Source: Brevibacillus sp. JNUCC-41
GTDB lineage: Bacteria > Bacillota > Bacilli > Bacillales > DSM-1321
NCBI RefSeq assembly: GCF_014844095.1
Contig: NZ_CP062163.1
Span: forward strand, 496,001-560,000
Reading direction: 5' to 3'
Length of the DNA stretch: 64,000 nucleotides
Shown here: in pieces, positions 1 to 64,000 of the stretch
Layout of the letters: every line of letters starts with the position of its first letter
Numbering within the stretch: the stretch's first letter is position 1
The notes under the pieces: model-generated
What the model was told of the DNA's origin: nothing
Databases searched by the model: none
Seen by the model: the letters and a program-made list of their open reading frames with translations, nothing else
Made by a program: the position numbers and the translations under genes

Positions 1-933
1 AGAAGCGACGATTGATTGTGCCGCCAATTCCAGATCTGCTTCTTTATCAACAACGATCGTATCTTTACCGCCCATTTCAGCGATGACACGTTTTAACCAA
101 ATTTGGCCTTCCTGAACTTTTGCGGCACGCTCATAAATGCGGATTCCAACATCACGAGATCCAGTAAAGCTGATGAAACGTGTACGAGGATGATCTACCA
201 AATAATCGCCCACTTCGGCACCGCTTCCTGGAATGAAGTTTACGACTCCGGCAGGCAAGCCCGCTTCTTCCAACACTTCGATGAATTTAGCTGCAATGAC
301 CGGTGTTGTACTGGCCGGTTTCAATAAGACTGTATTTCCTGAAACAAGAGCAGCCGTCGTCATGCCTGCCATGATCGCAAACGGGAAGTTCCAAGGTGAG
401 ATGATGACTCCGACACCAAGTGGAATATAATTGAAAGCATTATGTTCAATCGGACGGCTTTCCACTGGCATGCCGTCTTTAAGCTTCAGCATTTGACGTG
501 CATAGTATTCCATGAAGTCGATCGCTTCCGCTGTATCTGCATCCGCCTCATTCCAAGGCTTCCCTGCTTCTTTAACCAATAGTGCCGAGAAATAATGTTT
601 TCTTCTCCGAACGGTGGCTGCAGCCCTGAATAAAATATTCGCTCGCACTTCCGCGTTCGTTTTTCTCCAAGTTTGGAATGTCTTATCTGCCGCTTGCATC
701 GCTTGCTCAGCAAGATCCTTATTCGCTTTGGATACGGTTCCGATAACTTCTTCTTTATTTGCTGGGTTTACAGAGGTAATGACTTCATCAGTAAACACTT
801 TTTCACCATTAATGATCAGCGGATATTTCTTCCCTAAATCATTAGCTACATCATTCAATGCCGCTTGAAAAGCTTTTTTGTTTTCTTCGATTTTAAAATT
901 AGTAAATGGTTCGTGTTTATATGGTTGGACCAT
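1..933 (-). CDS. rocA: L-glutamate gamma-semialdehyde dehydrogenase, 5' part (RocA)
   Basis: Oxidises glutamate-5-semialdehyde (from 1-pyrroline-5-carboxylate) to glutamate with NAD+ in arginine, ornithine and proline catabolism. About 310 N-terminal residues are present and the gene runs off the window start, so the catalytic Cys is not seen. The N-terminus resembles Bacillus RocA closely ([32 protein letters not shown]). The aldehyde dehydrogenase folding and cofactor motifs [15 protein letters not shown] and FTGSRDVG are intact, as is EMGGKD. The ATG follows an AGGGAG ribosome site. A consensus sigma-54 promoter lies about 50 bases upstream and the divergent neighbour is the RocR-type activator, which supports RocA over other aldehyde dehydrogenases. 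Confidence 0.93.
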
Positions 934-982
934 TATGGCTCATCTCCCTAAAGTTTATGTTTTTACTTCTCGCTTATTAATA

Positions 983-1000
983 AAGCAAGTTCCGTGCCAA
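983..1000 (-). promoter_or_regulatory. sigma-54 promoter of rocA
   Basis: The minus strand reads TTGGCACGGAACTTGCTT, a full match to the -24/-12 consensus TTGGCAC-N5-TTGCW. It sits about 50 bases upstream of the rocA start, the place expected for a RocR-activated roc promoter. Confidence 0.9.
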
Positions 1001-1143
1001 CTTTTCATTTTTTTTGAAAAAATAATGATTTTACTTTTAAAATGCAATGAAATTCAGCACTTTTGGGGCAAAACTGACATAGTATGCCATTATTTTTTGC
1101 TCTAATCCCTTTTTTGTCGCTTAAACCTTACACTTTTTATTAA

Positions 1144-1160
1144 TGCAAAATTCATGCCAA
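1144..1160 (-). promoter_or_regulatory. second -24/-12-like element upstream of rocA
   Basis: The minus strand reads TTGGCATGAATTTTGCA, which has the sigma-54 spacing and both the GG and GC dinucleotides. It lies about 210 bases from the rocA start. It could be a distal promoter or a decoy; no gene other than rocA is positioned to use it. Confidence 0.45.
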
Positions 1161-1200
1161 CTAGAAAAACCATAAAAAACAGCGTTTTTTCACTTTTTCC

Positions 1201-1256
1201 GCAAAATATTTTTGCACTTCAATGCAAAATATTCTTGCTGTGCAAATTTTATTTGC
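1201..1256. promoter_or_regulatory. three RocR-type 15-bp dyads (candidate upstream activating sequences)
   Basis: Three near-identical 15-bp dyads occur at 1201 (GCAAAATATTTTTGC), 1224 (GCAAAATATTCTTGC) and 1242 (GCAAATTTTATTTGC). They lie between the divergent rocA and rocR promoters, about 200 bases from the sigma-54 promoter, as expected for enhancer sites of an AAA+ activator. The third abuts the rocR sigma-A promoter, so occupancy could also limit rocR expression. Assignment to RocR is inferred from position. Confidence 0.65.
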
Positions 1257-1281
1257 GCCTTTGCTACAATTCCTCTACAAT
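1253..1281 (+). promoter_or_regulatory. sigma-A promoter of rocR
   Basis: TTGCGC, a 17-base spacer, then TACAAT, ending 34 bases before the rocR ATG. The -35 overlaps the last dyad of the operator cluster. Confidence 0.6.
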
Positions 1282-1315
1282 AGCTCTAAGAAAAGAAGAA
1301 AAACGGGAGGCATTC

Positions 1316-2728
1316 ATGCATTTAGATCAAATCATTAAAATAGAAGGTTTCCAAACCATCCTCCACTCACTAGTGGACGTAATCGATATCGGGTTACATA
1401 TAATCGATATAAAAGGGCGGACCATTATATATAACAAGAAAATGGCTGAAATAGAAGGCATGGATTCGGAAGAGGTATTAGGGAAAAAGATTCACGAGAT
1501 CTTTAAATTCAAGGAAGAAACGGAGAGCACATTAATACGGGCGCTTCATTCTGGAAGGAAAACCGAAAACTCGAAGCAGACCTACTTCAATAATCTCGGA
1601 CAGGAAATTACAACAATCAATAATACATTTCCGATTTTGGACCAGAATCAAAATATCATCGGAGCCATTGAAGTGGCAAAGGATATAACGAATCTTGAAA
1701 GAATCATTAAAGATAATATCCTGAATAAAGGCGATACGAAATATACGTTTGACAGCATCATCGGAACGAGTGAGAATTTCTTGGAAGTCATTGAAAAAAG
1801 CAAGCGTTCGACCAGGACGGCATCCTCCATCCTCATTGTCGGGGAGACGGGAACGGGAAAAGAACTCTTTGCCCAAAGCATCCATAATGGCAGCAGCCGT
1901 TCGACACATCCTTTCATCAGCCAAAACTGTGCTGCCCTGCCAGATAGTCTTATTGAAGGAATTCTTTTTGGTACGAAGAAAGGGGCCTTCACCGGATCGA
2001 TTGAAAGGCCAGGTTTATTCGAACAGGCACAAGGCGGGACCATCCTTCTTGATGAAATCAATTCCTTAAATCCGAATATGCAGGCGAAATTATTAAGGGC
2101 CCTTCAAGAAAGGACGATTCGCCGCGTTGGGGATACAAAAGATAAAAAAATTGACGTACGGGTCATAGCAACGATAAATGAAGATCCAATAGATGCCATT
2201 GCAAATGATCATTTACGAAAGGATTTATATTATCGATTAAGTGTCGTTTCGTTATTCATCCCGCCTCTTCGTGAACGGAAAGAGGATATTCCCTTGCTGG
2301 CGCAATCCTTCATCGAGAAATTCAATGCGCTGTTCGAATTGAATATTGAAGGGATCAGTGAAGAGGTCTACTCGCTTTTTTATGATTACGACTGGCCCGG
2401 GAACGTAAGGGAACTTGAACATATCATTGAGGGGGCCATGAATTTAATGGAACCTGGCGATACAAAGATTGCCATCACCCACCTTCCGACGCTATTTAGG
2501 AAGAAAGCCCATTTGGAAGACATTCATCCCGAAAAAAAAGAGAATCATGCAATTGGAGATTTACAAGAGTCGACCTTATCTCTTGATGATTATATTGCCA
2601 ATACTGAAAAGCAATATTTGGAGAAAATCTTGAAAGAACATGGCATGAATATCTCCCAAGCTGCCAAGGCATTGAATATAAGCCGCCAAAGCCTTCAATA
2701 CCGCTTGAAAAAGTATCAGGTCAAATAA
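1316..2728 (+). CDS. rocR: sigma-54-dependent activator RocR
   Basis: Enhancer-binding activator of arginine/ornithine catabolic genes, 470 aa, close to the 461 aa of B. subtilis RocR. Order: N-terminal PAS sensor (roughly residues 10-125), central AAA+ sigma-54 interaction domain with Walker A GETGTGKE, the sigma-54-contacting GAFTGS loop and Walker B GGTILLDE, then a C-terminal Fis-type helix-turn-helix (NISQAAKALNISRQSLQYRLKK). The start was chosen for the GGGAGG site five bases upstream; an in-frame ATG 54 codons earlier lies inside the promoter. It is divergent from rocA, whose sigma-54 promoter it should activate. In the family the PAS domain senses ornithine or citrulline. Confidence 0.92.
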   Translation: MHLDQIIKIEGFQTILHSLVDVIDIGLHIIDIKGRTIIYNKKMAEIEGMDSEEVLGKKIHEIFKFKEETESTLIRALHSGRKTENSKQTYFNNLGQEITTINNTFPILDQNQNIIGAIEVAKDITNLERIIKDNILNKGDTKYTFDSIIGTSENFLEVIEKSKRSTRTASSILIVGETGTGKELFAQSIHNGSSRSTHPFISQNCAALPDSLIEGILFGTKKGAFTGSIERPGLFEQAQGGTILLDEINSLNPNMQAKLLRALQERTIRRVGDTKDKKIDVRVIATINEDPIDAIANDHLRKDLYYRLSVVSLFIPPLRERKEDIPLLAQSFIEKFNALFELNIEGISEEVYSLFYDYDWPGNVRELEHIIEGAMNLMEPGDTKIAITHLPTLFRKKAHLEDIHPEKKENHAIGDLQESTLSLDDYIANTEKQYLEKILKEHGMNISQAAKALNISRQSLQYRLKKYQVK

Positions 2729-2746
2729 CATCATTCCCGCACAAAA

Positions 2747-2773
2747 AAGGCCCCCATTATGATGGAGGGCCTT
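2747..2773. terminator. bidirectional terminator between rocR and azoR
   Basis: The dyad AAGGCCC...GGGCCTT is flanked by an A run on one side and CTTTTT-like sequence on the other, and sits between convergent genes. Confidence 0.8.
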
Positions 2774-2801
2774 CTTTGCCTGCTATTCATTCGACTTGCA
2801 A

Positions 2802-3488
2802 TCAGAATGTTTCAGCCGCTTTTGTAACGTTTTCCAAACCATCCGCGATGATTTCTTGTGTCCGGTCCGGATACTGATTATGGCCTTCAATGACCACGAC
2901 CTCCGGATTGTTGATTCCCCATAGGCCAATGATATTTTTCACTAAATTCACGGCCATTTCAGCAGAAGCCATTCCTTCCAATGCATAATCAGAACCGCGG
3001 GCATTCAATAGCATGACTTTTTTATCACCAGCATACCCGACAGGACCTTCCGCCGTATAATTGAACATTTTACCGGCTTGTGCCAAATAGGAAAGGTATG
3101 TGATTAGCGGTGCAGGAACCGTTGAGTTCCATAGAGGGAAAGCGAATACCACTTTATCCATGGACAGGAATTGATTTAAATATTGGTCAACCAGTTCTGC
3201 CGCCTTTTCCTCTTCGGATGTCAGTTCAAGACCTTGGTTGCGTTTATACAACCCGGTTATCGCCGTATTTCCATAGTACGGAAGTTCTTCTTTAAATAAA
3301 TCCAGCTCGGTCACTTCATCTGTAAGGTGTGTCTCTTTATATGCTTTTAAGAATGTATCATACATTTTCGAGCTGATTGCCTGATCTGCTGGACGATCAT
3401 TCACTTTAACGAATAATACTTTTGTCATTTCTCCATTCTCCCCTGCCGCGGTTTCTTTATTTCCAAATAATTTACTTAAGAATCCCAT
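2802..3488 (-). CDS. azoR: FMN-dependent NADH-azoreductase (AzoR family)
   Basis: Flavodoxin-fold enzyme that uses NADH to reduce azo bonds and quinones by two electrons; cytoplasmic. The core begins MTKVLFVKVNDRPADQ and contains the family features FPLWNSTVPAPLITYLS and the LNARGSDY loop. Two starts are credible. The ATG used here (228 aa, MGFLSKLFG) follows AAGGGTGAGG. An internal ATG at 3428 follows GGGGAG and would give the usual 208 aa. It lies about 30 bases behind catE and is probably co-transcribed with catDE, which fits a quinone/electrophile detoxification unit. Confidence 0.88.
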   Translation of the reverse strand: MGFLSKLFGNKETAAGENGEMTKVLFVKVNDRPADQAISSKMYDTFLKAYKETHLTDEVTELDLFKEELPYYGNTAITGLYKRNQGLELTSEEEKAAELVDQYLNQFLSMDKVVFAFPLWNSTVPAPLITYLSYLAQAGKMFNYTAEGPVGYAGDKKVMLLNARGSDYALEGMASAEMAVNLVKNIIGLWGINNPEVVVIEGHNQYPDRTQEIIADGLENVTKAAETF

Positions 3489-3517
3489 TATCCTCACCCT
3501 TGCTTTCTGCTTTTAAA

Positions 3518-4366
3518 TTAGACGACTAAATGAATCTTATTGCCAGATGGATCTGTTACAGCGAAAAACCCTTCTTTTTCCGTTACGACAGCCCCAATTC
3601 CTTGTAATTGCTCCGTTACTTTGTTTCTCGCATCTTCATCTGCAAAAACAAGAGTATACCAGTTCAGTCCCACACTATTTTCCTTTGGAGCAGGAGCGCC
3701 CACGCCATTCCAAGTGTTCAGCCCGATATGATGATGATATCCGCCGGTTGAAGTAAAGAGCGCTCCTCCATATCGATTCACAACGGTAAACCCAAGACCC
3801 TGCATGTAAAACTCCTCCGTTTTACGTAAATCCGCTACATGCAGATGTATATGCCCCATTAAAGTACCCGCAGGAAGTTTGCTCCACTCACCATCGCCTT
3901 CTTCCAGAAGGTCATTCCCATCCAACGGATCTGTGCCCATAGCGACTTCCCCACTGGCCCATCTCCAATCAGTGGATGGTCTGTCAGAGTATACTTCAAT
4001 GCCATTTCCATCCGGATCGGTAATGTACAGCGCTTCACTCACTTCATGATCCGCCGCTCCAAATGGATATTTCGTTTGAAGTAAATGGCGTAAAAAAATC
4101 GATAAGTCGGCACGGCTTGGCAGCAAAAGGGCAAAGTGATATAAGCCCGTAGTCCGCCCTTCTTTCGGAATCACATCCACAGGCTGCTCAAGTGTCAGCA
4201 ACGGGGTTTTTCCGTCTGTCGTTAAAACAGCTAGCCGGTCGGATTTCTTCAATACTTGAAGACCGAAGATTTCTTGATAAAACAAAATGGCCTTATTCAA
4301 ATCCAATACATTTATACTGACTTCGCCAACAAAAGTAATTGGTTTTTGATGAAAATTTTTATCCAT
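3518..4366 (-). CDS. catE: VOC-family extradiol (catechol-2,3-) dioxygenase CatE
   Basis: Two tandem vicinal-oxygen-chelate modules (about residues 10-130 and 165-282), 282 aa, like B. subtilis CatE (YfiE), which cleaves catechol with Fe(II). Visible metal-ligand candidates are the His of GLYHFALLLP, the Glu of NGIEVYSD and the His of GHIHLHVADL. It starts four bases after catD ends, so translation is likely coupled. The catD-catE pairing, known to be induced by catechol and thiol-reactive electrophiles in B. subtilis, supports the name; other VOC dioxygenases cannot be excluded from sequence alone. Confidence 0.85.
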   Translation of the reverse strand: MDKNFHQKPITFVGEVSINVLDLNKAILFYQEIFGLQVLKKSDRLAVLTTDGKTPLLTLEQPVDVIPKEGRTTGLYHFALLLPSRADLSIFLRHLLQTKYPFGAADHEVSEALYITDPDGNGIEVYSDRPSTDWRWASGEVAMGTDPLDGNDLLEEGDGEWSKLPAGTLMGHIHLHVADLRKTEEFYMQGLGFTVVNRYGGALFTSTGGYHHHIGLNTWNGVGAPAPKENSVGLNWYTLVFADEDARNKVTEQLQGIGAVVTEKEGFFAVTDPSGNKIHLVV

Positions 4367-4370
4367 ATTA

Positions 4371-4775
4371 TCACTTCCCTTTTTTATTGAAAATCACATG
4401 ATCCAAAGAAAGAACCGTACGGTTTGCACACACTAGATAGACAGACATGGCCAGCAGCGCCAAGTCCAGTTCATAGCCTGCCGCTTGCCCGTTTCCAAGA
4501 AAGCCGGCAGGTAATTTTGCCGTGAAGATCGCCCCCGCCATAATGACCGCAAATAGGACGGAAACGATTCGTGTTCCCAAACCCAGTATAACCGCAATTC
4601 CACCGATCAATTCGATTATTGCAACGATGTATGCCATGAAGCCAGGAATGCCAAGACTATCGAAGAATCCAGCTGTATTCCCTATGCCCCCTTGAAACTT
4701 TGAAACACCGTGAATGAAAAAAGTAAGACCTAAAATCACCCTTAAAAAAACTTGACCTGCATCATTTTTATTCAT
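4371..4775 (-). CDS. catD: DoxX-family membrane protein CatD
   Basis: 134 aa with four hydrophobic segments. The DoxX signature GLTFFIHGVSKFQGG appears near the N-terminus and IELIGGIAVILGLGTR in the middle. It matches B. subtilis CatD (YfiD), the membrane partner encoded ahead of CatE. The start follows AAGGAG. A consensus sigma-A promoter lies just upstream, so this is the first gene of catD-catE-azoR. Its biochemical role is unproven; DoxX proteins are usually tied to quinone or thiol redox. Confidence 0.85.
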   Translation of the reverse strand: MNKNDAGQVFLRVILGLTFFIHGVSKFQGGIGNTAGFFDSLGIPGFMAYIVAIIELIGGIAVILGLGTRIVSVLFAVIMAGAIFTAKLPAGFLGNGQAAGYELDLALLAMSVYLVCANRTVLSLDHVIFNKKGK

Positions 4776-4796
4776 GTATGAATTCTCCTTTTGTTA

Positions 4797-4842
4797 GTTA
4801 CTTTATGTAAGTTATTATATTTTAATAAGTTTGTAATGTCAA
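4797..4842 (-). promoter_or_regulatory. catD promoter with candidate operator
   Basis: TTGACA, a 17-base spacer, then TATAAT: a perfect consensus sigma-A promoter on the minus strand. The motif AACTTAC occurs both just before the -35 and just after the -10, where the inverted arms TTAC/GTAA also occur. Such a strong promoter implies repression; a YodB/CatR-type MarR operator is the likely explanation but is inferred. Confidence 0.7.
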
Positions 4843-4876
4843 GTAAGTTTATAGGAATATCTTTTTCTCAAAAGAA

Positions 4877-4900
4877 AACGAATTGCCGGAGCAACTCGTT
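4877..4900 (-). terminator. terminator after the nicotianamine-synthase-like gene
   Basis: Stem AACGAgTTGC / GCAAtTCGTT with a TCCG loop, followed by TTCTTTT on the minus strand. Confidence 0.75.
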
Positions 4901-4911
4901 CCATGATGTCA

Positions 4912-5730
4912 CTATTTAAATGTGTAATAAATGGTTGAATTGATGATGAAAGAATCCGCAATCGTTCTTCCGACTTCCTCACATGCCACTTTACTGAACT
5001 TTGTCGCATCAACGGGCTCATATAATAATCGATGAATGCCGTCAACCGACCTTATTGCGACGGTTGCGCCAGGGTTCGTCCGAAATATCCGTTCCAGTAT
5101 TTCTTCTTTATTGGGAACCAGGCTGGCAATCCATACAAGATCGAACTCCGTGTAGTCATGAAGGGCGCCATCAATCAGTATATAGTCTGAATTCCCTTCG
5201 ACATCCAGTTCGTGGACAATGCGCCTGCCAAGTGAATGGGCTTGTTCATCTATATCGAGACATGTCATTTTCGCACCCAACTCCCGTTGAAGCAGCAATG
5301 GACTTAATGGCAAAGGACCCGTCCCTACAAATGCGAATGATTGAATACCATTTTTCACCTTTTTCAATTCACTGATCTCCGTTTGAATCAGTTCTTTGTA
5401 GTTATCCCAATAAATGAAAGAACGGAAGTCATCAAGGGTGTTCACACTGCCAACAAATAATTTTGCATAATGATTCTCCATCAATGTTTCAGCAATCGTC
5501 AGCTTTTCAAGCATCGTATCCCGAATCGACCGGATTTCATCATGGTTGAGAATTTCTTCTGCCACATGCTGATCCAACGGTATCGAAATCATCGAAACCA
5601 GTTCGGTTAAAACGCGATTGATGATTTCGTTATTTGGTGATAAATCATCTTCTTTTAGTAAAATTTTATAAGTATCCATATATGTATGAATGATTTTTTC
5701 CTGGTTTCTAGACCATTTGATCGTTTTCAA
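4912..5730 (-). CDS. nicotianamine synthase-like aminobutanoyltransferase (CntL-like)
   Basis: Nicotianamine-synthase family enzyme, 272 aa. The family transfers 2-aminobutanoate from S-adenosylmethionine to an amino acid or itself to make metal chelators (nicotianamine, staphylopine-type precursors). The Rossmann core FVGTGPLPLSPLLLQRELGAK, then LDIDEQAHSLGRRIV, and LVWIASLV and VAIRSVDG follow the plant and bacterial order. The start chosen is a TTG eight bases after AGGAG; it overlaps the end of the MATE gene, so the two are coupled. No histidine racemase (CntK) or opine dehydrogenase (CntM) lies beside it, so the final product is not predictable from this window. Confidence 0.82.
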   Translation of the reverse strand: MKTIKWSRNQEKIIHTYMDTYKILLKEDDLSPNNEIINRVLTELVSMISIPLDQHVAEEILNHDEIRSIRDTMLEKLTIAETLMENHYAKLFVGSVNTLDDFRSFIYWDNYKELIQTEISELKKVKNGIQSFAFVGTGPLPLSPLLLQRELGAKMTCLDIDEQAHSLGRRIVHELDVEGNSDYILIDGALHDYTEFDLVWIASLVPNKEEILERIFRTNPGATVAIRSVDGIHRLLYEPVDATKFSKVACEEVGRTIADSFIINSTIYYTFK

Positions 5731-7045
5731 GGCGCACACTCCTATTAGGAAATAATTTTTTGCTTAACCGTGGTATATAAAAAGCCAAAAATACCGAGCG
5801 TCCTAGGCTGAATACAGTAAAGGCCAGCCATAATGCATGGTTTTGATATGCCGGTACAAAAATATAAAGTGTTATCAAGAAGGCAATCAAGGAATAGATC
5901 ATCGAGTTACGAATAGAGGCAGCTTCTGTTGCCCCAGTAAAAATACCGTAGAAAACGATGCCTACACTAGCAGATAGAGGGAATAAAATAAGCCAGATCT
6001 CATAAATGTTAGCCAGCTCAATGACACTTGGCATCCGTGTGAAAAGTGATAGGATGGTATCACCGCATAAATAATAACTGACAGCAATCATCAGGGAGAA
6101 CAGAACACCCCACTGCAACGAAAGGATCAGGGTCTTCTTATATAAGGGCTTATCTCCCGCACCAATCGCTTTTCCCACAAGAATGCTTGAAGCATTTGCG
6201 AGCCCGTCAAAGAAGTAAGCCATCAGATAGTGAATTTGGATGAGTACTGCATTCGCCGCCAATATCTCCGTTCCATATGAGGCACTCATTGCCGTGAAAA
6301 TATTAAAAACGGCCAACAGGCAAAGCGTCCTGATGAATAAATCCCGATTCACCGACATCATTTTCTTAATGGATGAAGGATCGAACATCTCTTTCAAAGG
6401 TGGCATTTCCATTCGATGCAGCGACGCTTTCACAATAATGATCAGTCCAATGAAGAAGGCCGTCACTTCCGAAAAAAGAGTCGCTATCGCTACCCCTTGC
6501 ACACCCCATGCGAATCCATGAACAAATAGCAAATCCAGGGCAATGTTCATCAGGTTCATGAGCACCTGTAAAACTAGCGAAACCTTGATCTTGGACATCC
6601 CCATCAGCCATCCCAATATGACGTAATTCATCAAAGTGAATGGGATTCCCCATATTCGAATGTTGAAGTATTCAGCCGCATATCCTCGGACGTCAGCATC
6701 GGGATTCATCAATGTTAAGGAAACATGTTCAATTGGCTCCTGAAGCAGGATGAAACCTACCCCTGCAACAATCGCCAGTATAAACGGCCTTAAAAAGGCT
6801 AAAATGCCTTGCTTCCCATCGTTTGCCCCGAGTGCTTGTGCAGCGAACCCTGAAGTGCTCACCCGCAAAAAACCAAACAGCCAATATAAGGTATTGAAAA
6901 TGACCGTACCTATGGCTACGCCTCCCAAATAAGCGGGGGTTGGCAACTGACCCACAACAGCGGTGTCCACAGCACCGATCAATGGCGTCGTTATCGTCGA
7001 TATGGTCAGTGGAATGGCCATGGCCAAATATGATCGATGGTTCAC
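5708..7045 (-). CDS. MATE-family efflux transporter
   Basis: 445 aa, 12 hydrophobic segments, multidrug-and-toxin-extrusion family of the DinF/NorM type, cation-coupled export across the membrane. The family-typical N-terminus AIPLTISTITTPLIGAVDTAVVGQL is present. It has a strong ribosome site (AAGGAGG) and its own Zur-box-like promoter region, and overlaps the metallophore synthase gene. By position it is the probable exporter of the metallophore, replacing the MFS exporter CntE found in Staphylococcus; that role is inferred. Confidence 0.88.
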   Translation of the reverse strand: MNHRSYLAMAIPLTISTITTPLIGAVDTAVVGQLPTPAYLGGVAIGTVIFNTLYWLFGFLRVSTSGFAAQALGANDGKQGILAFLRPFILAIVAGVGFILLQEPIEHVSLTLMNPDADVRGYAAEYFNIRIWGIPFTLMNYVILGWLMGMSKIKVSLVLQVLMNLMNIALDLLFVHGFAWGVQGVAIATLFSEVTAFFIGLIIIVKASLHRMEMPPLKEMFDPSSIKKMMSVNRDLFIRTLCLLAVFNIFTAMSASYGTEILAANAVLIQIHYLMAYFFDGLANASSILVGKAIGAGDKPLYKKTLILSLQWGVLFSLMIAVSYYLCGDTILSLFTRMPSVIELANIYEIWLILFPLSASVGIVFYGIFTGATEAASIRNSMIYSLIAFLITLYIFVPAYQNHALWLAFTVFSLGRSVFLAFYIPRLSKKLFPNRSVRLENDQMV

Positions 7046-7077
7046 CTTACTTCCTCCTTAAGAGTCAAACTTCACTT

Positions 7078-7098
7078 TAATCGAAACCATTACGATTT
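7078..7098 (-). promoter_or_regulatory. Zur-box-like operator ahead of MATE/synthase genes
   Basis: The right arm ATTACGATTT matches the Bacillus Zur consensus perfectly and the left arm TAATCGAAAC matches at seven of ten positions. The centre lies about 43 bases before the MATE start. Confidence 0.7.
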
Positions 7099-7114
7099 AA
7101 ATCCCGAAACCTCA

Positions 7115-7879
7115 TTATTCAAACATCGAAATCAGTTCTTTTGTGTATGAATGGCGATCGCTGCAAAAAAGCTGTTCGTTTTCGAAAGAATCCACAATAG
7201 CACCCCCTTTCATCACCATGATCCGTTGGCTCATCTCCTGTACAGCCGAAAGATCATGAGAAATGAAAAGGTAGGAAATGTCCAAAGTCTCCTGCAGCCC
7301 CCTTAACAATTTCAGCACCGCTGCTTGTGACAGAACGTCCAGGCTTGAAGTCGGTTCATCCAATATAATGAGGGCCGGTTCAATGCTGATCGCGCGTGCA
7401 ATGGTCACCCGCTGCTTTTGTCCGCCGCTTAGCTCATGCGGATAACGTTCAGCAAGACTCTTTGGGAGCTCCACGGTTTCCAGCAGCTGTCCGATATAGT
7501 TCGCTTCACTTATATACGTAAAATGTTTCATATTGACCTGGCTGCCAAATTGAAGATATGGATCCATCAGTGAATCTTTTATCCTTAGTTTTGGATTCAA
7601 GGCCGATGCAGGATTTTGCAAAACGGCTTGGATGTACTTGCGATACGGTTTTAAACTGCGTTCGCTTTTGTTTTGCAGCGCGGTTCCTTCAAATAGGATG
7701 CTGCCCTGGTCAAAGGATTCAATCTGAAGGATGAGCCTTGCCAGTGTGCTTTTTCCGCAGCCGCTCTCGCCCACTAACCCGAGGCATTCCTTCCTTTCGA
7801 TGCTGAAATTCACGTTCCTTAGTATTTCCACTCCGTTATCATAGCTTTTATGGACATTTTGCACTTCTAATAACGTCAT
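7115..7879 (-). CDS. Opp/Cnt-type ABC transporter ATP-binding protein (second ATPase, CntF-like)
   Basis: 254 aa ATPase energising import through the two permeases upstream. It has Walker A GESGCGKS, the Q-loop region AVLQNPASALNP, ABC signature LSGGQKQR, Walker B ALIILDEPTSSLD and the switch His in ISHD. It overlaps the preceding ATPase gene by four bases. Oligopeptide and nickel/metallophore importers of this family carry two different ATPases. The linked metallophore gene and Zur boxes favour a metal-chelate substrate. Confidence 0.9.
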   Translation of the reverse strand: MTLLEVQNVHKSYDNGVEILRNVNFSIERKECLGLVGESGCGKSTLARLILQIESFDQGSILFEGTALQNKSERSLKPYRKYIQAVLQNPASALNPKLRIKDSLMDPYLQFGSQVNMKHFTYISEANYIGQLLETVELPKSLAERYPHELSGGQKQRVTIARAISIEPALIILDEPTSSLDVLSQAAVLKLLRGLQETLDISYLFISHDLSAVQEMSQRIMVMKGGAIVDSFENEQLFCSDRHSYTKELISMFE

Positions 7880-8673
7880 CCTGACACTCCTTCAATCTCA
7901 AATGGAATTCTGCTCAATGATGGAGATGATTGAATCAGTTTATTCGTATATGCATGCTGCGGATGATTCAATACCTGATTTTTATCACCGGTCTCAATGA
8001 TGGCCCCGTCTTTCATGACCGCAATGCGATCCGCATACTTCTTGACATGACGTAAATCATGGGTGATGAATAAGACCGCACATCCGGTTTCTTTTTGGAG
8101 CCTTGATAACAGCTTTAAGACCTTAAAGGAAGATACACTGTCCAAGGCTGTGGTCGGTTCATCCGCTATCAAAATATCCGGTTCAAGCAGCAAGGCTATC
8201 GAAATGGATACACGCTGAAGCTGCCCACCGCTTAATTGAAAAGGGTATCTGCCGTAGATATCTTCATTCAAGCCCACCGATATGAGCGCCTTTACCGCTT
8301 GCTGTCTCCTTGCCTTTTTGGAAAGGTTCAAATGTGTTCGCTGATATTCGTCGAAATGTTGGCCGATAGTGAGGAACGGTGTGAATGAGCCCTGGTAATC
8401 TTGAAAAATATAAGCCAGGCGCTTTCCGCGAATCTTCCTGATTTCAGAGGAAGATAGCGTTAAAAGATTTTTTTCCCCGTACCATATTTCCCCCTTCGCT
8501 TGGAGATTGGGTGCAAGCAGCTGACATATGGCCATGGCCGTCATGCTTTTGCCGCTCCCGCTTTGTCCGACAAGTGCGGACCACTCACCTTCCTGCACAT
8601 CTAACGAAAGATCCTTGACGATATGACGTTGCTTTCCCATGATATTTAGCTGCCTCAAGGATAAAATGCTCAT
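7876..8673 (-). CDS. Opp/Cnt-type ABC transporter ATP-binding protein (first ATPase, CntD-like)
   Basis: 265 aa with Walker A GQSGSGKS, signature LSGGQLQR, Walker B DILIADEPTTALD and ITHD. It overlaps both neighbours by four bases in one five-gene transport operon. The C-terminal extension after the ATPase core is short compared with OppD, as in nickel and metallophore importers. Confidence 0.9.
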   Translation of the reverse strand: MSILSLRQLNIMGKQRHIVKDLSLDVQEGEWSALVGQSGSGKSMTAMAICQLLAPNLQAKGEIWYGEKNLLTLSSSEIRKIRGKRLAYIFQDYQGSFTPFLTIGQHFDEYQRTHLNLSKKARRQQAVKALISVGLNEDIYGRYPFQLSGGQLQRVSISIALLLEPDILIADEPTTALDSVSSFKVLKLLSRLQKETGCAVLFITHDLRHVKKYADRIAVMKDGAIIETGDKNQVLNHPQHAYTNKLIQSSPSLSRIPFEIEGVSG

Positions 8674-9509
8674 GATTCCACCTCCTTTTTCACATCGAAT
8701 GCATCGCGTAAATAATCACCGAGTATGTTGGATAGAAGGACGACAAATACGATGGCGAGCCCCGGGTAAATCATCAGCATCATATTGGACTGAAAGTATG
8801 GACGGGCATCATTCAGCATGGCACCCCACTCTGGTGCCGGCGGCTGCGCACCGAGCCCGATATACGATAAGGAAGATATGAGCAAAATGATTTTTCCTAA
8901 ATCAAGGCTAGCCAATACAAGCACGTTCCCGATAATGTGCGGAAATATATGCTTCCGCATAATCCCAAATGGACTTAATCCATTGATTGTAGCAGCTGTG
9001 ACATAATCCTTCCGACGTTCGGTGATCACAGTACTTCGCACAAGCCTGGCATAATTCACCCATTTCACTAGAACGATCGCCAACAGGAGATTTTCAATTC
9101 CTGGTCCTAATAAGCCACTAAGCACAATGGCAACGATCGTATCAGGGAAGGCGAGAAATGCGTCTGCAATGCGCATGAAGATCCGATCGATCAGACCTCC
9201 TTTAAAACCGGCAACCACCCCGAACGGGACGCCGATGATAACAGCGGCAAACAGAGATAAAAGACCGTAGCCAACCGTCAGCCGTGCGCCAAGCAGAAGA
9301 CGTGTCAATACATCACGACCTAGATGATCCGTCCCTAGCGGATGTTCCACGCTCGCCGGCCATAGCCTTTCTCCCAGATTGACCAGTGCCGGATCATGTT
9401 TCAGAACAAGAAAGGTGTATGCCGCAACGGCAAGGACTGTAGCCATCACCGTAAAAAGGACGGTCATTCTCCAGCGCCTTTTGGATCTTTTTTTGATAAC
9501 TAACTCCAT
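8670..9509 (-). CDS. Opp/Cnt-type ABC transporter permease (CntC-like)
   Basis: 279 aa inner-membrane permease of the DppC/NikC type. An N-terminal membrane helix is followed by the conserved EHPLGTDHLGRDVLTRLLLGAR block, and the EAA-type loop reads AATINGLSPFGIMRKHIFPHI. It pairs with the following permease, whose 3' end it overlaps. Confidence 0.9.
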   Translation of the reverse strand: MELVIKKRSKRRWRMTVLFTVMATVLAVAAYTFLVLKHDPALVNLGERLWPASVEHPLGTDHLGRDVLTRLLLGARLTVGYGLLSLFAAVIIGVPFGVVAGFKGGLIDRIFMRIADAFLAFPDTIVAIVLSGLLGPGIENLLLAIVLVKWVNYARLVRSTVITERRKDYVTAATINGLSPFGIMRKHIFPHIIGNVLVLASLDLGKIILLISSLSYIGLGAQPPAPEWGAMLNDARPYFQSNMMLMIYPGLAIVFVVLLSNILGDYLRDAFDVKKEVES

Positions 9510-10453
9510 TTTCCATGCTTCCTTTCCTTCAGCCTTAGCTCCGGATTTAAATAGCGATAAGATAAATCCACGGCACTATTAACGATGAATACAATGATGG
9601 CCATGACCAACAAGTACCCTTGAATGACTGGATAATCCCGTGACCGAATCGAGTCCACGACCATCTTACCTATGCCTGGATAGGCAAAAATCACTTCGAT
9701 CACCACTACACCGCCGATCAGGCTGCCAAGGCTGATACCGAATACGGTAATGACCGGGGGCAGGCTATAACGAAATGCATGGGCAAAGAATATCCGCATT
9801 TCTGAAATCCCCCTTGATCGGGCAGCCCTGATGAAATCATAACTGAGGGAATCTATCAAACTCGAACGCAGCAAACGGACGTACACACTTGTGATGGCAA
9901 GCCCCAACGTGACTGACGGCAGAATCAAAGAACGAAATCCGTCCCTGCCCATTGTTGGAAGGGCCCCCCATCGTACCGCAAATAAATCCATCAAGAGCAG
10001 CCCCAGCCAAAAGCTAGGAATGGCTGCGCCCAACAAAGAAACGGCGCGGCTAATCTGATCAATCCAGCTTCCCCTGTACAAGGCAGCAAGCGAACCTAAT
10101 GGAATGGCTATACCAAAAATCACAAGCAATGCGCCGACCGCCAGCTCAAGTGTTGCAGGCAGACCGCTCATGATCATCTCCATCACAGGCTGGTTCGTCA
10201 GATAGGAATTACCGAAATCCAATTGGATAAAATCCGCAAACCAATCGCCATACTGCACTAACAGCGGATCATTGAACCCCAATTCTTCGCGAAGCTCATT
10301 GACTTGCTCGTTTGTGATCGACACATCATCCACTTGAAGTATCGAGAGGACCGGGTCCCCTGGAGCAAGCCGAACAAAAAGGAAAGAGATGAATGTAATC
10401 ACAAGGACAAAAATCACGACCTCGATGAATCGACGGACTAAGATGCGGAACAT
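9500..10453 (-). CDS. Opp/Cnt-type ABC transporter permease (CntB-like)
   Basis: 317 aa, DppB/NikB type. It has the family start FRILVRRFIEVVIFVLVITFISFLF, then RLAPGDPV, and the EAA loop IRAARSRGISEMRIFFAHAFR. The ATG directly follows the stop of the substrate-binding protein gene. Six membrane segments are expected. Confidence 0.9.
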   Translation of the reverse strand: MFRILVRRFIEVVIFVLVITFISFLFVRLAPGDPVLSILQVDDVSITNEQVNELREELGFNDPLLVQYGDWFADFIQLDFGNSYLTNQPVMEMIMSGLPATLELAVGALLVIFGIAIPLGSLAALYRGSWIDQISRAVSLLGAAIPSFWLGLLLMDLFAVRWGALPTMGRDGFRSLILPSVTLGLAITSVYVRLLRSSLIDSLSYDFIRAARSRGISEMRIFFAHAFRYSLPPVITVFGISLGSLIGGVVVIEVIFAYPGIGKMVVDSIRSRDYPVIQGYLLVMAIIVFIVNSAVDLSYRYLNPELRLKERKHGKWS

Positions 10454-11983
10454 TCACTTCACATCCAGTTCATTCGTCAGCATGTAGTATTCACTTCTCG
10501 AAGTGATCCAGTTTTTAACTCTATCGGCATCATAAGCAACAAGTGTATTCGGATGTAAAATGAAAGAATTATACACCTGTCCATCCACATACATCGCAAT
10601 ATCCTCAGCTAAATCCGAACGCTTATCCTGCTCGACCGTTACATTCAGCTTATCAATCAGGGACGTCAGGTGATCATCATCGGTTCCACTGAAGTTCAAG
10701 GCTCCCTTTGGATGATAAGTAGCATTTAAATAATAGCCGGCATCCCCGCGCGGAGCCGTTAAATTGCTGTAGGTCGTTAAATCCCAATCGCGATTGGCCG
10801 CCATATACTCTTCAGGGATTTCTATTTGCTTGATTTTCACATCAATCCCCAACTGGCCCGCATCCGATTGAAAAACTTGGGCAATTAACGGCAGGTCGGC
10901 ACGTGAACTGTATGTAAGAAGTGTAAACGTTAACGGTTTGCCGTCTTTTTGCATGACACCATCTACTTTTTTATATCCCGCCTGATCAAGGAACCCTTTA
11001 GCAGCTTCCATTCCATTCTCTTTTTTCGGATAGTCCGGAGCAAAAGAGAAAGTGGACGGAAATGGTCCTGTTGCCACTTCTGCATGTCCTTGTAAAATCG
11101 TATCAGCAATGGAAGAACGGTCGATCAAGGCATCTATCGCCTTTCGGACGTGTATGTCCTGCAGGGCTTCACGTTCCAAATTCATCGTCATTTGATGTAC
11201 GCGGAAAGTGGATGTCGATTCAACCTTCACACCATCTATCGCCTCTAAATTTTCCAGGCCTTCCACTTCCGGACGGAAAACAATATCGGCATCTCCCGAT
11301 TCAAGGGCGAGGGACCGTGCATTGGCATCTTCATTAAACGAAAACCTGGCTCTCTCAAGCTTTGCGGCTCCATCCCAGTAAGACTCATACCGTATTAAAT
11401 CAACAGCCGTACCAGGCATGAATTTCGAAACGGCAAATGGCCCTGTTCCTATCGGCTTGTTTATATAGTCACTTTCCTTCACGTCAATAATCGATGTATT
11501 AGGATGGACCAATTCAGAAGGGAACTCAGGAAAGGGAACCTCCGTCATGATGGTCAGCGCATTCCCGTCCGCTTCAATCGATTCAATCCGCAAAGCATTC
11601 TTGATCGCCGGACTATCCTTCATCGCCCTCTCCAAGGAAGCCTTCACCGCTTTGCCATCCATTTTCTTTCCATTCTGAAAAGTCACACCCTCCCTTAACT
11701 CAAAATTCCATAGCTGACCATCCTTGCTATCCCAGCTTTTCGCCAGCCAAGGTTCGATGGTCAAATCCTCATCATTGAGATGCACCAATGTCTCAGTGAT
11801 TCCAGCCCTTAGTGACACATAACTAGTATCAACATTCGGATCAAGCGAGCTAGTCGCAAAATTAAAAAGCAAGTTCACTTCCTTCTCCCCTTCCACTTCA
11901 TCATTCGCAGACTCTGTGGAACAAGCAGCCAAAAGAAAAACCGATAAACATACTATAAGAATCAATTTACTTTTTCTGAACAC
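10454..11983 (-). CDS. substrate-binding lipoprotein of Opp/Cnt-type ABC transporter (CntA-like)
   Basis: 509 aa family-5 solute-binding protein anchored outside the membrane. The signal peptide ends in lipobox LLAAC (Cys near residue 21). The mature part carries the SBP_bac_5 pattern (PWLAKSW, WNFELREGVTFQNGKKMDGKAV, IGTGPFAVSKF). GTG start, GGAGG site ten bases upstream. It is the first gene of the import operon, with a near-perfect Zur box upstream, so zinc limitation should induce uptake. The ligand could be a zinc (or nickel/cobalt) complex of the linked metallophore; this is inference from context. Confidence 0.88.
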   Translation of the reverse strand: MFRKSKLILIVCLSVFLLAACSTESANDEVEGEKEVNLLFNFATSSLDPNVDTSYVSLRAGITETLVHLNDEDLTIEPWLAKSWDSKDGQLWNFELREGVTFQNGKKMDGKAVKASLERAMKDSPAIKNALRIESIEADGNALTIMTEVPFPEFPSELVHPNTSIIDVKESDYINKPIGTGPFAVSKFMPGTAVDLIRYESYWDGAAKLERARFSFNEDANARSLALESGDADIVFRPEVEGLENLEAIDGVKVESTSTFRVHQMTMNLEREALQDIHVRKAIDALIDRSSIADTILQGHAEVATGPFPSTFSFAPDYPKKENGMEAAKGFLDQAGYKKVDGVMQKDGKPLTFTLLTYSSRADLPLIAQVFQSDAGQLGIDVKIKQIEIPEEYMAANRDWDLTTYSNLTAPRGDAGYYLNATYHPKGALNFSGTDDDHLTSLIDKLNVTVEQDKRSDLAEDIAMYVDGQVYNSFILHPNTLVAYDADRVKNWITSRSEYYMLTNELDVK

Positions 11984-12020
11984 GATAGAATTCCTCCATT
12001 ACCTCAACTATTTTTTTCGG

Positions 12021-12059
12021 CTTCAATATAAATCGTATTAATTACGATTTAGATTGAAG
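12021..12059 (-). promoter_or_regulatory. Zur box within a longer palindrome, cntA-type promoter
   Basis: The core 12030-12050 has arms AAATCGTATT and ATTACGATTT, 19 of 20 arm bases matching the Bacillus Zur consensus. The symmetry extends outward through CTTCAAT/ATTGAAG for 39 bp in total. A TATATT -10 follows the core directly, so Zur binding would block RNA polymerase. Confidence 0.88.
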
Positions 12060-12137
12060 CTTTGCTTTACTATCATGACAATCAGGCAACGCATTGCCGA
12101 ATGCTTATCCGAAATCAAACTATGTAATGCCTCGAGA

Positions 12138-12480
12138 ATAAACTTAATTCACGAGTATTTACTCCAAATTCACGAGTATTTGTGCCAAATTCACGAGTAA
12201 ATGCTCTCCGAATTCACGAGTATTTGCTCCAAACTCACGAGTATTTGTGCCCAATTCACGAGTATTTGCTCCAAACTCACGAGTATTTGCTCCAAACTCA
12301 CGAGTAAATGACCCAAATTCACGAGTATTTACTCCGAACTCGAGTATTTGTACCAATTTCACGAGTAATCACTCCAAGTAATTGCGCCAATTTCACGAGT
12401 ATTGCTCTAAACCCGTGAGTAACGGCTCTAAACCTCGTGCAATAGCCGCAAAATCTTAAGTAATTGCCCCTAACTCTTGA
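12138..12480. repeat. 21-bp tandem repeat array, copy 1
   Basis: About 14 degenerate units whose minus-strand consensus is ACTCGTGAATTTGGAGCAAAT. Units near the cntA-like gene are most uniform and decay toward 12480 (forms such as ACTTAAGATTTTG). It reads as TREFGAN heptads in one frame but has no ribosome site and is interrupted, so it is probably non-coding. The same unit family recurs near 58.1 kb. Confidence 0.85.
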
Positions 12481-12481
12481 T

Positions 12482-12520
12482 TTACTGCACCAATCCACAT
12501 TTTGTAAAACCTAATCTCAT
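12482..12520 (-). other. 12-codon reading frame behind a Zur box (gene remnant or leader)
   Basis: ATG with an AAAGGAG site six to seven bases upstream encodes MRLGFTKCGLVQ and then stops; the repeat array begins almost at once. A Zur-like operator lies just ahead. It looks like the start of a Zur-controlled gene cut off by repeat expansion, or a leader peptide. No homology is claimed. Confidence 0.35.
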
Positions 12521-12539
12521 TAAAAAGCTCCTTTCGAAC

Positions 12540-12560
12540 AAATCAAAATGATTACGATTT
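12540..12560 (-). promoter_or_regulatory. second Zur-box-like site
   Basis: Arms AAATCAAAAT and ATTACGATTT: the right arm is perfect, the left matches 8 of 10. It is some 560 bases upstream of the importer operon, separated from it by the repeat array. Confidence 0.6.
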
Positions 12561-12655
12561 ATACTTTAAACTGCCTTTCATTATAAAACGGAATGATTAC
12601 TGTTTACAAGATTTTTTTAAGTTTCAGCGGATATATAATCCGCTTTTTGATTAAG

Positions 12656-12688
12656 AAAAACTCCTGAAAAAATTTTTCAGGAGTTTTT
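12656..12688. terminator. terminator after mtlD
   Basis: Near-perfect stem AAAACTCCTGAAAAA/TTTTTCAGGAGTTTTT, usable in both directions, just beyond the mtlD stop. Confidence 0.85.
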
Positions 12689-12694
12689 CGGCTT

Positions 12695-13837
12695 TTATTT
12701 CAAGTTGTTGTAGTGGTTGATAACTTCTTTGGTTATTTCGCTATTTTCGTCCAATCCGCTAACTTCTTTAAGTGCGGTAGCTATACCGTGTTCTTTGATC
12801 ATCGCTTGCAGTTTAAGGGCTTCATCATCTTCGTTAAAATCAAAGAGTAAAGCGGCGGCTATCGCTTTCGCCAGATTAGTATAGGAAAGTCCGGCTTTTT
12901 TAGCTTCTACGGCAGGGCGGACGAGGCGGTCGTTTGGTCCGAGCTTGCGCAGAGGTGACCGACCGACTCTATTCACCGAGTCATTCAGGTAGGAGTTTTT
13001 AAATCGATTAATTATTTTTTCGATATACTGCTGATGCTCATCTGCATCCAAACCGTATTGCTTTATTAAATAGGCGCCCGTTTCCCCTAGGGTATTCTTG
13101 ACTTGCTCTACAATGCCCGCGTCCTCCAATGATTGGTCAATCGTCGATTTTTTATTTTTGAGATAACCGAGGTAAGCTATGACGGCATGTCCTGTATTAA
13201 CGGTGAACAGTTTTCTCTCAATGAACGGGGCGAGTTCTTTTACAATGGTCATCCCTTCAACGGCAGGAATGCTTTCATTCGTTTCAACGACCCATTCATA
13301 ATAAGGTTCCACCAAAACATCGAGTGATCCTTCGTTATTTTGGATAGGAACGATGCGATCGACTGCTGAGTTAAAGAAGTATACTTTTCCGGCAAGTTTT
13401 TCTTTTGTATCTTGATCCAGGTTTTCTAGGATGTAGCCTTCTAAAAGGTCTGTTGCCGATATTTGGTTTTCACAAGCGATCACATATAGTTTTTCATCGG
13501 TTTCCTTCACCCTTGAGGCTAATCCTTTTGCAATTAAAGGAGCGATATGAGGCAAAATATTGGGACCGATGGCAGTGGTGAGGTAGGTTGCTTCGGAAAT
13601 TGCTTTAATGATTTCCTCTTCCTGCTTTAAGCTGTTTAAACCCGAAACATTTTCTACGGTTACGGATTCTTGTTGATCAGTAGCCAGTTTGACTTGATAT
13701 TGCTTTTTATCATTTAATTGATCGATGATTTGTTCGGCTATGTCCACAAAAGTCACATGATATCCCGACTGTGAAAAGAGTGCGCCGATAAATCCTCTTC
13801 CAATGTTTCCTGCACCGAAATGTACTGCTTGTTTCAT
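12695..13837 (-). CDS. mtlD: mannitol-1-phosphate 5-dehydrogenase
   Basis: Converts mannitol-1-phosphate to fructose-6-phosphate with NAD+. 380 aa, with N-terminal NAD motif VHFGAGNIGRGFIG and the mannitol dehydrogenase C-terminal domain including FTVNTGHAVIAYLGYLK. The start used (MKQAVHFG) lies nine bases after AAAGGG. An ATG nine bases earlier overlaps the mtlR stop as ATGA, so translation is coupled either way. Last gene of mtlA-mtlR-mtlD. Confidence 0.95.
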   Translation of the reverse strand: MKQAVHFGAGNIGRGFIGALFSQSGYHVTFVDIAEQIIDQLNDKKQYQVKLATDQQESVTVENVSGLNSLKQEEEIIKAISEATYLTTAIGPNILPHIAPLIAKGLASRVKETDEKLYVIACENQISATDLLEGYILENLDQDTKEKLAGKVYFFNSAVDRIVPIQNNEGSLDVLVEPYYEWVVETNESIPAVEGMTIVKELAPFIERKLFTVNTGHAVIAYLGYLKNKKSTIDQSLEDAGIVEQVKNTLGETGAYLIKQYGLDADEHQQYIEKIINRFKNSYLNDSVNRVGRSPLRKLGPNDRLVRPAVEAKKAGLSYTNLAKAIAAALLFDFNEDDEALKLQAMIKEHGIATALKEVSGLDENSEITKEVINHYNNLK

Positions 13838-13842
13838 TACAA

Positions 13843-15933
13843 TCATCCCTTTATCAAGTTAGTATATAAATAGTCCAAAAATATGGCTTCCAGCCTTCTG
13901 TTAATCATTTCCTCGTCCGAAGATGAAAAAATCATGATGGATTCATTGCTTTCAATTAAGCTTGAGCTTATTAAGCTGACGATTTCCTGCTGCTTCACAC
14001 TCAATTCCTCAGGTGCCAGCATCAGCAGCAAATTTTTCATATGGACGTCATTTCCATCCATACCTTTGACCAGATGATATTCCTCCAGGTGGGCCACTTG
14101 GAATATCAGTTTTTTCACATTCTTGTGTCTCGTATGGAAAAGGCCCATTCCAGTGCCAGGAATGCCTAAACCACCTTTTTTTTCCCGTTCGTTTAAGGAT
14201 CCGACCACATCATCCGCACCGATTAGCAGTGATTCATTTTCAGCCATCCTGACCATTTCTTCGATGATTTCCGGATGCCCTTTCAGATGCGGCAGCCGAT
14301 AAAACCGGAAATTATCCATGATCGACTCGATGCTCTGCTGGGCATCTTTCAATTCCTGCAGTACTTCTTTCAGTTCGCCATCCTCTTTTTTGGCCAGGGT
14401 TTCCTTACGGGCTGAATGACTGCCATAACGCTTATTCTTCGTGAAGTTTTCAATATTCTTCCTTAAATAATTCCTGATGTTCAATATATTCTCTTCACTC
14501 AAAAGAGGGGATACAAGAATATAATCACTATCGATATACGGAAGCCGGACGGTAGAAATGATCACATCATAGTTTTTCAGGCTGCCCTGCTGCTGGATGT
14601 CTTTGATCGTCTTGATTTCTACAGTCTCGATTTCGATGATTTCTTTTTTGATCCGGCTTGCAAGCATTTTCGACGTGCCGATACCTGTCGGGCAAACGAT
14701 GAGTGCCCTTATTGATATTTCTTCCTCCCGCAGCACTAATGCAGATCCGAAATGCAGGACGATGAAGGCTATTTCATCTTCAGGAAATTCTTTTATTTCT
14801 TTGAATCCCTTTTCCAGACTGGTCTTTACTGCCAAAAAGAGAACCGGATACTTTCTTTTAATGTCTTCGGTTAAGGGATTGTACAATCCCATTTCCTGTT
14901 TGATCCGGAAAAGCGATGGTTCCATATGGGCAAGGAGCCCTTGATACAAGGGGAAATCCTTGGTCAAATCGATTTGCAATTGTGCCGAAACATCTTTTAT
15001 CAGGCTTCTTATCAGTTGGCCAAGCAACACACTGTCATATGGAACGGCATCCGCTGCATGAAGCTTGGAACCTTTCAGGATGGCAGCCAGGTAGCTTATA
15101 TCATCGATGGTAAAAGAGACTTCCAGCATGGCGCTTAGTTCCTTGCCTATTTTATTCATGAGATTATTCTCATCGGAAAGTTCGCTTATTTTCTTGAAGT
15201 CCTTCTCCAAAAAAAATTGGCTTTCATTCCTTTGCAGGGTTACATAAATATGTACAATTAACCCTATATACCCGCTATCCGCCAAACGGGAATGAACACT
15301 GTTAAACGTTGAGTTCAGCACCCCATCGATAGCCAGAAGATATTCGGGATCGAAATAGTCGAGGATTTTCGCCTCTGGAAATTTCCCTTCTTGCAACAAA
15401 AATAAACTTTCAATCAGCTCTTCATTAAAAAAGTGCAGGAAATAGGCGGCCTGGGCTTTCCGTTTATTTTCTTCAGTGCCGGCAAGCTCTATTCCCACTC
15501 CCCTTTTTCTCGTAATCACGATATTAAAATTCTTTAACCATTCAGTCAGTTCGTCCAAATAGGTTGTAAGAGTCGTTATGCTTATACCGAGATCCCCCGC
15601 AAGAACTTGAGTTTTATATGATTCTTCTTGCAGTAAAGCTAAAAGGAGATGCAACTTTCTTTCTTGAGGCGTTTGATCGATTGGATGATTGCCCATCAGG
15701 TGCTGTACAAGCCGAAAGACTTGTTCATTCTTCCCGTCGATGGTCAGTCCCTCATGTGTATTGCGTGTTAAATGCAACTCAAATGATTGCAGGATTTTTT
15801 CTATGGACTTCAGATCACGTTGAACAGTCCGGACACTAACATTCAATTGTGTCGCAATGGATAAGGCTGTATGTTTTCCAGACGTTTTTATGATCAATTC
15901 TATGATTGATTTTTCCCTTGAAGTAATATACAT
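13843..15933 (-). CDS. mtlR: mannitol operon transcriptional activator MtlR
   Basis: 696 aa PTS-regulated activator. Order: N-terminal HTH (KHTALSIATQLNVSVRTVQRDLK), second HTH_Mga-like segment, two PRD domains (roughly residues 190-400), an EIIB-like domain with the motif CPTGIGTSKMLASRIK, and a C-terminal EIIA-like domain (about 555-696). In the family, phosphorylation by HPr activates PRD2, while phosphorylation by EIIB/EIIA of the mannitol system inhibits. It lies between the transporter and the dehydrogenase; a stem-loop precedes it. Confidence 0.93.
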   Translation of the reverse strand: MYITSREKSIIELIIKTSGKHTALSIATQLNVSVRTVQRDLKSIEKILQSFELHLTRNTHEGLTIDGKNEQVFRLVQHLMGNHPIDQTPQERKLHLLLALLQEESYKTQVLAGDLGISITTLTTYLDELTEWLKNFNIVITRKRGVGIELAGTEENKRKAQAAYFLHFFNEELIESLFLLQEGKFPEAKILDYFDPEYLLAIDGVLNSTFNSVHSRLADSGYIGLIVHIYVTLQRNESQFFLEKDFKKISELSDENNLMNKIGKELSAMLEVSFTIDDISYLAAILKGSKLHAADAVPYDSVLLGQLIRSLIKDVSAQLQIDLTKDFPLYQGLLAHMEPSLFRIKQEMGLYNPLTEDIKRKYPVLFLAVKTSLEKGFKEIKEFPEDEIAFIVLHFGSALVLREEEISIRALIVCPTGIGTSKMLASRIKKEIIEIETVEIKTIKDIQQQGSLKNYDVIISTVRLPYIDSDYILVSPLLSEENILNIRNYLRKNIENFTKNKRYGSHSARKETLAKKEDGELKEVLQELKDAQQSIESIMDNFRFYRLPHLKGHPEIIEEMVRMAENESLLIGADDVVGSLNEREKKGGLGIPGTGMGLFHTRHKNVKKLIFQVAHLEEYHLVKGMDGNDVHMKNLLLMLAPEELSVKQQEIVSLISSSLIESNESIMIFSSSDEEMINRRLEAIFLDYLYTNLIKG

Positions 15934-15974
15934 GCTACCAACTCATTTCTGGTGGAGTAACACGAGAAAATACT

Positions 15975-16005
15975 GAATAGAAAAGCGTCAAACGCTTTTC
16001 TATTC
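15975..16005 (-). terminator. intercistronic stem-loop between mtlA and mtlR
   Basis: Perfect 14-bp arms GAATAGAAAAGCGT/ACGCTTTTCTATTC around a three-base loop, without a long T tract. It probably limits read-through from mtlA into mtlR or protects the mtlA message. Confidence 0.6.
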
Positions 16006-16019
16006 TAGGTTAAGTGTAT

Positions 16020-17963
16020 TTAATTATTTCCGACATTTATAATATCCATCAATTCCCTGGCTGATGTGGCTTTAACCATCTTTTCGATATTCTCCATCTC
16101 GGAGCAGGTAACTGCAATGCCGGATAGAATTTCAAGATGTGTCCCGTCCTTGCCGGCGATGCCGAATATCAATCGTGCCTTTTGGCCGTCAAAGTCGACA
16201 CCATCAGGAATTTGCAGAACGGTAAATCCGGATTTAAGGACATCTTTCTTAGCTTCTTCGGTTCCGTGCGGAATGGCTACATCATTCCCCATATAGGTTG
16301 AAGTCAATTCATCACGGGCAATCATTGCTTCAATATAGCTTTCCTTAACGTAACCTGCATTGACTAAAGCTCTTCCTGCAAAGCGGATCGCTTCTTCCTT
16401 ATTGGCGAATTGTTGATTAAGGAAGACGTTTTCTTCGCGAAGCAATTCATTATCATCCTGCTCATCATCATTGATGCCAGGCTCAATTGAATGTTCACGA
16501 ACACCGGGAACCTTCTCTTCAGCATCTTCGACGATTTCATGCAGCTCATCGGTGCCATCGTCCTGAAGCCGTGCAAGCAATGAATCGTATTCAGGGCTCG
16601 ATAGGAAATTATCCACCGATACATGATAAGCATTCGGCACTTTATTCTGTGCCCTTGGAGTTAGCTCTTCCTGTGTTATGACGATTTGTGCATCAGCAGG
16701 AATGTTCGAGATCGCCGTATTGGTCACGGTGATATTCAAACCGGCTTCCTTCACCTTCTTGCGAAGCAGCGAAGCTCCCATCGCACTTGACCCCATCCCA
16801 GCATCGCAGGCAAATATTATTTTGCTGACGCCTGATGGCATCGTGCCCGGATCTGAAGCGAATACATCGGCAACAGAGCTTTTCTTGCCTTTCATTTCTT
16901 GCATTTTTTTCGCGGCATCTTCAATATTCTCTTCAGATTGCTTTCCTGTTTTCAAGATGAATGCACCGACGATGAATGAAACAAGGGCTGCTACGATCAC
17001 GCCTGCAAAGTTAGCAATATATGCGCCTGCATTATGCGGAGTTACTGCTGTAATGGCAAGTATGCTGCCTGGAGAAGCAGGAGCGAACAACCCTCCGCCC
17101 AGTAGGACCAATGTGAATACTCCACTCATGCCTCCAAGAATGACGGCTAAGAATAACATCGGCTTCATTAGGATATAAGGGAAATATATTTCATGGATCC
17201 CGCCGAAGAAATGAATGATGGCCGCTCCTGGAGCCGATTTCTTCGCCGTTCCCTTTCCGAAAAAGCAGTAGGCAAGCAATACGCCGATACCCGGTCCAGG
17301 ATTCGATTCCAAAAGGAACAGGATGGAGGCCCCTGTTTGTTTAACTTGCTCTACACCGATTGGTGATAGTACACCATGATTGATGGCATTGTTCAAGAAC
17401 AATACCTTGGCAGGCTCGATCAGGATACTTGTCAACGGCAGTAAACCTGTACCGATAAGCCAATCGACTCCAGCTACTAGCCAGCCTGTAAATACGTCTA
17501 CAGCAGGACCAATGGCCAAGAAGGATAGAATGGACAATAAGCCGCCAATTATCCCCGCTGAGAAATTATTAACAAGCATTTCAAAACCGGCTTTTATTTT
17601 CCCTTCAATCAATTGATCGAATTTCTTGATGACATAACCGCCGAACGGTCCCATTATCATGGCGCCAAGGAACATCGGGATATCAGATCCGACGATGACA
17701 CCCATTGTCGCAATGGCACCGACTACGCCGCCACGGTGGTCATGGATTAACTTACCACCTGTATACCCAATTAAAAGCGGCAGCAAAAACGTAACCATCG
17801 GTGTAACCATTTTGGCAAGGCTTTCATTTGGCAGGAAACCAGATGGGATGAATAAGGCAGTGATTAGCCCCCATGCTATGAAAGCTGATATATTCGGCAT
17901 GACCATAGAACTTAGAAAGTTACCGAACTTTTGAACTGCAACTTTTATATTAAAGTGAGCCAT
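16020..17963 (-). CDS. mtlA: mannitol-specific PTS transporter EIICBA
   Basis: 647 aa phosphotransferase importer that phosphorylates mannitol on entry. N-terminal membrane EIIC (about residues 1-345), EIIB with phosphorylated Cys in FACDAGMGSSAMG, an acidic linker, then EIIA with active His566 (AIPHGTEEAK). B. subtilis has the EIIA as a separate mtlF; here it is fused, and no mtlF lies nearby. The start follows AGGGGAGAG. It is the first gene of the cluster; a dyad upstream is a candidate MtlR site. Confidence 0.93.
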   Translation of the reverse strand: MAHFNIKVAVQKFGNFLSSMVMPNISAFIAWGLITALFIPSGFLPNESLAKMVTPMVTFLLPLLIGYTGGKLIHDHRGGVVGAIATMGVIVGSDIPMFLGAMIMGPFGGYVIKKFDQLIEGKIKAGFEMLVNNFSAGIIGGLLSILSFLAIGPAVDVFTGWLVAGVDWLIGTGLLPLTSILIEPAKVLFLNNAINHGVLSPIGVEQVKQTGASILFLLESNPGPGIGVLLAYCFFGKGTAKKSAPGAAIIHFFGGIHEIYFPYILMKPMLFLAVILGGMSGVFTLVLLGGGLFAPASPGSILAITAVTPHNAGAYIANFAGVIVAALVSFIVGAFILKTGKQSEENIEDAAKKMQEMKGKKSSVADVFASDPGTMPSGVSKIIFACDAGMGSSAMGASLLRKKVKEAGLNITVTNTAISNIPADAQIVITQEELTPRAQNKVPNAYHVSVDNFLSSPEYDSLLARLQDDGTDELHEIVEDAEEKVPGVREHSIEPGINDDEQDDNELLREENVFLNQQFANKEEAIRFAGRALVNAGYVKESYIEAMIARDELTSTYMGNDVAIPHGTEEAKKDVLKSGFTVLQIPDGVDFDGQKARLIFGIAGKDGTHLEILSGIAVTCSEMENIEKMVKATSARELMDIINVGNN

Positions 17964-18010
17964 TTTGCTCTCTCCCCTTCATAATTAATATAGTTTCCTT
18001 TAATCTTAAG

Positions 18011-18070
18011 GTACGTACCTTCCTCATTCAATAAAAGTAAAAGCTAACTTTGTCGCGAAAGAGAAGACAA
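18011..18070 (-). promoter_or_regulatory. mtlA control region: palindrome and MtlR-like dyad
   Basis: At 18011-18024 lies the perfect palindrome AAGGTACGTACCTT. At 18050-18070 lies TTGTC-N11-GACAA, resembling the MtlR pattern TTGNCACAN4TGTGNCAA in its outer arms. The -10 region lies between these and the start. Function inferred from position. Confidence 0.45.
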
Positions 18071-18122
18071 ACATAATGTATCTCACTTTTTATAGATTTA
18101 TTCAGCGCTTGATGCAGACAGA

Positions 18123-18160
18123 AAAGAGTCCCGTTCGCATCTTGACGAACGGGACTCTTT
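18123..18160. terminator. terminator after the citrate transporter gene
   Basis: Strong stem AAAGAGTCCCGTTCG/CGAACGGGACTCTTT between citM and the mtlA promoter region. Confidence 0.85.
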
Positions 18161-18168
18161 AGAGAGCT

Positions 18169-19470
18169 TTATAGTGGGATGATTCCCAATAGGACACATA
18201 CCACTATCATGACAAGCGTCGATCCGCATGCCCATTTCAGGAAGGTACGCTGCAATGCACCGAAATCTTCGCCTACCATTCCAACCAATAGATAGGTAGA
18301 TGGAACAAGCGGGCTTAATAGATGGACGGGCAACCCTAATAGTGAAGCTCTGCCGATCATGGCAGGGTCAATTCCATAAGCAGCTCCCGCTTTAGCAAGC
18401 AATGGGAGCACACCATAGTAAAATGCATCATTAGACATGAAGAACGTAAAAGGTGCTGAGATGACGGCTGTAATGACAGCAAAATGTGTGCCCATTTGAT
18501 CTGGAATATGCTGAATCAATGAGTTTGCCATGGCATCGACCATTTCCGTTCCGGCAAGGATTCCAGTGAAGACACCTGCTGCAAAAATCATCGAAATTAC
18601 AGATAAAGCATTGTCCGCATAGTTTGCCACACGCTCTTTTTGATCACTGAGTTTCGGATAATTGACCGTAATGGCAATCGCGAAACCTATCATGAACAGA
18701 ACCGCTGAAGGCATAAGTTCCATGATCAGCGCCACCAGCAATGTAAGAGTCAATGCGTAATTGAATATTATCAATTTAGGACGCTTAAGATAAGCATCTT
18801 CCGTTGCAGCCGCTTGCTGTGCCATAACACGATAATCTACTTCTATGATCCCGATTCTTTTTCTTTCTTTTTTACCCAGGCAATATGCCATGAAAAGGAC
18901 GAACAGGACCCCGCCGATCATCGCTGGGATGACAGGAGTGAAAACATCGGACATTTCAAGTTTCAAAGCGGTCATCACCCGTGCTGTAGGGCCTCCCCAA
19001 GGAAGAAGGTTCATGACTCCAGATGACGAAACGGCAATGCCGGCCAATACAAGCGGCCTCATGCCAATCCGTTTATATAGCGGAAGCATGGCTGAAATCG
19101 TTATCATATATGTGGTTGTACCATCTCCATCCAAGGAAATCAGCAAAGCCAGGACGGCCGTGCCGATGGCGATTTTCACCGGATCTCCTTTTACAACCTT
19201 AAGTATCGTATTGATGATTGGATCAAAAACGCCAGCATCGATCAAAATGCCAAAGAAAAGGATCGCAAATAAAATCATGATTCCCGTTGGCGCAACGCCT
19301 TTGATCCCTTCCAGCGCCATCTCACCCATTTTACCGCCAAACCCGCCAATAAGTGCAAAGGCGCTTGGCACTGCAATCAAAGCTATCATGGCTGAAAGTC
19401 GCCTTGTCATAATTAAAATCATAAACGCTACTATCATCAAGTATCCTAATAAAGCGAGCATATCAATCAC
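18169..19470 (-). CDS. citM: CitMHS-family Mg2+-citrate:H+ symporter
   Basis: 433 aa, exactly the usual length of B. subtilis CitM, with about 12 hydrophobic segments. The CitMHS landmarks ISLDGDGTTTYMITISAMLPLYKR and SNDAFYYGVLPLLAKAGAAYGI are present. It imports citrate complexed with divalent metal. A catabolite-response element precedes it and a CitS/CitT-type two-component system is encoded just upstream on the same strand, matching the citrate-induced, glucose-repressed arrangement. CitM versus CitH metal preference cannot be read from sequence. Confidence 0.9.
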   Translation of the reverse strand: MIDMLALLGYLMIVAFMILIMTRRLSAMIALIAVPSAFALIGGFGGKMGEMALEGIKGVAPTGIMILFAILFFGILIDAGVFDPIINTILKVVKGDPVKIAIGTAVLALLISLDGDGTTTYMITISAMLPLYKRIGMRPLVLAGIAVSSSGVMNLLPWGGPTARVMTALKLEMSDVFTPVIPAMIGGVLFVLFMAYCLGKKERKRIGIIEVDYRVMAQQAAATEDAYLKRPKLIIFNYALTLTLLVALIMELMPSAVLFMIGFAIAITVNYPKLSDQKERVANYADNALSVISMIFAAGVFTGILAGTEMVDAMANSLIQHIPDQMGTHFAVITAVISAPFTFFMSNDAFYYGVLPLLAKAGAAYGIDPAMIGRASLLGLPVHLLSPLVPSTYLLVGMVGEDFGALQRTFLKWACGSTLVMIVVCVLLGIIPL

Positions 19471-19515
19471 TCCTTATCTTCTAATAAGGTAAATTGTATA
19501 TGAAACCGCTTCATT

Positions 19516-19529
19516 TGTAAGCGTTCTCA
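19516..19529 (-). promoter_or_regulatory. cre site upstream of citM
   Basis: TGTAAGCGTTCTCA matches the CcpA consensus TGWAANCGNTNWCA at every position, about 46-59 bases before the citM start. Confidence 0.75.
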
Positions 19530-19714
19530 ATTTATTGTGTTTTAAAACTATTTAGTTAATTTTGTTCATTGTGTTCACGGAAGGGATTTTTCGAGGCTGA
19601 ACCGGCACCACTCCAAGGATTGAATGGCGGGTTCTTTAAGCGGATGATTGCAATTATTAAGAAAACTTTGACTATATTTTTTTTGCAAAGGCATGCTGCT
19701 GCGCATTCATTTTT

Positions 19715-20059
19715 CAATAGATTTGCCGGTCCATCCAAAAGGTCACAGCCGTAATCTATATTGGTCGTTGGTGTATCTTTACTGACTTCCTCGAATTCCA
19801 GCTCGTGTCATACCTTTCCAGGCCCTGATAGAAAGACCCCTAATGAAATGATGGCACTGTTGTAGGGTACATCCAAGACAATATAATAATGGTTCCATTC
19901 CGTATCGTTAACGATGGGCCGGTTCCCCATATTGTCGAATTGCAAAACATCATGAAGGGCATTATCCACCCTCATCCATAAACCACAAAATCCATCAACA
20001 TCTTTTGACTTTATAAAACCCGACAGTTTCATTCTATTACTGATGATTGGGACTGTATC
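19715..20059 (-). pseudogene. decayed fragment of a conserved C-terminal domain
   Basis: The frame reads DTVPIISNRMKLSGFIKS, then FCGLWMRVD, RPIVNDTEWNHYYIVLDVP and FLSGPGKV, a stop where a Trp is expected, and then ELEFEEVSKDTPTTNIDY. This follows a domain I recall from Bacillaceae regulator-like proteins. The N-terminal part is missing (in-frame TGA just upstream) and the GKVW-type segment carries TGA with a small deletion. No start signal is visible. It is the only content of the 700-base gap apart from the cre site. Confidence 0.6.
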
Positions 20060-20142
20060 TCATTTCCGAACCTCCTTAAGAATAAGATAACAATTAAAAC
20101 ATCGTTTTTTTGACATATATTGCTTTTTTTAAATCGCATAAA

Positions 20143-20169
20143 AAAACACCTCCAATCTTGAAGGTGTTT
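20143..20169 (-). terminator. terminator after citT
   Basis: Stem AAACACCT...AGGTGTTT followed by TTTTTTT on the minus strand, 12 bases beyond the stop. Confidence 0.85.
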
Positions 20170-20180
20170 CACACTTCATT

Positions 20181-20870
20181 CTATTGAATTTTATAATACC
20201 TTCGCTCAGGTCTTCCCACTACTCCGTATACGACTTCCGCTTTACATTTCTTTACGGATATCAAATATTCCAGATAGCGTCTCGCGGTTGTCCTGGAAGC
20301 GCCGATCTGTCCGCTCACTTGCTCAGCCGACAAACCGATATCGCTTGCTTTGAGTACCTCGATGACTTTCGCCAAAGTGATTTCGTCGACCCCTTTCGGT
20401 AAGGCCGGCCCATCGTTCGTTTCCGAAACCGCAGCTCCCTTATTCAAAATGAGATCAACAAAATCCTGATCTATCTCTTGTTTGGACTTCATCAGATGGA
20501 CCTTCTTCAGATACTCTTCGATAACTTGATTGAAACGCTTCATTTCCACTGGTTTAATTAAATAATTCTCAACACCATAGTGAAGCGCCTTTTCAAGTTG
20601 GTCTTTATCCGTTGCCGCGGTGATCATGATGATATCCACATTCGGGAACCTTTTCCGTATGTCCGGAAGAAGGTCTGTACCAAGTTGATCCGGCATATAA
20701 ACATCAAGCAAAAGCAAATCCGGGCTTTTTTGCTCCAAGATCCGAAGCGTTTTTTTGGCATTGACGGCTTTTCCGACCACTTCTATTTCATCAAAGTTTT
20801 TTAAGAATTTTTCATGGATATCCGCTACACGAAAATCATCTTCTGCGATGACTGCTCTTATCTTCAGCAT
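20181..20870 (-). CDS. citT: CitT-type response regulator
   Basis: 229 aa. Receiver domain at residues 1-120 with acidic pair EDD, phosphoacceptor Asp in LLLLDVYMPDQLG and Lys in NYLIKPVEM. The C-terminal part is a winged HTH (LSAEQVSGQIGASRTTARRYLEYLI) like CitT/DctR/DcuR. The start was chosen by GAGGAGGG. It overlaps or abuts the kinase gene. Expected to activate citM in response to citrate. Confidence 0.88.
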   Translation of the reverse strand: MLKIRAVIAEDDFRVADIHEKFLKNFDEIEVVGKAVNAKKTLRILEQKSPDLLLLDVYMPDQLGTDLLPDIRKRFPNVDIIMITAATDKDQLEKALHYGVENYLIKPVEMKRFNQVIEEYLKKVHLMKSKQEIDQDFVDLILNKGAAVSETNDGPALPKGVDEITLAKVIEVLKASDIGLSAEQVSGQIGASRTTARRYLEYLISVKKCKAEVVYGVVGRPERRYYKIQ

Positions 20871-20881
20871 TCTTTCCCTCC

Positions 20882-22459
20882 TCACTGTTCTTTAGGAAGA
20901 TACACGGTGAATATGGTGTTTCCATCCTCGCTGTGAACTTCGATGATGCCGCCCAGCTCTTTGACGACATGATCAGCATTCGCAAGTCCATAACCACTCG
21001 GACTTCCGTTGTTTTTCGAAGTGAAACCCCGATCGAAAATATGGGCGACGGCATCCTCAGGTATTCCTTTTCCGTTATCACTCACTTCAAATACCATATC
21101 ATTTCCGATATCTGTGGCGAAAAATTTCACGAGCGGCTCTTCCATGCTTGAAACCGCTTCAAGTGCATTATCGATAATGTTGCCCAGAATCAATGTTAGT
21201 TGTGACAATTTTATATGATCCGGCAGTTTCTCTAGGTAACTTTGGGCATCTATTTCAAAGATGATCTTCTTCTCCGATGCTTTCCCTATTTTTCCAAGTA
21301 AAAGGGCTTGTACCTTTGTATCCTTGATCTGTTCGAACACAACACGGTTCAAGGAATGCAATTCGGATGTTTCGCTTTGAATCATATCTATTGCTTCATC
21401 ATATTCGCCTAATTGTATCAAACCTGAAAGGACGTATAGTTTATTGGTGAACTCATGGGTTTGTGCCCTTAAATCCTCTGAATGCATCTTCACTTCCGAT
21501 AATGTGTTGACCATTTCCTCAATTTCCGTTCGATCACGGAAAGAAGCGACAACACCGCTTACCCCTTCACTATCGAAGATTGGCGTACAATTGACGATAA
21601 CGGATTTGTCTTTCCATGAAATCTCCTTATCCACCTGCGGTTCACCGGACTTCAGCACTTCGAATAAATATTTTGAAGGGAATAGGCCATCCACATTCAA
21701 ATGGCGAACGGACTCTTTAATATCGAGCAATTTTTTTGCCGGCTGATTCATCGAAGTAATCAACCCATTTTGGTCAATGGCCAGAATCCCTTCTTTCACC
21801 GATTGAAGCACTGCATTTTTTTCTTTATATAAATTGGCGATTTCAAATGGTTCCAGCCCCAATGTATCTTTACGTATGCTCCTTGCCAGCATATAACTGC
21901 CAATGATCGATATCATGATGGCCACTAAAGATACAATCATCTCTTTGGACAAATCCTTGAATATTTGGGCGCGGACATCGTCCACTAAAAAACCGACGGA
22001 GACGATTCCAATTATTTTTCCATCCGCATCGAATACCGGTGACTTCCCCCGAATGGAAAGACCGAGCGACCCTGCCGCTTCGGAGACATAATATTCGCCT
22101 TCCTTAATGGCCCTGGCATTATCCCCGCCTTCCATCCGCTTCCCAATTTCGGAAGCCAGCGGATGGGAATAGCGAATTCCCTCTTTATTCCCGACAACGA
22201 TGAACTCGGCCCCTGTTTCCCTGCGGATCTTTTCGGCAATCGGCTGAATTATGCCAGCGGGATCCTCCGTTTCAAAGGCCTCTGTGACGGTAGGCATGAA
22301 GCTAATCGTCTTTGAAAGTTCCAACGCCAATTGACCTTTATCCTTCGCTATTTGCCTTCCTTCCATATAGGAAAAAGAAGTCGTCAATAAGAGTATCAAA
22401 AACAGGCTCAACGATAAGACTAACCCAAGAATCTTGGTTTCCAGCGATACTTTCCTCAT
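20882..22459 (-). CDS. citS: CitS-type sensor histidine kinase
   Basis: 525 aa membrane kinase of the CitA/DcuS/DctS family. An N-terminal membrane helix, an extracytoplasmic PAS-like ligand domain (about residues 35-165, with the RYSHP and GSLGLSIRGKSPV landmarks), a second membrane helix, a cytoplasmic PAS, then the DHp motif AQTHEFTNKLYVLSGLIQLG with the phosphorylated His, and an HATPase with DNALEAV and GYGLANADHVVKELGG. The start taken is 12 bases after AGAGG; an in-frame ATG four codons earlier is also possible. Ligand inferred from the linked transporter. Confidence 0.87.
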   Translation of the reverse strand: MRKVSLETKILGLVLSLSLFLILLLTTSFSYMEGRQIAKDKGQLALELSKTISFMPTVTEAFETEDPAGIIQPIAEKIRRETGAEFIVVGNKEGIRYSHPLASEIGKRMEGGDNARAIKEGEYYVSEAAGSLGLSIRGKSPVFDADGKIIGIVSVGFLVDDVRAQIFKDLSKEMIVSLVAIMISIIGSYMLARSIRKDTLGLEPFEIANLYKEKNAVLQSVKEGILAIDQNGLITSMNQPAKKLLDIKESVRHLNVDGLFPSKYLFEVLKSGEPQVDKEISWKDKSVIVNCTPIFDSEGVSGVVASFRDRTEIEEMVNTLSEVKMHSEDLRAQTHEFTNKLYVLSGLIQLGEYDEAIDMIQSETSELHSLNRVVFEQIKDTKVQALLLGKIGKASEKKIIFEIDAQSYLEKLPDHIKLSQLTLILGNIIDNALEAVSSMEEPLVKFFATDIGNDMVFEVSDNGKGIPEDAVAHIFDRGFTSKNNGSPSGYGLANADHVVKELGGIIEVHSEDGNTIFTVYLPKEQ

Positions 22460-22512
22460 ATTCAGCAGCATCCTCTATTTTCATTTTCATTCACTAATTT
22501 TATAGGAGCATA

Positions 22513-22926
22513 ATGATTTTACCATTTCTATTAAATATTGAACATTGTTGGCCGTTTATTTCACGACATTCAAAAATGTTTCAAATGACTTATATGATCA
22601 TCATCACCCTTTTGCTTATTTATGATTTTTTTCCAGTCAGTTTACTATCTCATATCGTTTCATCCGAGGTACTTCTTGGGATTATGATTGTTTTATTTCT
22701 CAGTGTCCAATTTAAGAAAGATGGTCACGCCGATCATGAAATGAGGATCAAGGCGCAATTTTTTTACACTCTGTATCTCCTTTCCCTAGTCGGATTGTTG
22801 ACCGCTTTAGGGGGACGTTCAACGATAGGCATATCCTTTAATGATGTCTTTCTTTGGATAGTGCTGCTTCTTTCTTGCTACCCTATCTTTTCTTACTGGA
22901 AGAAAGCAAAACAGCCTGAAACCTAA
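22513..22926 (+). CDS. small integral membrane protein, unknown function
   Basis: 137 aa, divergent from the kinase gene. About four hydrophobic segments (residues 25-45, 50-65, 85-100, 108-125) with short charged loops such as QFKKDGHADHEMR. ATG preceded by AGGAG at a short spacing of four bases; an internal Met near residue 22 is the alternative. I do not recognise a characterised family. A shared terminator follows. Confidence 0.6.
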   Translation: MILPFLLNIEHCWPFISRHSKMFQMTYMIIITLLLIYDFFPVSLLSHIVSSEVLLGIMIVLFLSVQFKKDGHADHEMRIKAQFFYTLYLLSLVGLLTALGGRSTIGISFNDVFLWIVLLLSCYPIFSYWKKAKQPET

Positions 22927-22961
22927 AAATGCTCAAAGGAAACATCTCCTTTGAGCATTTT
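22926..22961. terminator. bidirectional terminator
   Basis: Stem AAAATGCTCAAAGGA/TCCTTTGAGCATTTT between convergent genes, touching both stop codons. Confidence 0.85.
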
Positions 22962-23404
22962 CAAAAACAGGTAAAAGAATTGATTTGTCTTGTATCAATG
23001 CCAAAAATCGTCCAGAACCTGCCATTCCACCTGAAGCCGGCAACAGATCGCGGACCGACAAAAACAGGATAATACCAGAAACTCGCACCATTATTTAGCC
23101 ATATAAAAGTATTCCTAAACAGACAAAACGAAATGGCACCTGGATCTATGGCAAATGTTGAAGCCGATTGCTGTTGAGGGATAAACGCTGGCGGGGGAGC
23201 TGTTGGTGCTTGCGAACCCGGCGGTGGCCCTGCACCGGGAAAACCGGGTTGGCCTGGAAAGCCTGGCTGCCCTGGAAAGCCTGGTGATCCAGGGATGCCC
23301 GGAAAGCCTGGTGATCCAGGGATACCTGGAAAGCCGGATAGACCGGGAAACTGCCGTTCAAGAAAAACTTGATCTTCATAATGATACGTCGGGTACATAT
23401 ACAT
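22961..23404 (-). CDS. short collagen-like repeat protein
   Basis: 147 aa. The N-terminus is Tyr-rich (YMYPTYHYED), followed by about nine G-F/I/S-P-type Gly-X-Y triplets (residues 22-60), a Pro-rich linker, and a compact C-terminal domain with CLFRNTFIWL, FWYYPVFVGPRSVAGFRW and a terminal FTCF. No signal peptide is visible. Similar Gly-Pro-rich proteins with this C-terminal domain occur in sporulating Bacillus, but their role is unknown; a spore-surface location is only a guess. Start chosen seven bases after AGAGGTGA. Confidence 0.7.
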   Translation of the reverse strand: MYMYPTYHYEDQVFLERQFPGLSGFPGIPGSPGFPGIPGSPGFPGQPGFPGQPGFPGAGPPPGSQAPTAPPPAFIPQQQSASTFAIDPGAISFCLFRNTFIWLNNGASFWYYPVFVGPRSVAGFRWNGRFWTIFGIDTRQINSFTCF

Positions 23405-23550
23405 GGTCATTCACCTCTATATGATTGAATGGAATAATGTATGTTATATGGACTAAAGATGTTTGGGCTGGATATGCAGTTTATCTCCGAATTTAAAGAT
23501 ATATCGACGCATTCTACTGTTTTATCTCCGAATTTGAAATATACACGAAG

Positions 23551-24459
23551 TCAATATAGCAATCTCCATAAATAGAAGGTCGCATAGGATTCCCAATCGG
23601 CCCACGCTGCCGATAGTTTCAGGATTTCCGCTTTCGTTGGTTTTGCTTCCGTTTCCATGACCAGTTTCATGGAATTATGCAGCCCGACGTCATCGATGGG
23701 AAAGGCTGCTGGAAAACGCAAACAGCGCATCAAGACATAGTTCGCTGTCCACGGACCGATTCCCCGTATTTTGGTCAGCATTTTTTCGGCCTCTTTTACA
23801 TCCTTTGCATTCAACAGCTTTTCTTTAGTAAGTTCCCCTCCTGCAATCAGTTGAGCAACGCCTATTAAATATTCACACTTCTTCACCGTCATCCTCAAAT
23901 CGGCAAAATCTTCGACCGTTAATTTCGCGATCACATCAGGCTTTGGAAACAGCCAATATTGCTTTCCTTCGAATTCAACAAAATCACCAAATCCCTCCAC
24001 AAGCCTCCGTTTCAAGGTATAGGCATAGGTCAAGTTAATCTGCTGTCCAAGTATTCCCCAGGCAATCGCTTCGAATAAATCCGGGATGCCCATATTTCTC
24101 AGACCGAAGAATTGGCTTACCGGCTTGTGCAATAAAGGGTCATTTTGGGCCATCTCATAAAAAGGAAGCAGGTTTGTCTCAAGATCGAACCAATGACGAA
24201 CGTATTGGGAAATAGCATCCATTACCTGATTATCCATCACTGCAGTTCGTCCTGGAAACCGAACGGTCAGCTCCGTTTCATCCATCGCACTGATTTCCAC
24301 TAAGAGTGTCTCGTTCTCGATAACAAGTGCTCGATAAATTTTTTGATCAACAATGTCGAACAGACATTCATTGGCCGATCTTGATAAGTATGTAAGGTTT
24401 TCCGAAAAGCTAAACTCCCTTGGTACATGAATCCTCAATTCGATCATGCCTTCATCCAT
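23551..24459 (-). CDS. alkA: DNA-3-methyladenine glycosylase II (AlkA)
   Basis: Base-excision enzyme removing alkylated purines. 302 aa, matching Bacillus AlkA. N-terminal AlkA-type beta domain, then the HhH-GPD fold: GILGQQINLTYAYTLKRR, the hairpin TKIRGIGPWTANYVLMR and catalytic Asp in FPIDDVGLHNSM. Divergent from adaA across a region with two Ada-type repeats, as in the B. subtilis adaptive response. Confidence 0.92.
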   Translation of the reverse strand: MDEGMIELRIHVPREFSFSENLTYLSRSANECLFDIVDQKIYRALVIENETLLVEISAMDETELTVRFPGRTAVMDNQVMDAISQYVRHWFDLETNLLPFYEMAQNDPLLHKPVSQFFGLRNMGIPDLFEAIAWGILGQQINLTYAYTLKRRLVEGFGDFVEFEGKQYWLFPKPDVIAKLTVEDFADLRMTVKKCEYLIGVAQLIAGGELTKEKLLNAKDVKEAEKMLTKIRGIGPWTANYVLMRCLRFPAAFPIDDVGLHNSMKLVMETEAKPTKAEILKLSAAWADWESYATFYLWRLLY

Positions 24460-24509
24460 TGATATGTCCTCCTTTGTCCCATTCTCTTTATACTAATGAA
24501 AAATGGATT

Positions 24510-24562
24510 CGTTATCTTGCGCTTTCATTTAACTCCCTTATTTTAACATTACGTTATCTTGC
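24510..24562. promoter_or_regulatory. Ada-type direct repeats in the alkA-adaA intergenic region
   Basis: CGTTATCTTGC occurs twice, 42 bases apart. The complement of the first includes AAAGCGCA, the core known as the Ada box in E. coli. Methylated AdaA probably binds here to induce both directions. Confidence 0.65.
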
Positions 24563-24627
24563 TTTTATATTATCAATATGTTTGTATATCAACCCTTTCT
24601 TGTATACTAAAAGCAGAGGTGAATGTG

Positions 24628-25224
24628 TTGAATCCAAAAAAGGCAGATTTCCCGAATGAATATTGGAAAGCTATTATAGATTGTGATGCAGCATATGATG
24701 ATCATTTTTTATACGGAGTAATTACGACGGGCATCTTTTGCAGGCCCTCCTGTAAATCCAGGGTGCCGAATAAGGAAAACGTGAAGATTTTCAAAAATGC
24801 CATGATGGCTTTGAAAGAAGATTTCCGGCCTTGTAAACGATGTAAGCCGGAAGGATTGAATTTGCCGATAGAAGAATGGGTTGAACAAATAGCCGAATGG
24901 ATCGACACCCATTACAGCGAACCCCTCACATTGAATAAATTGGCGGATATTTCCCACGGGAGCCCCTATCATTTACAACGATCATTCAAGCGTGTGAAGG
25001 GAATCTCGCCCACTGAATACATTCAACGGCTACGCCTTGAAAAAGCAACGTGGCTGCTGGAAAAGTCCGAACAGCCGATAACTGAAATAGGCCTGGCTGT
25101 CGGGTTCTCTAGTACACCCTATTTCATGACGCTATTCAAAAGGAAAATGGGGATTACCCCTTCAGGATATCGGAAAGCTTATCTCAAAACTCAAGTTTTG
25201 GAGCGTGAAGAAAATGAAGAATGA
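24628..25224 (+). CDS. adaA: AdaA: methylphosphotriester methyltransferase and transcription activator
   Basis: About 198 aa from a TTG start placed eight bases after GAGG; an in-frame GTG three bases earlier is possible. Zn-finger Ada domain at residues 15-80 with four Cys (GIFCRPSCKSR, RPCKRCKPEG), one of which accepts methyl from phosphotriesters. Then an AraC-type double HTH (LADISHGSPYHLQRSFKRVKG, IGLAVGFSSTPYFMTLFKRK). Methylation turns it into an activator of ada and alkA genes. Its 3' end overlaps adaB. Confidence 0.92.
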   Translation: MNPKKADFPNEYWKAIIDCDAAYDDHFLYGVITTGIFCRPSCKSRVPNKENVKIFKNAMMALKEDFRPCKRCKPEGLNLPIEEWVEQIAEWIDTHYSEPLTLNKLADISHGSPYHLQRSFKRVKGISPTEYIQRLRLEKATWLLEKSEQPITEIGLAVGFSSTPYFMTLFKRKMGITPSGYRKAYLKTQVLEREENEE

Positions 25225-25738
25225 TAAAGAACAAACCATCGATTGGGCCATATTGCATTATGATAGATGGCAGTTATATGTGGCCAAAACGGAAAAAGGG
25301 CTTTGCTATGTAGGCTCTCCTGGTCAAACATATGAAGAACTGAAGTCTTGGCTACAAAAACGCTTTCCAAATGCGAGACTTATTGAAAATGAAAAAGCAT
25401 TAAAACCCTATCTAAGAGAACTCCAAGAATATTTCGGAGGAACCAGGCAGACCTTCTCACTTCCGACAGATGTAAAAGGCACGCCCTTTCAACAAGAAAT
25501 TTGGGCAGCGCTGAATCAAATACCTTACGGAAAAACCTGTTCCTATTCCGATATTGCCCAAATCATCCAAAGACCAGCAGCTGTTCGGGCGGTCGGTACG
25601 GCCATTGGTGCCAATCCTGTTCTGATCACGGTGCCATGTCATCGGGTTATCGGAAAAAACGGGAACATTACCGGTTACCGTGGAGGTACGGAGATGAAAC
25701 AATATCTACTACATTTGGAAGCGGAAATGAAGGTATGA
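25214..25738 (+). CDS. adaB: AdaB: methylated-DNA-protein-cysteine methyltransferase
   Basis: Repairs O6-methylguanine by suicide transfer to its Cys. 174 aa, with active-site ITVPCHRVIG and the wing GTPFQQEIWAALNQIPYGKTCSYSDIA. ATG ten bases after GGAG, within the end of adaA, so coupled translation. Confidence 0.93.
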   Translation: MKNDKEQTIDWAILHYDRWQLYVAKTEKGLCYVGSPGQTYEELKSWLQKRFPNARLIENEKALKPYLRELQEYFGGTRQTFSLPTDVKGTPFQQEIWAALNQIPYGKTCSYSDIAQIIQRPAAVRAVGTAIGANPVLITVPCHRVIGKNGNITGYRGGTEMKQYLLHLEAEMKV

Positions 25739-25758
25739 GCACAATCTGACCGAAAAAA

Positions 25759-25788
25759 AAAGCATCCGACCATACGGATGCTTTTTTT
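25759..25788. terminator. terminator after adaB
   Basis: Stem AGCATCCG/CGGATGCT followed by TTTTTTT. Confidence 0.85.
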
Positions 25789-25799
25789 GCCTTAGTTTT

Positions 25800-26276
25800 T
25801 TAGTACCAAATGGTCACAGCTTTATTATATGCATCACTATTAGGGATTGCATGTATCCCTTGGGCCTGTGCCTTGCGCGGGTCATAATCATATACCATTG
25901 GTGTATAGCACGAGGTCTGCCCGACATTCACGACACCATTCCCCCCGGAGCTGGCACATGTATAGGCCTTACCATCAGTACTTCGGACGATTCTGGCGTC
26001 CGCTTCATGGTTGTATACGGCGGGCCGTGTCACGGTCACTTTGGCCCAGGCGGTTTTACAGACAGTGCTGAATTTCAATTCTACGTACGAATTTGAATCG
26101 ATCCATTTTTTATCCTTCGTTACCGCCGAACTTGCACAACTATTATAGAATGGACTTTTTCCATCATAAGTATGTGTTTCAGCCAGAGCCTGATTTTTTC
26201 CAAATCCAAAGTCGACAAGAAACATCGACAGTGTCATCACCATGGATAAACCTATCATTTTCAGTTTATTATTCAA
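25800..26276 (-). CDS. secreted DUF2690/YjfA-like protein, copy 1
   Basis: 158 aa with a Sec signal peptide (about residues 1-32, ending LAETH). The mature part THTYDGKSPFYNSCASSAVT, FSTVCKTAWAKVTV, AYTCASSGGNGVVNVGQTSCYTPMVYD has four Cys and the CKTAWA core of the DUF2690 family (B. subtilis YjfA). Exported, probably disulfide-bonded, function unknown. The downstream-oriented neighbour is a clear paralogue. Confidence 0.8.
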   Translation of the reverse strand: MNNKLKMIGLSMVMTLSMFLVDFGFGKNQALAETHTYDGKSPFYNSCASSAVTKDKKWIDSNSYVELKFSTVCKTAWAKVTVTRPAVYNHEADARIVRSTDGKAYTCASSGGNGVVNVGQTSCYTPMVYDYDPRKAQAQGIHAIPNSDAYNKAVTIWY

Positions 26277-26327
26277 GTCATTCGTCCTTTCTTTGCATAA
26301 AAGTAGATGAAGGATTTCACTTTATGA

Positions 26328-26789
26328 TTAATACCAGCCAGTTTCGCCTGCCGTATATGGCCAGTATGCAACCGCTTGAGCTTTTCGCGGATCTAAATCA
26401 TATACCATTGGTGTATAGCATGACGTTTGACCTTTATTTATTTCACCATTTCCTCCAGGAGATGCACAGCTAAATTGTTTATTATCAGTATTTCGGACAA
26501 CCAATGCCGTCGCCTCCCCATCTGCTTTAGCCGGTCTGCTTAGGGTGAGCTTTGCCCAAGCTGTTTTGCAAGTTGTACTGAATTTCAACTCTAAATTTGC
26601 AGAAGCACCGTTTAAATTAATTTTCACATTCTTCTTCGTTACTGCACTGTCCGCACAATTGTTATAGTAAGGACTTTTTCCATCATAGGTGTGTGTTTCT
26701 GCTGATGCATTGCTTGCAAAAAGATCAAGGGAGCCAAAAAGGACTAAAGAAGCTACAAAAAATGAAATACATAAAACCATTTTCTTCAT
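26328..26789 (-). CDS. secreted DUF2690/YjfA-like protein, copy 2
   Basis: About 154 aa, signal peptide residues 1-30. The same mature architecture as its neighbour (HTYDGKSPYYNNCADSAVT, FSTTCKTAWAKLTLSRPA, CYTPMVYDLDPRKAQA) with all four Cys kept but divergence elsewhere, so an old tandem duplication. Start chosen at MKKMV because the upstream ATG touches the ribosome site. Confidence 0.8.
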   Translation of the reverse strand: MKKMVLCISFFVASLVLFGSLDLFASNASAETHTYDGKSPYYNNCADSAVTKKNVKINLNGASANLELKFSTTCKTAWAKLTLSRPAKADGEATALVVRNTDNKQFSCASPGGNGEINKGQTSCYTPMVYDLDPRKAQAVAYWPYTAGETGWY

Positions 26790-26801
26790 TATTTCACTCA
26801 T

Positions 26802-27115
26802 CCCCTTAACAAGATTTGTACACTGTTCATATTACAATTTTGACATATTCTTACAAGTGATAAATTCCCTAGTTCATGAAAAACTGCATCCCCGCCTTTA
26901 ACTGGCAGCCTGCCATCACTATTACAGTCTGGTATGCTTCGCTTCATCAACCCAATCACCAGAGGACAAAGTCATTATGCCTATGAACCATTCAGGACAA
27001 ATACGGGAACATCTAAGGACATATGAATGTCGCGTTGAGACAAAACGAGCCAATAGGCTGCCGTTGACCGGGAAAGACTCAGGCCGTTGTACTTAATGTT
27101 TTTCAGAAAAAAGAA
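26802..27115. other. intergenic gap without recognised content
   Basis: No reading frame with a ribosome site, RNA structure or repeat was recognised here; it holds the promoter region of the DUF2690 pair on its left side. Confidence 0.5.
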
Positions 27116-27152
27116 AAGCCCCGACAAAACTCGAATCGTTTTGTCGGGGCTT
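27116..27152 (-). terminator. terminator after NUDIX gene
   Basis: 15-bp arms AAGCCCCGACAAAAC/GTTTTGTCGGGGCTT. Confidence 0.85.
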
Positions 27153-27157
27153 CATTT

Positions 27158-27784
27158 TCATTTAGTAAGGTTTTCCCTGATCAATCTAATGATGCTTTCA
27201 TAATAGGAAAGATCATGCGGAACGAACTCATCCCGTCCGACAAAGCTATCGATCTTCACCCTACGGCCTTCGTTATTCATTTCAAAGCCCTTAATATTCA
27301 CTTTGTCCTCTGCTCCGGTCCAAAGCTTTTCGAAGTCATTCAGCGCAACCTTCACCATTCCGGAGACCTCTTCTGGCTGCAGGGTGAAATCATCGAAGCT
27401 ATGTGCACTTTCATATAGAAAGACGTTTGCCAGTTCTTTGTCGATAAAATCTACTTTCGTTTGATGGTATTCAATGATCCCTAATGGAACCAACTCGTCA
27501 AAGGAAACGTCAATGCCTATTTCTTCTTTAATCTCCCTGACTCCGTCGTATACCGTTTCATGAGCCAGTAAATGGCCTGCAGCGGTAATATCCATTAGAT
27601 TCGGATAATCTTTTTTCATCGCACAACGATGCTGAAGATATAGGTAATCCACGCCCGCTTCCGAACTTGCGAACCAGCAATGGAAAACCTCATGCCAATG
27701 TCCCAATCTATGTACTTCCTCACGTGAAGCTACGCCTGTTTGAATGCGATTTGAATCGAAAACTTTCAGCAACTCAGTTTCCAT
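27158..27784 (-). CDS. NUDIX hydrolase
   Basis: 208 aa. The Nudix box is complete: GHLLAHETVYDGVREIKEEIGI, with the REIKEE metal-binding core. The N-terminal HEVFHCWF and LYLQHRC block is typical of isopentenyl-diphosphate-isomerase-like Nudix proteins of Bacillus, but no Idi active-site set is complete. Substrate unknown, some nucleoside-diphosphate derivative presumed. A small membrane protein gene precedes it by about 20 bases on the same strand. Confidence 0.85.
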   Translation of the reverse strand: METELLKVFDSNRIQTGVASREEVHRLGHWHEVFHCWFASSEAGVDYLYLQHRCAMKKDYPNLMDITAAGHLLAHETVYDGVREIKEEIGIDVSFDELVPLGIIEYHQTKVDFIDKELANVFLYESAHSFDDFTLQPEEVSGMVKVALNDFEKLWTGAEDKVNIKGFEMNNEGRRVKIDSFVGRDEFVPHDLSYYESIIRLIRENLTK

Positions 27785-27804
27785 GGAACTTCACTCCCAT
27801 TGCT

Positions 27805-28071
27805 TCATCCTTTTTCCTTTCGCCAATTTTTCGGGTTTAAATAACCTTTATATTTAGCAGCCACTTCTTTCCCGACCAAAAGCGCGCCTGCCCAAAACAT
27901 GACTTCCGCAAAGACGATTGCACCTGTTATGACCCCTGCTTTAGCCGCAGTCGAAAATGGCGTAAAAGGAGCTACGACAGGAATGATCCAAGTGAGAAGG
28001 GAAATGATCAGAAATCCCATCCCTACTTTGTAAAACCTCGATTTCTTTACTTCCTTACCTTCTTTATCCAA
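27805..28071 (-). CDS. small two-helix membrane protein (transporter-suffix-domain type)
   Basis: 88 aa from a TTG eight bases after GGAGG. Two membrane helices (about residues 17-35 and 45-67), each followed by basic residues, C-terminus YKGYLNPKNWRKEKG. This matches small Bacillus proteins named for a transporter suffix domain; the function is not known. Confidence 0.7.
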   Translation of the reverse strand: MDKEGKEVKKSRFYKVGMGFLIISLLTWIIPVVAPFTPFSTAAKAGVITGAIVFAEVMFWAGALLVGKEVAAKYKGYLNPKNWRKEKG

Positions 28072-28342
28072 TTAAATAACCTCCGTCATGATGATTTTCA
28101 TTTAATTACCCCGCCAGACATTCCACTTTCAAATAGTAATTGATTCTTTTTTTATACGTTCGAATGTTCATTTCGTTTCATAAATATGAGAAATAAATAA
28201 ATTCCATTTGAGGAAAACTAATGGAGGAATTTGATGAGAGGTCATGGGATCTATTAATGAATTGACTTTACTATTCTTAATAGATTTAATAATCTTATAC
28301 AAGCTATTCTTATAACACTTGCATGCAGGAAAGGAAAATACA
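28072..28342. other. intergenic region between divergent genes
   Basis: AT-rich; presumably holds the promoters of the small membrane protein and cutC. Nothing else recognised. Confidence 0.5.
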
Positions 28343-29023
28343 ATGTACATTGAATTCATTGCCACAACGATAGAAGATGCCATTATAATCGAAGAATCGG
28401 GCGCAGACCGAATCGAGCTTGTCAGTTCTTTGGCCGAGGGGGGATTAACTCCAAGCCACGCCCTGATAGAAGCTGTCGTCCATTCAGTAAAGATACCAGT
28501 CAACGTGATGGTGAGGCCCCATAGCCAGTCGTTTTGTTATACGCAAAAAGATTTGGAAATCATGAAAAAAGATATCCAAATCATTCGTTCACTTGGAGCG
28601 AACGGGGTCGTTTTGGGTGTATTAAATGAAAAAAATGAAATCAATCGACCTTACCTCGAAGAATTATTGACGGTATGTGAAGGTTTGGAGATTACATTCC
28701 ACCGAGCCATAGATGAAACAAACGACCCAGTCATTTCAGCTGAAACACTGGCACAATATCGAGAAATCACAACGATATTGACGTCAGGTGGGCATGGGGA
28801 TTTCCCCAGCCGCATGAAAACGATTCAACAAATGAAAAGAGTCTGCGGCGACATAGCGATACTGGTTGGAAGCGGCTTAAATAAGGATAATATCCTTGCT
28901 ATCCATTCCGAATTGCATACCGGTCACTATCATTTCGGTACGGCTGTTCGAAAAAACAACAGTATCATTGAAGGAGTTATATTAGAAAAAGCTAAGGAAA
29001 TCGTAAACATGCTAAAGAAATAA
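28343..29023 (+). CDS. cutC: CutC-family protein
   Basis: 226 aa TIM-barrel protein. Family signatures: IEFIATTIEDAIIIEESGADRIELVSSLAEGGLTPS and VNVMVRPHSQSFCYT, then TFHRAIDE and ILTSGGHGDFPSR. CutC was linked to copper homeostasis in E. coli, but copper function is disputed in several bacteria; sequence relatives also act in sugar or nucleotide metabolism. ATG after AAAGGA; terminator follows. Confidence 0.88.
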   Translation: MYIEFIATTIEDAIIIEESGADRIELVSSLAEGGLTPSHALIEAVVHSVKIPVNVMVRPHSQSFCYTQKDLEIMKKDIQIIRSLGANGVVLGVLNEKNEINRPYLEELLTVCEGLEITFHRAIDETNDPVISAETLAQYREITTILTSGGHGDFPSRMKTIQQMKRVCGDIAILVGSGLNKDNILAIHSELHTGHYHFGTAVRKNNSIIEGVILEKAKEIVNMLKK

Positions 29024-29029
29024 CGTCGG

Positions 29030-29055
29030 AAAGGGACCGCTTCTTTGGTCCCTTT
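29030..29055 (+). terminator. terminator after cutC
   Basis: Stem AAAGGGACC/GGTCCCTTT with a T-rich tail. Confidence 0.75.
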
Positions 29056-29075
29056 TATGATGCAGACCTCTTTTT

Positions 29076-29171
29076 TTATAAAAAGACCGAGTCCCAAAAC
29101 CAAATAAATAGTGCCGTCAAAAGGCAAGCAAGAACAGCCAGCGTTCCAATCGTTATAAGAAAAAGCGCCAT
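29076..29171 (-). CDS. possible 31-residue single-span membrane peptide
   Basis: MALFLITIGTLAVLACLLTA continues into a hydrophobic tail with three aromatic residues and a single Asp. The ATG is 11 bases behind the methyltransferase stop, with only a weak AAAGAAA site. It may be a real small protein or chance; base use is like the native flank, not the GC-rich gene. Confidence 0.35.
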   Translation of the reverse strand: MALFLITIGTLAVLACLLTALFIWFWDSVFL

Positions 29172-29184
29172 TAAAAACATTTCT

Positions 29185-30039
29185 TTACAGTGCGGGGCTG
29201 GTTCCAATTACGACAGTGGCGTCCCGTTCAACACACTTTACCACCCGTGGCATCACCCCGTATCCAGCAAAGATTTCCACGGTCTGCATCGCTTGCCGCT
29301 CACTGGTCTCGACTAACAAATGGGAGCCCGGTGCCAGCCAAAGTGTTGCCGAAGCTGCCACCCTTCGCTGGACATCAAGCCCGTCCGCCCCGCCGTCTAA
29401 TGCCACCCTCGCCTCATGCATGCGCGCTTCATGGGGTAGTAGACCGATTTCCTCAGTAGGGACGTATGGTGCGTTTGCGACCAGTACGTCAACACGTCCC
29501 CGTAAATTGGATGGAAGCGGTTCATAGAGATCCCCTTCGTATACCTGACCATTGACTGAAGTGACGTTACGACGCGCGCACCGCACCGCGGCCGGGTCAA
29601 TGTCGACGGCGTACAACTCGATATCTTCGAGAACATCGCCCACAGCGGAGCCAACCGCGCCCGTACCACAGCACAAGTCAACCACGACTGCTCCTGGCAT
29701 AGCAAGTGCTGCCGCTTGGCGGACTAAAAACTCGGTCCGTCTGCGGGGTACGAAGACTCAGGGGTCAACTTCTATCCGGATACCGCAGAATTCCGCCCAG
29801 CCAATGACGTGTTCAAGGGGCAAACCCGCTATCCGTCTATCCACCATCCCGGCCAATTCGGCCGTTGTCCCTGCCGCGCTGATGAGCAACCGGGCCTCTT
29901 CCTCGGCGTAAACACAACCTGCGGCCCGAAGTTTAGTGACGATGCTTATATAAATGGCCTTTCCATTAAAAACAGCCACTTTACTTCCATCAACATCATT
30001 AATTTCCCCGAGGTTAAAGGCGGCATCTCTAAATTCCAT
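29185..30039 (-). pseudogene. PrmC/HemK-like protein N5-glutamine methyltransferase, in-frame TGA
   Basis: Adenosylmethionine-dependent methyltransferase of the release-factor type. Motif I VVDLCCGTGAVG, the acidic residue in YAVDIDPAAVRCARRN and catalytic NPPY variant VANAPYVPTEEIG are present. Reading from ATG after AGGGGG gives about 95 residues, then TGA (29758-29760) exactly where Gly is expected in VDPGVFVPRRRTEF; the frame continues intact to the end. Roughly 29185-29940 is markedly GC-rich (near 57 percent by eye) against AT-rich flanks, and the first 30 codons have host-like composition, suggesting a transferred gene fused to a native start. Read-through, a sequencing error or a pseudogene are all possible. 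Confidence 0.75.
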
Positions 30040-30139
30040 AAGTTTCCCCCTATTCTCAATAAATCTGAATATTAAAAATATTACCACAACTATAGTATAC
30101 AGCTTCTTAAACTGACCGTCCCTTTAGCTATAAAATAAA

Positions 30140-30159
30140 AAGGTTGCCGGAGCAACCTT
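30140..30159 (-). terminator. terminator after the MerR gene
   Basis: AAGGTTGC/GCAACCTT with a four-base loop, then TTTTATTTT on the minus strand. Confidence 0.8.
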
Positions 30160-30175
30160 CCATCTAATCTGGGAA

Positions 30176-30913
30176 TCAATTTTTGTTAGCGTCAGCAAAA
30201 TGACCCATCGCATCACACATGAATTTTGCTAAACCATCACCGTATTTGTCGATATTTTTAGTGAAACGTTGATCATTCACGTACATTTGACCTAATCCCT
30301 TGAAAGCATCAAGTGAGTATGTGCCGAAGTTATTGTTCAAACAATCATACCATTCTTTAATTGCCTCTTGTGCCTCCTCCGACTTGGGCGAGTCATTTCG
30401 GATTGACGCAAGTTTGATATAGATTTCAGATACAATATTCTGTGCATCTTTGGACATGCCCGCCACTTTAGCCTTCGACTCATCGACAGCTTTATCCCCC
30501 CAAAGCTTGCGGGCTTCTTCTTCATATGGATTCTGACTGAAATCAAATCCTTCAAATTTTTCTTTATTCGTCATTTGAATTTCCCCTTTCATATGCTTAA
30601 TCGATTTTTCGACCGTCTTAATTAATTTATCGAGCTGACTGCGTTTTTCCAGTAACATTTTTTGATGTTGCATTAACGCATCTTGTTTATCAAACGAAGA
30701 GCTGCTTATCATTTGTTTTATTTCCTTTAACGGCATGCCAAGTTCCCTGAAAAACAGGATTTGCTGCAACATCTCAAGATTATCATTCGAATAAAGGCGA
30801 TAACCTGATTCGGTTATTTCCTCTGGCGATAATAACCCGATTTCATCATAATAATGCAGTGTCCGCACACTAATGCCAACTATATCGGCCAGCTCTTTCA
30901 CTTTCATTGGCAC
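30176..30913 (-). CDS. MerR-family regulator with TipAS ligand domain
   Basis: 245 aa. N-terminal MerR HTH (VKELADIVGISVRTLHYYDEIGLL), coiled-coil dimerisation helix about residues 75-110, then a TipAS antibiotic-recognition domain (about 120-245; NPYEEEARKLWGD, MYVNDQRFTKNID, FMCDAMGHFAD). Relatives (TipA, Mta, SkgA) bind drugs or sense stress and activate efflux genes and themselves. GTG start nine bases after AGGAGG. No target gene lies beside it. Confidence 0.88.
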   Translation of the reverse strand: MPMKVKELADIVGISVRTLHYYDEIGLLSPEEITESGYRLYSNDNLEMLQQILFFRELGMPLKEIKQMISSSSFDKQDALMQHQKMLLEKRSQLDKLIKTVEKSIKHMKGEIQMTNKEKFEGFDFSQNPYEEEARKLWGDKAVDESKAKVAGMSKDAQNIVSEIYIKLASIRNDSPKSEEAQEAIKEWYDCLNNNFGTYSLDAFKGLGQMYVNDQRFTKNIDKYGDGLAKFMCDAMGHFADANKN

Positions 30914-31174
30914 TGCTTCTTACCTCCTTTCGATATCATTTACTTTAAGGTATTACGCAACGTCAGAGTCAAATGGAAAAATGAAAATTTTCCGCCCAAT
31001 TACAAAAGACGATCCTTCCCAATGAAGAATCGCATGTTAGTAGAACTCACTCTATGTAAAAGCTTAGGATTAAAGCTAAATCTACAAAATTTTCCCATTA
31101 CTCGTGAATTAAACAATTTTCATTCATGGGGCGTATACTCTGCATGAAAGTCAGCTCTGATCTTGGCTTTCCTT

Positions 31175-32029
31175 CTATCTCCAATGATCGGGAATGCTTA
31201 ATGTGCGCGGCAATTTTGTCTTTGTATCGCCTTTAGCCGAGTTAATCTGTGCTTGTGTGATGAAGAAACTCCCGGTGAGATCGGCACCGCTTAAATCAGC
31301 GTCCCTAAAGTCTGCACCGATAAGATCCGTCACTCTCATGTCTGCTTCTCTGAGGTCGGATGCGATAAGTAAAGCTCCTCTTAAGTTCGCTCCCCTAAGG
31401 TCAGCGCCTCTCAACTTTGCACCGATAAGGTCACTTCCCCTGCCTATTTTGTTCTGTTTTTTCTGTTTTTTATTTTTATTAAATGATGCCTTTTCACGTA
31501 CGAGTTCACTTGTGCGCAGAAGCAAATCATTAACGATCGCTCTATGAGCTGGTACATTCAGGTCCATGATAGACTTTGGACTTTGCTTAGTGAGATATTC
31601 CGTTTCTTCGAAAGCAGCCTGCAAATCTTGATAAAGAGGTTTCGCATCTTCTAAATTCAGTGCTTCATTTAAGTAACAAAGCATTTCATGAAGTTGTTGC
31701 ATAATAGGAAACACATCGAACATTTCCTTTGCTGACGCTGGGTTGTCTCTCCAATCGTTTCCAGCATATGTGAGTTGAGATACCTTTTGCCCCGCACCGA
31801 AGCATTCATATACCGTACAGCCCCTAAAACCTTTTGCTCTGAGATTTTCATGGATGCCGCAACGATAATCCGATTGAAGGTTTGAACATGGTGTACCCCC
31901 ATCTTTATCAAATGCAAAATCAGCAGATTTTGCATAAGGCAAAGCTACACAGCACAAACCAAAACAATTCTCACAGTCTGCACGTAAATGGTTAAGAATA
32001 CTATCGTGATTCGTTAATTGATTAAACAA
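31175..32029 (-). CDS. Cys-rich N-terminal domain plus pentapeptide-repeat protein
   Basis: 284 aa from TTG after GAAGGAAG. The N-terminal 80 residues have eight Cys (CENCFGLCC, PCSN, YRCGIH, GCTVYEC), an arrangement that could bind Fe-S or zinc (YkgJ-like). A helical middle and a Lys-rich linker follow, then about eleven A(D/N)LXX pentapeptides (LRGADLRGANLRGALLIASD and on), forming a right-handed beta-helix. Pentapeptide proteins can mimic DNA and shield gyrase, but this layout is not that of Qnr; function unknown. Confidence 0.75.
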   Translation of the reverse strand: MFNQLTNHDSILNHLRADCENCFGLCCVALPYAKSADFAFDKDGGTPCSNLQSDYRCGIHENLRAKGFRGCTVYECFGAGQKVSQLTYAGNDWRDNPASAKEMFDVFPIMQQLHEMLCYLNEALNLEDAKPLYQDLQAAFEETEYLTKQSPKSIMDLNVPAHRAIVNDLLLRTSELVREKASFNKNKKQKKQNKIGRGSDLIGAKLRGADLRGANLRGALLIASDLREADMRVTDLIGADFRDADLSGADLTGSFFITQAQINSAKGDTKTKLPRTLSIPDHWR

Positions 32030-32071
32030 TCCTTACACTTCCTTCTATTAAATACAACCAATCGTTTCATG

Positions 32072-32551
32072 CTAGTTGATTTTTTTGTTTTCTTCTATAG
32101 AATTTAGTTCTTCCCATTCTTCAAGTGAAAGTTTTTCGGTCATATGCTTATATGCATCAGGGACTTTTATCGAACACATGAGTTCGAGGCTATTTCCATC
32201 TGGGTCATTGAAATAGACGGAAGCGTTACCTTGGTGCGGGCGCACAAAAGGTTCAATCGATTTCCTTTTTCCAAAAGGGACGACTTCAATTTTCAGGGAT
32301 TGGAGCCAAGTTAATGCATTTTTCATATTTTCATAAGATACCCGAAATGCGATATGCCTTAGTGAAGGGTGGTATGGAGTTTGATATTCTTTCCCTTCCC
32401 ATAATCCGACCCAGCTTTTGTTTTCCTCTATCCAAAAGAAGGCAGTATCTTCATCCCTCCAGGCTAGTTTCAAGCCTATTTTCTTATAAAAATCCATAGA
32501 GATGGCCAGGTCCTTGACGGGCAGATGGGCTTCATATAAACCTTCTATCAT
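32072..32551 (-). CDS. VOC-family (glyoxalase/dioxygenase-fold) protein
   Basis: 159 aa, single VOC domain with metal-ligand-like positions in EAHLPVKDL, RHIAFRVS and SLELMC. C-terminal 30-residue extension. Substrate not recognisable; fosfomycin-thiol transferase motifs are absent. ATG after AAGGAG. Confidence 0.75.
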   Translation of the reverse strand: MIEGLYEAHLPVKDLAISMDFYKKIGLKLAWRDEDTAFFWIEENKSWVGLWEGKEYQTPYHPSLRHIAFRVSYENMKNALTWLQSLKIEVVPFGKRKSIEPFVRPHQGNASVYFNDPDGNSLELMCSIKVPDAYKHMTEKLSLEEWEELNSIEENKKIN

Positions 32552-32673
32552 ATTATATTCTCCTTCTCTTTTTAAATAATGAAATCTTTTGCAGCGAAAA
32601 TATCTCGGGATTATTTCTTCATCTTTTATATCCTTTACAATTTATACGGTCTACTATATAGAAGAAATTGGAT

Positions 32674-33186
32674 TTAAAGGATCCTACCATAATGGTAGAA
32701 TATTAGCTTTTGACCGGAATCCGCACAAATTCCCTCATTAATCGATATCCTTTCAAAACCGTTTTTCACTAATACCTTTTGGGAGGCAATGTTGTCGCTT
32801 GTCGTTTTGGCTTGTATTTGATTCACATTCAATTCCGGCGCCAGATTAACCAAAAGCTTTAAAGCTTCATTTGCTATCCCCATTTGCGTAAACGCTTCAC
32901 CGATTCTGTAACCGACATGAGCCGTACCCTTAATGGGATCGATATCCACAAGGTTAATCCTGCCGACGATTATGCCTGAAGCATCCTTAATTAAATAAAA
33001 AGAGGAGATTGCCTCTTCTTGTTCTTTTAATAATTCCTTGTGCCTGATCTCAAACGTTCCAAAACGATAATAATCATCTCCCCGGCCTGGCACCGTTTGC
33101 TCGAAAAACCTTCTATTATTGCATTCAAATGCAAATAACGCTTGTGCATCCTGTTCATTTAGCCTGTGAATGTATATATCCATCAT
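32674..33186 (-). CDS. GNAT-family N-acetyltransferase (RimJ/RimL type)
   Basis: 170 aa. The acetyl-CoA core is seen as VGRINLVDIDPIKGTAHVGYRIGEAFTQMGIANEAL, then KTTSDNIASQKVLVKNGF. It may acetylate a protein N-terminus or small amine; no neighbour hints at the target. Confidence 0.82.
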   Translation of the reverse strand: MMDIYIHRLNEQDAQALFAFECNNRRFFEQTVPGRGDDYYRFGTFEIRHKELLKEQEEAISSFYLIKDASGIIVGRINLVDIDPIKGTAHVGYRIGEAFTQMGIANEALKLLVNLAPELNVNQIQAKTTSDNIASQKVLVKNGFERISINEGICADSGQKLIFYHYGRIL

Positions 33187-33624
33187 TGCTTCATCCTTTC
33201 AAAAAAAGCCATGCATACGCGACCTAATATATCATTCAAGAAAACCAAGGGATTATCCTTCATCATAAATATATATCGAATATTTTTTATTCAACAGTCT
33301 TTAGCAGCAATCAACATCCTTCCCAACAAAACCAGGAAGTGCTCCCAAAGAGTTGGTATTGGATGATATCGTGATTGATTTGAAGAAGTAATAATTTTAT
33401 CTATGAGAGGCATACTTAACCATTAATCCGAGAGTGGAGAAAGGTTCATGTATACCTCTTTTTTGTGACTTCTTATTCAGTCCATGAATAAGGATATATA
33501 CATGAATTAGTTAAAAAGTCAAAAATAAATTATTTTCTTCTGGTAAAAAATCAACGGATGATGTATCATAGTCTTCAGATATTTATTATTCTTATTTGGT
33601 TAATCGGAATTAGGGGGAATATAT
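33187..33624. other. intergenic region with structured element upstream of tcyP
   Basis: The 10-bp arms TTCATGTATA (33445) and TATACATGAA (33497) flank an inner hairpin CTTATTC/GAATAAG. No known riboswitch consensus matched. The tcyP promoter must lie in the right half. Confidence 0.4.
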
Positions 33625-35013
33625 ATGATTGGTTATGTGTTTTTAAATCTTGCCATAATGCTCGTTCTTTTAGGCGTTTTATTTTACATGAATAAGAAGC
33701 ATGTTTCCTTTACAAAAAGGGTCTTTACTGGACTTGGTTTAGGGATTGTATTCGGACTTCTTTTGCAGTATTTCTATGAGCCCCAGTCAGAAGCGATCGT
33801 TAAATCGGTCGATTGGTTTAACATTGTAGGTTCGGGCTATGTCAAGTTCCTGCAAATGATCGTCATGCCGCTTGTCTTCATTTCGATCTTATCCGCATTC
33901 ACAAGATTGAAACTGACTAGCAATATTGGAAAGATCAGTGTGCTGATCATCGGAATCCTGCTTGGGACGACGGCGATTGCAGCAGCTGTTGGGATCACCT
34001 CGGCAACTGTATTCAATTTGGAAGCCGTTCAAATTGAGCAAGGGGAAGCGGAGTTAAGCCGCGGGGATCAAATCTCGGAAACTTACGGTACGATTCAGGA
34101 TAAAACGATGCCACAGCAAATCCTTGAATTGATTCCGTCCAATCCGTTCCTTGATTTAACGGGAGCACGTCCGACATCAACCATTTCCGTTGTAATTTTT
34201 GCTGCATTCCTTGGGATTGCCTATTTAGGAGTAAAACGCAAGCAGCCTGAACATGCTGAATTTTTTGCTAAAATAGTAGATACATTGCACAGCATCATCA
34301 TGCGTGTCGTAACATTGATCCTGCGATTAACGCCTTACGGGATCTTGGCGATCATGACGAAGACGGTAGCTACGAGTGATTTGGATGCCATCCTGAAACT
34401 GGGGAAATTCGTGGGAGCCTCTTATGTCGCCCTGATTGTCATGTTCCTCATCCATCTGCTATTGCTGATGCTTGCAGGATTGAACCCAATCGTATATTTA
34501 AGAAAAGCTTTCCCGGTATTATCGTTTGCCTTCACTTCAAGAACAAGTGCAGGAGCTCTTCCATTGAACATCCAAACACAGAAACAACTAGGGGTGTCGG
34601 AAGGTATTGCCAACTTTGCCGGATCCTTCGGCTTGTCGATCGGTCAAAACGGCTGTGCCGGAATCTATCCGGCCATGTTAGCGGTCATGATCGCTCCAAC
34701 GGTTGGAATCAACCCGCTGGACCCTTCATTTATAGCCATGTTGATTGCCATCGTGGCCATTAGCTCTTTCGGGGTTGCAGGTGTAGGCGGAGGAGCAACC
34801 TTTGCTGCCATCCTGGTATTATCTGCAATGAACTTGCCAATCGCCTTGGCCGGACTGTTGATTTCCGTCGAGCCATTGATCGATATGGGAAGAACGGCTG
34901 TGAATGTCAGCGGAAGCATGACTTCCGGTATTCTGACCAGTAAAATAACGGGCGACCTGGATAAGGAACAGTTCAGCGAAGAATCATCTTTGAAAATAGA
35001 AGCTGAAATGTAA
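33625..35013 (+). CDS. tcyP: L-cystine symporter TcyP
   Basis: 462 aa dicarboxylate/amino acid:cation symporter (DAACS) fold with eight membrane spans and two re-entrant loops. The sequence DWFNIVGSGYVKFLQMIVMPLVFISI and the motif FTSRTSAGALPLNIQTQ follow TcyP (YhcL) of B. subtilis rather than GltP/DctP. Imports cystine as a sulfur source. RBS AGGGGG. Confidence 0.9.
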   Translation: MIGYVFLNLAIMLVLLGVLFYMNKKHVSFTKRVFTGLGLGIVFGLLLQYFYEPQSEAIVKSVDWFNIVGSGYVKFLQMIVMPLVFISILSAFTRLKLTSNIGKISVLIIGILLGTTAIAAAVGITSATVFNLEAVQIEQGEAELSRGDQISETYGTIQDKTMPQQILELIPSNPFLDLTGARPTSTISVVIFAAFLGIAYLGVKRKQPEHAEFFAKIVDTLHSIIMRVVTLILRLTPYGILAIMTKTVATSDLDAILKLGKFVGASYVALIVMFLIHLLLLMLAGLNPIVYLRKAFPVLSFAFTSRTSAGALPLNIQTQKQLGVSEGIANFAGSFGLSIGQNGCAGIYPAMLAVMIAPTVGINPLDPSFIAMLIAIVAISSFGVAGVGGGATFAAILVLSAMNLPIALAGLLISVEPLIDMGRTAVNVSGSMTSGILTSKITGDLDKEQFSEESSLKIEAEM

Positions 35014-35016
35014 AAT

Positions 35017-35060
35017 AAAAAGCATCGGACTTCCTGTCATGGGAAGTCTGATGCTTTTTT
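35017..35060 (+). terminator. terminator after tcyP
   Basis: Stem AAAAGCATCGGACTTCC/GGGAAGTCTGATGCTTTT. Confidence 0.85.
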
Positions 35061-35096
35061 ATTTGCCTATACATTGGAACCTGCAGGTAAAACACT

Positions 35097-35858
35097 TCAA
35101 CTGCTTTTGGTTTTCCTGATCGTATATCCACAATAAATGAGGATACCCAGCATCGTTATTAAACTGCTCAGTATCAAATTAACGTCCCCTTGGTAATGGG
35201 TCTGTTTCAATAAAACTTCAGGTGCAAAAAGGAGGATCGGAATGATGATGGAAACCCAGGATTTGCTCCATAAGGATATGAGGATGAATATTGAAATGGC
35301 TAGTATTACAGCAATAATATTACCTGTGTTTTCAAATTCAATAAACGTTGTGCTATAGATCTCACTAAACAAAATTAAACCTGCAAATAATGCAATCGAG
35401 ATTATGCCTAGTCCATATAGGAGTGCACCTTGCTTTACCTTGGATAATTTATGACTAGCCATATACCTAAAAGATAACATATAACCGAATATTGAAAGGA
35501 TTGCCGCCAAAGGGTAGCCAATGATTTCCAATAATGAAAATCCAATCCCACCATTTATAGCTTTTGCAATAATCCAATAGGAAAATGCCCCGATTAAAAT
35601 CATCGCTATATATTTCAGCCATCCCTTAAAATCAACTGACATTTCATCAGAAAGAAGTTTCATGTACTCTTTTGGACTTCTGCCTATGATATGCTCTACA
35701 CTTTTTTCATTCCTCTCCGCTTCGAAAAGATGGACCTCTAACTCTTCGATGAGATCCTCGATTTCAGCCGTTTTCTTTCCACTTGAAAAAAGGTATAATC
35801 TGAGGTCTTCTAAAAAGAGTTGACTTTCCCTGGATAACGCTTTGTTAACATCAAGCAC
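35097..35858 (-). CDS. HAAS-domain membrane protein partnered with PadR
   Basis: 253 aa. N-terminal cytoplasmic helical domain (about 1-80; LEDLRLYLFSSGKKTAEIEDLIEELEVHLFEAE), like HAAS/DUF1700 proteins, followed by six or so membrane spans. Immediately follows the PadR gene (three-base gap, GTG start). HAAS proteins commonly pair with PadR repressors as signalling or stress modules. Confidence 0.78.
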   Translation of the reverse strand: MLDVNKALSRESQLFLEDLRLYLFSSGKKTAEIEDLIEELEVHLFEAERNEKSVEHIIGRSPKEYMKLLSDEMSVDFKGWLKYIAMILIGAFSYWIIAKAINGGIGFSLLEIIGYPLAAILSIFGYMLSFRYMASHKLSKVKQGALLYGLGIISIALFAGLILFSEIYSTTFIEFENTGNIIAVILAISIFILISLWSKSWVSIIIPILLFAPEVLLKQTHYQGDVNLILSSLITMLGILIYCGYTIRKTKSS

Positions 35859-35860
35859 CT

Positions 35861-36190
35861 TTACATTCCCCCGTTGTTTTTCACTATTTTATTTACATTT
35901 GAACTTAGCTTATTCCACCGGTCAATGAAGACTTCCAGTTCGCTTTCGCCTTTTTCAGATAAAGAGTAATACTTCCGACTAGGACCTGCTGTTGATTTCT
36001 TTAAAGTCGTAATTACTAATTTTTCCTTCTGCATGCGAATTAATAATGGATAAATGGTACCTTCACTTAAAGAATCAAACCCATATCCCCCAAGCTTTTC
36101 GGCTAATTCGTACCCGTAAACCTCCCCCTCTTTAATGATCGCTAACAGACAACCTTCCAAAATCCCTTTAAGCATTTGAGTTGATGCCAT
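35861..36190 (-). CDS. PadR-family transcriptional regulator
   Basis: 109 aa winged HTH of the short PadR-s2 class: ILEGCLLAIIKEGEVYGYELAEKL and SEGTIYPLLIRMQKEKLV, then the short dimer helix. ATG after GGAGGTGA. Two near-identical dyads upstream probably bind it, giving autoregulation of this two-gene operon. Confidence 0.88.
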   Translation of the reverse strand: MASTQMLKGILEGCLLAIIKEGEVYGYELAEKLGGYGFDSLSEGTIYPLLIRMQKEKLVITTLKKSTAGPSRKYYSLSEKGESELEVFIDRWNKLSSNVNKIVKNNGGM

Positions 36191-36216
36191 GGATATTGAA
36201 TCACCTCCCCCTTTGT

Positions 36217-36287
36217 CTTGTATAACAAGGTATTAGTTCAAAAAAATATTTACTTCATTTTACATTTACACTACCTTGTAATGCAAG
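36217..36287 (-). promoter_or_regulatory. PadR operon promoter with paired dyads
   Basis: CTTGTATAACAAG (36217-36229) and CTTGTAATGCAAG (36275-36287) are the same 5-3-5 dyad. The upstream one overlaps the -35 TTGCAT, with -10 TAAAAT 18 bases on. Confidence 0.6.
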
Positions 36288-36370
36288 TGTTTATTTCCTC
36301 ATTATCCCTTTAGTGGGATTTATTCTTTTTTTGACGATTTATTTGAGCTACTTATTTTTTTATGTCCATT

Positions 36371-37576
36371 TTAATCAATAAGTAAATGCCTGATATTTTC
36401 TTGTTTCTTATATTTTCCCTTTATTTCCCCAACACCATCAATTGTAAGCGAATCACTGTTTTCAATGGGGCTATTGCCTAATATCAGATGTAATTTATTT
36501 ATATATTTAATTCCATTACCAACATGGGCAATTACAGGTTGTTGAAAAAGAAAGTCTTGATTGCTGATTCTTACTTTTAAAAAGCTTTTATGTAAAAGTT
36601 TATCTTCTAAGGAGATGATATTCATCGGGTCAAAGGATTCAGCAGTTATTTCCCCTTCAATATATAGATGAATTCCTGCTTGTTGATAAAATTCTTCAAA
36701 TTCATTTTTTCTCTTTTCTAAAGCAAAATTAACTGCTTCCTCTGTTTCAGTACTTACCTTCACATCAGCTATTGAATCTTCGATACAGTCACCGGTATGC
36801 TGTTTTAATAGGTCATATAATGTTTCTTCTCTATCAAAAAAACTTTCCATCCAGCCTGGTGAAAGCTCCTCAAGTAACAAACACATAAACAAACCGGAAC
36901 TATAACAACTTCTTCTAATACTAGAAGTGGATTTAAATTTGTTTATTAGTGGTTGTGCATACTTTTTTAAAACTGAATGGTAATCAAGCGGGCTTTTTTC
37001 GGAGTAAGCCCTTAATTCGACATACCATGCAGGTCCCTCAATGGTTTCAATCAACTTTTCATATATCAGGTACTCTTCAATACTGGCTGCTCTTTTTTCC
37101 CTTAGGGCAATGAAAGCATCAAGGTATCGTTTCTTCTTCATTACGTTATTTTCCAACAACGCATGATAAAGATTTGTTCTTTCCCGATTTCGCAATTCCA
37201 CATTTTCTTTTGACACCGGATATGTGATTCCCATCATTTCATCAGGAAACCGTTTTTCATCTTTAATATATTGATAGCCGTGAAATAATTCGTGAACCAC
37301 TATTGAATACAAATCTTCATAATGCTCATACGAATCCATATTAACAATTGCAGTGGGATATTCTTCATACAAAATAATTGTGTCGCCAGTAAACCGTACA
37401 TCCCACTTTAAAGTATGATATGTACATTGTAGATCGTTACTGAATTTGGGATGATTGAAAAGATAAACATTTTTCTTATCATATAATGCATAAGCAGCAA
37501 GTTCAAAACCCGGCCAATAATTTTCCAACTTCGCTTTAACCAAGTCTTCAGTAATTCTATTAAGATAATGAGGCAT
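36371..37576 (-). CDS. uncharacterised protein with HEXXH metallopeptidase motif
   Basis: 401 aa, no signal peptide or membrane span. IVVHELFHGYQYI contains HELFH, the zinc-peptidase HEXXH motif, near residue 93; a candidate third ligand Glu lies about 20-30 residues on, among NVELRNRERTNLY. The rest is unrecognised: a helical middle and a small C-terminal beta-rich part. Strong site GGGAGG. It stands alone between terminators. Confidence 0.65.
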   Translation of the reverse strand: MPHYLNRITEDLVKAKLENYWPGFELAAYALYDKKNVYLFNHPKFSNDLQCTYHTLKWDVRFTGDTIILYEEYPTAIVNMDSYEHYEDLYSIVVHELFHGYQYIKDEKRFPDEMMGITYPVSKENVELRNRERTNLYHALLENNVMKKKRYLDAFIALREKRAASIEEYLIYEKLIETIEGPAWYVELRAYSEKSPLDYHSVLKKYAQPLINKFKSTSSIRRSCYSSGLFMCLLLEELSPGWMESFFDREETLYDLLKQHTGDCIEDSIADVKVSTETEEAVNFALEKRKNEFEEFYQQAGIHLYIEGEITAESFDPMNIISLEDKLLHKSFLKVRISNQDFLFQQPVIAHVGNGIKYINKLHLILGNSPIENSDSLTIDGVGEIKGKYKKQENIRHLLID

Positions 37577-37661
37577 TCTTTTCCTCCCTCCATTGTTTCA
37601 ATTCGATTAAAAACATCATATCATATATAATTTAACATAAATATCCAAATTTTTAATACAC

Positions 37662-37719
37662 AAAAAGCCACTGTAACATATTAGCTCATGGGAGCCAATA
37701 TTCTTACAGTGGCTTTTTC
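37662..37719. terminator. terminator beyond PAP2 gene
   Basis: Arms AAAAAGCCACTGTAA/TTACAGTGGCTTTTT with a T tract on both strands. Confidence 0.85.
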
Positions 37720-37725
37720 CTGTGG

Positions 37726-38382
37726 TCACTTTTTAATTTGCCTCGCTGCGAAATGATTGGCCTGATAAGCCGATAGGGCTTGGAACATATACTGGACAGC
37801 TGCATATACCCCACATGCAAGAAGTATCCCTGCGAGTACATCCAATACAGCATGCTGTTTCGTAAATAGCGTGGAGAGGATTATCAGTGTTCCGAATGCA
37901 GTGACACTGGCATACTCCCATTTATGCTGTTCTTTCCGCTTATGGGCGACGATCATCATGATGAATGTAGTCAGTACATGAATGCTGGGAAGACAGTTGA
38001 CAGGTTGATCATGACTATAGACGATTCTCATTAAATGGGCAAAGATATCGTTCCCCACTACTTCTGGACGCGGGACTGTCGATTGCCAAAGGCAATATAC
38101 AAGAAAACAGAGAAGTTTCCCCGATATTAAACTGCCTAATCCTACGAAATAGTGCTTTCGGTCAACAAAACAGTAGTATATCAGCAATCCATAAATATAC
38201 GGATACCAAAGTAAATAAGGCACGACAAATTCTTTAATAAAGGGAATCTCCCCATCTATTATAGTCGTAACATCGACAGCATGACCTGAAGATTGGTTGA
38301 TGATTGAATAGATGGAACTAGTAATCACCAAAAGTAATAGATAGTATAACGGGTGAAAGGATAGTATGGATTTGTTTTTCAT
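37726..38382 (-). CDS. membrane PAP2-family phosphatase (inositol phosphorylceramide synthase-like)
   Basis: 218 aa with six hydrophobic segments. Active-site pieces CLPSIHVLTTF and KQHAVLDVLAGI carry the two catalytic His of the PAP2 superfamily; the KX6RP-like motif is replaced by STVPRPEV. Likely dephosphorylates a lipid phosphate or pyrophosphate at the outer membrane face. Confidence 0.82.
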   Translation of the reverse strand: MKNKSILSFHPLYYLLLLVITSSIYSIINQSSGHAVDVTTIIDGEIPFIKEFVVPYLLWYPYIYGLLIYYCFVDRKHYFVGLGSLISGKLLCFLVYCLWQSTVPRPEVVGNDIFAHLMRIVYSHDQPVNCLPSIHVLTTFIMMIVAHKRKEQHKWEYASVTAFGTLIILSTLFTKQHAVLDVLAGILLACGVYAAVQYMFQALSAYQANHFAARQIKK

Positions 38383-38537
38383 GGCTCGCTCCGGCTTTCA
38401 ATATATTGGTTTTTTTCCAAAGATTATTATACAACATTTTTCACTAGATTAACTCTTTAATTGCTAAAGTTAATGATTCCCATGAACTAGTAAAATGGAT
38501 ATCTCTTACTTTTGGTGTGACCAAGAATACATAACGA

Positions 38538-38562
38538 AAGCCATGGCATGCTACCATGGCTT
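38538..38562 (-). terminator. weak hairpin after the permease gene
   Basis: Perfect AAGCCATGG/CCATGGCTT arms, seven-base loop, short T-rich tail. Confidence 0.5.
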
Positions 38563-38611
38563 GAAACTGAAACTTATATGCGAGAAGGCAAAAGCGATAT
38601 CCCCGCTTTCT

Positions 38612-39961
38612 CTAGATTTTGTTATGGCGTTTTTTCCATACAAACGTCAAGGAAATGAAGATGTAGATGCAAAGTGTAATGATCGTAACGATTATGGATG
38701 TCGTGAAAATGATTCCGATCAGGATCGTTATTAAAGCGATGATCGCAGCCCAAGTCGTATACGGGAACCATTTTACCGAATAAGCACTTGTTTTTCCAGA
38801 CTGTTGTTTACGTGATTTCAAATGGGCGAAAGCAATGATCAACCAGATGAATAGTACGGTATATCCTAGCGAACCCATTAGGAACTCGAATGTCTTGCTT
38901 CCAGCAAATAACGAAATCAGTACACCGCCATATAAAGCGGAAGTACACATTAAGATTGCGGGAACAGGTACTTTCTTCTTGGATAAACGGGAAAAGATTT
39001 TCGGAATGCGACCATCCACGGCTTGTGTATATAGAACGCGGGATGAACCATACAACCCGGAGTTCATCGAGGAAATGATCGCTAATAGAACAACGGCGTT
39101 CATAATATGGTCGGCACCAGGAATCCCAATCATTTGAAAGACCATTACAAACGGACTTTCCTGCACCCCGTTTACTTCGTTCCAAGGAATTAAGCTAACG
39201 ATGATGAAAAAGGGAATGATATAGAAGGAAATGATCCTGATTAATGTACTGCGAACGGCTTTTGGTACCACTTTTTCAGGGTTTTTCGTTTCAGCTAATG
39301 TGACCCCGATGATTTCCGTACCGCCATATGAATAGATTACAACCAGCATCGCCGTGATCAAACCGGTCGATCCATTCGGAAAGAAACCGCCATGTTCAGT
39401 CAAGTTAGAAAAACCGACGGCTGTATGATCACCAAAAGTAACGAGCAGCAACAATAATCCAGCCATGATGAACACAATGATGACAGTAATTTTAATTAAA
39501 GCGAGCCAGTACTCCGTTTCAGCAAAAACCTTTACCGATAGTAAGTTAACCGCAGTAACTAAAACCGAAACAGCTAATGCCAGTATCCAGATTGGATATC
39601 CAGGCAGCCAATATTGAAGGAAAATCGCCGCAACCACTGATTCGGCCGCAATATTCAATACCCACATTTTCCAATAGATCCAGTCCAGGAAATAGGCAGG
39701 ATACTTTCCTAAAATCGATTGGACCAAATCCCTGAATGTTCGTGCACCGCTATTGCGGACCGCCATTTCAGCTAAACCTTGCATGATGAATAATAGGATG
39801 ATGCCACCTATCAAGTACGCAATGATTACGGAAGGGCCTGCCATATCAATGGCTGAACTGCTTCCTTTAAATAAACCTGCCCCGATGGCACCGCCTAATG
39901 CCATCATCGTAATATGCCTTGAAGTCATTGTCCTCTGTAAATTCCGTTTGTCCGTTTCCAT
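38612..39961 (-). CDS. yvbW: amino-acid permease under leucine T-box (YvbW-like)
   Basis: 449 aa APC-superfamily permease with 12 spans. The AAT-family start MTSRHITMMALGGAIGAGLFKGSSSAIDMAGP and the segment YSYGGTEIIGVTLAETKNPEKVVPKA are clear. The start was chosen by GGGAGG. The T-box upstream has a CTT specifier, so expression rises when tRNA-Leu is uncharged; B. subtilis yvbW has the same leucine-type control. Leucine or branched-chain uptake is therefore the likely role, from the leader rather than the protein. Confidence 0.85.
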   Translation of the reverse strand: METDKRNLQRTMTSRHITMMALGGAIGAGLFKGSSSAIDMAGPSVIIAYLIGGIILLFIMQGLAEMAVRNSGARTFRDLVQSILGKYPAYFLDWIYWKMWVLNIAAESVVAAIFLQYWLPGYPIWILALAVSVLVTAVNLLSVKVFAETEYWLALIKITVIIVFIMAGLLLLLVTFGDHTAVGFSNLTEHGGFFPNGSTGLITAMLVVIYSYGGTEIIGVTLAETKNPEKVVPKAVRSTLIRIISFYIIPFFIIVSLIPWNEVNGVQESPFVMVFQMIGIPGADHIMNAVVLLAIISSMNSGLYGSSRVLYTQAVDGRIPKIFSRLSKKKVPVPAILMCTSALYGGVLISLFAGSKTFEFLMGSLGYTVLFIWLIIAFAHLKSRKQQSGKTSAYSVKWFPYTTWAAIIALITILIGIIFTTSIIVTIITLCIYIFISLTFVWKKRHNKI

Positions 39962-39984
39962 ATCCTTACCTCCCAAAAATCAAA

Positions 39985-40260
39985 AAAAGCATATCGTCTC
40001 TTCCTTCATAATCAAATGAAGAAAGAGACGATATGCCTTAAGCTTACCGCGGTACCACTCTTATTGGCTCTTTTCTAGAGCCCTGCTTTAAAACCTTGTA
40101 ACGAAGGTCAATCGTTAAAACAAAAGAATGGAATCATTCCTTTCTTTCACTTTACCACTCCCAGGCAAGTTCAAAGTATCATTGGACTGCGTTGCACCAA
40201 CCCGCAGCTCTCTTTACCGAATAATGTGCTTTTACTACTCCTGATCATTGCGTTTCAAAA
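39985..40260 (-). promoter_or_regulatory. T-box riboswitch, leucine specifier
   Basis: The minus strand shows stem I with AGAGAGCTGCGGGTTGGTGC in the distal part, the specifier loop GAA-CTT-GCC (codon at 40167-40169, leucine), the T-box AGAGTGGTACCGCGG (40046-40060) and a long terminator whose arms GCATATCGTCTCTT/AAGAGACGATATGC precede TTTTTTT. Uncharged tRNA-Leu should switch it to antitermination. Confidence 0.93.
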
Positions 40261-40604
40261 ATTAAATTATATCTGAATATTTTTAATAATATCCAATACT
40301 ATACGGACTCAAAGTAAATTTGTCAATAACTTTCTCAGAATAATATTTTCAAAGAAACAAATCATGGGAAATCTCCTTGAGCCAGCACTATGAAATCAGT
40401 AGAATACTATGTGAAATAAAGTTGATGCATTATCACAGCAACTTCACTAGAAATTTGATCATTTCTACCTAAGGTAAATATTTCTTCAGTTTGATTGTTC
40501 CTAACTTAGTGCCATCCGTATTTTTCAAACAATAAATAGACAATATTATTATATTGTCTACTTCCATATATAATAGAGTTAAAAGTGAAAGAGGGTTATT
40601 TAAG
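40261..40604. other. intergenic promoter region
   Basis: On the minus strand TATAAT (40266-40271) with TTGGAT 19 bases upstream can start the T-box transcript. The right part is AT-rich and feeds the HTH protein gene; nothing else recognised. Confidence 0.5.
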
Positions 40605-41015
40605 ATGATTGGTCATGAACCTAAAGAGTTATTAAGAACTCTTCTAAATGATTATAAAATGCCTGCGGCTTCATTAAGTAAAATTACAGGAATATCTGAG
40701 CAAGTCATTCTAGATTTTGCAAATGGTGAAAATATTCAATCCACGGTAACTCAAACAGAAATGATGGACCTAATAGATTTAGTGGGCCTATTAGTCATAG
40801 GCGTGCCTTCATCCGATGCAAATGAAAGGGTCTCTGCTATAACTCAAGCACTGAACAAAGAATTTGGTATACCAGTAGAGACGATTTCCTTATTCTCTAA
40901 TCTTGAGTGTGAAGATATCGAAGAATTCATGAAAGAAAATGATTCTCTGTCCATTGAAAAAAGATACAACCTTGCAGTAACAGTCCTTTTTTTGCATTAT
41001 ATCTTTAAAAGATGA
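40605..41015 (+). CDS. small HTH protein of unknown role
   Basis: 136 aa. The N-terminal LLNDYKMPAASLSKITGISEQVILDFANGE has the shape of an XRE/HTH domain, followed by an all-helical tail. Start chosen by AGAGGG; an upstream in-frame ATG lacks a site. Probably DNA-binding, targets unknown. Confidence 0.6.
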   Translation: MIGHEPKELLRTLLNDYKMPAASLSKITGISEQVILDFANGENIQSTVTQTEMMDLIDLVGLLVIGVPSSDANERVSAITQALNKEFGIPVETISLFSNLECEDIEEFMKENDSLSIEKRYNLAVTVLFLHYIFKR

Positions 41016-41471
41016 TTATTTTATTTATGAAACACCTACCCGGGTCTGACTTTAATTTATGCAACGGAGCATTTCCAGGACAAACAAAACGTTTCAGCAA
41101 CCATGCTTCAACTTCCCTTTTCGTTGTCTGAATATTCATGTAATTACCCTAACATAAACTAATAAGACCCAATGCTCGATACATGAGGGTGAAAACAGCA
41201 AGAGTAAGCAGCCATTTTTCAGAACGATTTAATCTTGGTCAGAAGAAGAACCACTACTGTCTTGTGGGGATGAGTGGTTCTTTTTCCGTTTCTTGGCGAA
41301 CGAAGACAGGATGGCCATAATTAAGCTTAATACCTTCCCTATCTATAATTAGAGCAAAACCGTGGCCTTCTTTCAATCCGTCATCAATAATCCCCACTGG
41401 AATAACCGAACACTAACTTCCTGTTTACCTTATCAAATGAATCTATTAAAAGCCCAGGCTCTCCTAAACGT
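41016..41471. other. gene-free stretch with one terminator hairpin
   Basis: AAGAACCACT/AGTGGTTCTT with a T tail at 41246-41285 is the only structure; no supported reading frame. Confidence 0.55.
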
Positions 41472-41705
41472 TTAAAACTCCCTCCCTAACCATGATGCCG
41501 CCACCATCAGGACCCCAACGACAATCACTATAACCGGTCCTACAACAATTAATCCAAATAACAATGAGACTACTGCGTCCAGAAAGATTCGAAATGGTCC
41601 TGCTTTTTCCTTTTTATTCTGTTGCTGCGTTAATAAGTCTTCAAGATGACCGACTTTTTGCTTCAATTCCTGCAATTCTTGAATCACTTTTGTGTCTTGA
41701 TCCAT
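41472..41705 (-). CDS. small coiled-coil membrane protein
   Basis: 77 aa. Residues 1-30 form a coiled coil (VIQELQELKQKVGHLEDLLTQ), residues 45-72 a hydrophobic segment rich in Val and Gly. The start was chosen by GGAGAGGG. Resembles small Bacillus holin- or scaffold-like proteins in shape only. Confidence 0.55.
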   Translation of the reverse strand: MDQDTKVIQELQELKQKVGHLEDLLTQQQNKKEKAGPFRIFLDAVVSLLFGLIVVGPVIVIVVGVLMVAASWLGREF

Positions 41706-42016
41706 GAAATACCACCCTCTCCAATTAACAATAAGTGTTAATTCTATCATTTATATCCATCTTTTCAAAGTGAGATTGACTATTCTCCGGCAAACATCCT
41801 TTCTTAAGTAATGACGGAATTGATAAATTCGTATGGAGGATTTTTGAAGCAAAGCAGGCGAAGGCTCACTAAGGGCAACAAGGATTCAGAGGGTAAAAAG
41901 AAAAACAGCCCTATGGCTGATTTCCCGATTTCATTAGATACGGCGGCATCACTAAAATCTACAGAATGTTTGTATGCCGCTAAATTTAGTAAATACCAGT
42001 TTTAAACCTGTCACTT

Positions 42017-42042
42017 AAAAGGAATAAAGGATTATTCCTTTT
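42017..42042 (-). terminator. terminator at the end of the RiPP operon
   Basis: AAAAGGAATAA/TTATTCCTTTT hairpin overlapping the last stop codon, T-rich tail on the minus strand. Confidence 0.7.
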
Positions 42043-42736
42043 CATCTTTATACCAAAAATTCTCACTAACTGAGAAAGAGGTTTCGATATTTCGCACGGC
42101 ATGCCACCAATTTTTAGGGGTGTACATTAATTCTCCAGAAAACTGTTCCACAATGTAGGGCTTGGAATATTTGAAATTTGGATCCTCCTTTAAATCCAAA
42201 TCGAATAAATCATGCTTACATTCTTTCACATACTCAGTATCATCAGGGCTGAAAAAAATCCATTTTTTTTGGCCAAATACAACTGCATTCCAATTATGTG
42301 ATTTCTCAAAATCCTGGTGTATTGGGGTTCCTGTTCCAACCGAACCTAGGAAAATCCATTTTAATTTCTTGTTATTTTTGGTCCTGATTGTATTATGGTC
42401 GAATAGAGATGGAGTTTCAAAATAACTCTCTAAATCTTCATTTCCCATGATGGAAAAGGGCCAGTCACAATACAATTTTTCGGGGTTATCATTTAAAATA
42501 CCGATGAATTTACCAAGTTTTGATTTGTAAAATTTTTTTTCTTTATCGTATCCTGATTTCCTTATGATGATTTCCCTTTCTCCATAAGTAGACTGTAGAT
42601 AGTCTGTATCCCAGTCCTTAGAAGGCCATAAATCTACTAATCCTGTTATTATCAGTGGCTTTTTACCCGCATAATTTTCTTCAAAATTCGTTAGTGATAA
42701 TTGTTTATAGTGTATCTTATCTATCAATTCGCTCAT
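42032..42736 (-). CDS. JmjC/cupin-8 Fe(II)/2-oxoglutarate oxygenase, RiPP tailoring
   Basis: 234 aa. A cupin_8 (JmjC-like) fold with metal triad candidates H140-x-D142 (GTPIHQDFEKSHNW) and H212 (KNWWHAV); FGQKKWIFFSP and MYTPKNWWHAV are typical blocks. The family hydroxylates side chains (Asn, Asp, His, Arg, Lys) with O2 and 2-oxoglutarate. It is the last gene of the operon, four bases after the TldD gene, so hydroxylation of the precursor core is the natural guess. Confidence 0.82.
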   Translation of the reverse strand: MSELIDKIHYKQLSLTNFEENYAGKKPLIITGLVDLWPSKDWDTDYLQSTYGEREIIIRKSGYDKEKKFYKSKLGKFIGILNDNPEKLYCDWPFSIMGNEDLESYFETPSLFDHNTIRTKNNKKLKWIFLGSVGTGTPIHQDFEKSHNWNAVVFGQKKWIFFSPDDTEYVKECKHDLFDLDLKEDPNFKYSKPYIVEQFSGELMYTPKNWWHAVRNIETSFSVSENFWYKDEKE

Positions 42737-42740
42737 CCTT

Positions 42741-43817
42741 TCAAAGTACGGGATAAAGTGTTAGATTTTCAAAATGAATATGAGGTGAACCTTGGGTGAC
42801 GCTAAGATTATTTTCACCATTCTTATTACAGCCAAAAACCGGATTAAAGAAATGCAGTTCATTGCTAAGGGACTTAATAGCTTTAGCTGAATCAAGTTTG
42901 TTTCCTTTAATATCAAATCTTCTAAGTATTTTATTGGTTATTTTCCCATTTTTAATGACCAAACCATATGATGGCCGGATTACAAAATTCAAACCAAGTG
43001 ATCCCCCACCCCAGGAACCTCTGCAATAGATCCCATTGTCGATTCCTGAAATTATCTCCTGTACTTCCATATTGCCAGAATCCAAATAAGTTGTTGACAT
43101 TCTGGGCATCGCAAGCGAAGATATGCCAACGCTTCTTGCATTACATGAAGATTGTAAGCCTAGGAGCTTACAAGTTTTTGCGTTATGCATCAAACCTACG
43201 GTTATCCCATCCTTTATTAAGTGAGTCCTAAATGTTTCATTCTGTTCCGCATCCAATAAATAACTGCCATTTTGCCCAGGAATGGTCGGGTCATCGAATA
43301 CGTTGATTTTATATTCTGACCATTTGTATCCCATCGTTATTCCATTTGGCTTTAAATACTCTAGGTAATTATCTGCTTCTAAAGTATGACCAAAACATTC
43401 GTGTACATAATGAGATCCAGTCCATGGCTCAAGCACAATTTGTGTTTCAATCTTGCGTTCAAGTTGCTGACCATATAAAGCAGCTTCTACTTCCGCTAAA
43501 ATAACATCAAAATGATCCATTAATTCAGTACATGGTGACTTATTAGTTCTTGTTTGCCATAATACTGGAATAATAGATGTTGAAGTCTCTATTAAGATCT
43601 TTATAAGGATGGAATACTTTAATTCATAACTGCTTAATCCAATACGAAGTTTGAAGGACTTCCAATGTCTTGAGTGATCATAGCTATCACGTTCAATGAA
43701 TTTTAAACAATGATTTAGTTCTTCTTGAAGAAACTTATTCTTTTCATTATCATCACACCTTGGTGAAACAACCCCTTCAACGGTTGAATCATATGATATT
43801 AAATATTCATTGTTCAT
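42741..43817 (-). CDS. TldD-family zinc metallopeptidase, RiPP maturation
   Basis: 358 aa, shorter than TldD (about 480). The zinc motif HEXXXH is present as H139-ECFG-H144, followed by EAD (E147). LGLNFVIRPSYGLVIKNGKIT resembles the TldD C-terminal strand region. TldD normally works with TldE (PmbA) to trim peptides such as microcin B17; no TldE is encoded here. It overlaps the arginase-like gene by 11 bases. Leader removal or core trimming is the likely job. Confidence 0.8.
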   Translation of the reverse strand: MNNEYLISYDSTVEGVVSPRCDDNEKNKFLQEELNHCLKFIERDSYDHSRHWKSFKLRIGLSSYELKYSILIKILIETSTSIIPVLWQTRTNKSPCTELMDHFDVILAEVEAALYGQQLERKIETQIVLEPWTGSHYVHECFGHTLEADNYLEYLKPNGITMGYKWSEYKINVFDDPTIPGQNGSYLLDAEQNETFRTHLIKDGITVGLMHNAKTCKLLGLQSSCNARSVGISSLAMPRMSTTYLDSGNMEVQEIISGIDNGIYCRGSWGGGSLGLNFVIRPSYGLVIKNGKITNKILRRFDIKGNKLDSAKAIKSLSNELHFFNPVFGCNKNGENNLSVTQGSPHIHFENLTLYPVL

Positions 43818-45051
43818 GTTTCGTATCAGCCCGACTAATTACTAATTGCGAAGGATCGTCATGGATCTTGCCATCAAAATCCATTAATTTCATTCCTAGT
43901 TTTGCTGCGAATGCTTCACCCAATATATAACCCTCTATTCTCATAGGTAATAATTCGATGCACTCTTTTGATAAATCATATCCTTTTTGATACAGCTCCA
44001 AACGAAGGCAACAAATTAAACGTAATATTAGGCCATGTGCCTCGATGGTATCGACTATATTTCCAGTTTTATTAAACCAATTTAAAGCCTCTTCATAATT
44101 CCTATCCTTGAAAAAGTGAATGCCTAAAACATAGGCAGCCCAATATGAATCATCACCTTTTTTAGTCGCTTTTTGATAGCAATTCTTAGCAAGTTCAATT
44201 TCACCAGACTGGGTATAGAGAATCGATTTCAATTTCCAACCTATTGCTCCTAATGGCCTCAATTCAAAGTTTAATTCGTCTATTTCTGCTAGACTCAATT
44301 TTTTATTCGATGAAATTTTCTCCATCGTTACCTTCGGAGAAAACTTATCTTCCTTGGAATATACAATCTCCCTCCCCATTTGTCCTGCTATATATTTCCC
44401 TATCCACCTGAAACTTTCAGGTAGAAACCCACTTTTGATAGAATAGGACATTGTTTTCACTTGATTAAAGAGGCCTAGATTGTTCAATACATGTAAGGTT
44501 TCGTCTATATCATTCGATAAATCATTAGTCTTGGGATCATAAAAATAATCCAAATCGAAATCCACAATAACCTGCTCATTAATTATGAATTCTCCTAGAT
44601 AGTCAATCGTTGTGACATGTAACTCAATATTATTTAATTGTACAGAAGCAGAGTTTTTTCCGTTTCTAAAGCTTGATATGAATTCTTTTCCATGGTTGGG
44701 TACAAGGGATAATAGCTCCCAAAGTAATTCACTAAACCCTTTTTCTCCCAACATACGAGGATATACCCATATTATTTTCCGAAAAAGGCCCTCTTGTATT
44801 GCGGCGTACAAAAAGTCATCAATCCCATAAGAATATCTTCCATCTTCCCTACAAGGAATATCTTTTTTCAATTCATCAATACACAGACCCTCTTTAATGA
44901 ACTGACTGATTCTTTTCATTTTTGAATTTTCTATGAACTTTAAATCTAAGTGTTGATCAAAATAAACCAAGGTACTATTCCTGGGAATTTCATTGACCCA
45001 ATATGAAAATACTTCACTATGTTCCTCATATACATATATTTTATCCATCAT
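43807..45051 (-). CDS. UPF0489 peptide-arginase-like protein with TPR tail
   Basis: 414 aa. The N-terminal UPF0489 domain has the ureohydrolase-like metal motifs D32-Q-H34-L-D36 (VYFDQHLDL) and VDFDLDYFYD. The C-terminal 130 residues form TPR-like helices (AKNCYQKATKKGDDSYWAAYVLG). UPF0489 enzymes such as OspR act on RiPP precursors, changing Arg to ornithine. All three precursors encoded upstream carry exactly one Arg, in the core, which fits. The TPR part may hold the leader or partner enzymes. It overlaps both neighbours by 11 bases. Confidence 0.78.
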   Translation of the reverse strand: MMDKIYVYEEHSEVFSYWVNEIPRNSTLVYFDQHLDLKFIENSKMKRISQFIKEGLCIDELKKDIPCREDGRYSYGIDDFLYAAIQEGLFRKIIWVYPRMLGEKGFSELLWELLSLVPNHGKEFISSFRNGKNSASVQLNNIELHVTTIDYLGEFIINEQVIVDFDLDYFYDPKTNDLSNDIDETLHVLNNLGLFNQVKTMSYSIKSGFLPESFRWIGKYIAGQMGREIVYSKEDKFSPKVTMEKISSNKKLSLAEIDELNFELRPLGAIGWKLKSILYTQSGEIELAKNCYQKATKKGDDSYWAAYVLGIHFFKDRNYEEALNWFNKTGNIVDTIEAHGLILRLICCLRLELYQKGYDLSKECIELLPMRIEGYILGEAFAAKLGMKLMDFDGKIHDDPSQLVISRADTKHEQ

Positions 45052-45835
45052 TCTTAATTAATCCTAAGTTTAGAATCCAGTCTATCTGGTCCTGATTGAA
45101 CTTTTGTTGGCGGTTTATTTCCCTTGAACCTCCTATTTCTACCATTTCTAATACACTTGGATGAATAGGGCCCCTAATTAAATTTTTTTCGGTCGCTGCA
45201 TATAGCCATATAACCTTTTCGGAATCACTAGCTACTTTTTTTCCACTTAGTGCCTCGGATATTTCTTTGGAGTATGTTTGGTACGCATAGTAAATATGAC
45301 CATTATTTTTAACCAGGTCACTATCTATTCTGAAAAATGGGTGTTTATTGACTGTTAGTATAGATAAAATGGCATTTAAAAATTCGTGTTTTAATAGTAA
45401 ATGATTATTATCAGCCGCAAGGATAAATTCTTCGTTTTCAGACAAATAATTGTAAAACGCTTCCTCGATACAAGTCCCCTCCCCTGCATAGGGCAATTCC
45501 ATGTAGCACTCGAAATGTTTGGACGCCAGGAACTTATGCATTAACAGCGTTATATCGGTTTCAAGGGTTTCTAAAGCTTGAAAAACACCGGGAAAAGAAG
45601 TTCTTAAACCACCTTTATGTTCAATATTTCCGCTCATTAAATTTCTTACAATTGTTGTAGCCGTTGCTACAAGCTCTTCTTTATCTATTGTTTTTATGTG
45701 ATTTAAATTATCAGCTGATAAATTCAGTTCATTAAACTCATCATTTAAAAAGTTATTTCTATATTGGTAATCATATAATAAATTGTAAAGTAACTCGTCT
45801 AGTGAATAATTCTTTGGTTTTAAATCATTTGCCAT
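45041..45835 (-). CDS. RiPP-locus partner protein of unknown family
   Basis: 264 aa, soluble, two Cys. The N-terminal stretch LDELLYNLLYDYQYRNNFLNDEFNELNLS resembles in shape the helical start of partner proteins that accompany DUF692 enzymes, which bind leader peptides; I cannot place the rest. It overlaps the MNIO gene by 16 bases, so translation is coupled. An accessory subunit of the MNIO is the best guess, by position. Confidence 0.6.
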   Translation of the reverse strand: MANDLKPKNYSLDELLYNLLYDYQYRNNFLNDEFNELNLSADNLNHIKTIDKEELVATATTIVRNLMSGNIEHKGGLRTSFPGVFQALETLETDITLLMHKFLASKHFECYMELPYAGEGTCIEEAFYNYLSENEEFILAADNNHLLLKHEFLNAILSILTVNKHPFFRIDSDLVKNNGHIYYAYQTYSKEISEALSGKKVASDSEKVIWLYAATEKNLIRGPIHPSVLEMVEIGGSREINRQQKFNQDQIDWILNLGLIKNDG

Positions 45836-46785
45836 TTTTCAACTGCCTCCTTCATTCTTTGATAATTTTTCTGTGACTTCGGAATTAATATTCCTTCATC
45901 TGTATATTTAGGGTCTTCATATGTAATGGCTTTTAAATTAGGGCATAAAGGAAGCAAGTAATCTAAAAGCTGAATTTGTTCATCCATTAAAACTCCATGA
46001 TGCAAATCTCTGAATTTCCCTTTAATAATTTGGCAACCTGAAAGATGCAATTCAAAACAGTTCTCAAAAGGCAATTTTTCTAAACCATTGAACATCTTTT
46101 CATTTGTATTCCCTAACAACCATTGATAACTAAGGATATGACCAATATCTATAGTGATAGGGGAGTTTGTCTCTTCGACCAATGTTCTGAAATAATCAAA
46201 TCCATTTATTTCCCCAATAAAGAAGTTAGTACCTTCAGTGAATCCAGGAAATTCAACTGAAACTGGAACAGCCAGTTCAGATTGGTATTCGTTGATGTTC
46301 TTAATACAAGCTTCCAATCCTGCTGGTGTCATATATGGTGGTAAAGGGAAAGGGACGGTTTTCCCTTTTATTGACCACAGGCCAAGATCTTCTACAATCC
46401 ATCTTATGTCGTATCTTTCTATAATCTTATTTGTGAATTCTATGATTTCTGTTTTTTTGTAATATTCGGTAGCCCCCATATTTAAAATCGTTTGATGGAA
46501 TGCTCTCGCCTTTAGATGTGGATTGGCTTCAAATAATCTATCATAGGCTTCAAAGTAGTCCTCGGCTTTTAACACACTTCTATTTTTCGGTTGAAAAGCA
46601 AAGAAAATATAATTAAACTCGTCTTTATAATTTTGAAAAAAGCCTTTCATCTTAGGCGTGATGTCGTCATGGTCCCCTTTGCTGGAAAAACCTATATCTT
46701 CCCCCCAAGGTAAATCCATGCCTAAACCAAGCCCCAGTTTTTCCTTTACATTCGGAAATTTTATTTTCTGATAGACTGTGCTCAT
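45820..46785 (-). CDS. MNIO (DUF692) multinuclear iron-dependent oxidase
   Basis: 321 aa TIM-barrel. Candidate iron ligands lie in the DUF692 order: E132/D133 (WIVEDLGLW), E178 (VSVEFPG), D213 and H216 (ITIDIGH), E245/H247 (FELHLSG), D260/H262 (FRDLHHG), E290 (ITYED). The start LGLGLGMDLPW is family-like. MNIOs make oxazolones, thiazoles, excised thiols or C-terminal ketoacids on peptides; the precursors here have no Cys, so Cys chemistry is excluded. RBS GGGAGG. Confidence 0.8.
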   Translation of the reverse strand: MSTVYQKIKFPNVKEKLGLGLGMDLPWGEDIGFSSKGDHDDITPKMKGFFQNYKDEFNYIFFAFQPKNRSVLKAEDYFEAYDRLFEANPHLKARAFHQTILNMGATEYYKKTEIIEFTNKIIERYDIRWIVEDLGLWSIKGKTVPFPLPPYMTPAGLEACIKNINEYQSELAVPVSVEFPGFTEGTNFFIGEINGFDYFRTLVEETNSPITIDIGHILSYQWLLGNTNEKMFNGLEKLPFENCFELHLSGCQIIKGKFRDLHHGVLMDEQIQLLDYLLPLCPNLKAITYEDPKYTDEGILIPKSQKNYQRMKEAVEKWQMI

Positions 46786-46809
46786 TTGTCATTCCTCCCA
46801 TAAGTTATT

Positions 46810-48696
46810 TTATTTAAGGTTAATCACACCTTTTTCGACAAAATACTCAAGGTACTTTTTATCGTCAGCCTTGCTAATTATCAGTGTGTTTCCGAATACT
46901 TCTATGGATTCTGGCACTAAGAAGATTCTTTGCCATACAAAGTCCATGATATACGTCCTATCTAGCTTAATGATTTTAGTCCATGGGTTTATCAATAAGG
47001 TATTTGAAGTGATATCCTGTCCTACCGTTTTGTATTTATCAGGAGGTAGCTCATCATTCTTTTGGGGGTTGACACTTTTGTGCAATTGCAAGAATCTATT
47101 CAGCTTTTCTTCAAACGTTTTTCCGTCAGAGTATTGAAATGTTGCTCCCATTCTACCCATCCCATAATTGAGTAATTTGTTTCCTCTTAGATTCTTGCTT
47201 GATTGAATATGGATATCAGGATTATTTGTATCTTCATAAATATAGGTACCTGGTTCTAAAACGAGCATTTGCATGACGTCGATGCCAATCTTATCTTGAT
47301 TTTTAAGTAAAAATTCCTCAGAACATTTAATTTCATCCTCGGTTTCACCAGGTAAGCCACCAATTATAGACATTCGCAGCGTAATGTTGGCATTATGTAA
47401 ATTATCTATTATCTGTTGATAATTACTAGATTGCACTCCCTTATCCAAGGAATCTAAAATCCTTTGAGAATTGGTTTCATAGCCAACAGACATTAAAATA
47501 CAGCCTAAATTACTTAGCTCAAAACAAAATTCAGCGTCTAACAACACATTCTCAAGACGGTTTCGTGTACTGAATTTAATTTCGTATCCTCTGGATTTAA
47601 GGATTTTGACTGCATTGACGACAAGCCTCAAATTAGTATTCTCATCTATGAAATTTATTCTATTAACCCCGTAATTGTTAATGATATCCTCGCACTCGTT
47701 TGCTACTTGCCTTGCCGTTTTTTGCTGATAACTTTTTTCTTTTCTGGATCTATTACCATATGAACAAAAAGTACATCGTCCCCAGTAACACCCCACACAT
47801 GTAATCAAAGACATATGCACTTCTTCATCTAAATAGTTTTTGTACGGTAAATCAGAAAAGTCAGGTGGTAAGGCGTCGGTGATCCTATATGCAGACTTAG
47901 ATGGGATATTTTCAACATTCTTCTCATTAAGCCAAACAATATCCGGCACCATCCCGATTTGGCAATCGTTTTTCAAATACCTGTCCAACATGAATAATGT
48001 TTCTTCACCTGCTGATATTCCTAATGAATCCACAAATTGATTTAATCCATTTAGGCTTAAGAAAGATGATTGACGAATCATGATTTGTTGTCCGCCAAGA
48101 ATAATGTGAGTATTAGGGGAAAGTTCTCTAATCCACTTGCATATTAAAAGGGAAGGTAATATTTGGCTATAATAGGCAATAGAAATCGCGAAGATTTTGG
48201 GCTTATCGTTAAGAATTTTTTCTTTGATATTTTCATATAAAACCTTTGTTGCAATATCACTTTTTTTCCAACTAAAATTCCTTACCAATTCAAGGATTTC
48301 CTCCAATGAGGTAATCTCAAGCTTTAAAAACGAATTTACTAGTAATAGTTCTATGCCTTGTCTCACCAACCGAACGTCATACTTCAATGAATCAGAAGAT
48401 TTTTTCTCAATAAATACATTATTGTAAAGTTGCTTTTGTTCTTTGAATAAGTATTTAGCCATTTCGACTTTATATATCAATTTTAAGTCTTTACTTCCGT
48501 TTTCATTGATGCTCACATATTCAGCTAAACAATCTTCACTAAAGAGGGTATGGCATAATTCAATATTTAAATCAATTTGACTTACACTCATTCCCTTGTT
48601 CCTCAAAAAACTAGTAATCATAGGTAAACTTAGATATGGAAAGAGCCTGGCTTCAGTTAGAGGAGGAAAAACTATCATAGCATCTGAATTTTCCAT
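46810..48696 (-). CDS. B12-binding radical SAM enzyme, RiPP modification
   Basis: 628 aa. The N-terminal 260 residues have the cobalamin-binding Rossmann pattern (IVFPPLTEARLFPYLSL; ISIAYYSQILPSLLICKWI; IILGGQQ). The radical SAM Cys cluster is C303-x4-C308-x2-C311 (GCYWGRCTFC), one residue longer than the usual Cx3Cx2C, with a further C300. RINFIDEN, MSVGYETNSQRIL and SIIGGLPGETEDE complete the barrel. Such enzymes methylate or otherwise alter unactivated carbons of peptides. First enzyme gene after the precursors, strong site AAAGGAG. Confidence 0.85.
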   Translation of the reverse strand: MENSDAMIVFPPLTEARLFPYLSLPMITSFLRNKGMSVSQIDLNIELCHTLFSEDCLAEYVSINENGSKDLKLIYKVEMAKYLFKEQKQLYNNVFIEKKSSDSLKYDVRLVRQGIELLLVNSFLKLEITSLEEILELVRNFSWKKSDIATKVLYENIKEKILNDKPKIFAISIAYYSQILPSLLICKWIRELSPNTHIILGGQQIMIRQSSFLSLNGLNQFVDSLGISAGEETLFMLDRYLKNDCQIGMVPDIVWLNEKNVENIPSKSAYRITDALPPDFSDLPYKNYLDEEVHMSLITCVGCYWGRCTFCSYGNRSRKEKSYQQKTARQVANECEDIINNYGVNRINFIDENTNLRLVVNAVKILKSRGYEIKFSTRNRLENVLLDAEFCFELSNLGCILMSVGYETNSQRILDSLDKGVQSSNYQQIIDNLHNANITLRMSIIGGLPGETEDEIKCSEEFLLKNQDKIGIDVMQMLVLEPGTYIYEDTNNPDIHIQSSKNLRGNKLLNYGMGRMGATFQYSDGKTFEEKLNRFLQLHKSVNPQKNDELPPDKYKTVGQDITSNTLLINPWTKIIKLDRTYIMDFVWQRIFLVPESIEVFGNTLIISKADDKKYLEYFVEKGVINLK

Positions 48697-48721
48697 CTAA
48701 AGAAATTCTCCTTTAATTTAT

Positions 48722-48763
48722 CCAAAGAGAGTGCTAGTTTTTTAAAAGCTAACACTCTCTTTG
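48722..48763 (-). promoter_or_regulatory. hairpin between precursor genes and enzyme genes
   Basis: Arms CAAAGAGAGTG and CACTCTCTTTG, extended by TTAG/CTAG, with an A/T-rich loop. It has no clean T tract. Probably a partial terminator or processing site that keeps precursor messages in excess over enzyme messages. Confidence 0.65.
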
Positions 48764-48791
48764 AATCACCATTATGGATTTAGGATCTTAC

Positions 48792-48926
48792 TTATTTTTC
48801 TGCGTCCGACACTGTACTGAAACGGAATGCATGAAACGCACTACCCACTTCCAGCTCTTTAGCTTCGATTACTTCAAGGTTTTCCACTAGCTTTTCCGCC
48901 TGTGTATTTTCCACTTGCTTAGTCAT
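48792..48926 (-). CDS. RiPP precursor peptide A
   Basis: 44 aa. Acidic helical leader MTKQVENTQAEKLVENLEVI followed by EAKELEV, then the core GSAFHAFRFSTVSDAEK (from G28). One Arg (R35), one His (H32), three Phe, no Cys. ATG after GGAGGTG. It lies nearest the modification genes; leader identical to the two other copies. The leader/core border at EV-GS is inferred from conservation. Confidence 0.85.
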   Translation of the reverse strand: MTKQVENTQAEKLVENLEVIEAKELEVGSAFHAFRFSTVSDAEK

Positions 48927-48980
48927 ATGTTCCACCTCCTTACCATTTGCAATGGATTGTGCCTGTAACTCTGCTCTAAT

Positions 48981-49115
48981 CTATTTTTCTGCGTCCGACA
49001 CTGTACTGAAACGGAATGCATGAAATGCACTACCCACTTCCAGCTCTTTAGCTTCGATTACTTCAAGGTTTTCCACTAGCTTTTCCGCCTGTGTATTTTC
49101 CACTTGCTTAGTCAT
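48981..49115 (-). CDS. RiPP precursor peptide B
   Basis: 44 aa, the same protein as copy A (core GSAFHAFRFSTVSDAEK) with a silent difference and a TAG instead of TAA stop. ATG after GGAGGTG. Keeping identical protein with separate translation signals suggests a dosage effect. Confidence 0.85.
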   Translation of the reverse strand: MTKQVENTQAEKLVENLEVIEAKELEVGSAFHAFRFSTVSDAEK

Positions 49116-49169
49116 ATGTTTCACCTCCTTACCATTTGCAATGGATTGCCTGTAACTCTTGGCTCTAAT

Positions 49170-49304
49170 CTATTTTTCTGCGTCCGTCACTGCATTGAAA
49201 CGGAATGCATGAAATGCACTACCCACTTCCAGCTCTTTAGCTTCGATTACTTCAAGATTTTCCACTAGCTTTTCCGCTTGTGTATTTTCCACTTGCTTAG
49301 TCAC
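49170..49304 (-). CDS. RiPP precursor peptide C (variant core)
   Basis: 44 aa with the leader unchanged and core GSAFHAFRFNAVTDAEK: substitutions S37N, T38A and S40T. AFHAFRF and the single Arg are kept. Start is GTG (ATG in the other copies) after AAAGGAGGTGA; an overlapping ATG reads straight into TGA. First precursor after the exporter gene. Confidence 0.82.
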   Translation of the reverse strand: MTKQVENTQAEKLVENLEVIEAKELEVGSAFHAFRFNAVTDAEK

Positions 49305-49375
49305 ATGTATCACCTCCTTTAAATCAATTCAAAGCTGTCTCTTCTTGGTATATTTCACTATCAGCTAAACGGGAA

Positions 49376-50767
49376 TCATACTTCTTCTTTCAAAGACAAT
49401 TTTATATTGCTCTTTAAAAGCCTTTTATCATATATGACTGTTCCAATAGCCACCAAATATAATCCTATACAAATGAATAACACGTAGGAAAAACCAACTT
49501 TGGAAAAGTCACCTTGGTCAGTGCCATAATCCAATAAAGTGTTGAATACCCCCGCCGCGAAAGCCCCAGTTCCAAACTGTACCATCTGGAACAAACCCAT
49601 ATAAACCCCGGTTTCTTCCTCAGGAACGGACATCATAGCAATTTTATTTTGTGTGGGCATGGAAATGACACCTGCCAATCCAAAAAGGAGAAATGCAAAT
49701 ATAAAGAAAATTAAGCTGCCATTAAACATTGTCATAGTAAGGTTTACCATTCCAATTATGGAAATCGAAATAGATAGAAGTAAAAGGTTTCTATTGTCTT
49801 TTAAATCTGCAAGTTTACCTGCATACCCAGATAACAAAACGGCCAGTATCGAATCTGCCATAATAATATAGCCAACAATATCTGGTTGAATATTATGTAT
49901 ATCCCGCATGTAACTTGGTATGTAAAGCACAATTACATTTGTGATAGTAAAAAGAACGAATATTCTAATAATTGATGAGATAAAAATGGTGTTTTTTATT
50001 GCCTTTCTTGGAAGCAGAGAAGTATTTCCGTAGTTTGCCCGTTCATAAAATATAAATAAAATCAAACTCAATATCGTAACAGCAATAGAAAGTGACCGTC
50101 CCACTATACTAATTTCATCGTTGAATATGAATTGAAAACTGATTACCATAACCAGTAAAGCCAAACTGTTTTTTAAAGGTAAATGAAGGTTTGCCGTGAT
50201 TCTTTTTTTTGATTTGGGAGTTACCATTAATACAAGAATTAAGGATATGCAACTTATGATAATCAATACTCCAAATATCATTTGCCAAGAGAAGTATTTT
50301 ATTACCAAACCTCCAGCAGCTGGTCCAATAAGTGAGGCAGCCGCTAAAACTCCGGAAAACCACCCAAAAGCCCAACCTAATTTATTATCCTTAAAACTTT
50401 GCCTAATCAATAATACCTGTGCCGGTACTACCATTGCATCTGCAATTGCCTGAAGCGTCTGATAAACCAAAAACAAATTCCAATTATTTGTGGTTCCACT
50501 AAGAATGGTAGATGCGATAAATAGCGATAGGCCAAATATCAACAATTTTCTTGCCCCTAATATATCCGCCACTTTACCAAAAAGCGGAATGAGAAAAGCG
50601 AAAAAAGAAAAGAATAGAATATTTCTAATTTGAAGTGTGGAATAAGAAATATTAAAAAAGTCTACAAGATTAGGGAACGCAATCGTCAGCATGGACGTAG
50701 ACATCACACTAGCTATAACACATGAAGAAATGGTTATAATCAATAATTGATCTTTATTTATTTTCAT
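49376..50767 (-). CDS. MFS transporter, 14-span drug:H+ antiporter type
   Basis: 463 aa, DHA2-like. Start SSCVIASVMSTSMLTIAFPNLVDFF and antiporter motif LFGKVADILGARKLL; about 14 spans. Encoded between the signal peptide and the precursors on the same strand, so the probable exporter of the finished peptide or an immunity pump. RBS AAGGATC is modest. Confidence 0.82.
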   Translation of the reverse strand: MKINKDQLLIITISSCVIASVMSTSMLTIAFPNLVDFFNISYSTLQIRNILFFSFFAFLIPLFGKVADILGARKLLIFGLSLFIASTILSGTTNNWNLFLVYQTLQAIADAMVVPAQVLLIRQSFKDNKLGWAFGWFSGVLAAASLIGPAAGGLVIKYFSWQMIFGVLIIISCISLILVLMVTPKSKKRITANLHLPLKNSLALLVMVISFQFIFNDEISIVGRSLSIAVTILSLILFIFYERANYGNTSLLPRKAIKNTIFISSIIRIFVLFTITNVIVLYIPSYMRDIHNIQPDIVGYIIMADSILAVLLSGYAGKLADLKDNRNLLLLSISISIIGMVNLTMTMFNGSLIFFIFAFLLFGLAGVISMPTQNKIAMMSVPEEETGVYMGLFQMVQFGTGAFAAGVFNTLLDYGTDQGDFSKVGFSYVLFICIGLYLVAIGTVIYDKRLLKSNIKLSLKEEV

Positions 50768-50855
50768 ATAAATGATCCTTTTTTTATTTATTTTATTTAA
50801 ATTCGCCTTTAGGTATCTTCCCTTTTTAATATAGTTTGATATTGGTATTTAAACC

Positions 50856-50984
50856 TCAATGCTGATTCGGCAGATCATTTATTATAGGCCGATCATCTAC
50901 AGCCAAATTGAAGCTTGAATCGAATTGTACAACCATCGCTAATGTAAATAGAATGGAGAACCCAGATACTAATATTTTTTTCAT
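50856..50984 (-). CDS. PapR-like exported signal peptide precursor
   Basis: 42 aa. Sec-type signal (KKILVSGFSILFTLAMVV), then a short mature part ending NDLPNQH. In the PlcR/PapR system the active heptapeptide is the C-terminus of PapR with the pattern xDLPxEx; NDLPNQH fits its DLP core and terminal His. ATG eight bases after AGGAGG. Divergent from the PlcR-like regulator, as expected for its partner. Confidence 0.78.
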   Translation of the reverse strand: MKKILVSGFSILFTLAMVVQFDSSFNLAVDDRPIINDLPNQH

Positions 50985-51017
50985 ATCCCTAACCTCCTGA
51001 TATTGATCGATACAACT

Positions 51018-51046
51018 AGTATAAACCATCCAAATATGGTACATTT
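51018..51046 (-). promoter_or_regulatory. signal-peptide promoter with spacer dyad
   Basis: TATACT -10 with a weak -35 (AAATGT) 17 bases upstream; the dyad ACCATATTTGGATGGT fills the spacer exactly (51025-51040). A weak -35 plus spacer dyad suggests control by the adjacent regulator. Confidence 0.5.
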
Positions 51047-51151
51047 TTCTTGTATGAATGCTACAGAGTATTTTTTTCGATATTTTTTATGTATTTCCAA
51101 TGAATTACATAAAAAAATATAAAAGTATTTATATTTTTAGGAGTTGATAAA

Positions 51152-52057
51152 ATGGATTCAAATATTCCTTTTAAGCTCGGAAATGTACTCTACACTTTAA
51201 GAAAAAGGTCAGGCATAACACAAAAAGTCATGGCAGAGGGAATCATTACTCAAGCACAACTAAGCAACATAGAGAAGGGGAAAGTCATTCCATTAGCGAC
51301 TACTTTATATGAGCTCTCATTGCGTTTAGGTATCAGCATTGAGGATATACTTTTAGAAACTTATTCAGACCGAATGGAATATAGTGAGGAAGTGAAGTCT
51401 CAAGTCAGGGTTTCTATTAGAAATAGAGAGTATAGGCAGGTAAAACGGATTCTCGAAGCAGAACAATACCATGCAGATTTCCAGTCACCTATCAATAAAC
51501 AATTCATCCTCTGGCATTTGGGGATCGTAGCATATTATTGTGATAATGATATATTGAAATCCCTGGACTTTTTAGATCAAGCACTAGACTTATCTACTCA
51601 TTTTCATATTTTTTCTGCTCAAAAAATAGAAATATTGAATAGCAAAGCCATTATTTATAACGAAATTACTGAATATAAAAAGTCTATTGCCTCTTATGAA
51701 GATGCCCTTAAGCAACTTCAACAACTTCCAAAAACCTCAATGAATTATAGAATTAAAGTCCGGATTCAATACGGATTGACAAAATCTTTACATAAGGACG
51801 CACAATATTATGAATCTATAAAAATTTGCTCTGATGCTATTCAAATTTTGATCCGGGAAGAATCTATGTACCTTTTGGGAGAAGTTTTATATCAGCGCGC
51901 CTTATCCTTGCAGTCACTGAACAACATGGAAAGTGCCACAAAGGGGTATGAAGAGGCAAGGAATATATTCTTATTGCAGCAGAATTACGAATTTGAGAAA
52001 GTCGTTCAGGAAAGACTATATGAGATAAAGAAATCACTTAAAGTGTATAAAGATTGA
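51152..52057 (+). CDS. PlcR-like quorum-sensing regulator (HTH-TPR, RRNPP group)
   Basis: 301 aa. N-terminal XRE-type HTH (residues 8-65; LGNVLYTLRKRSGITQKVMAEGIITQAQLSNIEKGKVIP), a linker helix, then about five TPR units (75-295), e.g. IYNEITEYKKSIASYEDALKQL. Length and layout match PlcR (285 aa), which binds its re-imported PapR heptapeptide in the TPR groove. Strong site AGGAG. It probably switches on the signal gene, exporter and RiPP operon when the peptide accumulates. Confidence 0.82.
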   Translation: MDSNIPFKLGNVLYTLRKRSGITQKVMAEGIITQAQLSNIEKGKVIPLATTLYELSLRLGISIEDILLETYSDRMEYSEEVKSQVRVSIRNREYRQVKRILEAEQYHADFQSPINKQFILWHLGIVAYYCDNDILKSLDFLDQALDLSTHFHIFSAQKIEILNSKAIIYNEITEYKKSIASYEDALKQLQQLPKTSMNYRIKVRIQYGLTKSLHKDAQYYESIKICSDAIQILIREESMYLLGEVLYQRALSLQSLNNMESATKGYEEARNIFLLQQNYEFEKVVQERLYEIKKSLKVYKD

Positions 52058-52503
52058 AGAATTCACTTAGCAAAACATGCTTACTTTTTTGGTTGCATTC
52101 AAATCAATTTTTTTAGGGAATGTGTTCGTCTTGGATTTAATTAAGCATGAGAGTTAAGGAAGACGGTTATTTATATCAATCAGTACACAAAAATAATTAA
52201 CCCGTAATAAAAAAGTCCCAATAACTACCTTTTCCAAAATGGGTGTCATGAATAGACTAATAAAAAAAACCTAGCTTATTCAAGCTGGAAAGCAAAGGAT
52301 AGCATAAGGGGTCCCTATCTATATTCCTCGTTGTCATGAATTTTGAAAGGCATCTACCCTCATGGGTCAAGAATCTCTTTGAAACCCACTCTATCATTCT
52401 ATTTTCATCTTAAAATTAAAACTATTTTTTCAAATTCTGTCATCAATGTTACAATAACAAGGTTGAAATCAATCTATAGAACACGTGAGGTATCATATTT
52501 TTT
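52058..52503. other. intergenic gap right of the RiPP locus
   Basis: AT-rich; no supported gene, dyad or repeat. Contains the promoter of the MFS gene to the right. Confidence 0.5.
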
Positions 52504-53667
52504 ATGAAAGCAATACGATTATTAAAGGGTTTTAACTTTTTATATTTTGGACTGCTTGCCATTTTCATTCCGTTTCTCCCAGTCTATCTGGCTGATCAAG
52601 GTTTGCGTCCTGCCCAAATCGGATTCATCGTCGGTACAGGAGGTTTTGTCACCCTCATCACCCAGCCTTTATGGGGAATGATCAGCGACAAAACAAGGAC
52701 AATACGAAAAGTCCTGTTGTTACTCATCTTTTTCTCGAGCATAATCGGTTATTTCCTCTATGATTCAAGCAGTTATCTTCAGCTCATCCTGTTTGCCATG
52801 CTGCTATATTTCTTTTTGATGCCGATCGATCCCTTGACGGAAAGCCTCAATTTTACGATGGCAGAGAAATCCGGGATCAGCTACGGCTCCATCCGGACAT
52901 ATGGTGCATTGGGTTATGCGGTCATATCGCTGATCACCGGCTATGTTATGTCTTATTTCGGGGCGAACAGCCTTGCCTTCCTTTTTGCAGGCATTGGTTT
53001 GATCAGTTTCATTATCAGCTGGATGATGCCTGATGCACCCGTTTCAGGGAAACCTGTCACCTTTAGCAGCCTTAAGCATTTTTTCGGCAATAAAGAGACG
53101 CTTCTCTTTCTGTTATTGGTCTTTATTTGTGCTGTTCCAGCAAGGATGAACGATACTTTCCTCGGGGTGTATATCCGGGAACTTGGAGGAAGTGCCAAGC
53201 TTGTAGGCTTGACCTGGTTCTTAGCGGCGGGAAGTGAAATCGTTGTGTTCGCCCTAAGTTTTTGGTGGCTTCGCAAGGGTAAGGAAATCATCATCATTTC
53301 GTTTGCAGCAGCGTTTTTCTTTATCCGTTATTTCGTCTCTGCGTGGATTACCGATCCACAGCTATTAGCTTATTTGCAAGTCATGCAGCTATTGACTTTC
53401 CCGATTTTCTACTCGGCGGCCATCCAATATCTATATCGGATCGTTCCGGTGGAATGGCGCGCCACAGGCCAGACCGTACTGGCGCTGCTATTCTTCGGGG
53501 TTTCGGGAATCATTGCTTCTTATATAGGCGGAGCCATATATGGGACTTACGGCGGCAAGACCCTTTACCTGTTCATCTCCTCCATCTCCTTTATAGGAAT
53601 GGTATTCGCTTTGGTTCTTTATCGGATCTACGGCAAGAGGCTCGATACCGCAGATGAAGCTGTATAA
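52504..53667 (+). CDS. MFS transporter (MFS_1-like, YwbF type)
   Basis: 387 aa, 12 spans. FNFLYFGLLAIFIPFLPVYLADQGL and the motif TQPLWGMISDKTRTIRK place it in the LacY/NupG-like MFS_1_like group, usually sugar or nucleoside importers. Substrate unknown; base composition is native, unlike the RiPP genes which are more AT-rich. Confidence 0.8.
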   Translation: MKAIRLLKGFNFLYFGLLAIFIPFLPVYLADQGLRPAQIGFIVGTGGFVTLITQPLWGMISDKTRTIRKVLLLLIFFSSIIGYFLYDSSSYLQLILFAMLLYFFLMPIDPLTESLNFTMAEKSGISYGSIRTYGALGYAVISLITGYVMSYFGANSLAFLFAGIGLISFIISWMMPDAPVSGKPVTFSSLKHFFGNKETLLFLLLVFICAVPARMNDTFLGVYIRELGGSAKLVGLTWFLAAGSEIVVFALSFWWLRKGKEIIIISFAAAFFFIRYFVSAWITDPQLLAYLQVMQLLTFPIFYSAAIQYLYRIVPVEWRATGQTVLALLFFGVSGIIASYIGGAIYGTYGGKTLYLFISSISFIGMVFALVLYRIYGKRLDTADEAV

Positions 53668-53684
53668 TGAAAAAAATCTTATAA

Positions 53685-53718
53685 AAAAGAGCATGTTTTG
53701 ATCAAAACATGCTCTTTT
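53685..53718. terminator. bidirectional terminator
   Basis: Perfect 34-base palindrome around TGATCA, arms AAAAGAGCATGTTT. Confidence 0.85.
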
Positions 53719-53726
53719 GCATTCCG

Positions 53727-54029
53727 TTAGCGAAATAATGGGGCAACCGTTAACATTAGCACAGAGAAGCAAAGCAGTATAGTGGTTGTCCTGTTTGAGA
53801 GTTTTACTTGTCTGTCATTTTTATAGAACCCAGAAAATTGAAGCCGGTTTTTATAGAGTACATAAAGTAATGGGAAAATTGCCAAAGCAACAACCCATCC
53901 GCCCGTGGTATTCTCTACGGTTATACCAAAAATCGCATAGATTGAATTAATGATGAACCCCATTATCATTCCAATAACGAAAATGATGGTGATTATACGA
54001 AATAATTCTAAGATCACTCTTAACATCAT
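53727..54029 (-). CDS. small membrane protein, unknown function
   Basis: 100 aa with three hydrophobic helices (about 5-28, 42-58, 80-97) and short basic loops (YKNRLQFSGFYKNDRQVK). Start by GGCAGGTGAA. Family not recognised. Confidence 0.6.
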   Translation of the reverse strand: MMLRVILELFRIITIIFVIGMIMGFIINSIYAIFGITVENTTGGWVVALAIFPLLYVLYKNRLQFSGFYKNDRQVKLSNRTTTILLCFSVLMLTVAPLFR

Positions 54030-54056
54030 TTCACCTGCCTTTTTCCCGTTATCCAT

Positions 54057-54081
54057 AAAAAAAGGCTGCGTCAGCAACCTT
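54057..54081 (-). terminator. terminator after liaR
   Basis: AAGGTTGC/GCAGCCTT hairpin then TTTTTTT on the minus strand. Confidence 0.75.
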
Positions 54082-54152
54082 GAAAAAACTTTACAGGATG
54101 GGATAGTTCCCTAAATATAACAAACTTTCCTCTATTAGTAAATGGACCCTCT

Positions 54153-54797
54153 TCACTGATCTTCTTGAACGAGCGAATGTTTAAAAGCGTAAATCACTGC
54201 TTGCGTGCGGTCCTGCACGGCAAGCTTACTTAATATATTGCTGACATGCACTTTGGCTGTTTTCAGGGCTATGTAAAGTTCATCCGCAATTTCCTGATTC
54301 GTTTTCCCTTGTGTCATCAGCAGCAAGATTTCCATTTCACGGTTTGTCAATTGATCATGAAGCTCGGTAATCTTTGGGCGACGCAACTTCTCCATCATTT
54401 TTCCCGTCACTTCAGGTTCAAGTACGCTTTGTCCCTGGAAAGTGGAACGGACGGCTCTCGCAATCTCGCTGGCCTTTGATGTTTTCAACATATAGCTCGT
54501 CGCCCCGGCTTCCAATGCCGGGTACACTTTTTCATCATCCAGGAAGCTTGTCACAATGATGATCTTTGCTTCAGGCCATTTTTCAATAATTCGTTTCGTC
54601 GCTTCTATGCCGTCCATTTCAGGCATCACCAAATCCATCAAAATGATATCCGGACGCAATTCCATTGCCAGTTCGACAGCTTTCAAGCCATTGTCCGCTT
54701 CCCCGATCACCTCGATATCCGACTGTGCAGATAAATAAGCCGATACCCCTATCCTTACCATTTCATGGTCATCGACAAATAATACTTTAATCATCAT
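54153..54797 (-). CDS. liaR: LiaR response regulator
   Basis: 214 aa NarL/FixJ type. Receiver with DDHE pair, phosphoacceptor Asp in [17 protein letters not shown] and Lys in [10 protein letters not shown]-terminal LuxR-type HTH ([40 protein letters not shown]). ATG after GGAGGTG. Last gene of liaIHFSR, controlling the response to lipid-II-binding antibiotics and envelope stress. Confidence 0.92.
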
Positions 54798-55833
54798 GAT
54801 CACCTCCAGCATTTAATAATGGGATTTTCACTTCAAGTTTCGTTCCTTTATTCGGAACGCTTACAAGTTGCATCGTTCCGCCTAATTCAACAGCCCGTTC
54901 ATGCATGTTTTGCAAACCATATGATCCCGTTTTCGACTCCTCGACATTAAAACCGATGCCGTCATCCGTTATCCGTAAAATGATCATCCCATCACGAACG
55001 ATCAATAGCACTTCAAGCGAGTTCGCTTTTGCATGTCTCAGTGTATTGGAAATCGATTCTTGTAAAATCCGAAACAGATGGTCCTCAATCCCCTTATCCA
55101 GAGTGACAGGCTCCATCTTCCAATTTATATCCATCGTCACTTTTTGGGCCAATTCCAAAAGAAGCTCCTTCATTCCTTCATGTAAAGATTTTCCCTTTAA
55201 TGCAACAGGCCTCAAGTGAAGCAATAACGCCCTCATCTCAAGCTGGGATTGATGGATCATTTCTTCCACTACCTTGAATTGTTTCATTTCCGCTTTTTCC
55301 ATATCGGATTGTGACTCGGTGATGGCCGACATGAACATCGAAGCGGCAAACAATTGCTGGCTCACCGAATCATGCAGCTCCCGCGCCAAACGGTTTCGTT
55401 CCTGGGAAACGATTTCCTGAATCTGTTTCTCCTGATCTATGGCCTTTTCATTCGCCATTTTTTGTGATAATTTTGTCTGCTCATTGATTTGCTTATGGAT
55501 CAGTTGCATCCGTTCCGCCATTTTAGCCATCTCTTGGACAGGATACGTCTCCTCTTGCGAAGGTAAGCGGCCCTGTTCAAGCAAATGCAGCCCTTCATCC
55601 ACCCTTTCGAGCTGCCTCTTCCAAAACATTCCCGAAACGACTCCATAAATCAGCCCTACCGTCATGACCAGACTTGGCAGGAATATGACGAAGGGTAAGC
55701 CCATGACCACTTTCTCCCACAATAAGCTCCAGTCTGATAAAGGAAAGATGAAGAAAACCGCAGCCGGCAAGGCAAGGGACAGAACGAAAGCAACACCAAG
55801 GGCAGTCAATATCTGCCGTGCCAGTATACTCAT
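54787..55833 (-). CDS. liaS: LiaS sensor histidine kinase
   Basis: 348 aa intramembrane-sensing kinase. Two membrane helices (8-30, 45-68), HAMP-like linker, HisKA_3 motif [19 protein letters not shown] with the phosphorylated His, HATPase with SNTLRHA and DDGIGF and GLQNMHERA. Overlaps liaF and liaR by a few bases. In B. subtilis LiaF keeps LiaS inactive until the envelope is damaged. Confidence 0.92.
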
Positions 55834-56576
55834 ATCCGCTTCACCTCTAAATCCCCAACTAAGATTGAAGTGATGATATGGACCTTGTGATCCGTTTCAT
55901 TGAACCCTTCCGTTTGGTAGGAATAAATTTGATTAAAGACCCTGGATTCAGGCTTATTTTCAAAAATCCGCGCCCTGCCTGCAATGACAGAATGATGGAC
56001 CCTGATTTCGACGCCATATGGGACGAGAACAGTGATATTGCCAATGATATTCCTGATGGAAATGACAGCGTCGCCTTTCGGTAAAATCGTTTTGCTTAAA
56101 TCGATAACCGTATCACCGATCCCGCCCTGAACATTCACGGAATTCCATTCATATACATGCTCGGCCGTCTGTTGATGACCGAAAAACTTATTTTTAAACA
56201 GGTAATTGATTTTTAGCAATCGTTCCTTATTGATCTTTTCTTCGTCAGAATCGTCATTGGTTAAAATGGGACTGACCCAATCAGGATTCTTTTTGGACTG
56301 ATAATATAAAAACAAAAGATAAATGAGGATCGCCATTAGGAAAAATTTAAAGACGAACATATTCAAGACATTGATGATAAGGGAAATCAACCCTATAAAA
56401 AATAGGATTTTCCCGATGGTCCGTTTTGTGAATTTCCTGCCTACATAGATGCATCCTATTGAAAAAGCGAGGGGAAAAAGGAGACCCCCTCCCTTAAATG
56501 CAATCTCTAAAAAAATCAGGACGACTCCGATGAGAAGTATCCATCCCATATAATCCGTCTTCATCTTGTTCAACAT
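55830..56576 (-). CDS. liaF: LiaF negative regulator
   Basis: 248 aa. Four membrane helices in the first 95 residues and a C-terminal cytoplasmic beta domain (VNVQGGIGDTVIDLSKTILPKG, IRNIIGNITVLVPYGVEI, LEVKRI end). Start at MLNKMKTD chosen by GGGGAGG; an upstream ATG lies in the hairpin. Inhibits LiaS. Confidence 0.9.
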   Translation of the reverse strand: MLNKMKTDYMGWILLIGVVLIFLEIAFKGGGLLFPLAFSIGCIYVGRKFTKRTIGKILFFIGLISLIINVLNMFVFKFFLMAILIYLLFLYYQSKKNPDWVSPILTNDDSDEEKINKERLLKINYLFKNKFFGHQQTAEHVYEWNSVNVQGGIGDTVIDLSKTILPKGDAVISIRNIIGNITVLVPYGVEIRVHHSVIAGRARIFENKPESRVFNQIYSYQTEGFNETDHKVHIITSILVGDLEVKRI

Positions 56577-56612
56577 CGGTTCGCCTCCCCTGTATATGAT
56601 CATGATATTCTT

Positions 56613-56639
56613 AAAAGGCACAGGAACCCGTGCCTTTTA
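56613..56639 (-). terminator. hairpin between liaH and liaF
   Basis: AAAAGGCAC/GTGCCTTTT dyad. It probably lets liaIH accumulate above liaFSR, as in B. subtilis. Confidence 0.65.
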
Positions 56640-56733
56640 AGAATACCATGAAATTATCATGTTCTGACAGCCTGTTTTCCCCCGCCCTCCATTCCAAAAG
56701 GTCAGGGGATAACAGCGATGCCATAAAAAACCT

Positions 56734-57369
56734 TTACGCTTCTTTTTGTTCCAATTCTTTTTCAAGCTGGACAATCCTGGCATCGATCGTATGCCGATTA
56801 TAATCAGTATGGACCTGGTGCTCGATGCGATCGATATAATGCTCCATTTCTTCAAACATCGCTACCGGTTTGGCTTCGGATCTGCCCCCATCCAAAACCC
56901 GATTGATCCGGTTGTTTGCCCGGGCAATATTTTCCCTGCCCATGAGCTCCAGACGCTGCAGATGCATATCCTTCAGTTTATGCTTCATTTCTTCATATTT
57001 CCGCTCCAGTTCAGCCAACTGAACCTCTGCACTTTTATGCGCCTCCTTCAAGCTTAGCGCTCGCTCTTCATAGTGCAGGCTTTCCTTTACAGCAAACTCC
57101 ATTAAATCCGTTTCTCCCGACTGCTTGGCAATCTCAGCCTGATGCTTACGTTTTTCAGCCAGATTTTGCGCTTGATTAAATTCACGCACAAACTCTTCTT
57201 TCAGAAGATATTGACGTTCAAGCAGCTTACCGACCTTTTCTGTCTCCTGCTCACATTGACGCAAATATTGATTTAACATTCCGATTGGGTTTTTTTGCTC
57301 TTTTTTATCCAACAAGTCGTGAAAATCCGCTGAAATCGTTTGTTTCATTCTTGAAAATAAATTACCCAT
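56734..57369 (-). CDS. liaH: LiaH, PspA/IM30-family phage-shock protein
   Basis: 211 aa, almost entirely long coiled coil, as in PspA; begins MGNLFSRMKQTISADFHDLLDKKE. Forms rings that protect the membrane under envelope stress, recruited by LiaI. RBS GAAGGGATG. Confidence 0.92.
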   Translation of the reverse strand: MGNLFSRMKQTISADFHDLLDKKEQKNPIGMLNQYLRQCEQETEKVGKLLERQYLLKEEFVREFNQAQNLAEKRKHQAEIAKQSGETDLMEFAVKESLHYEERALSLKEAHKSAEVQLAELERKYEEMKHKLKDMHLQRLELMGRENIARANNRINRVLDGGRSEAKPVAMFEEMEHYIDRIEHQVHTDYNRHTIDARIVQLEKELEQKEA

Positions 57370-57388
57370 TCTAATTACATCCCTTCTA

Positions 57389-57736
57389 TTAGTTCTTATT
57401 CAACTCTTTCCACTCTCTTTCAAAATTTGAGAATGGGTCATTTTCTTTAGATGATGCACTTTCATCATTTTCATTCCATTTTTTATAAACCAGGTAAAGA
57501 ACATAAGCTGCCACCAGTCCCAATATTGCCGGGATATGGGAAATAGAAACGATCAGCACGATAATGGAGACTGATCCCCACGCAATCTTCGCCCCTGTCG
57601 ATTCGGACTTCATGAACTGCTTGAATCCAAAGTATAGGATCGTCAAGCAAATCGCCAGGCTGATCAGTGGACCAACGTTCGCCAGTAACAGAAAAAGCGC
57701 GATCAGTCCTACAATAAACAAACCAAATTTCTTCAT
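57389..57736 (-). CDS. liaI: LiaI-like small membrane protein
   Basis: 115 aa, four hydrophobic segments in residues 1-85 and a charged acidic tail (NENDESASSKENDPFSNFERE). First gene of the operon, 19 bases before liaH; anchors LiaH in the membrane in B. subtilis. RBS AAAGGAGG. Confidence 0.85.
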   Translation of the reverse strand: MKKFGLFIVGLIALFLLLANVGPLISLAICLTILYFGFKQFMKSESTGAKIAWGSVSIIVLIVSISHIPAILGLVAAYVLYLVYKKWNENDESASSKENDPFSNFEREWKELNKN

Positions 57737-57818
57737 TGTTTTCGTCCTCCTTTCTATGTTTATATCTTATCTATTTTTACAAGTTCGTATAATGAGCCTT
57801 AGCTATATTTTCTAGTAA

Positions 57819-57844
57819 GACTTAAGGCGTAGACGCCGTAAGTC
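57819..57844 (-). promoter_or_regulatory. candidate LiaR operator upstream of liaI
   Basis: 26-bp near-perfect inverted repeat, arms GACTTAaGGCGT/ACGCCgTAAGTC, about 90 bases before the liaI start. Position fits LiaR activation; identity inferred. Confidence 0.5.
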
Positions 57845-57867
57845 CGATGCTAATGAGGGCGTTTTAT

Positions 57868-58414
57868 TAGTGTGTTTTGGCGGTTTACACGTGAATTTGG
57901 GCAGTTTACTTGTGAGTTTTGCTGCTTTACTCGTGAGTTTGGGCAGCTTACTCGTGAGTTTTGCTGTTTTACTCGTGAATTTGGGCAGTTTACTCGTGAA
58001 TTCTGCTGGTTTACTCGTGAGTTTGGCGTTTACTCGTGAATTCCGCCGCTTTACTCGTAAGTTTTGCGTTTACTCGTGAATTCTGCGGTTTTACTCGTGA
58101 GTTTTGCGTTTACTCGTGAATTCTGCGGTTTTACTCGTGAGTTTGGGCAGTTTACTCGTGAGTTTTGCTGTTTTACTCGTAAATTCTGCGGTTTTACTCG
58201 TGAGTTCCGCCGCTTTACTCGTGAATTTGGGCAGTTTACTCGTGAGTTCCGCCGCTTTACTCGTGAATTCTGCGGCTTTACTCGTGAATTCCGCCGTTTT
58301 ACTCGTAAATTCTGCGGTTTTACTCGTGAGTTCCGCCGCTTTACTCGTGAATTTGGGCAGTTTACTCGTGAATTCCGCCGCTTTACTCGTGAGTTTAATG
58401 TTTTTGCTCGAAAT
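57868..58414. repeat. 21-bp tandem repeat array, copy 2
   Basis: About 26 units of TTTACTCGTGAATTTGGGCAG, with alternating 3' ends (GGGCAG, TGCTGT, CCGCCGC) and a few 19-base units. Long frames through it read TREF/RRF heptads in two registers, with no ribosome site. Same unit as the array near 12.3 kb, in opposite orientation. Confidence 0.88.
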
Positions 58415-58444
58415 GCTTAATGTTGTAAAGCCTTGAATAAAAAA

Positions 58445-58469
58445 AATCTTCCGATATTACCGGAAGATT
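58445..58469 (-). terminator. terminator after the TetR gene
   Basis: AATCTTCCG/CGGAAGATT then TTTTTT on the minus strand. Confidence 0.85.
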
Positions 58470-58487
58470 GGTGAACTGCCATAATCA

Positions 58488-59102
58488 TTACAAATACAAG
58501 CCTTCGACGTACACTGAGGTGATGGTTTGAGCAATTTCTTCGACAGAACTTTGATGTTCGTTTCGGACGATTTCCCACAGATACATTTCATTTGTGAAAA
58601 ACCATCCTCTTGCCACAAGCTCATGGTTTAGTTCAGTTCTTGCCAGTCCATTTTGCTGTGCATAGGCGACGTCCTTTGAAATTCGCTGAATGAACTTCAT
58701 GCGGATCGCTTTCCATTTATCTGAAATAATGGTTGAGAACCCAATGGCCTGTTCGAAAACTTGCATCATATTGCGTTCAGCTTCAGCCATTTTCAAAAAA
58801 GCATTAGCTTGTCTGTTTATGATATGTTTTGCTTCGTCTTTTGATTTTGGAAAGAAAGAGGTTTCGGCAATTTCATAAAATTGCTCCATTACATTTTCCA
58901 TTAATACAATCAGCAGATCCTCTTTCCCTTTAAAATGAACATAGGCCGTTCCGTATCCGATGTTTGCCCTTTTGATCATTTGGGAAATAAGCGCAGCTTG
59001 ATAACCTTCTTCAAGAAATGTTTCCTTTGCAGCTTCTAATAACTTTTGCCGTGTCATGATCGAGCGTAAATGCCGCTTATCCCCTACTTTGCCATTCTCC
59101 AT
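58488..59102 (-). CDS. TetR-family regulator, probable kyn repressor
   Basis: 204 aa. N-terminal HTH (RQKLLEAAKETFLEEGYQAALISQMIKRANIGYGTAYVHFKGKEDLL), helical ligand domain. Divergent from kynU with a TGACACCGTGTCA dyad between them. Likely represses the kynurenine operon until a tryptophan metabolite binds. RBS GGGGAGG. Confidence 0.85.
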   Translation of the reverse strand: MENGKVGDKRHLRSIMTRQKLLEAAKETFLEEGYQAALISQMIKRANIGYGTAYVHFKGKEDLLIVLMENVMEQFYEIAETSFFPKSKDEAKHIINRQANAFLKMAEAERNMMQVFEQAIGFSTIISDKWKAIRMKFIQRISKDVAYAQQNGLARTELNHELVARGWFFTNEMYLWEIVRNEHQSSVEEIAQTITSVYVEGLYL

Positions 59103-59204
59103 GCTTATTCCTCCCCTTATCTTCTAGCATAAAGGATTTCCATAAAATAAAAAACATTTGTTGGAAAGGTTGATTCAATGTTTATAATTTTCTGAATTAA
59201 CTTA

Positions 59205-59234
59205 TTGACACCGTGTCATATTCTTTGGTACGAT
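59205..59234 (+). promoter_or_regulatory. kynU promoter with overlapping TetR operator
   Basis: TTGACA, 18-base spacer, TACGAT. The dyad TGACACCGTGTCA (59206-59218) overlaps the -35, so binding would block transcription. Confidence 0.7.
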
Positions 59235-59275
59235 TCTCCTAGAATTATTTAGAATACTAATATAGGAGGATGATT

Positions 59276-60553
59276 ATGGTTTCTGAATACACATTGGATC
59301 ACGCTAAACAAATGGATGAGAAAGATACTCTTAAAGGATTTCGAGAAGAGTTTTATTTAAAGCCGGGTTCCATCTATATGGATGGAAATTCATTGGGGCT
59401 TCTTTCGAAAAGGGCTGAGCGCACTCTTTTGGAATCTTTGGAAGATTGGAAGGAACATGGAATCGATGGATGGACGCAAGGAAATCACCCATGGTTTTTC
59501 ATGGCTGAGAAATTGGGAGCGAAGATGGCCCCATTGGTTGGGGCTTCTCCCGAGGAAGTTATCGTAACCGGCTCCACAACTGTAAATCTGCATCAGCTTG
59601 TTGCCACTTTTTATAAGCCAGAAGGTACGCGCACAAAAATTTTAGCAGATGAATTAACCTTTCCGACTGATATTTATGCCCTTCAAAGTCAGCTGCGTAC
59701 ACATGGATACGATCCGGAGACAGATCTCATCCGCGTCAAAAGCTCGGATGGCAGATTTCTTGAAGAGGATGACATCATCAAGGCAATGAACGATGACATC
59801 GCTTTGATCATCTTGCCTACAGTCCTGTATCGCAGCGGTCAAATATTGGATATGAAACGATTAACTGCTGAAGCTCATAAAAGAGGAATCGTAATCGGAT
59901 TTGACGGATGTCATTCTATCGGTGCAATTCCGCATTCATTCAGCGAATGGGATGTGGATTTTGCGTATTGGTGCAATTATAAACATTTAAATGGCGGCCC
60001 TGGCGGTGTCGGCGGTTTATATGTAAATCGAAAACATTTTGGAACGATGCCTGGATTGGCTGGATGGTTCAGCTCCAAAAAAGATAAACAATTTGATATG
60101 GAACATACGTTAACACCAGCTGAATCAGCAGGCGCGTATCAAATCGGCACTCCCCATGTGTTAAGTTGTGCACCTTTGATTGGGTCTTTGGACATTTTTA
60201 TTGAAGCGGGAATCGAGAATATTCGCGAAAAATCCCTGAAAATCAATCAATATTTAATGGATTTAGTCGAATCCGAATTGGCAGACATGGGATTTTTCAT
60301 CGGAACTCCTAGAGAAGACAAGCGCCGCGGAGGTCATGTAAGCCTTGAGCATAAAGAAGCTGCACGGATATGCAAGGCATTGAAAGAGAACGGTGTCATT
60401 CCCGATTTCCGAGCACCTAACATCATTCGTCTCGCTCCGGTTGCACTATATACTTCCTACGCAGAAGTTTGGGAAGTTGTACAAATACTCAAGAAAATCA
60501 TGTCAGAAAAACAATATGAAAAATTCAAGAATGAGCGTGAAGTGGTCGCATAA
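59276..60553 (+). CDS. kynU: kynureninase
   Basis: Cleaves kynurenine to anthranilate and alanine; PLP enzyme, 425 aa. Substrate-binding start ([13 protein letters not shown]), PLP Lys in [15 protein letters not shown], then [14 protein letters not shown] six bases after AGGAGG. First gene of the operon with permease, kynA and kynB. Confidence 0.95.
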
Positions 60554-60642
60554 CATGGAATTCCGCCAGATGGGGCTCATCCCTCAAATGGTCAGTTAAT
60601 GTGAGCAGGATAAAATCTTTTTTGATAAAAAGGGGATGAACT

Positions 60643-62064
60643 ATGGAGAACAAAAATACTCAATTGAACTTTAAAGATGAGCCAGAAAAAGGATTAAAAC
60701 GTGAGCTGGAAACAAATCAGCTTTCCATGATCGCTATGGGCTGCGCCATCGGGACAGGGCTATTCCTTGGCAGCGGGCTTGCCATTCAAGCGGCAGGGCC
60801 AAGTGTATTGCTCAGCTATGCACTCGGGGCATTCATTGTTTTACTGTTGATGGGCTGTTTAGCCGAAATGACGGTTGCCCATCCCACTTCCGGATCTTTT
60901 GGGGCCATTGCTGAAAAGTACATGACTCCGATGGCTGGCTATCTTGTCCGCTATTCTTATTGGATTGCCAATGTTTTGGCTGTTGGGGTTGAGGTAAGTG
61001 CAGTCAGCGTGTATATGAAGTATTGGTTTCCGACCGTGCCGGGAATCGTATGGATTTTAGTGTTTGCAGGTGCACTGATTTATGTAAATGCTACTAGCGT
61101 GAATACATTCGCTACATTTGAGTATTGGTTCTCCTTCATTAAAATAAGTGCCATTGTTGGTTTTATCCTTCTTGGATCGTATGTACTATTCGGTTCTTCC
61201 GATCAGCCGCATATAGGACCTGAGAACTTTGTAAATGAAGGCGGTTTTTTCCCATTTGGCGGGTGGGGAATGTGGGTGGCCGTATTTATTTCTTTATTCA
61301 GCTTTCTTGGAACAGAAATGATAGCGGTTACATCGGGAGAAGCAAAAGATCCGGATGCAGCTGTTCCAAAAGCCTTAAAAGCGACCGTGTTCCGTTTATC
61401 CACCTTCTATGTGCTGACAATCGGCATCATGTTGATGATCGTACCGTGGAAAACGGCTGGGATTGAGGAAAGTCCATTCGTCAAAGTAATGGAAATCTTG
61501 AACATTCCTGGTGCATCCGGGATCATGAACTTTATTATTTTAACGGCTGCAGTATCTGCCATGAATGCCCAGCTCTATGCTTCAACACGTATGATGTTTT
61601 CATTGGCTCGCGGAAAACATGCACCTAGCTTTTTAGGAAAGCTAAACAAAAGGGGCGTTCCGGGAAAAGCACTTGCTGTCTCTACAACCGGGATTTTCAT
61701 TGCGGCAGGCGTTCATGCGTTACTTCCTGGTTCATCCTATGCATTCATGATGGGGATCTCCATGTTCGGTGCCATGTTCACATGGCTCATGATCTTCATT
61801 TCCCATTTGTTTTTCAGGGTTAAATGGGAGAAAACCGGCGGACGCAAATTACCGGTAAGGATGATCGGTTTTCCCTATTTAACGATATTGGGCGCCGTTC
61901 TTCTATTCAGCTTAATGATTACAACATGGTTTACAGATTTCAAGATCATGCTTCAATTCGGGATACCTTGGTTACTATTTTTAACTATTGCTTATTTTGT
62001 TTCAAAAAGAAGAAATATTAACCATAATGTAATGGAAGAACCTCTGGAAAAGAAGATAGAATAG
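60643..62064 (+). CDS. APC-family amino-acid permease of the kyn operon
   Basis: 473 aa, 12 spans. LETNQLSMIAMGCAIGTGLFLGSGLAIQAAGPSVLLSYALGA and FLGTEMIAVTSGEAKDPDAAVPKA mark the AAT family. Placed within kynU-kynA-kynB, it most likely imports tryptophan or kynurenine; assignment from context. RBS AGGGGATG. Confidence 0.83.
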   Translation: MENKNTQLNFKDEPEKGLKRELETNQLSMIAMGCAIGTGLFLGSGLAIQAAGPSVLLSYALGAFIVLLLMGCLAEMTVAHPTSGSFGAIAEKYMTPMAGYLVRYSYWIANVLAVGVEVSAVSVYMKYWFPTVPGIVWILVFAGALIYVNATSVNTFATFEYWFSFIKISAIVGFILLGSYVLFGSSDQPHIGPENFVNEGGFFPFGGWGMWVAVFISLFSFLGTEMIAVTSGEAKDPDAAVPKALKATVFRLSTFYVLTIGIMLMIVPWKTAGIEESPFVKVMEILNIPGASGIMNFIILTAAVSAMNAQLYASTRMMFSLARGKHAPSFLGKLNKRGVPGKALAVSTTGIFIAAGVHALLPGSSYAFMMGISMFGAMFTWLMIFISHLFFRVKWEKTGGRKLPVRMIGFPYLTILGAVLLFSLMITTWFTDFKIMLQFGIPWLLFLTIAYFVSKRRNINHNVMEEPLEKKIE

Positions 62065-62113
62065 AATGACGGAATAAATAGTTTTGCATTTGGAAAAGTG
62101 AGGAGATTGCGGA

Positions 62114-62968
62114 ATGAAGAATATGGATAACAATGAACAAACAATAACTGGTCTAGAGAAAGAAATTCAAACCGATTTTCAAAAAGCGATGTCTTACGGA
62201 GATTATCTCCACCTAGATAAGATTTTAACTAGTCAACATAGATGTTCCGATCATCATGATGAAATGCTATTCATCATTATCCATCAAGCGAGTGAGCTAT
62301 GGATGAAGCTCATTTTGCATGAGTTGACAGCAGCAACTGAGTCCATCCGCCAAAACAAGTTGGAACCTTCGTTTAAAATGCTGTCGCGCGTTTCGAGGAT
62401 CCAGCAGCAATTGATCCAGTCCTGGAATGTCCTTTCAACTTTGACGCCGGCTGAATACATGGAGTTCAGGGATAAACTGGGACAATCTTCCGGGTTCCAA
62501 TCTTATCAGAATCGTTTGATTGAATTTGCATTAGGAAACAAAAATGTCCATACGCTATCAGTCTATCAGCACCAAACAGATTTATACGGGCAAATGCAGC
62601 AGGCCCTTCATGAACCAAGTATTTATGACGCGGCGATCAATGCACTTGTGGCGCGCGGATTACCTATTGATCAAGAAGCCACCAGCAGGGATTGGTCACA
62701 AAGATATGAACCAAATGCCAGTGTAGAAGAGGCGTGGCTGACAGTTTACCGCGATGTTGAGCAATATTGGGACTTATATGAGCTGGGCGAGAAGTTAGTG
62801 GACATTGGCCATCAACAGCAATTATGGCGTTTTAATCATATGACTACAGTGGAAAGAATTATTGGTAATAAACAAGGTACTGGCGGATCATCAGGTGTAA
62901 CGTATTTAAAAAGAGCGCTCGATCAACACTTTTTCCCGGAACTATGGAGTCTAAGAACGAAGCTATAA
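62114..62968 (+). CDS. kynA: tryptophan 2,3-dioxygenase
   Basis: Heme enzyme opening the indole ring of tryptophan to N-formylkynurenine. 284 aa; [56 protein letters not shown] and [14 protein letters not shown] (heme-ligand His). RBS GAGGAGA. Confidence 0.95.
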
Positions 62969-62989
62969 GAAGAGATGGAGGTAAGGTGC

Positions 62990-63616
62990 ATGGGGACATG
63001 GATTGATATTTCACAACGTCTGGATGAAAACGTTGCAGTTTGGCCTGGAGATACACCTTTTTCATACAAAGTCAATTGGAGTAAAGAAGAAAGTGGATCT
63101 GTCAATGTAGGTCAAATCAATATGAGTATCCACACCGGTACCCATATTGATGCTCCTTTTCATTTTGATGACGATGGAAAAAGAGTGATTGATTTGGATC
63201 TCGATTTATATATGGGAAGTGCCCGGGTTATCCATTTACCTAACAAAACAAGCATCGGTGTCAATGAATTATCCAGTATAGACCTGCAAGGCGTTACCCG
63301 TCTGTTAATTCGGACGGACGCTTGGAAGAATCGGAGTGTGTTTCCACAAACCATTCCTCATATCCAGCCAGAATTAGCGGCATATCTTTCAGAACACGGC
63401 GTTCGTCTTATTGGTCTTGATTTACCATCAGTAGATCCCTTGGATAGTAAAGAACTATCTGCACATCATGAACTTGCCGGTCATGGAATTCACATTTTGG
63501 AAGGTCTTGTACTAGACGGTATAGGAACGGGTAATTATGAGTTGGCTGCCCTCCCTCTTCCATTAGTTGAAGCAGATGGAAGTCCGGTACGTGCTGTGTT
63601 GAAAAAGTTACCCTAA
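62990..63616 (+). CDS. kynB: kynurenine formamidase
   Basis: Hydrolyses N-formylkynurenine. 208 aa, cyclase-like metal hydrolase; metal site HTGTHIDAPFHF and WPGDTPF, then LIGLDLPSVDPLDSKELSAHHEL. Start chosen eight bases after GGAGG. Completes the three-step route from tryptophan to anthranilate. Confidence 0.95.
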   Translation: MGTWIDISQRLDENVAVWPGDTPFSYKVNWSKEESGSVNVGQINMSIHTGTHIDAPFHFDDDGKRVIDLDLDLYMGSARVIHLPNKTSIGVNELSSIDLQGVTRLLIRTDAWKNRSVFPQTIPHIQPELAAYLSEHGVRLIGLDLPSVDPLDSKELSAHHELAGHGIHILEGLVLDGIGTGNYELAALPLPLVEADGSPVRAVLKKLP

Positions 63617-63645
63617 CTTATAACAGTGTTGGCAATGAACTAATA

Positions 63646-63686
63646 AAAAAACGAGCCAGATCAAAAAATGATTTGGCTTGTTTTTT
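63646..63686 (+). terminator. terminator of the kyn operon
   Basis: ACGAGCCAgATC/GATtTGGCTTGT followed by TTTTTT. Confidence 0.85.
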
Positions 63687-63742
63687 GTTTCATTAAGGCT
63701 GTTTTCGCTTACTTTGTTGCTATTTTCCAAGTAAAGCGGTGT

Positions 63743-63870
63743 GGTTGATTTCCCCTCCAGATGCTCGCTTTCCGCGGGGCGGGCGGTGAGCCTCCACGGC
63801 GTATACGCCTGTGGGGTCTCACCTGTCCCGCTGCTCCCGCAGGAGTCTCGCACTTGCGCTCCAATCAACC
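63743..63870. repeat. 128-bp GC-rich dyad repeat element (MITE-like)
   Basis: Ends GGTTGATT/AATCAACC, with inner inverted blocks (CTCCAGATGC / GCACTTGCGCTCC, GGCGTATACGCC, CGGGGCGGGC). I recall nearly identical intergenic elements in other Bacillus genomes. It has no gene; the reading frame through it is spurious. Confidence 0.7.
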
Positions 63871-64000
63871 TTAAATCGTTTCGTTTTAAAACAACAATCT
63901 TTACGAAAAGAGCCTTTATTAAACTTTCCCCTCTCATCCATTATCCTGGGAAAATCATGACCATCAAATTTTTCCCCTAAACCAAGTACATCTATGTTAT
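63871..64000. other. window end, no gene seen
   Basis: AT-rich sequence after the repeat element; nothing supported. Confidence 0.4.

Follow-up and report, generated by a model that had tools for sequence, protein, structure and literature searches.

An additional Peribacillus ortholog of the biphenomycin (pbs/bip) cluster, probably carrying a hitherto unremarked quorum-sensing module

The window (the whole 64,000-nucleotide stretch of DNA analysed here) contains a compact block in which a signal-like gene, an MFS exporter gene, three precursor genes and the genes for a B12 radical SAM enzyme (rSAM), an MNIO, its partner protein, a UPF0489/TPR protein, a TldD peptidase and a JmjC/cupin protein follow one another, in that order, on the minus strand. 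An HTH-TPR regulator is encoded on the plus strand, divergently from the signal-like gene. The original prediction had presented these twelve features as an undescribed RiPP locus with its own quorum-sensing switch; all twelve are real and, in the full-length window, were found at the positions claimed (12/12). The enzyme genes overlap or nearly touch, as had been observed: from the rSAM gene to the JmjC gene, neighbours overlap by 11–16 bp or are separated by 4–24 bp, and the gaps upstream of the rSAM gene in the series are 45–95 bp. We refer to the genus as Peribacillus because one of the three loci that hold the cluster (L002) lies on a contig of Peribacillus frigoritolerans RU293. The features of the locus are as follows.

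41778..52380, no strand: whole presence/absence unit, ~10.6 kb, absent at one and the same site in all 10 cluster-less genomes compared
42032..42736, minus strand: JmjC/cupin oxygenase, PbsQ/BipG ortholog, predicted ornithine hydroxylase (Cupin_8 86.9 bits, JmjC 47.4 bits)
42741..43817, minus strand: solitary TldD-type metallopeptidase, PbsP/BipI ortholog (PF19289, TldD C-terminal domain, 123.3 bits)
43807..45051, minus strand: UPF0489 peptide arginase with TPR tail, PbsE/BipC ortholog (PF12640 31.5 bits, cut-off 27)
45041..45835, minus strand: MNIO partner protein, PbsD/BipF ortholog (from position and conservation)
45820..46785, minus strand: MNIO (DUF692) oxidase, PbsC/BipE ortholog, predicted ortho-tyrosine former (PF05114 45.7 bits)
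46810..48696, minus strand: B12-binding radical SAM enzyme, PbsB/BipD ortholog, predicted biaryl cross-linker (Radical_SAM PF04055 53.5 bits)
48700..48795, minus strand: strong RNA hairpin in the interval between the last precursor and the rSAM gene (−29.1 kcal/mol, z −4.8)
48792..48935, minus strand: precursor A3, AFHAFRF core (ORF; relatives in L002 and L036)
48981..49124, minus strand: precursor A2, AFHAFRF core (ORF; relatives in L002 and L036)
49170..49313, minus strand: precursor A1, AFHAFRF core (ORF; relatives in L002 and L036)
49376..50767, minus strand: MFS exporter, likely for export and self-protection (MFS_1 159.9 bits)
50856..50984, minus strand: predicted PapR-like signal-peptide gene, 42 aa, ending ...INDLPNQH (conserved in L002 and L036)
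50985..51151, no strand: divergent intergenic region, 167 bp, candidate promoter/operator, with an inverted repeat
51152..52057, plus strand: RNPP (PlcR-like) HTH-TPR regulator, predicted peptide receptor (HTH_3 39.5 bits, RNPP_C 59.6 bits)

The gene families and the precursors bear out the assignment of the block as a RiPP locus, and the families originally proposed for the proteins agree with Pfam for every enzyme except the partner protein, which gave no Pfam or NCBIfam match above cut-off; its PbsD/BipF counterparts are described as RRE-containing in the accessible part of a paper on biphenomycin clusters. The rSAM protein matches TIGR03975 (rSAM_ocin_1) at 91.8 bits, under the cut-off of that model, and its B12-binding domain is likewise sub-threshold in Pfam (20.9 bits, cut-off 32.1); related yet sub-threshold NCBIfam matches were obtained for several proteins of the block. 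The MNIO has 173 homologues at E 0.001 and no match among solved structures. In the UPF0489 protein, where Pfam also reports weaker TPR matches, the metal motifs EEHSE, DQHLD and DFDLD are present, to be compared with EEHxE, DxHxD and DIDLD in the accessible text on the published arginases (PMC12707348). The TldD protein carries the metal motif HECFGH (HExxxH) in its translation and is the single PF19289 match in the whole 5.49-Mb genome, with no TldE partner, in a search whose control was positive in 10 of 14 genomes; its gene is adjoined by the JmjC gene, as described for pbsQ. The MNIO with its partner, B12-rSAM, UPF0489 arginase, JmjC/cupin and MFS proteins are all encoded together, and every ORF of at least 120 aa within the unit is accounted for by the other genes, leaving none of that size for BipH, the HExxH beta-hydroxylase that marks the biphenomycin A type.

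All three precursors have the AFHAFRF core and contain ...ELEVGSAFHAFRF..., which is the defining motif of the clusters reported by Padhi et al. 2025 (PMC12257519). Precursor A1, the one precursor scanned, gave no Pfam or NCBIfam match above cut-off. Translation of the precursors likely starts three codons downstream of the listed ORF start, giving 44 rather than 47 aa, because the listed GTG sits inside a GGAGGTG ribosome site; the later start codons are ATG in A2 and A3 and GTG in A1. The hairpin that follows the last precursor has an 18-bp stem, none of 200 shuffled sequences reached as low an energy, and it is kept in L002 (z −4.1) and in L036. Since it has no T-run on its 3′ side, a role in processing or stabilization that lifts the level of precursor RNA above that of enzyme RNA is more likely than simple termination. 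A scan of positions 40000–54000 with Rfam at gathering cut-offs returned one match only, a T-box that lies outside the unit.

The pathway to which these genes belong has been characterized. The pbs cluster of Peribacillus simplex BE23 was worked out in 2025 by Padhi et al.; according to the accessible part of that paper (PMC12257519), the BE23 MNIO and its partner form ortho-tyrosines from both Phe residues of FRF, the arginase produces ornithine, the cupin hydroxylates that ornithine, the rings are connected by the B12-rSAM, and maturation of the product falls to a lone TldD-type protease. Like the block described here, and in the same genus, pbs encodes AFHAFRF precursors (four, versus three here) together with MFS, B12-rSAM, MNIO, partner, arginase, TldD and cupin/JmjC proteins. 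Strunk et al. described the same logic in 2025 for P. simplex_D as well as for bip of Streptomyces; in the accessible part of their paper (PMC12707348), the P. simplex_D cluster (Ps_bip) shares with our locus the enzyme families, the three precursor copies and the lack of BipH, and makes biphenomycin B. The Streptomyces clusters Sg_bip and Sf_bip also share the enzyme families, whereas Sg_bip differs in having one precursor and in the presence of BipH (PMC12707348, same part). Biphenomycins are potent against Gram-positive bacteria, as stated there. The locus is an additional ortholog of the published biphenomycin RiPP cluster, given its AFHAFRF precursors, its matching enzyme set and the orthologous clusters published in 2025 from the same genus, and the claim of a novel pathway therefore fails. 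The combination is rare, occurring in three of 43 genomes of the family, yet the core motif, the enzyme set and the genus are those of characterized clusters, which refutes an undescribed pathway for the enzyme set and makes such a reading of the locus extremely improbable.

By extension from the published orthologs, the MNIO and its partner would hydroxylate both Phe residues of FRF to ortho-tyrosine, the arginase would convert the Arg between them to ornithine, the B12 radical SAM enzyme would link the two rings and the JmjC enzyme would hydroxylate the ornithine, after which the lone TldD would remove leader and follower, leaving export of the product to the MFS protein. That product is predicted to be biphenomycin B, because the three precursors, the lack of a BipH ORF and the lone TldD match the description of P. 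simplex_D; the lack of a leftover BipH-type ORF in particular fits P. simplex_D as a producer of biphenomycin B only. A biphenomycin-like macrocycle that retains some of the C-terminal follower would be consistent with BE23, for which the accessible part of PMC12707348 states that full proteolytic processing was not observed; in the same source, biphenomycin B is the product of P. simplex_D, which likewise has three precursor copies and whose TldD cuts both ends, and we regard the macrocycle with retained follower as improbable.

The distribution of the cluster was followed principally with the MNIO, which is found in three of the 43 genomes of the family, all three in the genus of the window (36 genomes), and in two of the 397 genomes sampled from the order (its own and G023). 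With the related query P0003, the MNIO is found in six of 398 genomes of the class, that is, its own and five new ones. In L002 and L036 the entire gene block is kept in collinear order, with the large proteins 91–98% identical and the precursors and signal peptide 79–100% identical, so that the outcome set against the original prediction, genes never conserved together, is not what was seen; the precursor copies number three here, three in L002 and five in L036. Among five more distant Bacilli clusters, arginase and TldD relatives accompany FHAFRF cores in L080 and L081 but are missing from L082–L084, whose cores are FHTFMF. The L080 MNIO frame is interrupted by one internal TAG. A Bacillus clarus cluster has an MNIO of 80% identity. 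When genome contigs were scanned with only the MNIO, a single locus came back, that of P. frigoritolerans RU293 (L002), which is near-identical; the result is narrow because a single query sequence gives narrow patterns. Plasmids searched with the rSAM enzyme gave no match at E 1e-30. Ten genomes sharing their genus with G228, chosen as a possible centre of the Bacillus cereus group, likewise yielded no match.

Comparison with cluster-less relatives defines the extent of the unit. The right-hand flank gene occurs in 23 genomes of the genus, 20 of them cluster-less, and ten of these 20 were compared. In all ten, window positions 41769–41793 are followed by 52376–52416 with 7–25 bp between them, the edges of the unit varying by up to ~40 bp between comparisons. 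Because window position ~41777 meets ~52381 in 10/10 cluster-less Peribacillus genomes, the regulator, the signal gene and the entire cluster are present or absent as one unit. No target-site duplication was noticed by eye at the edges. The left edge differs in L036, in which window positions 41014–42022 are unmatched and ~290 bp stand in place of ~1010.

The regulator exceeds the cut-off for both HTH_3 and RNPP_C and matches the PlcR structure 2qfc over residues 8–285 (E 2.7e-21), PlcR being its sole solved relative by sequence. The small gene beside it encodes a pro-peptide with a basic start and a hydrophobic stretch, for which secretion is predicted from these features of the sequence, and which has no Pfam or NCBIfam match above cut-off. 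Its start is more likely the ATG at 50984 (42 aa) than the alternative at 51044, owing to the good ribosome site in front of the former. Regulators of at least 94% identity occur in three of the 43 family genomes only, exactly those that hold the cluster and the same three as for the MNIO, the next best relative in the 43 genomes being 44% identical. Relatives at E 1e-40 are present in 92 of 397 genomes of the order; a protein search with the regulator returned one cluster only, which is no measure of rarity because the other searches found weaker relatives. The regulator of G023 had been flagged as a broken gene (stops inside), a reading that was rejected, as the protein merely ends ~5 residues early.

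Beyond the cluster regulators, the six nearest relatives are L009, L010 and L085–L088, and a peptide ending in DLPNQH is encoded beside five of them (L009 and L085–L088); no such peptide was seen beside the receptor in L010, the second-nearest. More widely, at 37 of 56 receptor loci a small ORF within 600 bp of the receptor carries a [DETS]LP motif close to its end, a count from a filter that missed several other ends (GLPNQH, GLPSQH and RLPNQH). More distant Peribacillus receptors are accompanied by peptide ends of the ELPGLY-, ELPPML- or ELPTLF-type. In a tree that kept 25 of the 56 receptors (18 without a peptide passing the filter and 13 near-copies were dropped), the three cluster regulators group with the five DLPNQH relatives in a single fork (91/93, not starred), and this fork of eight takes in all DLPNQH neighbours except L109. 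The peptide of L109 extends six residues beyond DLPNQH, and that of G023 three. The tree labels "other" for L011, L105 and L110 are likely false ORF picks. L032 (ELPGVH) is placed in the other clade.

The resemblance to PlcR/PapR of the Bacillus cereus group lies in the homologous HTH-TPR receptor and in a small neighbouring peptide whose end region bears a DLP motif (the sequence of PapR7 is ADLPFEF; PMC6568020). The present pair differs in its DLPNQH peptide end, in the lack of a PlcR box in the block and in its different presumed target. In a scan with the PlcR box consensus, no match within 2 mismatches was found in 41778–52380, so the system does not qualify as PlcR sensu stricto, and the window as a whole has 8 matches against 9.3 expected. 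A motif derived from the intergenic regions of related receptor/peptide pairs is clear in seven of nine (≤1 mismatch, ≤5/300 shuffles as good) and weak in the window (3 mismatches, 84/300 shuffles as good), as it also is in L088; it was chosen after viewing these same sequences and may simply be the −10 region of the regulator. Just upstream of the regulator lies a perfect 11-bp inverted repeat (51113–51123/51128–51138), fully kept in L036 and with 10 bp retained in L002, which is an operator candidate only, given the AT-rich stretch in which it stands. On the operon strand, the scan picked up nothing resembling a terminator in the interval that separates the signal gene from the exporter, and no consensus-like promoter in the divergent region; overall, it was at chance level (48 found, 47.2 expected).

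Taken together, these results indicate that this is probably a known biphenomycin antibiotic cluster carrying a hitherto unremarked quorum-sensing module. The switch is tied to the cluster because the two form one presence/absence unit (10/10), the regulator occurs only with the cluster (3/43) and DLPNQH peptides neighbour the nearest relatives (5/6). Of the quorum-sensing switch originally proposed, the linked regulator/peptide pair belonging to the cluster unit is supported; its control of the operon is what we infer. The pro-peptide would be secreted and a C-terminal piece containing DLPNQH taken back up, where it would bind the TPR part of the regulator, and the peptide-bound regulator would then activate a promoter located within the divergent region of 167 bp. 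Because the signal gene opens the series, with the genes for the exporter, the precursors and the enzymes behind it on its own strand, levels of signal and antibiotic would climb in parallel, a self-amplifying arrangement. We assign a probability of roughly 0.7 to the reading in which this pbs/bip ortholog, predicted to make biphenomycin B, has a PlcR-like regulator and a predicted signal gene that likely activate the operon at high density.

Two other arrangements, each of which we consider unlikely, bear on the control of the operon. The regulator/peptide pair could be a passenger whose targets are confined to itself or to other genes, the biosynthetic operon being driven independently. The operator evidence is compatible with this, since the PlcR box is absent from the block and the motif of the relatives is weak. 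A related receptor also stands among genes without a biphenomycin cluster in G042 and G034, and in G042 the DLPNQH pair itself is found alone, which means that such a pair can serve other targets. Moreover, no regulator relative was found at E 1e-4 within 19.5 kb of the five more distant Bacilli clusters (L080–L084); clusters of this class thus do not always carry the switch. Against a passenger stand the position of the pair inside the presence/absence unit, the restriction of the regulator ortholog to cluster-bearing genomes among the 43, and the uninterrupted run, in the terminator scan, from signal gene to exporter. Furthermore, RRNPP-type receptors tend to regulate adjacent genes, according to the accessible part of PMC10075063. 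In the second arrangement, similarly unlikely, the regulator would repress the operon until the peptide lifts the repression, instead of activating it once the peptide is present. RNPP receptors include both activators and repressors, and the perfect inverted repeat adjoins the start of the regulator; the sole solved relative by sequence, however, is the activator PlcR, and the lack of a consensus-like promoter on the operon strand fits the need for an activator, albeit weakly for a scan at chance level. Activation of the operon by the peptide-bound regulator accordingly remains our preferred reading.

A peptide/receptor pair adjoining a RiPP cluster has precedent in the Rgg/SHP RaS-RiPP clusters of streptococci (accessible parts of PMC8092268 and PMC13361665), which differ from the present case in that Rgg belongs to another receptor subfamily and the RaS-RiPPs to another RiPP class. 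For Rgg/SHP and RRNPP-linked clusters, density-dependent production has been demonstrated or inferred (PMC8092268, PMC13361665 and PMC10075063, in part), and RRNPP_Detector identified 196 RRNPP-linked clusters (PMC10075063, in part). The words "regulator", "quorum" and "PlcR" are absent from the main text of PMC12257519 and PMC12707348, no description of a DLPNQH switch on a biphenomycin cluster was found in open-licence full texts, and neither LPNQH nor DLPNQH occurred among the matches listed in a search of open-licence full texts; the pair may be drawn in the supplements of the biphenomycin papers or listed among the 196 clusters of PMC10075063.

The pathway being already known, it is the probable built-in quorum-sensing control that deserves attention. 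Tentatively, and at somewhat less than even odds, Peribacillus biphenomycin may be under dedicated DLPNQH quorum sensing, with the signal gene co-transcribed with the cluster and everything inherited as one cassette, such that neighbours could trigger or jam production across species. Such interference is conceivable because related cluster-less bacteria encode the same DLPNQH peptide end. If a short peptide turns the Peribacillus cluster on, clusters of this kind could be induced by simple addition of that peptide, and the role of the antibiotic in ecology would become testable.

More distant Bacilli carry related clusters with two kinds of core. The three with FHTFMF cores (L082, L083 and L084) encode the MNIO, its partner protein and the rSAM enzyme, and no relatives of the arginase, TldD or JmjC proteins were found in them by tblastn. 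They agree with the FHTFMF motif class, which PMC12257519 (JACS) describes as lacking the arginase.

Within the window, two RNA elements were located, the first lying just beyond the ~10.6-kb presence/absence unit.

40021-40257, minus strand: T-box leader, scoring 123 bits, that precedes the gene for an amino-acid permease at 38612-39976
48700-48795, minus strand: long, conserved hairpin without a T-run, between the precursor and enzyme genes

Receptor/peptide pairs of the DLPNQH type, with the peptide beside the receptor gene, occur in several Bacillales families (L009, L085-L088). At L039/L009, the one among these at which the surroundings were checked, the biphenomycin cluster is absent beside the receptor. 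Another RNPP receptor accompanies a 37-aa peptide in fifteen genomes of the window's genus (loci L013, L015-L025, L030, L031 and L033), and this peptide contains the signal-like motif twice (ELPGLYAELPGLYK).

The remaining two distant clusters, L080 and L081, come from two other Bacilli genomes and share the window's AFHAFRF core, which their precursors carry in tandem.

L080, 12742-12939: precursor ORF with two AFHAFRF cores in tandem
L081, 12051-12245: precursor ORF with two AFHAFRF cores in tandem

The MNIO frame of L080 (10691-9723, minus strand) contains one in-frame TAG, because of which the MNIO is split in its sequence record, through either a genuine mutation or an error in sequencing. 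In both precursors, a short leader-like repeat stands ahead of each core (ELxVxEAxELxVGNAFHAFRF); judged from this arrangement, two products from one precursor would be possible.
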